From contig DYGG01000029.1 of assembly GCA_020724775.1 (NCBI GenBank), positions 1 to 41,253 of the forward strand: DNA of 41,253 nucleotides, written 5' to 3'. A program made the position numbers and the translations under genes. Below, piece by piece: positions 1-41,253 of the stretch. This stretch comes from Ignavibacterium sp. (lineage in GTDB: Bacteria > Zixibacteria > MSB-5A5 > GN15 > PGXB01). Position 1 is the stretch's first letter. The number at the start of each line of letters is the position of its first letter. The notes below the pieces were generated by a model. That model did no database searches. It worked only from the letters and a program-made list of their open reading frames with translations, and was not told the DNA's origin.

Positions 1-843
1 GATGGCGCCCATCTTGGAATCTATTTCATCGGCATAAAACAGAATGAAGGCTTCCGGAATCTGAGGCACCACCGGCGAGGCGTATTCAAGCATCCCCTGA
101 TGCGAGAGAATCATATGGCGCAGGCGCATCAGCAGGTTGGGCGGAAACGACTCCATCTGCTCGGCGCGTCTCGCCACGATATGGTCCGCCCAGCAGATAT
201 GCCCAATCAATCGCCCCTCATCGGAATAGTCGATGAAGGACGTAATCTTGTACTGAGAAATCTTCCCCATATCGTGAAACAGTCCGCCGCATATTAGCAG
301 GTCTTTATCGAGCCGGGGATAGCGCAGGGAGATATCGAGGCAGAGTTCGGCGACATTGACAGAGTGCTCGGCAAGACCGCCGATGCAGGCATGATGCCAT
401 AGTTTACCGGCGGCCGCCGTCAGATAGGCTTTGAAGAACAGTTCGTCTCCCCAAAAACTGTTCAGCAGTTTCCGCAGGTGCCCATTCTCTACCCTTTCGC
501 TCAAAGCGAGAACTTTCCCCCGCAGTTCCTCTTCGGAAAAACGGGAACGGGGAAGAATCTGCGCCAGGTCATACTCATCACTTTTTGCCAGCCTGATTTT
601 GACTACCTTCAGTTGCGGTTTGCCCCGATAATCACCGACGACTCCCTTGACTTTGACCACTTCCCCCTCTTTCAGTTCTTCCAGCGCCGGAAGTTCCGGT
701 TCCCACCATACTCCCGAGATACGACCGGAGGCATCGCCGAACTCAAAGGTCATAAAATTATTCCCGGAATATTCCTTCAATTCCGCCTTGCGAATGCTGA
801 GATAGGCGGTGACCGTGTCATTGAGAACAAAATCTTTTATCAT
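1..843 (-). CDS. yhaM: YhaM/CBF1-type 3'-5' exoribonuclease, 3' end outside window
   Basis: The frame runs from ATG at 843 to the left edge without a stop (281 codons seen), so the C-terminus is missing. Residues about 10-90 look like an OB-fold nucleic-acid-binding domain. Residues about 140-281 are an HD phosphohydrolase domain with His160 (GLAEHSV), His190-Asp191 (GLFHDMGK), His243, His248 and Asp272 as candidate metal ligands. This OB plus HD order is that of the YhaM/CBF1 family, metal-dependent enzymes that trim RNA (and DNA) 3' ends in the cytoplasm. Family members are usually a little over 300 residues, so only a short tail is lost. The gene diverges from lptF across about 105 bases. 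No strong Shine-Dalgarno precedes the ATG; an in-frame GTG lies eight codons further upstream and is less likely. The family call is by motif and architecture; the substrate is inferred. Confidence 0.85.
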   Translation of the reverse strand, partial: MIKDFVLNDTVTAYLSIRKAELKEYSGNNFMTFEFGDASGRISGVWWEPELPALEELKEGEVVKVKGVVGDYRGKPQLKVVKIRLAKSDEYDLAQILPRSRFSEEELRGKVLALSERVENGHLRKLLNSFWGDELFFKAYLTAAAGKLWHHACIGGLAEHSVNVAELCLDISLRYPRLDKDLLICGGLFHDMGKISQYKITSFIDYSDEGRLIGHICWADHIVARRAEQMESFPPNLLMRLRHMILSHQGMLEYASPVVPQIPEAFILFYADEIDSKMGAI

Positions 844-873
844 AAATCTGGTCCGGGGTACATCCCGCACTGT

Positions 874-901
874 AAAATAAAGAGATTCCTTGCGAAGGCA
901 A
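874..901 (-). promoter_or_regulatory. possible promoter for the yhaM-like gene
   Basis: On the minus strand, TTGCCT (896-901) is followed after 16 bases by TATTTT (874-879). Each box matches the sigma70 consensus at four of six positions. It would start transcription about 25 bases before the ATG. Weak support. Confidence 0.35.
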
Positions 902-914
902 AGCGATTTTTCTT

Positions 915-941
915 TTGCCCCGGCGCTTGAGATTTTATATT
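915..941 (+). promoter_or_regulatory. possible promoter for lptF, very close to the start codon
   Basis: TTGCCC (915-920) and TATATT (936-941) are separated by 15 bases. The -10-like box ends seven bases before the ATG at 949, so a transcript from it would have almost no leader. No Shine-Dalgarno is visible before that ATG, which agrees with leaderless translation. The -35 spacing is poor. Confidence 0.35.
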
Positions 942-948
942 GAACGAT

Positions 949-2271
949 ATGATTAAAATCCTGAATCGATATATCCTGACCGAGCATATCCCGCCATTTT
1001 TCTTTTCCGTCTTCATCATCACCTTTGTTCTGGTGCTGGAGACGATTCCCAAGATAGTGGAGATGGTCATTGATAAGAATATTTCAGCCGGGGTGGTCTT
1101 TGAACTGATATTTCTCAACCTTGCCTGGATGATAGCGCTTTCGGTGCCGATGGCGGTGCTGGTCGCTACGCTTCTGGCGTTCGGGCGGTTGACCTCCGAT
1201 TCAGAGATAGTCGCCATCAAGACTTCTGGTATAAATTTGATGCGGATTCTCTTTCCGCTTATGATAGCGGCGGCCCTTTTGACCGCAGCCATGATTGAAT
1301 TTAACGACAAAGTCCTGCCGGACTGGAATCACCGGGCAAGAGTGCTAACCGGCGATATCCGTTCCATGCGCCCCACCCTGACCTTCAGACCGGGGGTCTT
1401 TATTACCGATGTCTCCGGCTATATTATCCTCATTAATAAAATCAACCACACGACATCGGAGGTTGAGGGGGTGCGTATCACCGATTCCAAAGATCCCCGG
1501 CAGCCGCGCCTTATTGTGGCGGAATCAGGCTTGATGAAATTCATCGACAACGGGCAGACCGTGCAATTTACTCTTTACAACGGCGAGCTGCATATGCTCG
1601 ATGCCCGCGACCCTGCCAATTATCGCAAAATTGACTTCAAAGAGCAGGTTATAAATGTCGGCGGGGTTGGTTCGGAACTACGGCGTTCGGAATCGACCTT
1701 CCGCACCGACCGGGAGATGAATATTGCCCAGATGAAAGAAGTGGTGGTAAGGGCTGATAGCGCTATCATGCCGTTTCGTCAGCGGACCGAGAAGAGCATT
1801 GAGAATAAATTGAATTTCCTGTTCTCCGATTCCTTGAAATATCCATATGATTCGACGCTTACAGATTCCGCGGCGCTGACTCTTCTCAAGGTCGATATGC
1901 AGAGTCTATACCTGAAACTGAAGCGGGAAGGGGAGCAGATTAACGAACAGAAGAAGACGGTGCACAAATACCAGATTGAGATTTATAAAAAGTACTCCAT
2001 ACCGGCCGCATCGTTTGCCTTCATTTTGATCGGTGCACCCCTGGGAATTCTGTCGCGTCGGGGGGGGATGGGAGTCGCTGTGACCATTTCACTGCTCCTA
2101 TTTACCGTCTATTGGGCATTTTTGATTGGGGGTGAAGACCTCTCTGACCGGGGCTATATTTCGCCGTTCTGGGCGATGTGGTCGGCTAATATACTGGTCG
2201 GGGGAATCGGGCTCTATCTTCTGGTAAAAGTGATTACCGAGCGTCCCTTATTCGCCTTCTTCCGGAGATGA
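949..2271 (+). CDS. lptF: LptF-type permease of the lipopolysaccharide export ABC transporter
   Basis: This is an inner-membrane permease half that, with LptG and the ATPase LptB, pulls lipopolysaccharide out of the membrane towards the periplasmic bridge. The 440-residue product has the YjgP/YjgQ layout: an N-terminal amphipathic start, three membrane helices in the first 110 residues, a periplasmic beta-jellyroll domain (about 120-260), a charged helical stretch (about 290-350), then three C-terminal helices. The SEIVAIKTSG motif after the second helix is typical. ATG at 949 is preferred over TTG at 940 because family members begin close to the first helix. lptG follows after one base, so the two are translationally coupled. 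No lptB or lptC is in the window. Assignment as LptF rather than LptG rests on gene order. Confidence 0.9.
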   Translation: MIKILNRYILTEHIPPFFFSVFIITFVLVLETIPKIVEMVIDKNISAGVVFELIFLNLAWMIALSVPMAVLVATLLAFGRLTSDSEIVAIKTSGINLMRILFPLMIAAALLTAAMIEFNDKVLPDWNHRARVLTGDIRSMRPTLTFRPGVFITDVSGYIILINKINHTTSEVEGVRITDSKDPRQPRLIVAESGLMKFIDNGQTVQFTLYNGELHMLDARDPANYRKIDFKEQVINVGGVGSELRRSESTFRTDREMNIAQMKEVVVRADSAIMPFRQRTEKSIENKLNFLFSDSLKYPYDSTLTDSAALTLLKVDMQSLYLKLKREGEQINEQKKTVHKYQIEIYKKYSIPAASFAFILIGAPLGILSRRGGMGVAVTISLLLFTVYWAFLIGGEDLSDRGYISPFWAMWSANILVGGIGLYLLVKVITERPLFAFFRR

Positions 2272-2272
2272 A

Positions 2273-3352
2273 ATGCTTAAAGTCGTTGACCGCTATCTCC
2301 TTCGCTACTTTCTCTCCGCGCTGCTGTTGGTCGCTTTTGCCTTCGGCATCCTGATTGTCATTATCAATATGATTGAAGAGTTGCGCGATTTCATCGATAA
2401 CCGAGTGCCGCTGCTTGAAGTTGTCACTTACTATGCCTATTTCGCCGGTTGGATTCTCAAATCGTTCCTGCCGGTCTTCGTCCTTCTGGCGGCGCTGATT
2501 TCAATCGGAATTCTGGCCCGTCGCAATGAGATTCTGGCCATGAAAACCAGCGGCCTATCGCTTTATCGGATCGCGGCGCCGCTTCTCCTCTTTTCGTTTC
2601 TTCTCAGTCTCGGGCATATCTATTACAACGAATTTGTTTTCCCGGAACCGAATAAGAAGCGGGTGGAAATGAAAGAATACACCATCAAAAAGCGCCCCCG
2701 CGAATCACGCGAAACCTCCCGCAATATCTATCGCCAGGTCAGCAAAGACCTTTTTTTCATTATAAACACCTATAATGTCGCCGCCCGCGAAGGAGCCGAT
2801 ATCAAACTGTATCGTTCGGTGGATAACCGTCTGACGGAATTCACTACCGCCAAAAAGATCAGATATACCGAGAACAATTGGATGCTTTACGACGGCGTCC
2901 GCAGGGTTTTTGGAGACAGTTCTGAAGCATATTTTACTTTTGATTCGCTCTCGGCCGCCTATATTCAAGACAAACCGTCCGATTTCGAAGTGCCGCTGGG
3001 AAAACCTGAGGATATGGGATACCGGGAACTGGAGCGGTATATTGAACTGATGAAACGGACCGGGGGACCTTACCGCCGTGAACTGGTTGACCTCAAAATC
3101 AAACTGGCATTCCCCTTTTCTTCGTTTATAGTCATCCTGATATGCGTCCCGATCGCCTCCAATCCCAAGCGGGGGGGAATCGCCGTATCTTTTGCCATGG
3201 GCGCCGGCATTGCCCTTCTCTACTTTGTTGCCTTTAAATTGACGCAGTCTTTCGGTTATAACGAAAAACTCTCTCCCGACATCGCGGCATGGGGCATCAA
3301 TGCCGCCTTTTTCCTGGTCGGGCTGGTGATACTGCTTACATCGAAGAAATAG
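2273..3352 (+). CDS. lptG: LptG-type permease of the lipopolysaccharide export ABC transporter
   Basis: Second permease of the LptBFG transporter, 359 residues. It repeats the fold of its upstream neighbour: helices at about 10-35, 60-85 and 98-120, the conserved NEILAMKTSGLS segment, a periplasmic domain at about 130-260, and three C-terminal helices ending LLTSKK. A GGAG Shine-Dalgarno lies inside the end of lptF (2263-2266) and the ATG follows the lptF stop by one base, as expected for equal production of the two halves. It is the last gene of its transcription unit; a hairpin lies 21 bases after the stop. The presence of both genes implies an outer membrane with LPS or a similar glycolipid. 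Confidence 0.9.
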   Translation: MLKVVDRYLLRYFLSALLLVAFAFGILIVIINMIEELRDFIDNRVPLLEVVTYYAYFAGWILKSFLPVFVLLAALISIGILARRNEILAMKTSGLSLYRIAAPLLLFSFLLSLGHIYYNEFVFPEPNKKRVEMKEYTIKKRPRESRETSRNIYRQVSKDLFFIINTYNVAAREGADIKLYRSVDNRLTEFTTAKKIRYTENNWMLYDGVRRVFGDSSEAYFTFDSLSAAYIQDKPSDFEVPLGKPEDMGYRELERYIELMKRTGGPYRRELVDLKIKLAFPFSSFIVILICVPIASNPKRGGIAVSFAMGAGIALLYFVAFKLTQSFGYNEKLSPDIAAWGINAAFFLVGLVILLTSKK

Positions 3353-3372
3353 AGGGATTAACCGGACAGTCC

Positions 3373-3398
3373 AAAAAAAGGCGGCTTATCGCCGCCTT
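3373..3398 (-). terminator. Rho-independent terminator of the hutH-like gene
   Basis: An eight-base-pair GC-rich stem (3378-3385 with 3391-3398) has a five-base loop. On the minus strand it is followed by a run of seven T (3373-3379 read in reverse). It lies between convergent genes and could also stop lptG transcripts, but the T tract faces hutH. Confidence 0.85.
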
Positions 3399-3424
3399 CT
3401 GAAATCGCCGCGAGTTTCCAAACT

Positions 3425-4948
3425 CTATTCAAGCGGCCCGACTACCCCTTCCACTTCTCTCAAAATCTCGCCCGTTTCAACCAGTTCTTTCATTCTGGTA
3501 TGATCGGGGTAGAGGGGACGGTCAATATCCAGAAATTCGACACAGCGCCGAATCACTTCCTTCGCCTTGCTGGTGCCTTTCCCGAACTTGTAATCCCGAA
3601 GGTCGAGCGCCTGCGCCGCCGCCATCATCTCAATTCCCAATACCCCGTAACCGTTATCCAGAATCTGAAAATTCTTTATGGCGGTGTTCATTCCCATTGA
3701 GACAAAATCCTCCTGGTCAGCCGCGGCCGGAATCGACTGAATCGACGCCGGCATGGAGAGAATTCTCTGTTCGACTATGAGCGAATCGGCCGTGTACTGG
3801 CTCAGCATCAGGCCCGAAAACATGCCGGCTCCCTTTGTCAGAAACGGCGGCAGACCGACACTGAGAGCGGGGTTATTCAGGCGGTTCATTCTTCTCTCCG
3901 ACAGAACGGAGACCATGGTAATAGCCGCTCCCACCATATCCATTGGCAGAGAAACCGGCGTCCCCTGGAAATTGGCTCCGGAGAGATGCAGGTTTTCATC
4001 GGCAAAGAATATCGGGTTGTCGCCTACCCCGTTGAGCTCGATTTCCACCTGTGAGCGGGCATATGCCAGGGCGTCATGCGCCGCTCCGATAACCTGCGGC
4101 GAGGAGCGCATAGAATAAGCGTCCTGAACCTTGCATTTTCTTCGACCCTCGGCGAGGTCGCCTCCCTCGACACATTTCCGTATCGCCCGGGCGGAGCGGA
4201 TAGCGCCGGGGAATCCTCTCACCTCGTGAATCTTGGGGTGATACGGTTTCATATTCGCCTGGAGCGCCTCCAACGACATTGCGGTGGCGATTTCCGCCTG
4301 GCGCAACCACCTGTCGGCGTCAACCAGTAGGATGGCGCTCATCGCGGTCAGCATATTTGAGCCGTTTATAAATCCCAGCCCGTCGCGCGCCTTCAGACCG
4401 GGAACCGGTATTCCGGCTCTTTCAAACGCCATTTTTCCTTCCAGGAGTTCCCCTTTGTAGTATGCTTTCCCCTCACCCATCATCAGTAGCGCCATCTGCG
4501 CCATCGGAGCCAGGTCACCGCAGGCCCCCACCGAGCCTTTCTGACAAACATAAGGGATCACCCCCCGGTTCAGCATCTCCACCATGGTTAGAGTAATTTC
4601 GGGACGGATACCGGAATGCCCCTTGGCGTGCACGTTAATTCTCGATGCCAGCGCCCCCCGGACATATTCTAACGGCGCCGGGTCCCCGATACCGGCGGCA
4701 TGGTTATATACCAGATACTTCTGGAACTCCTCAACCTGGTCGTCAGTCAGGACCACCTCAGAAAACTCCCCGATACCGGTATTTATACCATACATTATCT
4801 CACGGGCTTCGATTTTTTTCTCGAGCATCGCCCGGCACCGCTTTATTCGCTCCAGCGCTTCCGGAGCCAGCCGAACTTCTTCGTTATTCCGGGCAATAGA
4901 ACTCAGTTTTTCTATGTTTAATCCGCTGCCATTTAGTACTACAGTCAT
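3425..4948 (-). CDS. hutH: Histidine ammonia-lyase family protein with an Ala-Cys-Gly MIO triad
   Basis: A 507-residue member of the aromatic amino acid lyase family, which eliminates ammonia from histidine to give urocanate using an MIO electrophile. Family marks are YGINTG (Tyr53 region), NHAAGIG, VQDAYSMR and QEDFVSMG. The acidic residue in QED is typical of histidine lyases, whereas Phe/Tyr lyases usually have NQD. The MIO triad, normally Ala-Ser-Gly, reads Ala-Cys-Gly: residue 143 is TGC at 4520-4522. The usual GGNFH is GANFQ, and QEDHVSM has Phe for His. A good AGAGG Shine-Dalgarno sits just before the ATG. No hutU, hutI or hutG is nearby, so a complete histidine-utilisation operon is not present here. 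Substrate is therefore uncertain; another aromatic or imidazole amino acid is possible. Confidence 0.85.
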   Translation of the reverse strand: MTVVLNGSGLNIEKLSSIARNNEEVRLAPEALERIKRCRAMLEKKIEAREIMYGINTGIGEFSEVVLTDDQVEEFQKYLVYNHAAGIGDPAPLEYVRGALASRINVHAKGHSGIRPEITLTMVEMLNRGVIPYVCQKGSVGACGDLAPMAQMALLMMGEGKAYYKGELLEGKMAFERAGIPVPGLKARDGLGFINGSNMLTAMSAILLVDADRWLRQAEIATAMSLEALQANMKPYHPKIHEVRGFPGAIRSARAIRKCVEGGDLAEGRRKCKVQDAYSMRSSPQVIGAAHDALAYARSQVEIELNGVGDNPIFFADENLHLSGANFQGTPVSLPMDMVGAAITMVSVLSERRMNRLNNPALSVGLPPFLTKGAGMFSGLMLSQYTADSLIVEQRILSMPASIQSIPAAADQEDFVSMGMNTAIKNFQILDNGYGVLGIEMMAAAQALDLRDYKFGKGTSKAKEVIRRCVEFLDIDRPLYPDHTRMKELVETGEILREVEGVVGPLE

Positions 4949-5139
4949 AATTTCCTCTCATCGATTCAATTCAAATTCAGACTAATGCCTTCCCTTTCAA
5001 ACTGAAGGCTCATTCATCCTGAAGTCCGGAGGAATCTTTGGGTCGGTAACGCGACATAACAACCGGAGGTGTCGCACCAAACGGTACCGCCTGCGATAAT
5101 GTTGCAGAATATAGTCTCATTATATGCCGTTGAATATAT

Positions 5140-5189
5140 ATTTGCCCCTGACTAAGTCAATAGGTCAGGTCTCATAGTAATGGGCAAAT
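5140..5189. repeat. two-part inverted repeat in the hutH/lpoB-like intergenic region
   Basis: The gap 4949-5289 is 341 bases with no convincing gene. It holds an eight-base outer stem (5140-5147 with 5182-5189) and a five-base inner stem (5148-5152 with 5164-5168), with a 13-base bulge on the right arm. It could fold as RNA on either strand; function unknown. Confidence 0.45.
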
Positions 5190-5218
5190 CAGCCGATAAG
5201 ATAAAAAACAGTTGCGTA

Positions 5219-5234
5219 ATAGATTGAAATCTAT
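5219..5234. promoter_or_regulatory. 16-base perfect palindrome, operator-like
   Basis: ATAGATT-GA-AATCTAT is perfectly symmetric (7-2-7). It lies 55 bases before the GTG start of the LpoB-like gene and overlaps a possible weak -35 box (TTGAAA, 5224-5229). It is likely a repressor or activator site; the protein is unknown. Confidence 0.45.
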
Positions 5235-5289
5235 GAAGTTTGGTTTCATTACAGGACAATAGAAGGGAAACAATATGAAAGGAGAAATT

Positions 5290-5886
5290 GTGAAAAAGAC
5301 TCTCTTAGTCCTTCTGTTAGGACTACTGGCGGCAGGATGCGGTTCCTCCAAGAAAGTCTATCGTATTGAGCCGGGGACAGTTACCGATCTGAGCGGGAGA
5401 TGGAACGACACCGATGCCCGTCTGGTTGCCGAGGAGATGATTCGAGACTGTGTATCGCGCCCCTGGCTGACCGAATTTGCGGCCGCCAAAGGAGCCAGGC
5501 CGGTGGTAACGGTCGGCACCATTCGCAATAACAGCAGTGAGCATATCGATACGGAAGTTTTCACCACCGATTTTGAAAGAGAATTAATCAACAGCGGGCA
5601 GGTTCGTTTTGTCGCCAGTCGCGACCAGAAACAGGAGATTCGCGAGGAGCGTTTCGACCAGCAGGAATTCGCCTCTCCCGAGACCATGAAGCAGATTCGT
5701 GCCGAAACCGGCGCCGATTTCATACTTCTCGGCGGCATCAAAAGCATCGTTGACGAAGTGGAAGGGGTGCGGGTTGTATTCTATCAGACCGACCTGGAGA
5801 TGGTCAACATCGAAAGCATGGAAAAGGTCTGGATAGGCACCAAGAAAATCAAGAAAGAGATCTCGCGCAGCAAGACCAAGTGGTAA
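5290..5886 (+). CDS. LpoB-like lipoprotein, putative activator of a penicillin-binding protein
   Basis: A 198-residue secreted lipoprotein. The product begins MKKTLLVLLL and reaches a lipobox-like LAAGC at about residue 17, so it should be lipidated and sit in the periplasm facing the wall. The rest resembles the LpoB/CsgG-type alpha-beta domain (COG3417), which in enterobacteria stimulates PBP1B glycosyltransferase activity. The start is taken as GTG at 5290 because AGGAG (5280-5284) lies five bases upstream and this gives a compact signal peptide. ATG at 5275 would add five residues. The last codons overlap the next gene by seven bases, so the two are probably made together. Activation of a PBP is inferred from the family; no PBP gene is in view. 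Confidence 0.8.
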   Translation: MKKTLLVLLLGLLAAGCGSSKKVYRIEPGTVTDLSGRWNDTDARLVAEEMIRDCVSRPWLTEFAAAKGARPVVTVGTIRNNSSEHIDTEVFTTDFERELINSGQVRFVASRDQKQEIREERFDQQEFASPETMKQIRAETGADFILLGGIKSIVDEVEGVRVVFYQTDLEMVNIESMEKVWIGTKKIKKEISRSKTKW

Positions 5887-7295
5887 ACTCCGCCGTTCAA
5901 AAGCGCGTTGCTGCAGGAGCAGGAGCGGTTTTCCTGCTCCTGGTTAGCTATTTCTTTTCCGGCTGCGGCTCTATGGCGACCCGCAAGGGATTCTATGACC
6001 CGATTGCGCTCGAACTTCAAAACGGCAATTATGCCGCTGCCGTGCAACAACTGGAAAAGGCTAAGGCAGAGGGGAAGTATGACGGTAAAGACCGCTTCCT
6101 CTACTATGCCGAAGCCGGTTTCGGGTATCATTATGCCTTTGAATTCGACTCCAGCATCAGCCGCTTAACTGATGCCGAAAATGCCGCGGAGGAACTATTT
6201 ACGCGAAGCATCTCACGGGCCGCTCTCTCCATGATTCTGAACGACAATGCTCTGGAGTACGCCGGCGAAGATTATGAAGTCCTCTACACCAATCTCTTCA
6301 AGGCGCTCAATTTCATTGCCAAGAACAACAGTGAGGGAGCCTTTGTTGAAATCCTGCGGGCTAATGAAAAACTGAATCTGCTGGAAGCCAAGTACAACGA
6401 GGCGGCGCGACAATATAATGCCGGCCTTAATACCGACACGGCAAAAATAAGGCTGGAGTATCAGGCAAAAAAAATTCGCTTCAACAATTCCGCCTTTGCC
6501 CGATATCTGAGTATGCATATGTACGCCGCCGCCGGCAAGATGGATGACGCCCGCATTGACCACGAATTCCTTCAGAACGCTTTTCTGGAACAGCCCCATA
6601 TCTACAATTTCGAGCCTCCTCCGGTGCAGTACCGCTCCAAGCAGGGGATATTAAGCATTATTGGTTTGACAGGGTTGTCGCCTGTCAAGGAAGAACTGGC
6701 GCTGCGGCTTCGAACCGATAAGGACCTCGACCTGATTCAGGTCTTTTACACCGACCCCGAGCGGCAGGAAACCGAATATGGCCACGTCCCGGCGCCAATT
6801 GGTGAAGATTACTACTTCAAGTTCTCCATACCGGAGATTGTGTCAAGACCCTCTGCGATAGAGAGAATTGAGATCACTGCCAATGATCGTCTATTAGGAG
6901 AACTGCATCTGCTTGAAGATGTGGGAAAGGTAGCGCAGGAAACTTTCGAAGCCAAAAAATCTCTGATTTATCTTCGCACTATCGCTCGCGCCGTCACCAA
7001 GGGGCTGGCAACGCACAAAATGAAGAAAAAGGCTGATACCGGAGGCCTGGGCGGATGGCTCAAGAAGGCGGCGATTGATGTCGCCTCCGACGTATCCGAA
7101 AATGCCGATTTGCGATGCTGCCGGATGCTTCCGGGAAAAATCTATGCGGCAGATTTTGAACTCCCCCCTGGAACCTATGACCTAAATATCCGCTTTTACG
7201 GATTCGGAGGCATTTTGCTGGAAGAAAGAATTATCCCCCAATATGAAGTCCTGAAAAACGGTCTCAACCTCGTGGAGACCTTCTGCCTTCGGTGA
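5880..7295 (+). CDS. COG3014-like lipoprotein of unknown function
   Basis: A 471-residue protein that starts with GTG inside the end of the LpoB-like gene, with no clear Shine-Dalgarno, so translation is probably coupled. A signal sequence with a hydrophobic core and FSGC lipobox at about residue 29 predicts a lipoprotein. Residues about 40-240 are helical and TPR-like (segments such as NGNYAAAVQQLEKA and AGKMDDARIDHEF). Residues about 270-471 look mainly beta, with DKDLDLIQVFYTDPE and the ending NLVETFCLR. Proteins of this type are often encoded next to LpoB-like lipoproteins, suggesting a shared envelope role. That link is inference and no biochemical activity can be read from the sequence. 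Confidence 0.7.
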   Translation: MVNSAVQKRVAAGAGAVFLLLVSYFFSGCGSMATRKGFYDPIALELQNGNYAAAVQQLEKAKAEGKYDGKDRFLYYAEAGFGYHYAFEFDSSISRLTDAENAAEELFTRSISRAALSMILNDNALEYAGEDYEVLYTNLFKALNFIAKNNSEGAFVEILRANEKLNLLEAKYNEAARQYNAGLNTDTAKIRLEYQAKKIRFNNSAFARYLSMHMYAAAGKMDDARIDHEFLQNAFLEQPHIYNFEPPPVQYRSKQGILSIIGLTGLSPVKEELALRLRTDKDLDLIQVFYTDPERQETEYGHVPAPIGEDYYFKFSIPEIVSRPSAIERIEITANDRLLGELHLLEDVGKVAQETFEAKKSLIYLRTIARAVTKGLATHKMKKKADTGGLGGWLKKAAIDVASDVSENADLRCCRMLPGKIYAADFELPPGTYDLNIRFYGFGGILLEERIIPQYEVLKNGLNLVETFCLR

Positions 7296-7330
7296 AAGTG
7301 CCGTCGCATCAACGCCCCGATAAAGCGCCG

Positions 7331-8395
7331 CTATTTCTCTAATTCCGCTTTAAGAAAATCAATCACTTTCACCGGCGTCGGGTCAACGTTGTTCAACACA
7401 GCCAAATAGAAAGACATAAAATCGCCCAACTGTATCAGCGAAAAAAGCCTTCCCAGCGTGAAATCGCCGTGTGAAAATATATCGACTACTTCTATCCGGG
7501 TATTCTCGATAATCTGGCGGACAATCTCCATCCGTCGCTTTATCCGGTCGTGGTCGTCGTTATCACGAAGGTAAACGACTATCAGTTTATCTCGATATGG
7601 CTCGATAACATTCCACCCGACCAGTTCGTTATGATTGAACTCTGCAAACTGATTATTGAAGGCAAGACACTTGGCGTTTTCGCAGATTTGCCCCTTCCAG
7701 CGGGTGCCGACGGCGTCAGTCAGTTCCGGACCCGAATATACGATCGGGAGCCGATTGTGAAGTTTCCATGCCAGCGCCTTTGCCGGATTCTTGTCGGTAC
7801 CTACTTCGACGGCGTAACGGTCGCGATACGCCTTCAGCCCCATCGCCAGTTCCTCAATGTCGCCGTCGACCTTGCCGGTCAGCCCCAGTTTCGCCAAAAG
7901 ATAAAGCAGCGGCACAAAAGAAAACCCCAGAGCCGCGCGCGGCGGGTATCCTTTCGGAAGTTCCACCAGCGGGTATTTCTTCTTGCGGGCTATCTCCGCC
8001 ACCTTTCCCCCGGAGGTGATACAGGCGATTCTGGCTTTCTTTTTCATCGCCTCATTCATCGCCGAAAGAGTCTCTTCGGTATTCCCGGAATACGAAGAAA
8101 TCACCACCAGTGACTTATTATTGGCAAAAGCCGGGAGACGATAGTGCCGGCAGATATAGAAGGGTATCTTGAATGACCCTTGCAGATAAGAGCGGACCAG
8201 GTCGCCTCCAATGGCAGAACCGCCCATGCCCGCGACTATGACGTTGCTGATACCTGCATATTCTTTCCTGTCAATCTTTATCCCTTTCCCGATCTGCATT
8301 GCCTGCTCAATCTGTTCCGGAAAACAATAGATTTTTTCATACATCCCCTGGGGGTCGAGTTCTTTCATTTTCTCGATATCATTAAGCAAGTCCAT
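7331..8395 (-). CDS. Bifunctional phosphoglucose/phosphomannose isomerase
   Basis: A 354-residue SIS-domain isomerase that interconverts glucose-6-P or mannose-6-P with fructose-6-P in the cytoplasm. Two SIS halves are visible. The first carries GMGGSAIGG (about 56-64) and SSYSGNTEET (about 100-109), both sugar-phosphate contacts. PPRAALGFSF at about 151 and FNHNELVGW at about 246 are marks of the archaeal/bacterial bifunctional family. A GGGAG-type ribosome site precedes the ATG. It lies 15 bases after ptsP and is probably the last gene of that operon, linking phosphotransfer to hexose-phosphate entry. It converges with the COG3014-like gene; no clear terminator was seen in the 35-base gap. 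Confidence 0.9.
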   Translation of the reverse strand: MDLLNDIEKMKELDPQGMYEKIYCFPEQIEQAMQIGKGIKIDRKEYAGISNVIVAGMGGSAIGGDLVRSYLQGSFKIPFYICRHYRLPAFANNKSLVVISSYSGNTEETLSAMNEAMKKKARIACITSGGKVAEIARKKKYPLVELPKGYPPRAALGFSFVPLLYLLAKLGLTGKVDGDIEELAMGLKAYRDRYAVEVGTDKNPAKALAWKLHNRLPIVYSGPELTDAVGTRWKGQICENAKCLAFNNQFAEFNHNELVGWNVIEPYRDKLIVVYLRDNDDHDRIKRRMEIVRQIIENTRIEVVDIFSHGDFTLGRLFSLIQLGDFMSFYLAVLNNVDPTPVKVIDFLKAELEK

Positions 8396-8410
8396 GGCAC
8401 TCCCTGCACG

Positions 8411-10159
8411 TTATTGTAAAGACATATTGTATTCGAGAAGTCGTCCTTCGACTTCTTTCAGATTCTTCATTCTCAGGACTTCATCGGCCAGTCGCACGGC
8501 GTCGTCACAGCGCATTTTAGAAACTATCTGGCAGGCGTTGAATAGGCGGGAAGGACTCATCGACAACTGATTGATACCCATTCCAACCAAAAGTGGAATA
8601 TTGAGCGGGTCGCCGGACATTTCACCGCAAACAGCAATCGGTATATTATGGCTCCGGGCGGCATCGATGGACAACTTGATAAGCCGCAAAACCGCCGGAT
8701 GGAGAGGATTGAAAATTTTTGCCAGTCGCTCATTGTCGCGGTCGGCGGCAAGAGTGTACTGGGTCAGGTCATTGGAGCCGATAGAAAAGAAAGATACTCT
8801 CTCGGCGAGAGCCTCGGCCGCTACCGCCGCCGAGGGCACCTCAATCATTACACCCACTTTTATTTCCTGGTCAAACGCCATTTTCTCTTTGCGCAAGTCA
8901 ACCATGGAGCGCCGCAGAAGGCTCATCGCTTTGCGCAACTCGGCAATGTCGGCTATCATCGGCAGGAGAATTCTGATATTTCCCCGTTTCGACGCCCTCA
9001 GTATGGCTCGCAACTGGTCGCGGAAAATTTTTGGCATATCCAGCGCCGCTCTTATCCCGCGCCAGCCGAGAGCGGGATTGCTTTCTCTCAACTGACGATC
9101 ATCGGAGAAATATTTGTCGGAGCCGAGGTCAAATGTCCGAATCACTACCGCTTGCGGGTGATATCGTGCCGCGACACGGTCATATACTTCAAACTGCTGG
9201 TCCTCCGAGGGAAATTTGCCGTTTTGAAGATAAAGAAACTCTGTGCGGTACAAGCCGACGCCGATTTTTTTCGACGCCAGAATATCGTCAATCGGACCGG
9301 GGAGGTCAATATTGGCGGCCAGTTCAATTTCCTTGTTGTCAGCGGTGCGGGGCGGAAACTGGGGAAGTTTCTGCAGCCGCTCAATATGCCGGCCGGTCAG
9401 TTTCACTTTGCGACGGCGAAGTTCACTCCATTCCTCCGCCGGCAGATTGACCCGCACAATCCCCTCATCCCCGTCAACGACCACCCGGTCGCCTGACCTT
9501 ATTTTGAGATGCGCCTGCTCAACGCCCACTACGGCAGGTATGAGAAGCGAGCGGGCAATCAGAGCCATATGCGTCACAGCGCTTCCGCCGGTGGTAACAA
9601 TTGCCGCCGCCTTCCTTTCATATAGCGAGAGAACCTCTCCTGGTGTGAACTCTTTGGCGACAAATACGCAATCGGGCGGGAAAACCGCTTCCTGATGTTC
9701 TCCCAGTCCTGCAAGATGATTGATTATTCGCTGCGACACCGCTTCGATATCATAGACCATCTGGCGCATATACGGGTCAGGCGAGACCCGCAGGGGAGAC
9801 ACGGTCTCCTCAATCAGGCGGCTGTAAACATACGCGGCGTTCTTCCGGTCAGACTTAATTTCCTCTTTCACCCGCTTCAAAAATTCCCGGTCGGAGGCAA
9901 TCATCATCTGCGAGTCAAAAATTTTGGCGACCGGCCCGCCTATCTTCTGCCCAGCCGATTTCCGCCATTTCTCCAGTTCCACCAGAGTCTCATCGACAGC
10001 GTTGTCCAGTTTCTCGATTTCATTATCTACCTGCGATTCCGGTATCAGATGTTCCTCGATTGACTGCACCCATTTGAATATAATGCGGGCTTCTCCGAAT
10101 GCGAATCCCCCTGATGCCGGGATTCCCTTCAACAATAGGCTCTTTTTCAGTGTCGTCAT
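8411..10159 (-). CDS. ptsP: PTS enzyme I, phosphoenolpyruvate-protein phosphotransferase
   Basis: Cytoplasmic enzyme that takes phosphate from phosphoenolpyruvate onto a histidine and passes it to HPr. The 582-residue protein has the standard order: an N-terminal HPr-binding domain (about 1-145), a swivelling phosphohistidine domain with GGSAVTHMALIAR (His197 is the likely phosphorylated residue), and a C-terminal TIM barrel with the PEP-site GWRGIRAAL, SIGSNDLTQY and the catalytic cysteine in VCGEMSGD. No N-terminal GAF domain is present, so it is a classical EI in form. HPr is encoded 60 bases upstream on the same strand. No EIIA, EIIB or EIIC gene lies in the window, so its role here may be regulatory; this is inference. 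Confidence 0.93.
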   Translation of the reverse strand: MTTLKKSLLLKGIPASGGFAFGEARIIFKWVQSIEEHLIPESQVDNEIEKLDNAVDETLVELEKWRKSAGQKIGGPVAKIFDSQMMIASDREFLKRVKEEIKSDRKNAAYVYSRLIEETVSPLRVSPDPYMRQMVYDIEAVSQRIINHLAGLGEHQEAVFPPDCVFVAKEFTPGEVLSLYERKAAAIVTTGGSAVTHMALIARSLLIPAVVGVEQAHLKIRSGDRVVVDGDEGIVRVNLPAEEWSELRRRKVKLTGRHIERLQKLPQFPPRTADNKEIELAANIDLPGPIDDILASKKIGVGLYRTEFLYLQNGKFPSEDQQFEVYDRVAARYHPQAVVIRTFDLGSDKYFSDDRQLRESNPALGWRGIRAALDMPKIFRDQLRAILRASKRGNIRILLPMIADIAELRKAMSLLRRSMVDLRKEKMAFDQEIKVGVMIEVPSAAVAAEALAERVSFFSIGSNDLTQYTLAADRDNERLAKIFNPLHPAVLRLIKLSIDAARSHNIPIAVCGEMSGDPLNIPLLVGMGINQLSMSPSRLFNACQIVSKMRCDDAVRLADEVLRMKNLKEVEGRLLEYNMSLQ

Positions 10160-10219
10160 TGGATTAATTCTCAGTGTTCTGTCAAAAAATAGCGGTATCT
10201 AACATCAAAAGCAACTCAA

Positions 10220-10495
10220 TTATAAATCTTTGAGGTCGCCGAAACCGGAGCCGACCAGTTTCACCAAATCCTCCAGAGCGCTCTGCTCGTCCTCTCCCTC
10301 AGCGTAGATAATCAGTTCGCTGCCCTGCTCGGCGGCTAACATCATCACCCCCATTATCGATTTGCCATTCACCTTCAACCCTTGTTTTTCCACGAAAATA
10401 TCTGATTCATATTTGGAGGCATGGCTGACAAACATTGCCGAGGGGCGCGCATGCATTCCCAGGCGATTAACAATTCTGACCGACTGCTGCACCAT
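10220..10495 (-). CDS. ptsH: PTS phosphocarrier protein HPr
   Basis: A 91-residue HPr that receives phosphate from enzyme I at His15 (RLGMHARPS) and hands it to EIIA-type proteins. Ser46 in GKSIMGVMM lies at the position that HPr kinase/phosphorylase uses in other bacteria, so serine regulation is possible, although no hprK is in view. Length and fold match the family (usually 85-90 residues). The ATG follows the dprA stop by four bases, and ptsP lies 60 bases downstream. Confidence 0.93.
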   Translation of the reverse strand: MVQQSVRIVNRLGMHARPSAMFVSHASKYESDIFVEKQGLKVNGKSIMGVMMLAAEQGSELIIYAEGEDEQSALEDLVKLVGSGFGDLKDL

Positions 10496-10499
10496 AGAA

Positions 10500-12642
<2,143 letters not shown>

Positions 12643-12655
12643 TCAAACCGAAAAA

Positions 12656-13417
12656 TTATCGCTTGATATATTGAGCCAGTTTCTGCTTGAACTCGGCGCG
12701 GTCAATATCCTGCTCCATCTGCCCGTCAAAGGCGATAGAAATCGCGCCGGTTTCTTCCGAAACAACTACCGCCACGGAGTCGGATACCTCCGTCACCCCA
12801 ATAGCGGCCTTATGCCGCATCCCGTACAACTTGCGAAACTGTGGATTCTGCGACAGCGGCAGAGTGCATGCCGCTGCGGCGATAACGTCACCGGTCAGAA
12901 TTATAGCGCCGTCATGAAGCGGAGTATAGGGGGTGAACAAAGTCGAAATCACCTCCGCCGATATCTGGGCATTCAACTCCTTGCCGGTTTCGATGTAATT
13001 TCTGAGTCCTACCCCGCGCTCAAACACGATTAGTCCACCGTAGCGCAGCTCCGAAAGGCGAATCACTGCCCGGGAAACCTCTTCCACCGATTTCTGTTCC
13101 TCTACGCGGAAAAGGTAGCGGATGAAGCGGGAGTGCCCCATATGCGCCAGAGCCGAGCGCAATTCCGGCTGGAAAACAACGACGAGAATGATGAATCCGA
13201 TAGTAGCCAGGTTGGAGAAAAGCCAGGAAAGTCCTTCCAGTTGAAACCAGAAGGCGATAAAGGCGACAACAAAAATAAGGACCAGGCCCGTTACCATTTG
13301 AGCCGCCCTTGTCCCCTTCATAAGCGCCAACAGTTGATAAATAATCAGGGAGACGATAATAATATCAAGTAGGTCAATTAGCCTGAATGTTAGAAATCCG
13401 AAATGAAAGAGCTCCAT
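12656..13417 (-). CDS. cdaA: Membrane diadenylate cyclase CdaA (c-di-AMP synthase)
   Basis: A 253-residue enzyme that joins two ATP into c-di-AMP, a messenger controlling potassium and osmolyte balance. Three membrane helices occupy about 13-32, 39-58 and 64-83. The DAC domain (about 95-220) has the catalytic LHDGAIIL (Asp169-Gly170-Ala171) and GMRHKAAIG. The second motif is usually Arg-His-Arg; here it is Arg-His-Lys (201-203), a conservative change. It starts one base after folP, a neighbour pairing also known in Bacteroidetes. No CdaR/YbbR or glmM partner adjoins, unlike the Firmicutes operon. Confidence 0.92.
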   Translation of the reverse strand: MELFHFGFLTFRLIDLLDIIIVSLIIYQLLALMKGTRAAQMVTGLVLIFVVAFIAFWFQLEGLSWLFSNLATIGFIILVVVFQPELRSALAHMGHSRFIRYLFRVEEQKSVEEVSRAVIRLSELRYGGLIVFERGVGLRNYIETGKELNAQISAEVISTLFTPYTPLHDGAIILTGDVIAAAACTLPLSQNPQFRKLYGMRHKAAIGVTEVSDSVAVVVSEETGAISIAFDGQMEQDIDRAEFKQKLAQYIKR

Positions 13418-13418
13418 C

Positions 13419-14288
13419 TTAATCCGCCTTGGTTATCGCTTCGAATACTTTTATCGCCTCTATAGTCGCCGCCACATCATGCACACGCAATACATCGACG
13501 CCGTTCTGCATCCCCAGAAGCGCCGAGGCAATAGAGCCGCCGATACGTTTTTCCGGCGGGTCTTTGACACCGGTTATAAGTCCTAAAAACGACTTTCGCG
13601 ATGTCCCTATCATCAGCGGAAAGCCTATCTGCCGGAACCGCTCCAGATGATTCAGAATTTCAATATTGTCCTCAAGCCTCTTGCCGAACCCGATGCCGGG
13701 GTCAAGAATGATACGGTCGCGGCTGATTCCCTGACCGAGACAGAACTCCACCCGTTCCTCGAAGAATCGGCATATTTCCGCCACGCAATCGTCATAATAG
13801 GGGGCTTGCTGCATCGTCTTCGGCTCCCCCAGCATATGCATCAGCACCACCACCGCTCTGAAATCCCGAACCACCGCCACCATCTCCCGGTCAAAGCGAA
13901 GTGCCGAAATGTCATTTATAACATCAGCCCCTGCTTCCACGGACCGACGGGCGACCTCCGCTTTGGTCGTATCGACCGAAATCGCCGTCTGCGAAAACTG
14001 CCGCAGCGCTTTCACCATCGGGACAACCCGCTGCAGTTCATCTTCAAGGCTGACCGGTTCCGAGCCGGGACGGGATGACTCTCCGCCAACATCAATTATG
14101 TCCGCTCCTTCCTGAATTATCTCCTTCGCTCGATTCAATGCGGCGCTCCAACTGAAATACCGACCGCCGTCAGAAAATGAATCGGGCGTGATATTCAGGA
14201 TTCCCATAATCGCCGGAGTCTCGAATTCGAGCCGACGCGGACCCTGTAAAACAATCTTTTTCGACTTTGAGGACGTAATACTCGGCAT
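13419..14288 (-). CDS. folP: Dihydropteroate synthase
   Basis: A 289-residue TIM-barrel enzyme that joins p-aminobenzoate to the pterin pyrophosphate in folate synthesis; the target of sulfonamides. Diagnostic segments are MGILNITPDSFSDGG (pterin-site start of the barrel), DVGGESSRPG, SVDTTKAEVA, DPGIGFGK and MIGTSRKSF. The length is normal. It lies 110 bases after folE, with its own sigma70-like promoter in the gap, and one base before cdaA. folB/folK genes are not in the window. Confidence 0.94.
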   Translation of the reverse strand: MPSITSSKSKKIVLQGPRRLEFETPAIMGILNITPDSFSDGGRYFSWSAALNRAKEIIQEGADIIDVGGESSRPGSEPVSLEDELQRVVPMVKALRQFSQTAISVDTTKAEVARRSVEAGADVINDISALRFDREMVAVVRDFRAVVVLMHMLGEPKTMQQAPYYDDCVAEICRFFEERVEFCLGQGISRDRIILDPGIGFGKRLEDNIEILNHLERFRQIGFPLMIGTSRKSFLGLITGVKDPPEKRIGGSIASALLGMQNGVDVLRVHDVAATIEAIKVFEAITKAD

Positions 14289-14314
14289 AGTTTATTCAGT
14301 AATTTCCGAATCTC

Positions 14315-14343
14315 AATATAGAGCCGGCAAAAAATGTTGGCAA
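14315..14343 (-). promoter_or_regulatory. sigma70-type promoter for folP and downstream genes
   Basis: On the minus strand TTGCCA (14338-14343), a 17-base spacer and TATATT (14315-14320). Each box matches the consensus at five of six positions. The predicted start is near 14308, about 20 bases before folP. It would let folP-cdaA-obg-dprA-ptsH-ptsP be expressed separately from tilS-hpt-ftsH-folE. Confidence 0.65.
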
Positions 14344-14398
14344 TATATTTATGGAGCGCGCCGGCAGATGATAGCAGCGGCGATAGTCGTTCCAGACA

Positions 14399-14953
14399 CT
14401 ACTGCTTTATCAACGCCATCGCTTCGGCGCGGGTGGCATCTTTGCGCAGTACTCCCCGGATGGCCGAGGTCACCGTTTTCGAACCGGGCTTTTTGACCCC
14501 TATCATTGTCAGGCAGAGATGTTCCGCTTCGATTATCACCAGAATCCCCTTGGGCGCGATTATCTCTCCGATGGTATCGGCGATCGCCGAGGTCAGATTC
14601 TCCTGTACTGTGGGACGATGAGAGAGGACTTCGACAATATTCACCAGATTGGAGAAACCGGTGATTTTGTTTCTCTGCGGAATATAGGCGATATGTACTT
14701 TGCCGAAGAAGGGGAGAAGATGATGCTCGCAGAGAGAATAGAAGGAAATATCCCGAAGTATGATTAATTCGTCCTTGTTACTGGATGAATATAATTTTAG
14801 CGTCTTTTCCGGACGGGCTTTCAATCCCGACAGCACCTGCTGGTAGAACTCGAAAATCCGTTCCGGTGTCCTTTTGAGTCCTTCTCGCTCGGGGTCTTCG
14901 CCGATTCCCTCCAGAATCATCCGAACCCCCTTTGTAATCTTATTCTTATCCAT
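14399..14953 (-). CDS. folE: GTP cyclohydrolase I
   Basis: A 184-residue zinc enzyme converting GTP to dihydroneopterin triphosphate, the first step of folate synthesis (also feeding queuosine-type pathways in some bacteria). Zinc ligands are visible as Cys75 and His78 in SLCEHHLLPF and Cys147 in AEHLCLTM. The conserved QRNKITGFSNL and HRPTVQENLT segments are present. Its start codon shares one base with the ftsH stop, so the genes are coupled. folP follows after 110 bases. Confidence 0.95.
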   Translation of the reverse strand: MDKNKITKGVRMILEGIGEDPEREGLKRTPERIFEFYQQVLSGLKARPEKTLKLYSSSNKDELIILRDISFYSLCEHHLLPFFGKVHIAYIPQRNKITGFSNLVNIVEVLSHRPTVQENLTSAIADTIGEIIAPKGILVIIEAEHLCLTMIGVKKPGSKTVTSAIRGVLRKDATRAEAMALIKQ

Positions 14954-16926
14954 CAGGGTTGCGGCGCCGCTTCCGGTTCCATCACGTTTTCCGGACCGGC
15001 CGCCCCAATGATTTCATCCAACTGATGACCATCAAGAACTTCTTTCTCCAGAAGGGCCTCGGCAACCTTATCGAGAAGGGCGCGGTTCTTGGTCAGAATT
15101 TCCATAGCCCGGTTCTCCGCCTTTAGGACAATCGCGCGCACTTCTTCATCAATTAAACGGGCCGTCTCCTCGGAATAATCCCGATGCTGGGCAATCTCCC
15201 GCCCCAGGAAAATCTGCTCCTCGCGCTTGCCGAATGTCAGAGGTCCCAATTTATCCGACATCCCCCAGCGGCAGACCATATTCCGCGCAATCTCGGTTAT
15301 GCGGCGCAGGTCATCGGAGGCGCCGGTAGAGAGTTGGTCAAAAATCACTTTCTCGGCAATCCGACCGCCCATGGCATAAACCAGCCGCGTCTCCAGGTAC
15401 TCTTTTGAGTGGGTACGGCGCTCGTCAAGCGGGAGATAATGTGTCACCCCCAGCGCCAGACCACGCGGAATAATCGTCACTTTATGAACCGGGTCGGCGT
15501 TCGGCAGAAATTTGGAAACGAGGGCGTGTCCTGCTTCGTGATATGCGATGATTTTCTTCTCTACTTCCGGAATAACCAGGGAGCGTCGCTCGGCGCCCAT
15601 CATGACTTTATCTTTTGCTTCCTCGAAATCCTGCATGGTAACGGCGTCACGATTCTTTCGCGCTGCCAGAAGAGCCGCTTCGTTAACCATATTGGCTAAA
15701 TCGGCGCCGGACATCCCCGGCGTGCCTCGGGCAAGGATTTCCATGTTTATATCTTCGCTGAGTTTAATTTTCTTGGCGTGAACCCGCAAAATCCCCTCGC
15801 GGCCTCGCACATCCGGGGAGTCCACTACTATCTGACGGTCAAACCGGCCCGGGCGGGTCAGCGCCGGGTCGAGGATATCGGGACGGTTGGTAGCGGCAAT
15901 CAGTATGACACCGTCATTTGATTCAAAACCATCCATCTCGACCAGCAGTTGATTAAGAGTCTGCTCCCGCTCGTCATGGCCGCCGCCCAGTCCGGCGCCG
16001 CGGTGACGGCCGACAGCGTCAATTTCATCTATAAATATAATGCAGGGAGCATTTTTCTTTCCCTGCTCAAAGAGGTCGCGGACGCGGCTGGCTCCGACAC
16101 CTACAAACATCTCCACAAAATCTGAGCCGGACATCGAGAAGAACGGTACCCCGGCTTCACCGGCAACCGCCCGCGCCAGAAGAGTTTTCCCGGAACCGGG
16201 AGGTCCCAGAAGCAAGGCCCCTTTGGGAATTTTTCCCCCCAGTTTCTGAAATTTACCGGGGTCTTTCAAGAACTCTATAATTTCGCGCAATTCTTCTTTG
16301 GCTTCATCCACCCCGGCGACATCATTGAAAGTGACTTTAGGCCGCTCATCCGTGAGAAGTTTGGCGCGGCTCTTACCGAAAGAGAAAAGTCCTCGCGGTC
16401 CCCCGCCACCCTGCATCTGCCGCAGGAAAAAAAGCCAGATAAATATTAACAGAAACCAGGGAGCAATAGATATAAGGACCGAAAAGTAATTTGGTCCCTC
16501 AGTCTTGGCAGAGATAGTGACACCGGCTTTCTCCAGTCGGTCCACCAAAGTAAAACTGTTATCTTCAAATGGAATGCGCGCTTTAAATTTGGTGAAGCGT
16601 CCCGGAGTATTCCCCGAAACCAGAGCGGTCTCCGCTTTCAATTTTCCCTCAATCTCTCGCTCGATAAAGGTCACCGATGCAATGTTGTCATTTTCCAGTT
16701 GCTTCAGAAATTCGCTGTAACTGATTTCCGCCACATCTTTGCTGGAAGAACTATAAACGCTGTAAATTAGAATGAATGCCAGTATGATTACCAGCCAGAA
16801 CGCCAGTGACTTGGCAGGTCCTTTCCAGGAAAATGAGTCTCTCCCGTCCGGGTCCTCTTTGGAGGGACGTCCGGACCTTTTTGGATTTTGTGAGGAAAAT
16901 TTGTCTTTATCTTCGGCACTATTCAT
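14953..16926 (-). CDS. ftsH: ATP-dependent zinc metalloprotease FtsH
   Basis: Membrane-bound AAA+ protease that removes misfolded membrane proteins and short-lived regulators. The 657-residue protein has a charged N-terminus, a first membrane helix (about 42-58), a periplasmic segment, and a second helix (about 149-168). The AAA module follows, with Walker A GPPGSGKT (241-248), Walker [13 protein letters not shown] (about 294-305) and an SRH region [18 protein letters not shown]. The peptidase domain carries the zinc site HEAGH (463-467). The tail is Pro/Ala-rich and variable. The order tilS-hpt-ftsH is conserved in many bacteria. The stop overlaps the folE start by one base. Confidence 0.96.
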
Positions 16927-16993
16927 TTCAATAAATCCTTACCAGTAATATACACAATTGTCGACAGAATGGCCCGGAAATTGTTGAAGGAAT

Positions 16994-17542
16994 TTACTCT
17001 ATGACCCGGCCTATAAAAGGAAGATTACGATAACGTTGCGCCGCATCCAGACCGAAACCGATTACGAAATCATTACCGGTCTCAAATCCTCTATAGGCTA
17101 TATCGACTTCCACTTTCCGGCATCCCGGCTTATCAAGCAGTGTAACAACCGCAATGGTGGCCGGTTCCAGAAATCTGAGACGGTCAATTATCGCCCGCAC
17201 CGTTTGCCCGGAATCAACAACGCCTTCGACCAAAAGAATATGCCTGCCGGAAATCGATACCTTTGGTCCTCCGGTCATCAAAACCTCGTCATTGGCTCGA
17301 AGATGTTCATTGTAACTGGAAGCCGATATAAATTCCAGTTCCACCGGAATGGAGATGTTTCGAATCAGGTCGGCAAGAAATATGACGCACCCTTTCAGGA
17401 CTCCAATAATGATCGGGTCCCGTTCGGCATAGTCATGCGATATTTCCTGACCCAACTCTTTGATCCTCTGGGAAATCTTATCCTGCGGATAAAGCAGTTC
17501 AAACTTGCGTGTCTCCTTAACCCATTCTTCTGATGATTTCAA
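16994..17542 (-). CDS. hpt: Hypoxanthine phosphoribosyltransferase
   Basis: A 182-residue type I phosphoribosyltransferase that salvages hypoxanthine or guanine to IMP or GMP using PRPP. Marks are GVLKGCVIFLADL (pyrophosphate loop), SSYNEH, the PRPP-binding LLVEGVVDSGQTV (104-115), LLDKPGCRKV and the C-terminal FVIGFGLDAAQRYRNLP. The PRPP motif normally reads VEDxxD(T/S)G; here the second acidic residue is Gly107 while Glu106 and Asp110 (the catalytic base position) remain. It overlaps the end of tilS by 26 bases. Confidence 0.92.
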   Translation of the reverse strand: MKSSEEWVKETRKFELLYPQDKISQRIKELGQEISHDYAERDPIIIGVLKGCVIFLADLIRNISIPVELEFISASSYNEHLRANDEVLMTGGPKVSISGRHILLVEGVVDSGQTVRAIIDRLRFLEPATIAVVTLLDKPGCRKVEVDIAYRGFETGNDFVIGFGLDAAQRYRNLPFIGRVIE

Positions 17543-18902
17543 TTTGCAGCACCTTCCTTGTCTCTCTATCTAACTTATATTTATCATCAATCTGATAGCC
17601 CGTCACCCAGACAATCCCGCGCGTATCGGTCACGACCAAAATCTCCTCGCGCAAAAAGCGGGGGACTTTCCAATCGGTCAGGAAGTCGCCGACCTTCTTG
17701 GTTCCCTTCATTCCCAGCGGCTGAAAACTGTCACCGGCGCGCAGATGTCGGACCAGAAGCGGCAAGACAATCTTATCATAGTCGATATTTATCTTTGCTC
17801 CCCCTTTTTGCAGTCCCACTTTTGCCGTCTTTTTAGGTATTAGTTTGCAGGAGAATTCCAATCGGAACCCGGGGATTTTGAATCTTGAGCCAACTTCAAG
17901 CGGGATGCCGCTCATCTTAGACGACGGAGCAGAAAATATCAGCAATTCGCGTTCTCTTACGACTCTTGCCCCCCGCTTCAATGAGACCGCTAACCTGTTG
18001 CCCGATATTATCTTATTTATGGCGGTGATTTCAGCCGAACTCCCCGCCCCGGCCTGATTCATCATCTTCTCCATGGCTATTTTCAAGACACGATCCCTCA
18101 GCGCCTCATCATATACCCTCAATTTATTCAAATCAAGCAGTATTTTCCCGGCCGGAGTAATTTGAGATATCCGGTCAAATTCCGCCTGAGCGATACCTAA
18201 AAGGAACCGGTCCTGTTTGACTGCAATTTCGGCGAATTGCCGGACCGTTTTGCGATATCCCGCCCCAAAGTGCTTTTCAATAACTGGCAACACTTTGTTC
18301 CTTATATAGTTACGGCTATAGTCCACCCTGAAATTGGTATGGTCCAGAAGATAACTGATTTTCATCTGTCTTAGATAGGTCTCAATCTCGCACCGCTCGA
18401 CTTCAAGCAATGGTCTAATATACTTGCCGTTCCGCGGCTTCATCGGCTCCAGCCCCTGAGGACCGGTCCCACGCAAGAGTCTAAAAAAAATCGTTTCTAC
18501 GGCGTCGTCGGCATGATGTCCCAGTGCGATTTTGTTGCACTTCTCCTCTCGCGCTATCTCTTCAAGAAGCGCATAGCGCGCCTTCCGCGCCGCTTCTTCC
18601 AGCGAAAGTGAGTTTTTCCTGGCAAATCGCGGAACATCAGATTCTCCCGCGACAAAATCGATACCGAGACGGTGACAGAGTTCCGCGCAATATCGCAGTT
18701 CTTTCACCGCGGCCCGTGGACGTATCTGGTGATTGATATATGCAGCGCAAAGCCGGAATTTCAACCGGGCCGAAATTTGCCGGAGAAGATAGAGCAACGC
18801 GGTCGAATCTGGCCCGCCGGAGAAAGCAATCAATACCCGGTCGCCTCTCTCAATAAGTCCCAATCGTCTGATAAATTCTTCAATCCTGTCATCCAACTGC
18901 AT
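17517..18902 (-). CDS. tilS: tRNA(Ile)-lysidine synthase TilS
   Basis: Modifies the wobble cytidine of tRNA-Ile(CAU) to lysidine using ATP and lysine, so AUA is read as Ile. The 461-residue product has the N-type ATP pyrophosphatase motif SGGPDS (28-33), the ALGHHADDAVET segment of the catalytic domain, and both C-terminal TilS domains (KGTKKVGDFLTDWKVP). The frame is open 104 codons further upstream, but that part overlaps the purL promoter and is not TilS-like; ATG 18902 fits the family. There is no Shine-Dalgarno, and a near-perfect -10 box ends six bases before the ATG. It is the first gene of the long minus-strand block. Confidence 0.93.
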   Translation of the reverse strand: MQLDDRIEEFIRRLGLIERGDRVLIAFSGGPDSTALLYLLRQISARLKFRLCAAYINHQIRPRAAVKELRYCAELCHRLGIDFVAGESDVPRFARKNSLSLEEAARKARYALLEEIAREEKCNKIALGHHADDAVETIFFRLLRGTGPQGLEPMKPRNGKYIRPLLEVERCEIETYLRQMKISYLLDHTNFRVDYSRNYIRNKVLPVIEKHFGAGYRKTVRQFAEIAVKQDRFLLGIAQAEFDRISQITPAGKILLDLNKLRVYDEALRDRVLKIAMEKMMNQAGAGSSAEITAINKIISGNRLAVSLKRGARVVRERELLIFSAPSSKMSGIPLEVGSRFKIPGFRLEFSCKLIPKKTAKVGLQKGGAKINIDYDKIVLPLLVRHLRAGDSFQPLGMKGTKKVGDFLTDWKVPRFLREEILVVTDTRGIVWVTGYQIDDKYKLDRETRKVLQIEIIRRMG

Positions 18903-18908
18903 GATGTA

Positions 18909-18937
18909 ATTATAGTTTCCCGACGCGGCAAACTCAA
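18909..18937 (-). promoter_or_regulatory. sigma70-type promoter of tilS, predicting a leaderless mRNA
   Basis: TTGAGT (18932-18937), a 17-base spacer and a perfect TATAAT (18909-18914) on the minus strand. The expected transcription start falls at or next to the A of the tilS ATG (18902). Confidence 0.7.
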
Positions 18938-18951
18938 CAGGTAATCTCCGA

Positions 18952-18980
18952 TTGACACCATTATTGCCAGTCGCTATATT
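18952..18980 (+). promoter_or_regulatory. sigma70-type promoter of purL
   Basis: Perfect TTGACA (18952-18957), a 17-base spacer and TATATT (18975-18980). The expected start is near 18987, 20 bases before the ATG, with GGAGGA at 18997-19002 as Shine-Dalgarno. It stands back to back with the tilS promoter, 14 bases apart. No PurR-like or PurBox operator was recognised. Confidence 0.8.
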
Positions 18981-19006
18981 CGCCTTTTCAATTGCCGGAG
19001 GATTTG

Positions 19007-21235
19007 ATGAAACAGCCGAATGTAACCCCGCAAATGGTGAAAGACCACGGGTTGTCTGATGACGAATATAAAGTGATAATAAAGATACTGGGGCGCGAAC
19101 CAAACTACACGGAACTGGGAATCTTTTCCGTAATGTGGTCGGAGCATTGCTCTTACAAGAACTCCATCGCTTTGCTGAAAACTCTGCCGCGCGACGGCGA
19201 TTGTCTTCTGGCAAAAGCGGGCGAGGAGAACGCTGGCGCCGTTGATATCGGTGACGGGCTGGCAGTCGTTTTCAAGATTGAATCACACAATCACCCGTCG
19301 GCGGTTGAGCCGTATCAGGGCGCCGCGACCGGTGTCGGCGGAATTTTGCGCGATATCTTTACTATGGGGGCGCGCCCCATCGCTTCCCTTAATTCACTTC
19401 GCTTCGGTTCTCCCGAAAATCCCCGTGTCCGCTATCTGATTGACGGCGTCGTCCGCGGTATCGGTGATTACGGTAACTCCTTCGGCGTTCCAACCGTTGC
19501 CGGCGAAACTTATTTCGACGAGGCATATACCGGCAATCCTCTGGTAAATGCCATGGCGGCCGGTATCGTTAAAACCGACAAGATGATTTCCGCGGTCATC
19601 AAAGGAGACGGCAATCCGGTAATGATTGTCGGTTCCAAGACGGGACGTGATGGCATTCATGGCGCTACTTTCGCTTCGGAAGAGATTTCCGAAAAATCGG
19701 AATCAAAAAGACCTTCCGTCCAGATTGGCGACCCTTTCACCGAGAAACTTCTGTTGGAAGCGACTTTGGAGGTGATTGATAAAGGACTGGCGGTCGGCAT
19801 TCAGGATATGGGTGCGGCCGGTATCACCTGCAGTTGCTCCGAAATGTCCGCCCGCGGCAATTCCGGGGTCACGATAGATATCGAAAAAGTGCCGGTGCGC
19901 GAACCGGGTATGACTCCTTACGAAATTCTCCTTTCGGAGTCGCAGGAGCGGATGCTGGTTTGTGTCAAGAAAGGGAAAGAAAAAGAAGTTGAAGAGATTT
20001 TCAGGAAATGGGAACTGAATTCAGCCATTATTGGCGAAACCAACAGCAGCGGGATATTCCGCGTCCGTCTAAACGGCGAAACCGTTGCCGAGATTCCCTC
20101 GGAATCTCTGGTGCTGGGGGGGGGCGCGCCGGTCTATACAAGAGAAACCAGAAAGCCCGAGCGTATCGAGCAACCGGCGCATCTGAATCTCGCGGACTTT
20201 CCTCTCAGCCGCGACTGGAATAAAGACCTTCTGAGCCTGCTTGCCTCTCCCAATATCTGCAATAAAGATTGGGTATATAACCAGTACGATTCAATGGTCC
20301 GTACCAATACGGCGCTTGGACCCGGCTCAGACGCCGCGGTCATGCGCATCCGCAAGACGCGGAAGGCTATCGCCTTCACCACCGATTGCAACGGCCGGTA
20401 CTGCTATCTTGACCCTCGCGTGGGAGCCCAGCAGGCGGTGGCGGAAGCGGCCCGCAATGTCGTCTGTTCCGGGGCCCGCCCTGTCGCCATTACCAACTGC
20501 CTCAATTTCGGAAATCCCTATAAGCCGGAAATCTATTATGGCTTCGCCGAAGCGGTTGCCGGCATGGGGGAGGCCTGTCGGATATTCGGCACTCCCGTTA
20601 CGGGAGGCAATGTCAGTTTTTACAACGAAGACCCGGACCATGCGGTCTTCCCAACTCCGGTAATTGGGATGCTCGGCATCGTCGATGATATCTCCGACAT
20701 TACCACACAATGGTTCAAAGATGAAGGCGACCTGATTTTCCTGGTCGGCGAAAACCGGGAAGAACTGGGCGCTTCAGAATATCTCCACACCATATTCGGC
20801 AAGAATGTCGGACCGGTGCCGCAGTTAGATCTCACTTTTGAGAAATTGCTGCAGGATGCGCTCCTTGCCGCCATCAAAGCCGGATGGGTAAAATCGGCTC
20901 ACGACTGCTCTGACGGAGGACTGGCGGTTGCCCTTGCAGAAGGGGCAATTTCCAATCGGGACAGAATGATTGGCGCTGAGATTTATCTTGACGATAACAT
21001 CCGCCCCGATGCTCTTCTTTTTGGCGAGACCCAATCCCGTATCATAATTACCGCTTCTGAGACGACTGGAGAAAAACTGGTTGACCATTTTGCCGCTGCC
21101 GGCTTGCCGATAGCCGCTATCGGACGTGTCGGCGGCAGGTTCCTCAAAATTAACGACGAGATAAATCTCTCAATTGAGGAAATGAATTCCGCCTATTACG
21201 AGAGTCTGCGAACTAAATTGGAAAGGTTTTCGTGA
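19007..21235 (+). CDS. purL: Phosphoribosylformylglycinamidine synthase subunit PurL
   Basis: A 742-residue small-type PurL that makes FGAM from FGAR and ATP in purine synthesis, with ammonia delivered by the PurQ and PurS subunits. Diagnostic segments are [31 protein letters not shown], GGxVS-type glycine motifs ([13 protein letters not shown]) and [13 protein letters not shown]. The length agrees with the purQ/purS-dependent form rather than the 1,300-residue single-chain enzyme. ATG 19007 is chosen over TTG 18992 because GGAGGA sits five bases before it. purQ and purS are not in the window. It diverges from tilS. Confidence 0.95.
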
Positions 21236-21282
21236 AAATTCCGATATATAGAAGAAACGGTCTAAGATATATCGGGAATTTT
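21235..21282 (+). repeat. AT-rich inverted repeat between purL and the response regulator gene
   Basis: 21235-21249 pairs with 21267-21282 (8 + 7 base pairs with one bulged G at 21274), starting at the last base of the purL stop and ending just before the next ATG (21284). It lacks a GC-rich stem, so it is a weak terminator. It could instead mask the ribosome site of the downstream gene. Confidence 0.5.
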
Positions 21283-21283
21283 G

Positions 21284-22021
21284 ATGAAAGCACTTTTGGT
21301 TCAGCCGGCTGACCAGACCGCGGTGGAAATTGAAGCCCTTCTGAGCGAATGCCGCACGGTCTCAACCACACTGGCGCATTCCTTCAGCGACGGACTTAAT
21401 CGGATTGAATCCGACCCCCAGATTGAAATCATCTTTGTCGACGCCTCCGTCAAGAATTCTCATGGACAGACCTTTGCCGAGTATCTCAAGCGGTTAGAGC
21501 GATTTTTCTGGCTTCCCATTGTCGTCACGTCCAAAAAGTGGACCGCCGAATCTGTCCAGGCGGCTATTCAATCGGGCGCTACTGACATTATGGCGCTTCC
21601 CATCGAACCGGAAAAATTTATTACACGTGTCCGCCAACTGCTGTCACAGGGAGCGCCCCGAATTCTGGTGGTGGACGATGAAGAAGGTATTCGCGATATT
21701 CTACAGCAGATTCTGGAACTGGAACGGTTTCGGGTCGTTACCGCCTCTCGCGGGGATGAAGCGATGGGGTTGATAAAGAATCAGAAAATCGATCTGGTTG
21801 TCACAGATATAATGATGCCGGGGATGTCAGGTCTCGACCTTCTCGGCAGCGTAAAATCGCAGTACCCCGATATTCCGGTCATACTTATCACCGGTTATCC
21901 CGGCAATTATTCTACCCACGATACCATAGCGGCCGGCGCCGATGGTTACTTCAGTAAACCGTTTCATAATATGGCGCTCCTCAGCACTGTGCGCAAAGTT
22001 CTTCGCCACAAACGGGGATAA
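21284..22021 (+). CDS. Double-receiver response regulator
   Basis: A 245-residue cytoplasmic protein with two receiver domains and no output domain. The second (about 126-240) is complete: VVDDEEG (Asp131, Asp132), phosphoacceptor Asp175 in VVTDIMMPG, the switch residue in ILITGYPG and the conserved Lys in YFSKPF. The first (about 1-118) is degenerate: the acidic pair reads Pro-Ala-Asp and the Lys-Pro pair is Leu-Pro, though IIFVDAS keeps an Asp. It may act by protein contact, as in phosphorelay or CheY-like signalling. No histidine kinase is adjacent. A short AT-rich hairpin precedes it; TTG 21281 is a weaker alternative start. Confidence 0.85.
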   Translation: MKALLVQPADQTAVEIEALLSECRTVSTTLAHSFSDGLNRIESDPQIEIIFVDASVKNSHGQTFAEYLKRLERFFWLPIVVTSKKWTAESVQAAIQSGATDIMALPIEPEKFITRVRQLLSQGAPRILVVDDEEGIRDILQQILELERFRVVTASRGDEAMGLIKNQKIDLVVTDIMMPGMSGLDLLGSVKSQYPDIPVILITGYPGNYSTHDTIAAGADGYFSKPFHNMALLSTVRKVLRHKRG

Positions 22022-22103
22022 TATCTGCCTTTTGTTTCCATAATGCCGTACACAAGGCTTCGGCCTGACGGACCAAATTTATTTCAGAGCTGCCGATAAG
22101 ACG

Positions 22104-23618
22104 TCACGGCGCGACGCCGGTATGGCAGTCGAAGCAGCCCATCTCTTTCCAGGCTTCGCCGGTCACTTCATCGGGATGGACAAACTCCAGACCTTCCTGA
22201 GTGGTCGCCACCTGGGCTCGTTCGCCGCTCCCCTGTGAAAGTATAGTATGGCAGGCGTTGCAGTCACGGGTGATAGTCAAACCATCCTCGCTGGTATGAT
22301 TTCCGGCGTGACAGCGCATACAGCCGGGATAGGCAAAATGCCCGATATTATTCGGATACCCTTCCCAGCGAACTTTCATCTCGGGGAAGATATTTTGCGC
22401 AAACGCCTCCTGCGTGGCAATTACTGCTTCATCCACCCGGACTCGCTTCTGCTGGTATAATTCCGGGTAACTCTTGCGGTAATAATCGGTGATATAATTG
22501 GCAATCTTCTGAAGCCCCTCTTCCTCTGTATCGTATATCGTCGCCATCGCCTCCACCGCTACTCGCTTTGCGTCAGGAAGCCCCCGGTCTATTTTCCCCG
22601 TCAGGATGGCTAAGTCTATCATATGGTCAGGAGAATTATACACATGACTGGGACGATTATGGCAATCCATACAGTCCATTATTCGCTTCTCCGCCTGGGC
22701 AATCTCTTCTTCAGAGAGAGGATTCTGCGAGTCCTGGTAGGTCGTGACCCGCCCAGTCTGTAAATCGGTAATTCGCACCCAGGGGACTTCCTGACGGCGC
22801 TCATCGCGGACAATATATTCCACCCTGACTCCGATATTCATATGCCAGTGAATGCCGGCGGTTTGTCCCGTCTTGGGGTCGCCTCCGCCGGTTTTAATCA
22901 GCATATTTATAGGCCAGGAAGTATTGGCGCTATCATACATGTAATGATTAAACTGCCGCTGTTGCGCCCCGAAGAATTTTCCGGGCCAGTGGCACTGCTC
23001 ACAGGTTTCCTGCGCCGGGCGAAGGTTCTTTATCGGCGTCGGAATCGGCCGAGGATATTTGTTTGCGGCTGTGGCGTAAACCTGGTAAGCGCCCGAGAGT
23101 TTCGACTTGGCATACCACCCCGCGCCGGGACCGACATGACAGGCGGTGCAGGCGACACGGGCGTGCGGCGAGTTCTGGTATGCCACATATTCCGGTTTCA
23201 TCACCGAATGACAGGTCTTGCCGCAGAAGGTGACCGATTCACTGTAATGATATGCTTCGTAACTGCCCACTGCGCTAAGTGCCAGAAATATTATGGTTCC
23301 GAAAAAGAAAATGAAAGTGGCATTCCTATGACTTCTTTTATTCAAGTCGATATAAGGCCATTTCGGCACCGATTCCTGTCCCTCCCGTTTCCATTTTCGC
23401 CAGGTGCGGAACATCCCTATGGGAATCAGGAGCAAACCGAAAAGGAGTATCGGCGGGAGGACCATATATAGAAACATCCCGAAGTAAGGATTGGTATCCT
23501 CGCGGTAGGCGGCGATGGCGAGAAGTATCAGCATCAAAAGCGCCGCAATAACGGCAATAAATACTCCGGCGGTGCTGAGCCAGTTGTATACTAAACGGGG
23601 CAGTTTTATATCGCGCAT
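22104..23618 (-). CDS. NapC/NirT-type membrane multiheme cytochrome c, seven haem motifs
   Basis: A 504-residue cytochrome with three membrane helices (about 15-38, 48-70, 100-118), then a periplasmic haem domain. Haem sites are one unusual CXXXCH (Cys132-Cys136-His137, CGKTCH) and six CXXCH: CTACH, CEQCH, CMDCH, CMRCH, CNACH and CFDCH. The region SVMKPEYVAYQNSPHA next to the first haem is typical of NapC/NirT quinol dehydrogenases, which pass electrons from the quinol pool to periplasmic reductases. A GAGGT Shine-Dalgarno precedes the ATG. It is the last gene of the Rieske/cytochrome b operon, 61 bases after the nine-heme gene. A partner reductase is not proven; the octaheme protein encoded upstream is a candidate. 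Confidence 0.88.
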   Translation of the reverse strand: MRDIKLPRLVYNWLSTAGVFIAVIAALLMLILLAIAAYREDTNPYFGMFLYMVLPPILLFGLLLIPIGMFRTWRKWKREGQESVPKWPYIDLNKRSHRNATFIFFFGTIIFLALSAVGSYEAYHYSESVTFCGKTCHSVMKPEYVAYQNSPHARVACTACHVGPGAGWYAKSKLSGAYQVYATAANKYPRPIPTPIKNLRPAQETCEQCHWPGKFFGAQQRQFNHYMYDSANTSWPINMLIKTGGGDPKTGQTAGIHWHMNIGVRVEYIVRDERRQEVPWVRITDLQTGRVTTYQDSQNPLSEEEIAQAEKRIMDCMDCHNRPSHVYNSPDHMIDLAILTGKIDRGLPDAKRVAVEAMATIYDTEEEGLQKIANYITDYYRKSYPELYQQKRVRVDEAVIATQEAFAQNIFPEMKVRWEGYPNNIGHFAYPGCMRCHAGNHTSEDGLTITRDCNACHTILSQGSGERAQVATTQEGLEFVHPDEVTGEAWKEMGCFDCHTGVAP

Positions 23619-23679
23619 AGTTAACCTCGCAAAAGGACCCTTAACAAATTACAGCGGGGTTTAATCTACTCAAATTCAG

Positions 23680-24933
23680 TTATTTTTCAATTGATTTTAT
23701 TCGGAGATAAATGGCTATTACCAGAATTGTAATCAGAAGAGTGGCGATTCCGAGCCCTTTGCGCCGGAAATAATACTCCTCAATCTTCTTTTCCCCCTGA
23801 ATGGCGATATTCTGCGCTGAGGTTATGCCCGGTTCGGCGACTTTAGACACCGCTTCCGGGTCGAAAGTATGAACCGCCGTGCCGGTCTGAATAATCGCCT
23901 GCTTGACTTCATTGAGCGCAAAACGCTCGTCGGTCACCAGCATCCCTTTCATATCCGCGGTATCAATCCTGGCAAGGGCGGCATTATAGATGGAATTGAT
24001 GTTAACCAGCGTCTCATAAATTCTGGCGGCGGCAACATAACCGCCGGTGCCGTCGTCAGGGGCATGGCACTGCACGCAGAGCGATGAATCAGAGACGCCG
24101 ACCCAGTGCATCTTAGGCTTCTCAATAAGATGATTGGAATGACAGGTCTCACATTCGGGATATCCCATGGCGTCAAAGGCTTCTTTATGCGGCGACTTGG
24201 CGAAGTTATCGGCAATCAAGGTGTGACAGAGCCCGCAGACGGCCGACAGCGATGTCACCCCGGGCGGAGTGGCGCCGTGATTTCCGTGGCAGTCGTTGCA
24301 CGCCGGCGCGCTAATATCTTTCTTGTCCAGTAACGCCCTGCCGTGGACCGACCGGATATATTTCTCATGCTGGTCGGTCGTAATGCCGTAACCGCTCATA
24401 TAGTCGGCGTCAGCGTGACAATTGGCGCAGGTCTTGGGAATATTTATCGGGTACACCGCTGAGGTCGGCTCCGCCGCCGGCTGGATGCTGTGAGCCGTAT
24501 GACAGGAAATGCAGGTCGCTACTTTGGTATCCCCCTGTTCAAAAAGCCTCTTACCGTGTACTGAAGTTTTGTACTTGTCCAACTGGTCGGTCGGAAGTGA
24601 GGGATTGAATTTAACCATGTAAGCCGGATTGCTGTGGCAGGAGGCGCAGAACTGATTGACCTCTTTGGCTCCGGGAACGCCTTTATACCCTTTGCTCTTG
24701 CGGACAGCGTCCATATCGTCGAGAGTCGGGTCGCCGCCATGGCAGGAAGCGCAACTCAGCCCCGCTTTGCTGTGAATATCTTGCTGGAACTGTACTGAGG
24801 GGGCGTCAAGACCTTCCTCCCAAGAACTATGGCATTCCAGACACTGGTCGGCGGCAAGAGCGGCCACGGTCAATACCCCCAGCCAGAGCGGAAGAAGAAT
24901 CAAAACGTTTCTGAGACCGGAATTTGTTTTCAT
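23680..24933 (-). CDS. Nine-heme periplasmic cytochrome c with C-terminal membrane anchor
   Basis: A 417-residue secreted protein: signal peptide (about 1-28, ending ALAADQ), nine CXXCH motifs at Cys31, 61, 96, 141, 169, 212, 233, 261 and 286, a helical region without haem (about 300-385) and one C-terminal membrane helix (about 391-410) with a basic tail. The start is ATG 24933, which overlaps the cytochrome b stop as ATGA; the frame continues upstream but without a signal peptide. Tight coupling to the cytochrome b gene suggests it replaces cytochrome c1 or f as electron acceptor of the Rieske/b complex. The C-terminal anchor fits that place. Haem count is seen; complex membership is inferred. 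Confidence 0.88.
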   Translation of the reverse strand: MKTNSGLRNVLILLPLWLGVLTVAALAADQCLECHSSWEEGLDAPSVQFQQDIHSKAGLSCASCHGGDPTLDDMDAVRKSKGYKGVPGAKEVNQFCASCHSNPAYMVKFNPSLPTDQLDKYKTSVHGKRLFEQGDTKVATCISCHTAHSIQPAAEPTSAVYPINIPKTCANCHADADYMSGYGITTDQHEKYIRSVHGRALLDKKDISAPACNDCHGNHGATPPGVTSLSAVCGLCHTLIADNFAKSPHKEAFDAMGYPECETCHSNHLIEKPKMHWVGVSDSSLCVQCHAPDDGTGGYVAAARIYETLVNINSIYNAALARIDTADMKGMLVTDERFALNEVKQAIIQTGTAVHTFDPEAVSKVAEPGITSAQNIAIQGEKKIEEYYFRRKGLGIATLLITILVIAIYLRIKSIEK

Positions 24934-26039
24934 TCGAGTATATATCCCAGTATGGTTAGTACCGCAATAAAAGCCAACACCGCCCACCCGAAGGCGATAA
25001 TCAGGGTCGGTTTCTTGCCGGAGGAAAATTTCCCCGCAAGAAAAGGAATCAATGTCCAGACAATCCCGCCCGCTGTGAGGATTATAATGCCGGCCAGTTC
25101 ACCTTCGATAAAGAGAAGGTGCGCTGGCAGGACTTTTAGCGCCTGAAAGGCGAACATGAAATACCATTCCGGCCTGATAACCGGCGGCGGCGGCGCAAAG
25201 GGGTCCGCCTTCTGACCCAGGGGCCAATGAACCACCCCGATGCCATCCGGGAAAAAGACTGCCAGGACCGCCAGCAGGTTCAGCATAATAAGCCAGACCA
25301 GTAATTCCCGCATGATGAAGTTAGGGAAAAAGGGGCGATATTTTTTGAATTGCGGGTTCGCCGCCCATTCCAAAGGCTCCGACATCCCCTGACGCTGAAT
25401 GAAAAAGAGATGCAATGACAAAAGCACCGCGAATACTCCGGGAAGTACCGCCACATGCAGACCGAAAAATCTTCCGATAGTGGCGCCGGTGACATCCTCG
25501 CCGCCGCGCATCAATTTCATCAGAAAATCCCCTACACCGGGAATGGCCCCCGCCATACCGGTGCCGACACGCGTGGCGAAGAATGACAATTCGTTCCAGG
25601 GAAGAAGATAACCGGAAAATCCAAAAGCCAGCGCCAGCGCCAGAAGAAATATTCCGGTAACCCAGGTCATCTCGCGCGGCTTGCGATAGGCATGCGTGAA
25701 AAAGACCGAAAACATATGTATGAAAGCCGCCAGAATCATCAGGTTGGCTGACCAGGAATGGATGGAACGAATGAGCCAGCCAAAGGAAACTTCCGAAATA
25801 ATGAATTTGACCGACTCATAAGCCGAATCGGCGCCGGGGCGGTAATAAAGGAGCAATAATATTCCGGTCACCACCTGCACCACAAAGAAAAAGAGGGAGA
25901 TGCCCCCGAAGTAGTACCAAAAGGAATGAGAATGCTGCGGCACCACCTTGTGCGACATATAATCGACCAGCGTCTGAATATGCAGACGCTCATCGACCCA
26001 GTGGAAAAGACGATTCTCTCTGGCGATTTTGTCTGCCAA
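24930..26039 (-). CDS. Cytochrome b of a Rieske/cytochrome b complex, b6/subunit IV fusion
   Basis: A 369-residue integral membrane quinol oxidase subunit with about eight helices. The haem-ligating pairs are HSW...FIH (13 residues between) and FGLHVAVLP...SLH (14 residues between). The 14-residue spacing in the second helix is the b6f type, whereas bc1 has 13. The Qo-site motif is RPEWYF. The single chain joins the b6 and subunit IV parts. The cysteine that binds haem ci in b6f is not seen in the first helix (WYYFGGISLF). It starts with TTG, two bases after the Rieske stop, with AAAGG upstream, and overlaps the nine-heme gene by four bases. Confidence 0.92.
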   Translation of the reverse strand: MADKIARENRLFHWVDERLHIQTLVDYMSHKVVPQHSHSFWYYFGGISLFFFVVQVVTGILLLLYYRPGADSAYESVKFIISEVSFGWLIRSIHSWSANLMILAAFIHMFSVFFTHAYRKPREMTWVTGIFLLALALAFGFSGYLLPWNELSFFATRVGTGMAGAIPGVGDFLMKLMRGGEDVTGATIGRFFGLHVAVLPGVFAVLLSLHLFFIQRQGMSEPLEWAANPQFKKYRPFFPNFIMRELLVWLIMLNLLAVLAVFFPDGIGVVHWPLGQKADPFAPPPPVIRPEWYFMFAFQALKVLPAHLLFIEGELAGIIILTAGGIVWTLIPFLAGKFSSGKKPTLIIAFGWAVLAFIAVLTILGYILE

Positions 26040-26041
26040 GA

Positions 26042-26500
26042 TTAACCTTTCGCTTCCGCGACAAAGATGTCGCCGGTGGCATTATCCAGATGCACGGTAT
26101 AAGCAGTGAGCGGTCGCGGCGGCGGTCCCGAAATGTTGCGCCCTTCCAGGTCGTAGCGGCCGTTATGACAGGCACACCAGATTATCGACAGGTCTTTGCG
26201 ATACTGCACCGTACAGTCAAGATGGGTGCAGACGGCATTAAAGGCTTTCAATTCATTCTCTGGAGTAATCAAGATGATGCCAACATTTCTGCCGAACTTG
26301 AATATCCGTGATTTTTTTTCATCCTCCTGAAGTTCCTTCAGTTTGAAAGGGAGTTTTACCTGCGAAACATTTGCCTCTCCGGAAGGGGGAGGAATGACAT
26401 ATCTATAAACGGGATAGAAGACCGACCCGAGAAAGGCAACCAATCCTCCGCCAATCAGCCAGTTCAGGAAGTTTCTTCTATCATCTCTGATTTCGTCCAA
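26042..26500 (-). CDS. Rieske iron-sulfur protein
   Basis: A 152-residue 2Fe-2S subunit that takes the first electron from quinol at the Qo site. The N-terminus has a twin-arginine-type signal anchor (RRNFLNWLIGGG, helix about 13-30). The cluster-binding loops are CTHLDC (Cys91, His93, Cys96) and CACHNG (Cys109, Cys111, His112). Cys91, His93, Cys109 and His112 should bind iron and Cys96-Cys111 form the disulfide. The Pro loop GPPPRPL follows. Translation starts at TTG with a strong GGAGG five bases upstream. First gene of the unit Rieske - cytochrome b - nine-heme - NapC-like, driven by the promoter at 26546-26574. Confidence 0.93.
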   Translation of the reverse strand: MDEIRDDRRNFLNWLIGGGLVAFLGSVFYPVYRYVIPPPSGEANVSQVKLPFKLKELQEDEKKSRIFKFGRNVGIILITPENELKAFNAVCTHLDCTVQYRKDLSIIWCACHNGRYDLEGRNISGPPPRPLTAYTVHLDNATGDIFVAEAKG

Positions 26501-26545
26501 GAATCCTCCAACAGAATTTCACAAATATAACCGTTCTTGTCCGGT

Positions 26546-26574
26546 ATTATAGAAAATAGCGGCGGATTTTTCAA
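26546..26574 (-). promoter_or_regulatory. sigma70-type promoter of the Rieske/cytochrome b operon
   Basis: TTGAAA (26569-26574), a 17-base spacer and a perfect TATAAT (26546-26551) on the minus strand. The predicted start is near 26539, about 40 bases before the TTG start of the Rieske gene. It separates this operon from the octaheme gene upstream. Confidence 0.75.
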
Positions 26575-26591
26575 CAGCAAAATCGTTCAGG

Positions 26592-28037
26592 CTATTCGCC
26601 GTACCGTTTTTCATAGAACTTCTTGATTTTTTCCAGCGCATCTTTGCCCATGCCATCGCGGTGCCACTGGTGTCCCGGAATCTCATAGAGATATTTATCC
26701 ATCAATTCTTTTGCCATCTCTTCGCCGGCGACTTCTTTCAGTTCCGGGATAAATTTGGTGTAAAAATGCTTTCCGACTTCATACAATCCGTGCCACCAGG
26801 CGTAATCAGGTCCCTGCATAGAAGCGCCGTGACGCGCCCGCCGTCCCTCATGATGCCATATCTCGTACCAGGTCCATTCGATCGGGTCGTCAAAGTCCGG
26901 CGGTGTGATTTTTCCGGCCGCTTTCAGTTCATCGATAATCGCTTTGCCGGGGCGGGCAAATTTCTCGTTGTACAACACCACTAAATCATCGAACTGGGCG
27001 TAGGCGCCTTCCACAAAAGTTTTCTCATGACATTGCGTACAGACATTTTGCATCTTCTGCCGCCGCTCCTGCCAGGACAGGGTCTGCTTTACTTTTTTCT
27101 TTTCGCCTTCGCCGAGGCTGTGCATTTCGCCCGCCTGCGGAAGCAAAGGAGCATCCCCCAGAATATCCTCTTTGGAATCATCTTCATATACCACCATATT
27201 CAACTTCACTGAAATCGGCGGCCGCAGTGTCCAGGAGATTCTCTCGCCGACATCGTGCGTAACCCCTTCTTTCCCCGCCTCCGACATATGGCATGAAGCG
27301 CAGGTTGGTCCCGTGAAATATTCCTTGCCGGCGCGCCACGGCTTCGCATCGAGATTCAGCTCCTCGCGATTGGCATGGTAGAGAACGCCATGTTTTGATT
27401 CGTTCCAGACCTCGATTTGAGGATGGTCGGGACCGAGATGACACTTGCCGCAGGCTTCCGGCTGACGTGCCTGCTTCACCGAAAACTCATGCCGGGCATG
27501 GCAGGCCGAACAGGAGCCCCAGGAACCGTCAGGATTAATTCTTCCCATGCCGGTGTTAGGCCAGGTATCGGGAGTGGGACGTCCGTTGGCGTCGACTTTT
27601 ACAATGGAACCGTGACATTGACGGCATCCCACCGCCACAGCCGGCTCGCCGCCGACCACTTCTCCCAGAAGATTATCAAGGGAGCCGAGAATCTGCGCCG
27701 CTTTAGCATGATGAGACCCTTTCTGCTCCGAGTATTCTTTCTCATGGCACTGCGCGCAGTCTTTGGGTGATACGATTATCGCTATCCGCTCCCCATTGTG
27801 CAGGAAACCATCGACATCATCCTTGCCGGCCTGATGGCAATCTATACAGGTCACACCGGCCTCATTATGTTTCGATTTTTCCCACTGGCCCACAATCCCC
27901 GGGGAGATGGTCCGGTGACACGTGATACATGCTTCGCCGCTTGAACTCTGCGCTGATATTTCTGATGGTACGACTGCCAGAAAAAATGCCAAAAGTACCA
28001 TCGCCGTTCCAATATTGTACCTTCTTGTTCCCAACAC
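26592..28037 (-). CDS. Octaheme cytochrome c of the hydroxylamine oxidoreductase (HAO) family
   Basis: A 481-residue periplasmic protein with a signal peptide (about 1-30) and eight CXXCH motifs (Cys37, 64, 94, 138, 176, 196, 246, 333). The C-terminal segments WHHEGRRARHGA and GPDYAWWHGLYEV are hallmarks of HAO-type octaheme enzymes. These act on hydroxylamine, nitrite or hydrazine depending on the subgroup. Tyr412 lies in the segment that resembles the one bearing the cross-linking tyrosine of oxidising HAO, but only an alignment can tell whether it is equivalent. Start is GTG 28037 behind a perfect AAGGAGGT. A CRP/FNR-type dyad lies about 105 bases upstream. The Rieske gene follows after 91 bases with its own promoter. 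Direction of catalysis is not decided by the sequence. Confidence 0.88.
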   Translation of the reverse strand: MLGTRRYNIGTAMVLLAFFLAVVPSEISAQSSSGEACITCHRTISPGIVGQWEKSKHNEAGVTCIDCHQAGKDDVDGFLHNGERIAIIVSPKDCAQCHEKEYSEQKGSHHAKAAQILGSLDNLLGEVVGGEPAVAVGCRQCHGSIVKVDANGRPTPDTWPNTGMGRINPDGSWGSCSACHARHEFSVKQARQPEACGKCHLGPDHPQIEVWNESKHGVLYHANREELNLDAKPWRAGKEYFTGPTCASCHMSEAGKEGVTHDVGERISWTLRPPISVKLNMVVYEDDSKEDILGDAPLLPQAGEMHSLGEGEKKKVKQTLSWQERRQKMQNVCTQCHEKTFVEGAYAQFDDLVVLYNEKFARPGKAIIDELKAAGKITPPDFDDPIEWTWYEIWHHEGRRARHGASMQGPDYAWWHGLYEVGKHFYTKFIPELKEVAGEEMAKELMDKYLYEIPGHQWHRDGMGKDALEKIKKFYEKRYGE

Positions 28038-28412
28038 GTTACCTCCTTCGGGCGATTTTCACCGCCGCCACAAGTAAGTAAGATTATTTCTCAGATATAA
28101 ATCGCCGCAAAATAGATAAAATCAATCTCAATTCATTGACTTATGTCAAGATTAATGAAATTGAATTTCTTTGTCAACCTTACATTGCTTCCAAATAGCA
28201 TCAAAGTTATCCACATTTGCGGCATTCTCAACGGTTGCGCCGAATTTCGTATAATCTCTATTTTTGACTGACCGACCTGTACTGCCCGGTCAGGAATTGC
28301 CAAAAGCAGATTTTGACGGAAACAAATCTTGCCCCTGCGGCGTTGCAAGCGTTGATAGAGAAATCAATGTTTAAAGCGAATAGTCAGTGACTCATTGAGA
28401 AAGGACAAGAAT
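28038..28412. other. divergent intergenic region between the octaheme gene and tpx
   Basis: 375 bases without a supported gene. It holds the TTGAC-N4-GTCAA dyad and -10 box of the octaheme gene. Towards tpx there is a seven-base-pair inverted repeat (28268-28274 with 28287-28293) and a TTGAT-N6-ATCAA repeat at about 28351-28366. A TATAAT at about 28250 lacks a good -35 partner. The tpx promoter is not clear. Confidence 0.4.
28109..28149 (-). promoter_or_regulatory. CRP/FNR-type binding site and -10 box of the octaheme HAO-like gene
   Basis: TTGAC-TTAT-GTCAA is a perfect 5-4-5 dyad at 28136-28149. It is close to the FNR consensus TTGAT-N4-ATCAA and to related sites of NO- or redox-sensing CRP/FNR regulators. 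A -10-like TATTTT lies at 28109-28114 on the minus strand. Transcription would start near 28102, placing the dyad centre at about -40.5, the classic class II activator position. The regulator is not in the window. Confidence 0.6.
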
Positions 28413-28931
28413 ATGCAGGAAAGAACAGGGCAATTCACCTTCGGCGGCAAGCCGTTTACCATGGTGGGACCGGAACTCAGAGTCGGCGACAGGGCTCCCG
28501 AATTCGAACTTACCGACAACGATATGAAACCGTTCCGTCTCTCCTCTCAAGCGGGAAAGACCGTCATTCTCTCGGTAGTCTCCTCGCTGGATACCTCCAC
28601 CTGCGATATCGAAACGCGCCGTTTCAATCAGGAAGCGGAAAGACTCGGTGACGATGTCGTCATATTGACCATCAGTATGGACCTGCCGTTTGCGCAGAAA
28701 AGATGGTGCGGCACCGCCGGTATTAATCGAGTAAAGACTCTATCTGATTATAAAGAGGCCACCTTCGGGAAAAATTACGGCGTCCTCATAAGAGAGTTGT
28801 ATCTACTCGCCCGGACCGTTTTTGTCGTGGACAGCAAGGGTGTCATAAGATATATCCAGCGCGTGAACGAAGGCAGTCACGAGCCGGACTATAAGGCGGT
28901 TCTCAACGCCCTGGCTGAACTGGCTAAATAA
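28413..28931 (+). CDS. tpx: Thiol peroxidase (Tpx, atypical 2-Cys peroxiredoxin)
   Basis: A 172-residue peroxiredoxin that reduces hydrogen and alkyl peroxides with thioredoxin. The peroxidatic cysteine lies in SLDTSTCDIETRRFN and the resolving cysteine in KRWCGTAGI, the Tpx-specific pair. The chosen ATG at 28413 has AAAGGA a few bases upstream; a TTG 18 bases earlier is unlikely. It has no clear signal peptide, so it should act in the cytoplasm, although Tpx is periplasmic in some species. It starts a plus-strand stress cluster with ferritin (57 bases later), an AhpD-like protein and a methionine sulfoxide reductase. Confidence 0.94.
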   Translation: MQERTGQFTFGGKPFTMVGPELRVGDRAPEFELTDNDMKPFRLSSQAGKTVILSVVSSLDTSTCDIETRRFNQEAERLGDDVVILTISMDLPFAQKRWCGTAGINRVKTLSDYKEATFGKNYGVLIRELYLLARTVFVVDSKGVIRYIQRVNEGSHEPDYKAVLNALAELAK

Positions 28932-28988
28932 TCAATTTTGAAAGCAGAATTTAGGACTCACAGAACTGAAATTAGAAAGGATAAAACA

Positions 28989-29477
28989 ATGATTAGCGAC
29001 AAGATGCAAAAAGCGCTCAACGACCAGTTGCGCGAAGAGTACTTTTCATCCTATCTCTATCTCTCTATGGCGGCTTACTTCCATTCACGGAATCTTGACG
29101 GTTTCGCCAACTGGATGATGAAACAGTCGGATGAGGAAAAAGGGCACGCCATGAAGTTCTACGAGTATATCAATGAGCAGCAGGGGAAAGTGGTCCTCGG
29201 CGCTCTGGAGAAACCGCAGACTGATTGGGCGTCGCCTCTGGCAGCCTTTCAAGATGCTTACAAGCACGAGCAGAAGATCACCGGACTGATTCACAATCTG
29301 ACCGACATGGCGATGGCGGAGAAAGACCACGCCACCCATATCTTCCTGCACTGGTTCGTGGAGGAACAGGTTGAGGAAGAGTCCAATGTCTCCAAAGTCG
29401 TGGAGATGCTGAAAATGGTCAATGACCATCCCCAGGGACTTCTTATGCTCGACCGCGCCCTGGGCGAGAGAAAATAA
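28989..29477 (+). CDS. ftnA: Bacterial non-haem ferritin
   Basis: A 162-residue four-helix iron-storage protein that oxidises Fe(II) at a diiron centre and stores it as mineral inside a 24-mer. Ferroxidase ligands are visible: Glu in LREEYFSSYLYLSMA, Glu and His in SDEEKGHAMKFYEY, and Glu/Gln in WFVEEQVEEE. There is no haem-binding Met as in bacterioferritin. ATG 28989 is used, with AAAGGA eight bases upstream. A strong terminator follows 40 bases after the stop. Pairing with tpx suggests protection from iron-driven peroxide chemistry, fitting a cytochrome-rich cell. Confidence 0.94.
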   Translation: MISDKMQKALNDQLREEYFSSYLYLSMAAYFHSRNLDGFANWMMKQSDEEKGHAMKFYEYINEQQGKVVLGALEKPQTDWASPLAAFQDAYKHEQKITGLIHNLTDMAMAEKDHATHIFLHWFVEEQVEEESNVSKVVEMLKMVNDHPQGLLMLDRALGERK

Positions 29478-29516
29478 ACAGGCATCGTCAGTCTGAAAAG
29501 ACGATTGAATTCTAAG

Positions 29517-29549
29517 GAGCGGGAAGTTATATTCCCGCTCTCTTTATTT
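29517..29549 (+). terminator. Rho-independent terminator after ferritin
   Basis: A nine-base-pair perfect stem, GAGCGGGAA with TTCCCGCTC (29517-29525 and 29532-29540), a six-base loop, then TCTTTATTT. It ends the tpx-ftn transcript. Confidence 0.88.
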
Positions 29550-29580
29550 AAGGTCGGAAAACGGGCGAAAGGCGGAGATT

Positions 29581-29940
29581 ATGGGCATAGAAAAGATTGA
29601 AAAATTCCGTGAAGAGCGAGAGCGATTGAACGAAATCGTCATGAAATATGCCGGCACCAATATCAAGCGGTTTTACAATATTGACTGGCAGGTTTACAAA
29701 GATGGCGCTCTTCCGGCAAAAACCAAAGAACTTCTCGGGTTTGTGGCGTCGATGGTTCTGCGATGCGACGACTGCATTTTGTATCATCTCCTTCAATGTC
29801 ATCAGTTGGGAATAAGTAGTGAAGAAATAGAGGAGGCGACCTCTGTCGCCCTGATAGTCGGCGGCTCCATTGTCATCCCCCATATGCGACGGGCTCTTCA
29901 GGCGTGGGATGACCTCCAGCAAACGGCTACTGCTAAATAG
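29581..29940 (+). CDS. AhpD-like carboxymuconolactone decarboxylase family protein
   Basis: A 119-residue all-helical protein of the CMD/AhpD superfamily. The redox motif is CDDC with a following His (LRCDDCILYHL, about residues 61-71), as in AhpD-type disulfide reductases and peroxidases rather than in true decarboxylases. The short length fits the single-domain family. It starts 31 bases after the ferritin terminator and is followed after 14 bases by the GAF-type reductase gene, so these two probably form one transcript. A thiol-based antioxidant role is inferred from the CXXC-His and neighbours; the electron donor is unknown. Confidence 0.82.
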   Translation: MGIEKIEKFREERERLNEIVMKYAGTNIKRFYNIDWQVYKDGALPAKTKELLGFVASMVLRCDDCILYHLLQCHQLGISSEEIEEATSVALIVGGSIVIPHMRRALQAWDDLQQTATAK

Positions 29941-29954
29941 AGGACCCCAGACCT

Positions 29955-30425
29955 ATGAACACAAAGAGAGAGATTTTCGACAGCATCAAAAAGGAAATCG
30001 ACCTTCTCCTTTCGGACGCCGGCTCCCGCGACCAGAAACTTGCTGGCATCTGCAAAATCTTAAACGAGCGACTGCCGCACTATGACTGGGTGGGATTTTA
30101 TCTGGTCAATCCAGCCCATCCGCGCGAACTTCTACTGGGACCTTTTGTCGGCGCGCCGACCGAACATATCAGGATTCCTTTCGGCAAAGGAATCTGTGGC
30201 CAGGCTGCCGCAAACAAAGAGGTCTTCGTGGTCGATGATGTCACCCGGGAAACCAATTACCTTTCCTGCAGCCCCTTTGTCAGGTCGGAAATTGTCCTCC
30301 CGATTCTCCACGACGGTAATATTGTTGGGGAACTGGATATTGACTCTCATATAGCCGGCAATTTTGATATTGATGACAGAGTTTTCCTGACCGAACTCTG
30401 CAAGAATCTCTCTTTGATATTCTGA
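29955..30425 (+). CDS. msrC: Free methionine-(R)-sulfoxide reductase, GAF-domain type
   Basis: A 156-residue single GAF-domain enzyme that reduces free Met-R-sulfoxide in the cytoplasm. GKGICGQAA (Cys81) and NYLSCSPFVRSEIVLP (Cys105) match the fRMsr family. The two cysteines are 24 residues apart, the same spacing as the catalytic/resolving pair of characterised enzymes. The third family cysteine, ten residues before the first, is absent here (His71). The VGELDIDS segment closes the domain. It lies 14 bases after the AhpD-like gene. A weak five-base-pair hairpin follows the stop. Confidence 0.85.
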   Translation: MNTKREIFDSIKKEIDLLLSDAGSRDQKLAGICKILNERLPHYDWVGFYLVNPAHPRELLLGPFVGAPTEHIRIPFGKGICGQAAANKEVFVVDDVTRETNYLSCSPFVRSEIVLPILHDGNIVGELDIDSHIAGNFDIDDRVFLTELCKNLSLIF

Positions 30426-30606
30426 AACCGTCGCAGCCCGGTTGTAGTTTCTCCTTAATTCAATCTGGACTACCGGAACCTATAAAGACGTCTTTCGATA
30501 ACTTCCTGGTTAATAACAACTTAGTGACGGCTAAGATTCCTCTTGATTCTCCCGACAGGCTTGCTCATCGTAACATCCAATAAATTCCTGAATTCCGGGA
30601 GAGACT

Positions 30607-31260
30607 ATGGGCGAGTTTGTGTACCGCAACCGACATTACAAAATTGATGAGGATGGTTTCCTTCTTAATCCCGCTCAATGGGATTCCGATTTTGCCGAGG
30701 GAATGGCGCCAAAACTGGAAATTCCCCATGGTCTGTCCGGCGAGCACTGGCGCGTTATCAATTTTATTCGCGAAACTTACCTGAAAATTGGTCGCTGTCC
30801 TCTGGTTTATCAAACCTGCAAATTGAACGGCATACATCTGAAGGAATTGAAAGCGCTCTTTCCTACCGGCTATCTGCGCGGCGCCTGTAAACTTGCCGGA
30901 ATCAGTTACCGGGAAGGGTTTATGGAGGGGTTCCCGTCGGAAGGGGAGAAACCCGACCATGACGGTACCGCTGAAAAGAGTTATGAAGTCGATGTCCGGG
31001 GTTTTCTGATTGACCCGCACGACTGGGACGAGCAATTTGCCATTTTCAAAGCCTATGAAATGAAAATGCCGGAAAAACTGACCGAGGGACACTGGCAGGT
31101 TATCAGATTTCTGAGGGAATCATTCAAGAAGAACCATCGAATCCCCACCATATATGAAACTTGCGAGTACTTGCGCCTCAGTATTGACGAATTAGAAAAA
31201 TTATTTCCCGATGGATATCATCGGGGTGCCGTCAAGATATCCGGCCTGCGGGTACGATGA
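30607..31260 (+). CDS. Tandem DsrC/TusE-fold protein lacking the C-terminal cysteine
   Basis: A 217-residue protein made of two DsrC/TusE-like domains (about 1-105 and 125-217). Each has the family core: a C-terminal half with HWRVINFIRETY or HWQVIRFLRESF, then LFPTGY or LFPDGY and RGACKLAG or RGAVKISG. In DsrC and TusE the last-but-one residue is a redox cysteine carrying sulfur; neither domain ends that way. Domain 1 keeps a cysteine (Cys94) at the position of the second DsrC cysteine, while domain 2 has Val209. It may be regulatory, like the RspA-type DsrC relatives, rather than a sulfur carrier. GGGAGA precedes the ATG. The 181-base gap upstream shows no clear promoter. No dsrAB or tusBCD in the window. 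Confidence 0.8.
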   Translation: MGEFVYRNRHYKIDEDGFLLNPAQWDSDFAEGMAPKLEIPHGLSGEHWRVINFIRETYLKIGRCPLVYQTCKLNGIHLKELKALFPTGYLRGACKLAGISYREGFMEGFPSEGEKPDHDGTAEKSYEVDVRGFLIDPHDWDEQFAIFKAYEMKMPEKLTEGHWQVIRFLRESFKKNHRIPTIYETCEYLRLSIDELEKLFPDGYHRGAVKISGLRVR

Positions 31261-31271
31261 ATTCAGGCCGG
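31241..31271. repeat. GC-rich inverted repeat at a convergent gene end
   Basis: CCGGCCTG (31241-31248) pairs with CAGGCCGG (31264-31271) across the stop codon of the tandem DsrC-like gene. There is no T tract on either side, so it is at best a weak bidirectional terminator. Confidence 0.4.
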
Positions 31272-31282
31272 CTTAATAATCT

Positions 31283-32227
31283 TTATCGTTTGATAGTGGG
31301 AGCCAGCGGGGCATCGGAGGGGACTCCCGACTTTTTCCGCTCAATATCTTTCATCTTCTCCCGGACAAACTCAATTCGCTCGGAATCTTCTTTTGGCGCG
31401 TACTTAAGATAATCCTGGAATGCCGCCAGGGCTTCCTCATAGTTCTTCATCCACTCGTAGGTTGCTCCCAGATTGTAAAAAGCGTTAGCCATCTGTGGTT
31501 TCAGAATAGAGGCTTGCTTGAAATCCTCCGCCGCGCCGGCATACTTCTTCAGGTCGTAACGAACCTGCCCCCGGCTGTAATACGCCTCGGCATATCCCGG
31601 ATTCAGTTCCGCGGCGCGAGTGTAATTCCGCTCCGCCATTTCATCATTGTTTCTCTGGCGATAGGCATGTCCCAGATTCAGGAAGGCGTGGGCGTTGGTT
31701 GGATTCAGTCGCACCGCATCAAGAAAGTCGTTGATGGCTAAGTCATATAGCCCTTTACTGAAGTGCAAAATTCCCCGATTGTAGTACGCCGGCGCATACT
31801 GGGAATCGACCGATATGGTCAGCGAATAATCATTAATCGCTTCTTCAACATTACCGCTCCGCTCACGTGCCAATCCCCGACTGTAATATGCATCCGTTAT
31901 GGTCTTATCAAGAGCAATCGCCAGGGAAAAGTCTTTGATGGCATCGTCATATCGTCCCCATGCCCCGTTTATAATTCCCCGCTGGACAAGAAAATCGGCG
32001 CTTCCCGGTGAAAAAGAGAGTGCCCGGTCAACCGCCCGCAATGCCTGGGTGTAATTCTTCTGCTGAAAATATTCGGTCGCTTTCTGGGAATAAAATTGCG
32101 AGGAATCGACCTGCGCCAGTGATAGTTTCCCGCCGCCGGTCAATCCGAGCGAAATTGCCAGAACAATGGCCGCCCTTCTCATGGCCGACATCTTACATCT
32201 ATCAAACATTATAATTCTGTTCTTCAT
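31283..32227 (-). CDS. Secreted TPR-repeat protein
   Basis: A 314-residue protein with an N-terminal signal sequence (hydrophobic core AAIVLAISLGLTGGG) and about seven tetratricopeptide repeats from about residue 45 to 285, each with the pattern AYYSRGLARERSGNVEEAI. The tail is charged and ends PLAPTIKR. TPR arrays are protein-binding scaffolds; the partner is unknown. ATG codons occur at residues 1, 7, 13 and 16; starting at 13 or 16 gives a more normal signal peptide, and no option has a good ribosome site, so the start is uncertain. A TATAAT lies upstream at 32274-32279, with TTGATG 19 bases before it. Confidence 0.82.
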   Translation of the reverse strand: MKNRIIMFDRCKMSAMRRAAIVLAISLGLTGGGKLSLAQVDSSQFYSQKATEYFQQKNYTQALRAVDRALSFSPGSADFLVQRGIINGAWGRYDDAIKDFSLAIALDKTITDAYYSRGLARERSGNVEEAINDYSLTISVDSQYAPAYYNRGILHFSKGLYDLAINDFLDAVRLNPTNAHAFLNLGHAYRQRNNDEMAERNYTRAAELNPGYAEAYYSRGQVRYDLKKYAGAAEDFKQASILKPQMANAFYNLGATYEWMKNYEEALAAFQDYLKYAPKEDSERIEFVREKMKDIERKKSGVPSDAPLAPTIKR

Positions 32228-32300
32228 AGAAAAGTTATTCTCCCGTAAAAAGATAGTCTTTGCTGCCTGATATATTATACAGCGCTACCAAAGTTTATCA

Positions 32301-33110
32301 TCAAGATTTATTGAACAATCTTTCGGCAAAGTCGAGCGTCCGCTTGACTACCTCCAACGGCGGCTCGGATAGGCGCTCTCCGGTGCCAACCTCAAACAGA
32401 ACATCGCGCAACTTTGACTTCCCTATAAATTCGGCTAACCGGCGCCAGTCTATTTTCCCCTCTCCGGGCGGGAGATGGTCATCATTTATGCCATAATTGT
32501 CCGAAAGATGAGTTGTCGTGATCCGGTCGTAATAGCGGTGCAGCAGATGAAACGGCTCACCGCTCATATTCTCGTGCGAACTGTCGTAGCAGAAGCCGAG
32601 CCGTGACGGTCCGAAAATATCAAGAAGCCGTCCGCAAAGCCAGGAACCGCGACTATCGGGCAAATTCTCCACGATAATCATAACCTCTGGCGGCGCTCCG
32701 GCAAGAACCCTCTCAACCGCTCCGGCCGAGCGACCCAGGCAGGCCTCCCTGGAATCATCAAAAAAATGATGTGGATGAATTATCACAGACGGAATCAAAT
32801 ATTCCGCCGCTTTTTCCGCTAACTCCAGGGTCAAATCAATCGCCTGCTGTCGGATGCCATTGTCTATCGCCGCCAGGTCATAGTCGCCGCCAAAAGGGGC
32901 ATGGAGGGATACAATCTCAATCCCGTGCTCTGCTGATGTTTCCCGAACTTTCTCGAAGTGATCTTCTCTGAAAATTCCGGAGTGTTCCCGGTTAGCGCCA
33001 ATAGAGATAAATTCTACACCACTGGCGGCATAAATTTCGAGTTGTTCGAAAATATCAACAGTATAGTCGAGGGTGGTTGAGAAACCGAAGCGGTAATTTC
33101 TTTCATTCAT
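32301..33110 (-). CDS. Sugar phosphate isomerase/epimerase-like TIM-barrel protein
   Basis: A 269-residue protein of the AP-endonuclease-2/xylose-isomerase-like superfamily, a TIM barrel that binds two or three divalent metals. Candidate ligands are in SLHAPFG, VIIHPHHFFDD, MIIVENLPD, GFCYDSSHE, THLSDN and VLFEVGTG, in the family order. Members isomerise or epimerise sugars or cleave abasic DNA; the substrate cannot be read here. ATG 33110 is preferred; a TTG six codons upstream is possible. No strong Shine-Dalgarno. A terminator-like hairpin lies only about 45 bases upstream on the same strand, so expression could be controlled by attenuation or this gene could have its own weak promoter. 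Confidence 0.8.
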   Translation of the reverse strand: MNERNYRFGFSTTLDYTVDIFEQLEIYAASGVEFISIGANREHSGIFREDHFEKVRETSAEHGIEIVSLHAPFGGDYDLAAIDNGIRQQAIDLTLELAEKAAEYLIPSVIIHPHHFFDDSREACLGRSAGAVERVLAGAPPEVMIIVENLPDSRGSWLCGRLLDIFGPSRLGFCYDSSHENMSGEPFHLLHRYYDRITTTHLSDNYGINDDHLPPGEGKIDWRRLAEFIGKSKLRDVLFEVGTGERLSEPPLEVVKRTLDFAERLFNKS

Positions 33111-33154
33111 CTTTTGAACATAATGCAATTGTGCCGCTTAATCAAAAGATATCG

Positions 33155-33192
33155 CCAAAAAGAAAACAGCCTCGCCACGGCGAAGCTGTTTT
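33155..33192 (-). terminator. Strong Rho-independent terminator upstream of the isomerase gene
   Basis: On the minus strand a 14-base-pair stem (including one G-U pair) spans 33163-33192 with a very short loop, followed by CTTTTT. On the plus strand the same stem has A-C mismatches, so it is built for minus-strand RNA. Confidence 0.8.
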
Positions 33193-33331
33193 ATCATTCG
33201 GACCATCTCAGGATTCCCTTGCCCTCCCTGAAACGATACCCTTGCGGGTATGAACCTACTGCCGTTCGTCCCGCCCCCCATATCAACAGAATAATAAGCC
33301 CCTAAATGTCGGGTCCTGTTGTCCGTTCTGG
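33155..33331 (-). ncRNA. Candidate structured RNA or attenuator leader
   Basis: The 416-base gap 33111-33526 has no credible gene. On the minus strand about 177 bases end in the strong terminator and contain further helices. These are a six-base-pair helix ATACCC/GGGTAT closed by a GCAA tetraloop (33236-33251), CAACAG with CTGTTG (33316-33321 with 33284-33289), and TCAGG with CCTGA (33227-33231 with 33208-33212). It resembles no riboswitch or housekeeping RNA that I recognise. It may be a small RNA or a leader of the isomerase gene. Confidence 0.4.
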
Positions 33332-33337
33332 CATTAG

Positions 33338-33365
33338 ATTATGCAATACCTATGCCGTCGACCAA
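33338..33365 (-). promoter_or_regulatory. possible promoter of the structured RNA
   Basis: TTGGTC (33360-33365), a 16-base spacer and CATAAT (33338-33343) on the minus strand. The -10 box is good and the -35 box weak. Confidence 0.35.
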
Positions 33366-33435
33366 TCAAATCGCAAGAGAAATGCAGCCGAAAGTCATTG
33401 TCAATAAACGAATTAGAATAGCAGAATGGTCATGG

Positions 33436-33456
33436 AAAAAGGAGACTTAAGGCTCC
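33436..33456 (-). terminator. possible terminator of cysK
   Basis: Near-palindrome (33441-33456) giving on the minus strand GGAG-C-C/G-T-CTCC with one mismatch, followed by TTTTT. It lies about 70 bases after the cysK stop. Weak stem. Confidence 0.4.
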
Positions 33457-33475
33457 GCATAATTCTGTTTGCCAC

Positions 33476-33513
33476 TGAAACAGGTATTTGAAACAGGATA
33501 TATTCTGAAACAG
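33476..33513 (+). repeat. three direct copies of TGAAACAG
   Basis: Copies at 33476-33483, 33489-33496 and 33506-33513, just after the cysK stop codon. Spacing is 13 and 17 bases. The role is unknown. Confidence 0.4.
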
Positions 33514-33526
33514 AGATAAAAGTCGT

Positions 33527-34459
33527 TCAAACGAGTTCCGTGAAGGTAGGAGTCGAAAGATACCGCTCGCCGGTGTCACAGATAAATGTTACAATCATCT
33601 TTCCTTCACTCTCTTTTCTGGAGGCTACCCGCAAAGCGGCGGCCACATTGGCGCCCGAAGAGATACCGGCCAGAATCCCTTCTTCCCTTACCAAACGATG
33701 GGTCGTCTTGATCGATTCTTCGTTACTTACGGTCATCACTTCATCCACAATATCCAGATTGAGAACGTCGGGTCTGAATCCGGCTCCAATTCCTTGAATC
33801 GGGTGCGGACCCCGCTCCCCTTTGCTTAAGACCGGTGATGCTTCCGGTTCGACCGCTACTAACTTCACCGACGGTTTTCGGGTCTTCAGATATTCACCTG
33901 CTCCCGTGATAGTGCCGCCTGTCCCAACCCCTGAAACCAGAATATCAACCGCTCCATCGGAATCCTGCCAGATTTCCGGACCGGTCGTGGTGCGGTGTAT
34001 AAAAGGATTGGCAGGGTTTTTGAACTGTTGCGGCATAAAAGCATTCGGCGTGCTTGCCACCAGTTCCTCGGCTTTCTTGACCGCCCCCGGCATACCGTCA
34101 GGTCCCGGTGTTAAAATCAGTTCAGCCCCGAATGCTTTAAGAAGGTTGCGCCGTTCAATCGACATTGTCTCCGGCATGGTCAGAACCAACTTATACCCGC
34201 GCGCCGCCGCAATAAAAGCCAGTGCAATGCCGGTATTTCCTGAGGTCGGCTCAATTATTATCGTATCCTTGGTAATAAGCCCCTTCTTTTCGGCGTCATC
34301 CAACATTGACGCCGCTATCCGGTCTTTGACCGACGAGCAGGGGTTGAATGATTCCAGTTTGCCGACTACCTTGCCGGGCAAACCGTTACTCAATCTATGA
34401 AGATGAATTAGTGGGGTCTTCCCAATAAGTTCAGTAATATCTTCCGCAATCTTAGGCAT
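33527..34459 (-). CDS. cysK: Cysteine synthase (O-acetylserine sulfhydrylase)
   Basis: A 310-residue PLP enzyme making cysteine from O-acetylserine and sulfide in the cytoplasm. Lys45 in [10 protein letters not shown] is the Schiff-base lysine. [10 protein letters not shown] binds the substrate carboxylate, [10 protein letters not shown] the PLP phosphate, and [10 protein letters not shown] lies near the C-terminus. The length is typical. It follows an Rrf2-type regulator gene by 16 bases and is surely co-transcribed with it. In Bacillus the Rrf2 protein CymR binds CysK to sense cysteine supply, so the pairing suggests similar control. Confidence 0.95.
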
Positions 34460-34475
34460 CGTTTCCTCTACACTT

Positions 34476-34898
34476 CTATATGAAATACATCTCTTTATTG
34501 GACTGAATCAACTCCAGAACTTCCGATATCTTGAGCGAGCCGAGATATTCGACCACCCGCTTTTCCGCTTCTTTCCAGATGAAAGATAAGGAACCGGGAT
34601 TCCCTTCCTTCTCCTTTTCACCTCTCATCGGAGATATGATTACTCTCCCTTCAAAAGCGGTTACGACGTCAAGAACCGTGATCGAAGAGGGCTCCTTCGC
34701 CAGAATATAACCGCCGTTCTTCCCTCGAGTGGCATCGACAATCCGTGCCCTCCGCAACTGAGATAGCAGAAGTTCCAGGTAGCGGACAGGAACCCCTTGT
34801 GAGGTAGCAATCTCCTTGGCTTGCAAAGGACCCTTGCCGTAATGGGAAGCCAACGAAACAACCGCTCGTAAACCGTACTGTGCTTTTAATGAAAGCAT
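34476..34898 (-). CDS. Rrf2-family regulator without cluster cysteines, CymR-like
   Basis: A 140-residue winged-helix DNA-binding protein. The N-terminal part has the Rrf2 signature: [14 protein letters not shown], then [24 protein letters not shown] (recognition region) and [22 protein letters not shown]. The three cysteines that hold an iron-sulfur cluster in IscR and NsrR are absent; the protein has no cysteine. CymR, the cysteine-metabolism repressor of Bacillus, also lacks a cluster. With cysK 16 bases downstream, control of cysteine synthesis is the likely role. A promoter with TATTAT lies 42 bases upstream and no operator is identified. Confidence 0.88.
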
Positions 34899-34939
34899 AT
34901 TTCTCTCAATATCCTATCAGGAAATTGGATTATTTGCAT

Positions 34940-34968
34940 ATAATACGAAAAATGTCCACTTTACACAA
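34940..34968 (-). promoter_or_regulatory. promoter of the rrf2-cysK operon
   Basis: TTGTGT (34963-34968), a 17-base spacer and TATTAT (34940-34945) on the minus strand. The -10 box matches at five of six positions and the -35 at three. The predicted leader is about 35 bases. Confidence 0.55.
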
Positions 34969-35072
34969 ATTTTTATTACTGCCCGGAAATTCCCCAAGAC
35001 ATTTCGCCCCGACCTCCCCAACTGATACGGATTACAATCGATTTTATAAGTTCAGATTTTATTTGAGCCGGC

Positions 35073-37877
35073 TTAGCGGTAGCCAAAGACTTCCGCCCAG
35101 ATAATAAGGAGAATCAGGGAAATCCCAATGAAGAGAGCAATTGAGCCAAATATCCTCAATCCCCGGACTACAACCGGCGGCAATGGCTCTACCAGTTTTT
35201 TTCCGAATTTTCGCGACTTAATCAACTCGGCATATTCACGGGGGCGGTCCTGCTTCAGTTCTTCCAGCGGGACCCGTCCAGTGAATATGACGGTATCCAT
35301 TGGGAATTTGTCAGGACGGAAATGCGTATTGAAGAAATGGACCGTGAATATAAATGCGACCGCCAGCAGGGCTTCATCGGAATGTATTATGGTTGCGACA
35401 TTAACGAACCATCCCGGTAGAAAGAGGGTAAAAAACTCAGGAAACCAGAGAATCAGGCCGGTGCTTCCGATTATGGCGACCCCCCAGAAAACCGCAAAAT
35501 AGTCAAATTTCTCCCAGTAGGTCCAGCGCCCGTATTGGGGTCGAGGCCCCCTGCCCAGAAACCACTTAACTGTTCCGACCGCTTCCCGGATATCGGTTTT
35601 GTTGGGAAGCACGGAATTCTCGGAGAAAAGAAACTTCCTCCAGGACAGTTTCGAGCGCTTCTTCTTTCGCGCTACGTCGTAGATATGCGCCCCGAAATAG
35701 AAGAAGGTGATAAGGGCGCAGATGCGGTGAATATATCCGGCCGATTCAAATCCCCCCAGAGTCTCCGAAATCCATTGCGCCCATCCCAGGTAAGAGAACT
35801 TGAGAGTCATGCCGGTGATGGCAAGGCCGAGAAAACTGATGATGACCAGGATATGGAGCCGCCGCGGCAGACTCTCGAAGCGCAGATACTCTAACTTACC
35901 GCGCTCCTGCTGACGGAGTTTCTTGTGCTGACGCATCATCTGGAAGGAGCGGGGGAGCCACATCAGGGTATGCGTCCCGGCCACGGTCAAGGTTCCCACC
36001 AGAAGAATTGTCATAAACCAGAAGGTGTAAAACAGAATCGGATATTTCTGCTTGTCATGATGCGTGGCGTGGGTCAGATAACCGGCGAAACGTCGGTGCG
36101 AGCCGGCATGACACTGACCGCAGGTGGCGACAATATTCTGCCGCGAGAGAGTCGATTTGGGATTATATGTGGGCAATATATTATGCGCGCCGTGGCAGTC
36201 GTCGCATTTTGCCGCCGCCGTGTATCCTAATTTGGAGACTTTCCCGTGGAATGTGTCGAAATAAGTCTCTGTCACATCTTTATGACAGTGCCCGCATTGG
36301 CTTATAATCAAGGTCTTGAAATCGTCTTTGTCGGTGCGCGAAATCGTGTGCGACTGATGGCAGTCACTGCAGGAAGGGAGAGGTTTCTCGCTGTCGGAAA
36401 CGGCCGGGGAATGGATGCTCTGGACATACTGCTCGTAAATGCCGTTATGGCATCGCCCGCAAGTGTTGGGGAGATTGTCATGGTTTACGCTCGAAACAGC
36501 ATTGTCTTTGGGCAGGACATGATGAGCTGTGTGGCAGTCGGTGCACATTGCCGTCACTACCAGACCGCTCTGCAAGAGCCCTTTGCCGTGAATACTCTCG
36601 GTATAATTCTCCAAGATATTCCGCTGCTCACCGGTATATCGAACTGCCGCCTTATTCCCTTCGCGATGACAGTTCCCGCAAAGGTCGGGCACATTGGTCG
36701 GATAGGTCGGCGACTGCGGATTGCGGTGGTCTTTGGTGCCGTGTGTCCCGTGACAATCCCGGCACAGAGGGGCATTCTGATCTCCCCGGTCCGCCAGAGC
36801 GCCATGCGTGCTGGTGGCATATGTGGTTAGCACCTCCTCATGACAGATAGAGCAGTCAACGCGGGGCGACACGGTGGTGCAGGGGCGCTCCAGCGACGGG
36901 CTCACACCGGTATGGCATTGGGCGCAGGCTATTTTGCGATGAATCGACCCGCGTGTTTCCAATGTGTCAACATACATCGAAATTACCTGACCGTCCTTGA
37001 TTGCCGTCAGGTTCTTATTGGTATGGCAGGAGAGGCAGTCTTTGTCGGCCATCCCCTGGTCGTAGAATATCCTCCTTATTTCATGAGGCGAATGACAATC
37101 GACACAGACCGGGACTTTATTCGGCTCTTTCTCCCAGAGTTCCCCACGGATAACTTTGCGATGCACCTGCTCAATGCGGAAGTGACATTTCTCGCACGTC
37201 CTGGCAACATTGCCGCGATAGATGCTCGATTGCGGGTCGGTGTGAGGGAGAACATTGTGCGAGGTATGGCAATCGGTACAGACTGCCGTAACTATTAACC
37301 CGCGCTTAAACAGTCCTTCGCCGTGAATACTCTCGGAATAATGGTCAAGAATGCTGTCCTGCGGAATGTTGTACGTCTGGCTGACCGCAGTTCCTTCTTT
37401 GTGGCAGTAACCGCATATAAATGGAATGTTGAAACGTGCCACTTTCGACTCCTGCGATTGCACCGGCAGGATGTCATGTGCTCCATGACACGTCCAGCAC
37501 CGGGGCGCCAGGGGGGCGCCGGCGCGGGCGGTCTGCCCGTGAAGGCTCTTTGCGAACTGCTCCCCAATCGTATCGTGGCAGATACTGCAATCAACCGGGT
37601 CGGCGGTCTCATTGTGCGGAAACTCCGTTCCGGCAAGGTCGCCGTGACAGGTGACACACTCCAGTTCCCCATGAACCGACCGCGCAAAGATGTCCTGCTT
37701 TACGAAAAGAGATACCGTTTTCCCCTGACGGGTCTTGCTGAGGGTCTCATCGGCATGACAGACCAGACAGTCATCATTACTTTGCGCTTGCGCCCGCGGG
37801 GAAAAAGTGACCAGAATTCCCGCCGCCAGGAGTATTAACCACCAGAAACAGCCCCTCTTGATATCGCCAAATATCAT
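35073..37877 (-). CDS. 19-heme cytochrome c fused to a cytochrome b membrane domain
   Basis: A 934-residue protein: signal peptide (about 1-32), 19 CXXCH motifs between Cys37 and Cys586, then a membrane domain (about 612-930) of several helices with paired histidines (LPRRLHILVI, GYIHRICALI, YFGAHIYDVA, IIHSDEALLA, FTVHFFNTHF). The membrane part resembles HydC/FdnI-type dihaem cytochrome b, so electrons could pass between quinones and the haem chain. The layout recalls CbcL of Geobacter, a nine-heme c domain joined to a b domain. Haems 1-8 and 9-16 are a tandem duplication. The start is ATG 37877 with AGGA upstream; TTG 37898 lies three bases after the preceding gene and is possible. Likely role: a membrane entry or exit point for long-range electron transfer. 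No porin is seen. Confidence 0.88.
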   Translation of the reverse strand: MIFGDIKRGCFWWLILLAAGILVTFSPRAQAQSNDDCLVCHADETLSKTRQGKTVSLFVKQDIFARSVHGELECVTCHGDLAGTEFPHNETADPVDCSICHDTIGEQFAKSLHGQTARAGAPLAPRCWTCHGAHDILPVQSQESKVARFNIPFICGYCHKEGTAVSQTYNIPQDSILDHYSESIHGEGLFKRGLIVTAVCTDCHTSHNVLPHTDPQSSIYRGNVARTCEKCHFRIEQVHRKVIRGELWEKEPNKVPVCVDCHSPHEIRRIFYDQGMADKDCLSCHTNKNLTAIKDGQVISMYVDTLETRGSIHRKIACAQCHTGVSPSLERPCTTVSPRVDCSICHEEVLTTYATSTHGALADRGDQNAPLCRDCHGTHGTKDHRNPQSPTYPTNVPDLCGNCHREGNKAAVRYTGEQRNILENYTESIHGKGLLQSGLVVTAMCTDCHTAHHVLPKDNAVSSVNHDNLPNTCGRCHNGIYEQYVQSIHSPAVSDSEKPLPSCSDCHQSHTISRTDKDDFKTLIISQCGHCHKDVTETYFDTFHGKVSKLGYTAAAKCDDCHGAHNILPTYNPKSTLSRQNIVATCGQCHAGSHRRFAGYLTHATHHDKQKYPILFYTFWFMTILLVGTLTVAGTHTLMWLPRSFQMMRQHKKLRQQERGKLEYLRFESLPRRLHILVIISFLGLAITGMTLKFSYLGWAQWISETLGGFESAGYIHRICALITFFYFGAHIYDVARKKKRSKLSWRKFLFSENSVLPNKTDIREAVGTVKWFLGRGPRPQYGRWTYWEKFDYFAVFWGVAIIGSTGLILWFPEFFTLFLPGWFVNVATIIHSDEALLAVAFIFTVHFFNTHFRPDKFPMDTVIFTGRVPLEELKQDRPREYAELIKSRKFGKKLVEPLPPVVVRGLRIFGSIALFIGISLILLIIWAEVFGYR
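36333..37040 (-). repeat. second copy of an eight-heme unit within the 19-heme gene
   Basis: Residues about 280-515, motifs at Cys281, 318, 342, 372, 400, 445, 473 and 503. All lie 244 or 245 residues after the matching cysteine of copy one. Shared text includes TESIHGKGL and CTDCHTAHHVLP. Confidence 0.88.
37068..37772 (-). repeat. first copy of an eight-heme unit within the 19-heme gene
   Basis: Residues about 36-270, motifs at Cys37, 74, 97, 127, 155, 200, 228 and 258. Shared text with copy two includes SESIHGEGL and CTDCHTSHNVLP. A partial third copy (Cys528, 558, 586) matches motifs 3-5 in spacing (30, 28) and text (CHGAHNILP with CHGAHDILP). Confidence 0.88.
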
Positions 37878-37901
37878 GAACTGCTTTTCCTGCGCCAAAA
37901 T

Positions 37902-39854
37902 CTAATGTCCAACCGCTTCCGATTTTTCGTCGTCCGAAGTTGCCGACTCCGTATGTTTGCTGAGTATCGGGTCAGCCGGGTGCTCATGTTTGTACCATTC
38001 CAGTGGCATCTTGCCGGTGTACCACGAGGGATTCATTGGATAAACGTTAGGGCTGAACACGGTCGAATACATATGCCATATCAATATCGCCAGTGTTGCC
38101 AGCCAGGCTTCATAGAAATGAATCACCAGCATCACATCCAGGAATCCCTTAGGGAACCATTGCACGGCAATATTGTCGAACCAGAGGAAAAATCCGCTGA
38201 TTATCATTATAACCGTACCCCAGACCAGCGCCCAGTACTCGGCCTTTTCAATATAACTGAACCGCCCAAAAGCCGGTTTCTCCACTCCTCTTATTCCCAG
38301 GTTGTACTTTATCATCTGGAAAAACTGGCGAAAGTCGTCTTTGACCGGGAAGATATCCCTGAAAAATTGCCGGCCGCGCGGGGTGAACAGATACAGTAGA
38401 TGCCAGATCACCGATATAATAAAGAGAACGGCCGAGACTCTGTGAATAATCCCTCGAAGGAAAAATCCTTTTTCCCTTCCAAATAGAAGTTGTACCCACC
38501 ATGATTCGGAATATCTCAGGGAGAAACCTGTAATTACCAGGGCAATGAAGGTAATCATCAGGAAAGTATGCTGCAGCACTTCGTTGGTGGTCATTCTCCG
38601 AATCTGGGGTTTGAGAACAACATTTTTTATCTGTTTGCGCAAGTCGATCAGCCAATGGATAATCATCGCGCCGATTATCAGCACTATGACGACGATATAG
38701 AAATTGCCGACCACCCTCGCCACCGGCGTCTGCGAAATTCCCGGCGTACCATGAATTGGCGTCTTGGCCATCTCGGCGCTTATCTTGGGATGGCATTCGC
38801 CGCAAGTCGCTTGGAGGTTGTCAGGGTGAATTGATGACGTCGAGTCAGTGTGCGGCAGTATCCTGTGCGCGCCGTGACAAGAAGCGCAATTGGCGACCGT
38901 CAAGTCGCCGGCTTTGCTCTTTAACCCATGATAACTGTCAACAAAAGAACGAAGACGGCCGGTGGGAATGCCGTATTTTTCATTAAGGTACGCTGATTCA
39001 TGACAGGGGGAGCAGGTCGCCTCCGCCAGACGCACCGGGCTGACCGGCGAACGGGGGTCGCTGGGGGCGATTATGCCATGCTCACCGTGACATTTAGTAC
39101 ATACCGGTGCATCGGTCTGTCCCCGTGCCACCAGTTTGCCGTGTATTCCCTCCCAGTAGTCGTATTCGATATTGCGATGGCATTGCCCGCAAGTCTTGGG
39201 AATGTTAAAGTGATTTATCGGCGATTCCGGATTATTGGGCGCCAGAATTTTATGAGCCGTTCCGTTTGCCGAATGGCAATCATTGCAAGTGGCAGCCGAA
39301 TAAACCCCGCCGCGTGAGGCTTTACCGTGAACGGACCCCCCATACACCCGTACGGCGTCACCATAAAGTATTTCATGCTTTTTTATCAAGTCCAGGTTTT
39401 CATGGCAATTGCCGCATGTTCCCGGAAGATTCTGCGGATTCACCCGCGAATGTCGCTCGGTCGATTTCAAAATATCATGTCTGCCGTGACAATCGGCGCA
39501 ACCGGGAATATCCTCGCCCGTCGGAACTTCCAGCCGTCCATGGTATCTGTAAATCTCCGCTTCACTGCTATGACAGGTGCCACAGTTGACTTTATCCAGT
39601 TTCTCGGGATGGGGAACCTCCGTGATGTCGGCGTGACAATCAACGCAATTGAACCCTTTATGTTCTGATGAGGAAAGAGAACTGTCAAAAGTCGGCGCCG
39701 CCTCACCTGATGATTGGTCATGACAGGTAAGACAATCGTCATTTGATGGCGCCCCAGTCTGAGCCAGCGAAAATATCGGCATCAAAATAATTACAAACAA
39801 CAATACCCAGCGCTCCGTGCCACGGGCAATCTGTCTTATATTATCATCCGGCAT
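37902..39854 (-). CDS. 11-heme cytochrome c fused to a cytochrome b membrane domain
   Basis: A 650-residue protein of the same design as its downstream neighbour: signal peptide (about 1-32), 11 CXXCH motifs (Cys41, 70, 91, 119, 147, 190, 222, 252, 281, 323, 351), and a cytochrome b-type membrane domain (about 370-610) with histidines in LQHTFLMITF, GIIHRVSAVL, VIWHLLYLF, VIHFYEAWLA and LIWHMYSTVF. Both proteins share a G(K/R)xPLE motif after the last helix. The start is taken as ATG 39854 with GAGGG just upstream; ATGs at 39905 and 39866 lack ribosome sites. The first eight motifs follow the eight-heme unit spacing of the neighbour. Probably quinone-linked electron transfer; no partner reductase is certain. 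Confidence 0.87.
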   Translation of the reverse strand: MPDDNIRQIARGTERWVLLFVIILMPIFSLAQTGAPSNDDCLTCHDQSSGEAAPTFDSSLSSSEHKGFNCVDCHADITEVPHPEKLDKVNCGTCHSSEAEIYRYHGRLEVPTGEDIPGCADCHGRHDILKSTERHSRVNPQNLPGTCGNCHENLDLIKKHEILYGDAVRVYGGSVHGKASRGGVYSAATCNDCHSANGTAHKILAPNNPESPINHFNIPKTCGQCHRNIEYDYWEGIHGKLVARGQTDAPVCTKCHGEHGIIAPSDPRSPVSPVRLAEATCSPCHESAYLNEKYGIPTGRLRSFVDSYHGLKSKAGDLTVANCASCHGAHRILPHTDSTSSIHPDNLQATCGECHPKISAEMAKTPIHGTPGISQTPVARVVGNFYIVVIVLIIGAMIIHWLIDLRKQIKNVVLKPQIRRMTTNEVLQHTFLMITFIALVITGFSLRYSESWWVQLLFGREKGFFLRGIIHRVSAVLFIISVIWHLLYLFTPRGRQFFRDIFPVKDDFRQFFQMIKYNLGIRGVEKPAFGRFSYIEKAEYWALVWGTVIMIISGFFLWFDNIAVQWFPKGFLDVMLVIHFYEAWLATLAILIWHMYSTVFSPNVYPMNPSWYTGKMPLEWYKHEHPADPILSKHTESATSDDEKSEAVGH

Positions 39855-39940
39855 TTTGTCCCTCATCGGTCTTTGATTGCTGCCTTTTGCACTATAATGT
39901 CTCATAACAAATCTATATCATTTTTATCCTATTTATCGGG

Positions 39941-39969
39941 AATATATCTATGGAAATTGACACGGGCAA
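39941..39969 (-). promoter_or_regulatory. promoter of the 11-/19-heme operon
   Basis: TTGCCC (39964-39969), a 17-base spacer and TATATT (39941-39946) on the minus strand. The predicted start is near 39934, giving a leader of about 80 bases to the ATG at 39854. Confidence 0.65.
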
Positions 39970-39985
39970 GTGAAAACTTTCACTT
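39968..39985. promoter_or_regulatory. 18-base perfect palindrome at the -35 box, operator-like
   Basis: AAGTGAAA-AC-TTTCACTT (8-2-8) is perfectly symmetric. It overlaps the upstream end of the -35 box of the 11-/19-heme promoter by two bases. The position fits an activator or repressor site; the binding protein is unknown. Confidence 0.6.
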
Positions 39986-40019
39986 TTGGGCAATTCTTTC
40001 GCATTTTTTGAATAAAAAT

Positions 40020-40688
40020 TTACTTTTTTGTCTTTTTTTCACCGCCGCGGAAGGTGCATTTCATCGCCGCTAACAGCAATGCGACTCCGGAAAGATATAT
40101 CCAGTACTGAAATGGCTGTGGATTTTGTTGTTTCAGAGTCGCTTCAGTATCTGCCATAAAGGTATAGAGAATTGCGGAAATACCCGCCAACGTCAAGCCA
40201 TAAGCGATAAATGGGGGTCTAAATCGCATTTCTTTCTTATAGAGGCGAAGTATCAAGACCGCCGCAGCAATCATTATTACCGAGATGACTAACGGCGCCA
40301 AAACCGGTCCAATCCAGGGGAGAGGAATCAGAAAAAGTATATCCCAGTCCTTAAGCGAAAGGGGCCAGTCCAACAGTAGTTTCAGGTAGATATAGTAGAA
40401 TATATCCCAGATGCCGAAGGCGAATATGAAATAGGCAAACCTCTCCCAGAAACGGCGGGCAGCAACAGCCGCTACCGCTAACAGCATAACGATAGTCGAT
40501 GCCTCACGGGCTAATTCTATTCTCAGAATATCCGCCGGCATGACTCTCAGCGGAAACGTGAATCCCTCCGGGTAATAGAGCGCCCTTAGATAGACCACCA
40601 CCGCCGCTTCGATAAATGCCATGGCTGCGGCAAAAAGGAACACCAGGAGAAGTTTCCGTCGATGGCGATCGCTGGCATGAAAAACCAT
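40020..40688 (-). CDS. Unrecognised polytopic membrane protein
   Basis: A 222-residue protein I do not recognise. It has about six membrane helices (about 13-35, 60-78, 85-108, 118-145, 158-176, 190-208), a basic N-terminus (SDRHRRKLL) and a Lys-rich C-terminus (GGEKKTKK). Conserved-looking features are the aromatic stretch FGIWDIFYYIYLKLLLDWP and two charged loops (ELAREAST, LKDWDILF). It has no haem or cofactor motif. It has its own promoter upstream and lies about 165 bases before the 11-heme gene start on the same strand; the later promoter and palindrome suggest separate control. Confidence 0.7.
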   Translation of the reverse strand: MVFHASDRHRRKLLLVFLFAAAMAFIEAAVVVYLRALYYPEGFTFPLRVMPADILRIELAREASTIVMLLAVAAVAARRFWERFAYFIFAFGIWDIFYYIYLKLLLDWPLSLKDWDILFLIPLPWIGPVLAPLVISVIMIAAAVLILRLYKKEMRFRPPFIAYGLTLAGISAILYTFMADTEATLKQQNPQPFQYWIYLSGVALLLAAMKCTFRGGEKKTKK

Positions 40689-40724
40689 TAGAATCCGATT
40701 ACCTCTGAATAGGGCCGTTGCTCA

Positions 40725-40753
40725 AATATAGAATTTCTGAACCGTTTCGGCAA
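40725..40753 (-). promoter_or_regulatory. sigma70-type promoter of the 222-residue membrane protein gene
   Basis: TTGCCG (40748-40753), a 17-base spacer and TATATT (40725-40730) on the minus strand, about 30 bases before the start codon after allowing for the transcription start. Confidence 0.6.
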
Positions 40754-40785
40754 CTTAATTAGCCGGCGGCTCGGCCGCTCGCCTC

Positions 40786-40814
40786 TTTACTTTCTGACAG
40801 TGGTTGATTATTAT
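40786..40814 (+). promoter_or_regulatory. sigma70-type promoter of the UreH/NicO-like gene
   Basis: TTTACT (40786-40791), a 17-base spacer and TATTAT (40809-40814). The predicted start is near 40821, 30 bases before the ATG. Confidence 0.55.
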
Positions 40815-40850
40815 CAATTCCGTTCATCACTTCTGGAAAGATGGTTTGCT

Positions 40851-41253
40851 ATGTCCGATGAATTAACTCTCCTTGCCGCCACAGCCGTTTCTCTCGGTTT
40901 AATTCATACCATTATAGGACCTGACCATTATCTCCCCTTCATTGTGCTGGCCAAGGCGCGCCGCTGGTCTGCCGCCAAGACCGCCTGGATAACATTCTTG
41001 TGCGGCCTGGGGCATATCGCCAGTTCGGTCCTTCTCGGGTTTCTCGGCCTCTCTCTGGGGCTGGCGGTAGCGAGCTTGGAAGATTTCGAATCGGCGCGCG
41101 GGAGTATCGCCGCCTGGGGGATGATTGCTTTCGGACTGGTCTATTTTATCTGGGGCGTTCGACGCGCCATCCGCAACAAGCCGCATCGTCACATCCATGT
41201 TCATGCCGATGGCTCCGCTCATGACCACGAACATAAACATCAGAATGAGCACC
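40851..41253 (+). CDS. UreH/NicO-like membrane transporter, 3' end outside window
   Basis: 134 codons from ATG 40851 to the right edge without a stop. Helix one carries GLIHTIIGPDHYLPF and a second conserved stretch CGLGHIASSVLLG, the two His motifs seen in UreH-type and NicO-type nickel/cobalt transport proteins. A third helix follows (about 87-104). The stretch at about 110-134 is very rich in histidine (HRHIHVHADG, HDHEHKH), a metal-binding loop. Nickel or cobalt movement is the family expectation; the TauE/SafE exporters are a related alternative. GGAAAG lies upstream as a weak ribosome site. It diverges from the membrane protein gene. Confidence 0.75.
   Translation, partial: MSDELTLLAATAVSLGLIHTIIGPDHYLPFIVLAKARRWSAAKTAWITFLCGLGHIASSVLLGFLGLSLGLAVASLEDFESARGSIAAWGMIAFGLVYFIWGVRRAIRNKPHRHIHVHADGSAHDHEHKHQNEH

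Follow-up and report, generated by a model that had tools for sequence, protein, structure and literature searches.

The window, i.e., the whole stretch of 41,253 nucleotides that was analysed, carries a gene whose product consists of two DsrC copies fused end to end, without the sulfur-carrying tail (Table 1). Two matches to PF04358 (Pfam DsrC) were obtained (E 1.7e-41, 141 bits against a cut-off of 24.9), each domain scoring above the cut-off alone, as well as two matches to TIGR03342 (NCBIfam TusE/DsrC/DsvC; 107 bits against 53.5), in agreement with the tandem arrangement proposed in the preliminary description. With its 217 residues and two domains, the protein departs from the usual architecture of the DsrC superfamily, which is a single domain of about 105–115 residues. 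The AlphaFold model, computed with 68 homologues as input, shows two helical domains and a disordered linker (mean pLDDT 84, pTM 0.51). The top PDB matches found by Foldseek are the DsrC chains 3or2_C and 2v4j_C, with a TM score of 0.90 by target length for each single domain, and no PDB chain spanning both domains was found. The DsrC fold is thus predicted for each half. Comparison with the sister species reveals purifying selection (dN 0.07–0.08, dS 0.65–0.92, dN/dS about 0.08–0.12), which indicates that the gene is maintained. A chance or mis-annotated ORF was ruled out by the two independent profile matches, the dN/dS of about 0.1 and the about 100 homologues.

Table 1. Coordinates of the tandem gene, its neighbours and related features at other loci
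Feature	Locus	Positions	Strand	Evidence or remark
Thiol-peroxidase-like redoxin, first gene of the co-directional group upstream	window	28395..28931	+	Pfam Redoxin, 7e-27
Ferritin	window	28938..29477	+	Pfam Ferritin, 9e-42
Carboxymuconolactone decarboxylase (CMD)/AhpD-like protein	window	29581..29940	+	Pfam CMD, 6e-15
GAF-domain protein	window	29955..30425	+	Pfam GAF, 2.5e-9; 182 bp upstream of the tandem gene
Tandem DsrC-like protein (P0001), 217 aa, ATG start	window	30607..31260	+	ORF call and profile matches
First DsrC domain, residues about 7–100	window	30625..30906	+	PF04358, 75 bits
Cys64 codon	window	30796..30798	+	Cys in 68/68 tandem proteins
Cys71 codon	window	30817..30819	+	Cys in 61/68; found too in the normal DsrC of the same genome
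Cys94 codon, equivalent of DsrC CysB	window	30886..30888	+	Cys in 68/68
Flexible/disordered linker, residues 103–122	window	30913..30972	+	AlphaFold pLDDT <50
Second DsrC domain, lacking both CysB and CysA	window	30970..31251	+	PF04358, 69 bits
Cys186 codon, half 2, same domain position as Cys71	window	31162..31164	+	Cys in 67/68
TPR protein, convergent, group boundary	window	31283..32227	-
NifS-SelD fusion	L107	10668-12878
NifS-SelD fusion	L046	9404-11644
NifS-SelD fusion	L050	9324-11525	-
NifS-SelD fusion	L126	1583-3262	-
Small TGA-containing gene	L149	10702-11016
Small TGA-containing gene	L152	2895-3209
Small TGA-containing gene	L154	10684-10998
Small TGA-containing gene	L147	1978-2292

Cysteine conservation was counted over an alignment of 68 tandem members. 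Half 1 ends in GACKLAGISYREGF, with the second family cysteine (CysB, Cys94) present and an aromatic residue at the position of the sulfur-carrying C-terminal cysteine (CysA). Half 2 ends in GAVKISGLRVR-stop and has neither of them, the chain stopping before the CysA position. At the CysB motif GAC(K/R)xAG, the cysteine of half 1 is replaced by V, L or I in half 2. The loss of CysA from both halves and the restriction of CysB to the first, both read earlier from the sequence, are thus borne out; what that account missed is the conservation of Cys64, Cys71 and Cys186. Since three further cysteines are conserved, the loss of CysA does not mean that thiol chemistry is lost. No fifth conserved cysteine column is found among the 68 aligned members. 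The invariant cysteines, Cys64 and Cys94, are confined to half 1. Most of the single DsrCs compared have an alanine at position 64, so that Cys64 is tandem-specific relative to them, the P. aerophilum (Pyrobaculum) protein 1ji8 having a cysteine there. The most conserved stretch of the tandem family, LFPDGYHRGAVKIAGLRVR at the C-terminus of half 2, is yet cysteine-free. A divergent subfamily (L067-L069) has CysB in both halves and lacks Cys64. A putative metal site made of the four cysteines was considered; Cys71 is absent from 7 of the 68 proteins.

The Pfam matches upstream of the tandem gene confirm its position after antioxidant-type genes. The GAF protein looks, by eye, like a free methionine-R-sulfoxide reductase, and the whole redoxin/ferritin/CMD-AhpD/GAF arrangement recurs upstream of the tandem gene in the sister species (L037). 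The promoter and terminator scan in the window stayed at chance level, which leaves the operon limits there unproven. No Hdr or hydrogenase gene lies beside the window copy. As described before, dsr and tus genes are absent from the window; dsrA and dsrB lie on another contig (C17) of the source genome (3.07 Mb, 87 contigs), together with the normal DsrC, which has 105 residues and ends in GACKVAGLAKPTGCV. The antioxidant group is flanked by genes which appear, by eye, to encode cytochrome b, Rieske-type and multihaem cytochrome proteins (window 24930-28037 and 35073-37898, both on the minus strand).

Spread and origin of the tandem family

The search for further two-domain DsrC proteins and their neighbours, suggested beforehand as a check, gave about 100 tandem loci with varied neighbourhoods, in records titled as at least 10 phyla. 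Scanning public genomes with an alignment as query provided 80 of these loci, essentially full length; a single-protein query gave none. The record titles include Zixibacteria, Acidobacteria, Desulfobacterota groups, Electryonea, Hatepunaea and Calditrichaeota, as well as Abyssobacteria, Gemmatimonadota, Planctomycetota, Chloroflexi and Bacteroidetes, among which single assignments may be wrong because most carriers are metagenome-assembled genomes. Tandem proteins occur in 20 of 60 close genomes, with a maximum of five full-length copies in one genome (G011), some copies adjoining each other. The source genome itself has a second paralogue, 53% identical, on contig C2, the gene under study being on C64. 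The features described at first for this gene are correct, and the picture was incomplete in that it belongs to a multi-copy family rather than being an isolated oddity.

In the domain tree, which is built on a short alignment with SH-aLRT as its sole support, all tandem halves are split from all single DsrCs by one branch (SH-aLRT 99), and halves 1 and 2 are mostly apart. This separation fits one old duplication, which, followed by fusion, probably gave rise to the tandem family. A viral origin was rejected: no tandem DsrC was found in viral contigs, and the sole match in a phage record is weak, single-domain and of 44% coverage.

Tandem DsrC carriers usually encode DsrAB. Among the 60 relatives, dsrA is present in 16 of the 20 carriers versus 10 of the 40 non-carriers (Fisher p 8e-5, kinship ignored). 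In a random sample of 199 Acidobacteriota-type genomes, dsrA was detected in 20 and the tandem protein in three, all three with dsrA; altogether, all seven acidobacterial carriers have dsrA, against this background of 20/199. When 43 carriers from many groups are considered, DsrA scores above the cut-off in 32, and partial dsrA/B genes are seen in four more. Some carriers clearly lack DsrA, including a complete Gemmatimonadota chromosome (L143/G069). The tandem protein appears to represent a widespread, undescribed two-domain branch of the DsrC family, found mostly in sulfite-/sulfate-reducing bacteria. No published description was found in the literature searched, most subscription journals lying outside it, and the words “tandem” and “cysteine” are absent from a Dsr phylogenomics paper covering over 195,000 metagenomes.

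Gene neighbourhoods across the family

A simple ORF caller was used to delineate the neighbouring genes and BLAST to group them; the key ones were then checked against profiles. At L047, the tandem gene is adjacent to and co-directional with an hdrCBA-mvhDGA-hypB operon, in which HdrA2 and a VhuG-like protein are identified by NCBIfam. Sulfhydrogenase-type hydrogenase operons have the tandem gene inside or at their end at L081 and L106, HydB of L081 being sulfhydrogenase-like; the HypA, HypD, HypE and HypF labels in hydrogenase operons were given by eye. In the zixibacterial carriers, 10 of 25 hydrogenase large-subunit loci have a tandem gene within 8 kb, where fewer than one would be expected, although the genomes are related and independent events number about six.

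DsrK-like (365 bits) and DsrM-like genes accompany a divergent tandem DsrC at L067 and L069. A single DsrC is also found at L067 (10629-10973, minus strand; GAYRLAGLPRPSGCL), with CysA present and a tyrosine at the CysB position. Its neighbours, at 7658-8308, 8477-9829 and 9845-10555, comprise DsrM-like and DsrK-like genes and the gene of the tandem protein with CysB twice. Judging from these sequences, the two DsrC cysteines are possibly split there between the CysA-only single DsrC and the tandem protein.

Several loci are related to sulfur or selenium metabolism. At L132 (742-2610, plus strand), a cysteine desulfurase (TIGR01977, 412 bits, above cut-off) and a tandem DsrC form one ORF, which is preceded by what looks, by eye, like an Rrf2-type regulator gene. 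NifS-SelD fusions, already known and rarely found (PMC4561486), adjoin or lie close to the tandem gene at four zixibacterial loci. Pfam-checked neighbours further include an APS kinase directly beside the tandem gene (L110), a sulfate-type ABC transporter around it (L090 and L119; SBP, ABC and CysA C-terminal domains) and, at L149, a nearby protein of the rhodanese/rubrerythrin type. In Desulfobulbus-type loci of four genomes, a small gene with an in-frame TGA lies downstream of the tandem gene, and the sequence after the TGA is strongly conserved, which makes its product a candidate selenoprotein. The DsrE-like label first given by eye to this small gene was dropped, with neither a Pfam nor a PDB match. 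Many other neighbourhoods have no obvious link to sulfur or electron transfer and contain outer-membrane, protease and Tex-type genes or sensor kinases.

Possible roles of tandem DsrC

The best explanation, which we hold tentatively at a little under an even chance, is that tandem DsrC, itself derived from DsrC, works as a carrier of the thiol-disulfide or sulfane-sulfur type, half 1 being the active one (Cys94/Cys64) and half 2 a cysteine-poor docking domain. In the scheme that we infer, from the Cys64–Cys94 chemistry to docking, carrier role and partners, half 1 would be the chemically active half, where Cys94 and the tandem-specific Cys64 would replace the CysB and C-terminal CysA of DsrC and cycle between a dithiol and a disulfide or persulfide/trisulfide. 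Half 2, having lost both DsrC cysteines and kept the LFPDGYHRGAVKIAGLRVR surface, would serve for docking. The paralogues, each beside its own enzyme set (Hdr/hydrogenase, DsrMK-like, desulfurase/SelD or antioxidant group), might connect the local enzymes with the thiol pool, to which normal DsrC belongs, by relaying electrons or sulfane sulfur between the two; the window copy would then have the peroxidase/ferritin/AhpD-like/GAF group as its partners. Such a carrier fits the invariant Cys64 and Cys94 found in half 1 only, the loss of CysA, the cysteine-poor half 2, the link to DsrAB and the Hdr, DsrK, hydrogenase and desulfurase neighbours. DsrC is reported to interact with FlxABCD-HdrABC (PMC10504309), and a thiol-disulfide carrier of unknown identity has been postulated for cases without DsrC (PMC6687939). 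Counting against this explanation are the window copy, which is not beside Hdr or hydrogenase genes, the many unrelated neighbourhoods and at least one complete carrier chromosome without DsrA.

The carrier appears somewhat more likely than the regulator or adaptor suggested at first, a thiol- or sulfide-sensing role which is possible, if on the doubtful side. In the case of a regulator, the HTH-like DsrC core would bind DNA or another regulator, Cys94/Cys64 would act as a switch and each paralogue would control its own operon. Many diverged paralogues do lie at unrelated operons, often beside NtrC-type response regulators or histidine kinases, but the gene is usually within or at the end of operons, its upstream neighbour being divergent in only 31 of 100 tandem loci. 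A putative role in transcription regulation has been reported for DsrC (PMC7787665 citing Venceslau 2014). The similarity to the LexA-like HTH is faint (Pfam E 0.024–0.054; Foldseek probability 0.84, E 0.88), and the putative second HTH helix of half 2 is conserved and acidic (LEELExLF), unlike an operator-specific helix. Likewise, the basic C-terminus of half 2 is invariant, yet neither half bears a marked net positive charge, and direct fusion to a cysteine desulfurase (L132) would be unusual for a regulator.

That same fusion and the four loci with NifS-SelD speak for sulfur or selenium delivery, in which the tandem protein would accept persulfide or perselenide from cysteine desulfurases on the way to SelD or metalloenzyme maturation. 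The adjacency of HypB and, in the Desulfobulbus-type loci, the downstream small gene with its conserved TGA and the nearby SelB gene (close in three of the four) point in the same direction. SelD scores above the cut-off in 38 of 43 tandem carriers, but also in 53 of 60 zixibacterial relatives, so that its co-occurrence has little power there; some carriers (G070, G071) have no SelD above the cut-off, and most tandem loci have no selenium gene nearby. Delivery seems unlikely, and a selenium-only role was set aside, the neighbours being suggestive but SelD near-universal in the relatives. Very improbable in our judgement is an inactive DsrC mimic, a decoy or competitor on the DsrC sites of DsrAB or DsrMK which would tune the flux without chemistry of its own. 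The docking-type motif kept in both halves, the absence of CysA from both and the tight link to DsrAB genomes would suit it; the absolute conservation of Cys64 and Cys94 points instead to chemistry, and carriers without DsrA exist.

Compared with DsrC (gamma protein, DsvC), each tandem half has the same fold and family profile, CysB is retained in half 1 and the protein occurs mostly in the same genomes as the DsrC of dissimilatory sulfite reduction. It differs by its two domains per chain, the lack of a CysA arm, the extra conserved Cys64 and Cys186, and its several paralogues encoded outside the dsr cluster. TusE, of the same family, has CysA and lacks CysB, whereas the tandem protein keeps CysB without CysA and reaches 62.8 bits against the TusE equivalog cut-off of 191; the desulfurase adjacency or fusion at a few loci nevertheless recalls the tRNA 2-thiouridine sulfur relay. 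Cysteine-poor DsrC-like proteins with neither CysA nor CysB, known in work on DsrC as the “RspA” type, reportedly have a proposed regulatory role. A viral DsrC without the last cysteine has also been described (PMC4164917). In the tandem protein, which is cellular and two-domain, the absence of both DsrC cysteines holds for half 2 only; this half is fused to a cysteine-bearing one and conserves Cys186. The tandem genes that belong to hdr-mvh operons or adjoin DsrK-like genes are reminiscent of the DsrC-FlxABCD-HdrABC system, with the difference that Cys64–Cys94 would presumably be used rather than CysA–CysB.

In sulfite/sulfate reduction, DsrC has a key role in carrying electrons and sulfur, and bacterial Hdr complexes have no agreed disulfide substrate. 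The tandem family, multi-copy, extending beyond the usual sulfate reducers and present in Hdr/hydrogenase operons, provides named candidate carriers. A more specific proposal, which deserves more doubt than belief, is that the Hdr-, DsrK- and sulfhydrogenase-type enzymes of DsrAB-bearing bacteria are served by tandem DsrC as a hitherto unnamed protein heterodisulfide/trisulfide carrier. Within one domain, a Cys64–Cys94 pair would stand in for CysA–CysB, with a dedicated paralogue for each partner complex. In one lineage the classical cysteines would be split between two proteins encoded beside DsrMK-like genes, a single DsrC with CysA alone and a tandem with CysB in each half. Current models label the tandem proteins as TusE/DsrC/DsvC family, so that genomes will be misread when DsrC-family matches are used as a DsrC/TusE marker. 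Two single-DsrC matches (G010:C63:20726-21010 and G020:C55:16385-16681) contain one internal TGA, which in G020 (L031) is probably just the normal stop after TGCV.
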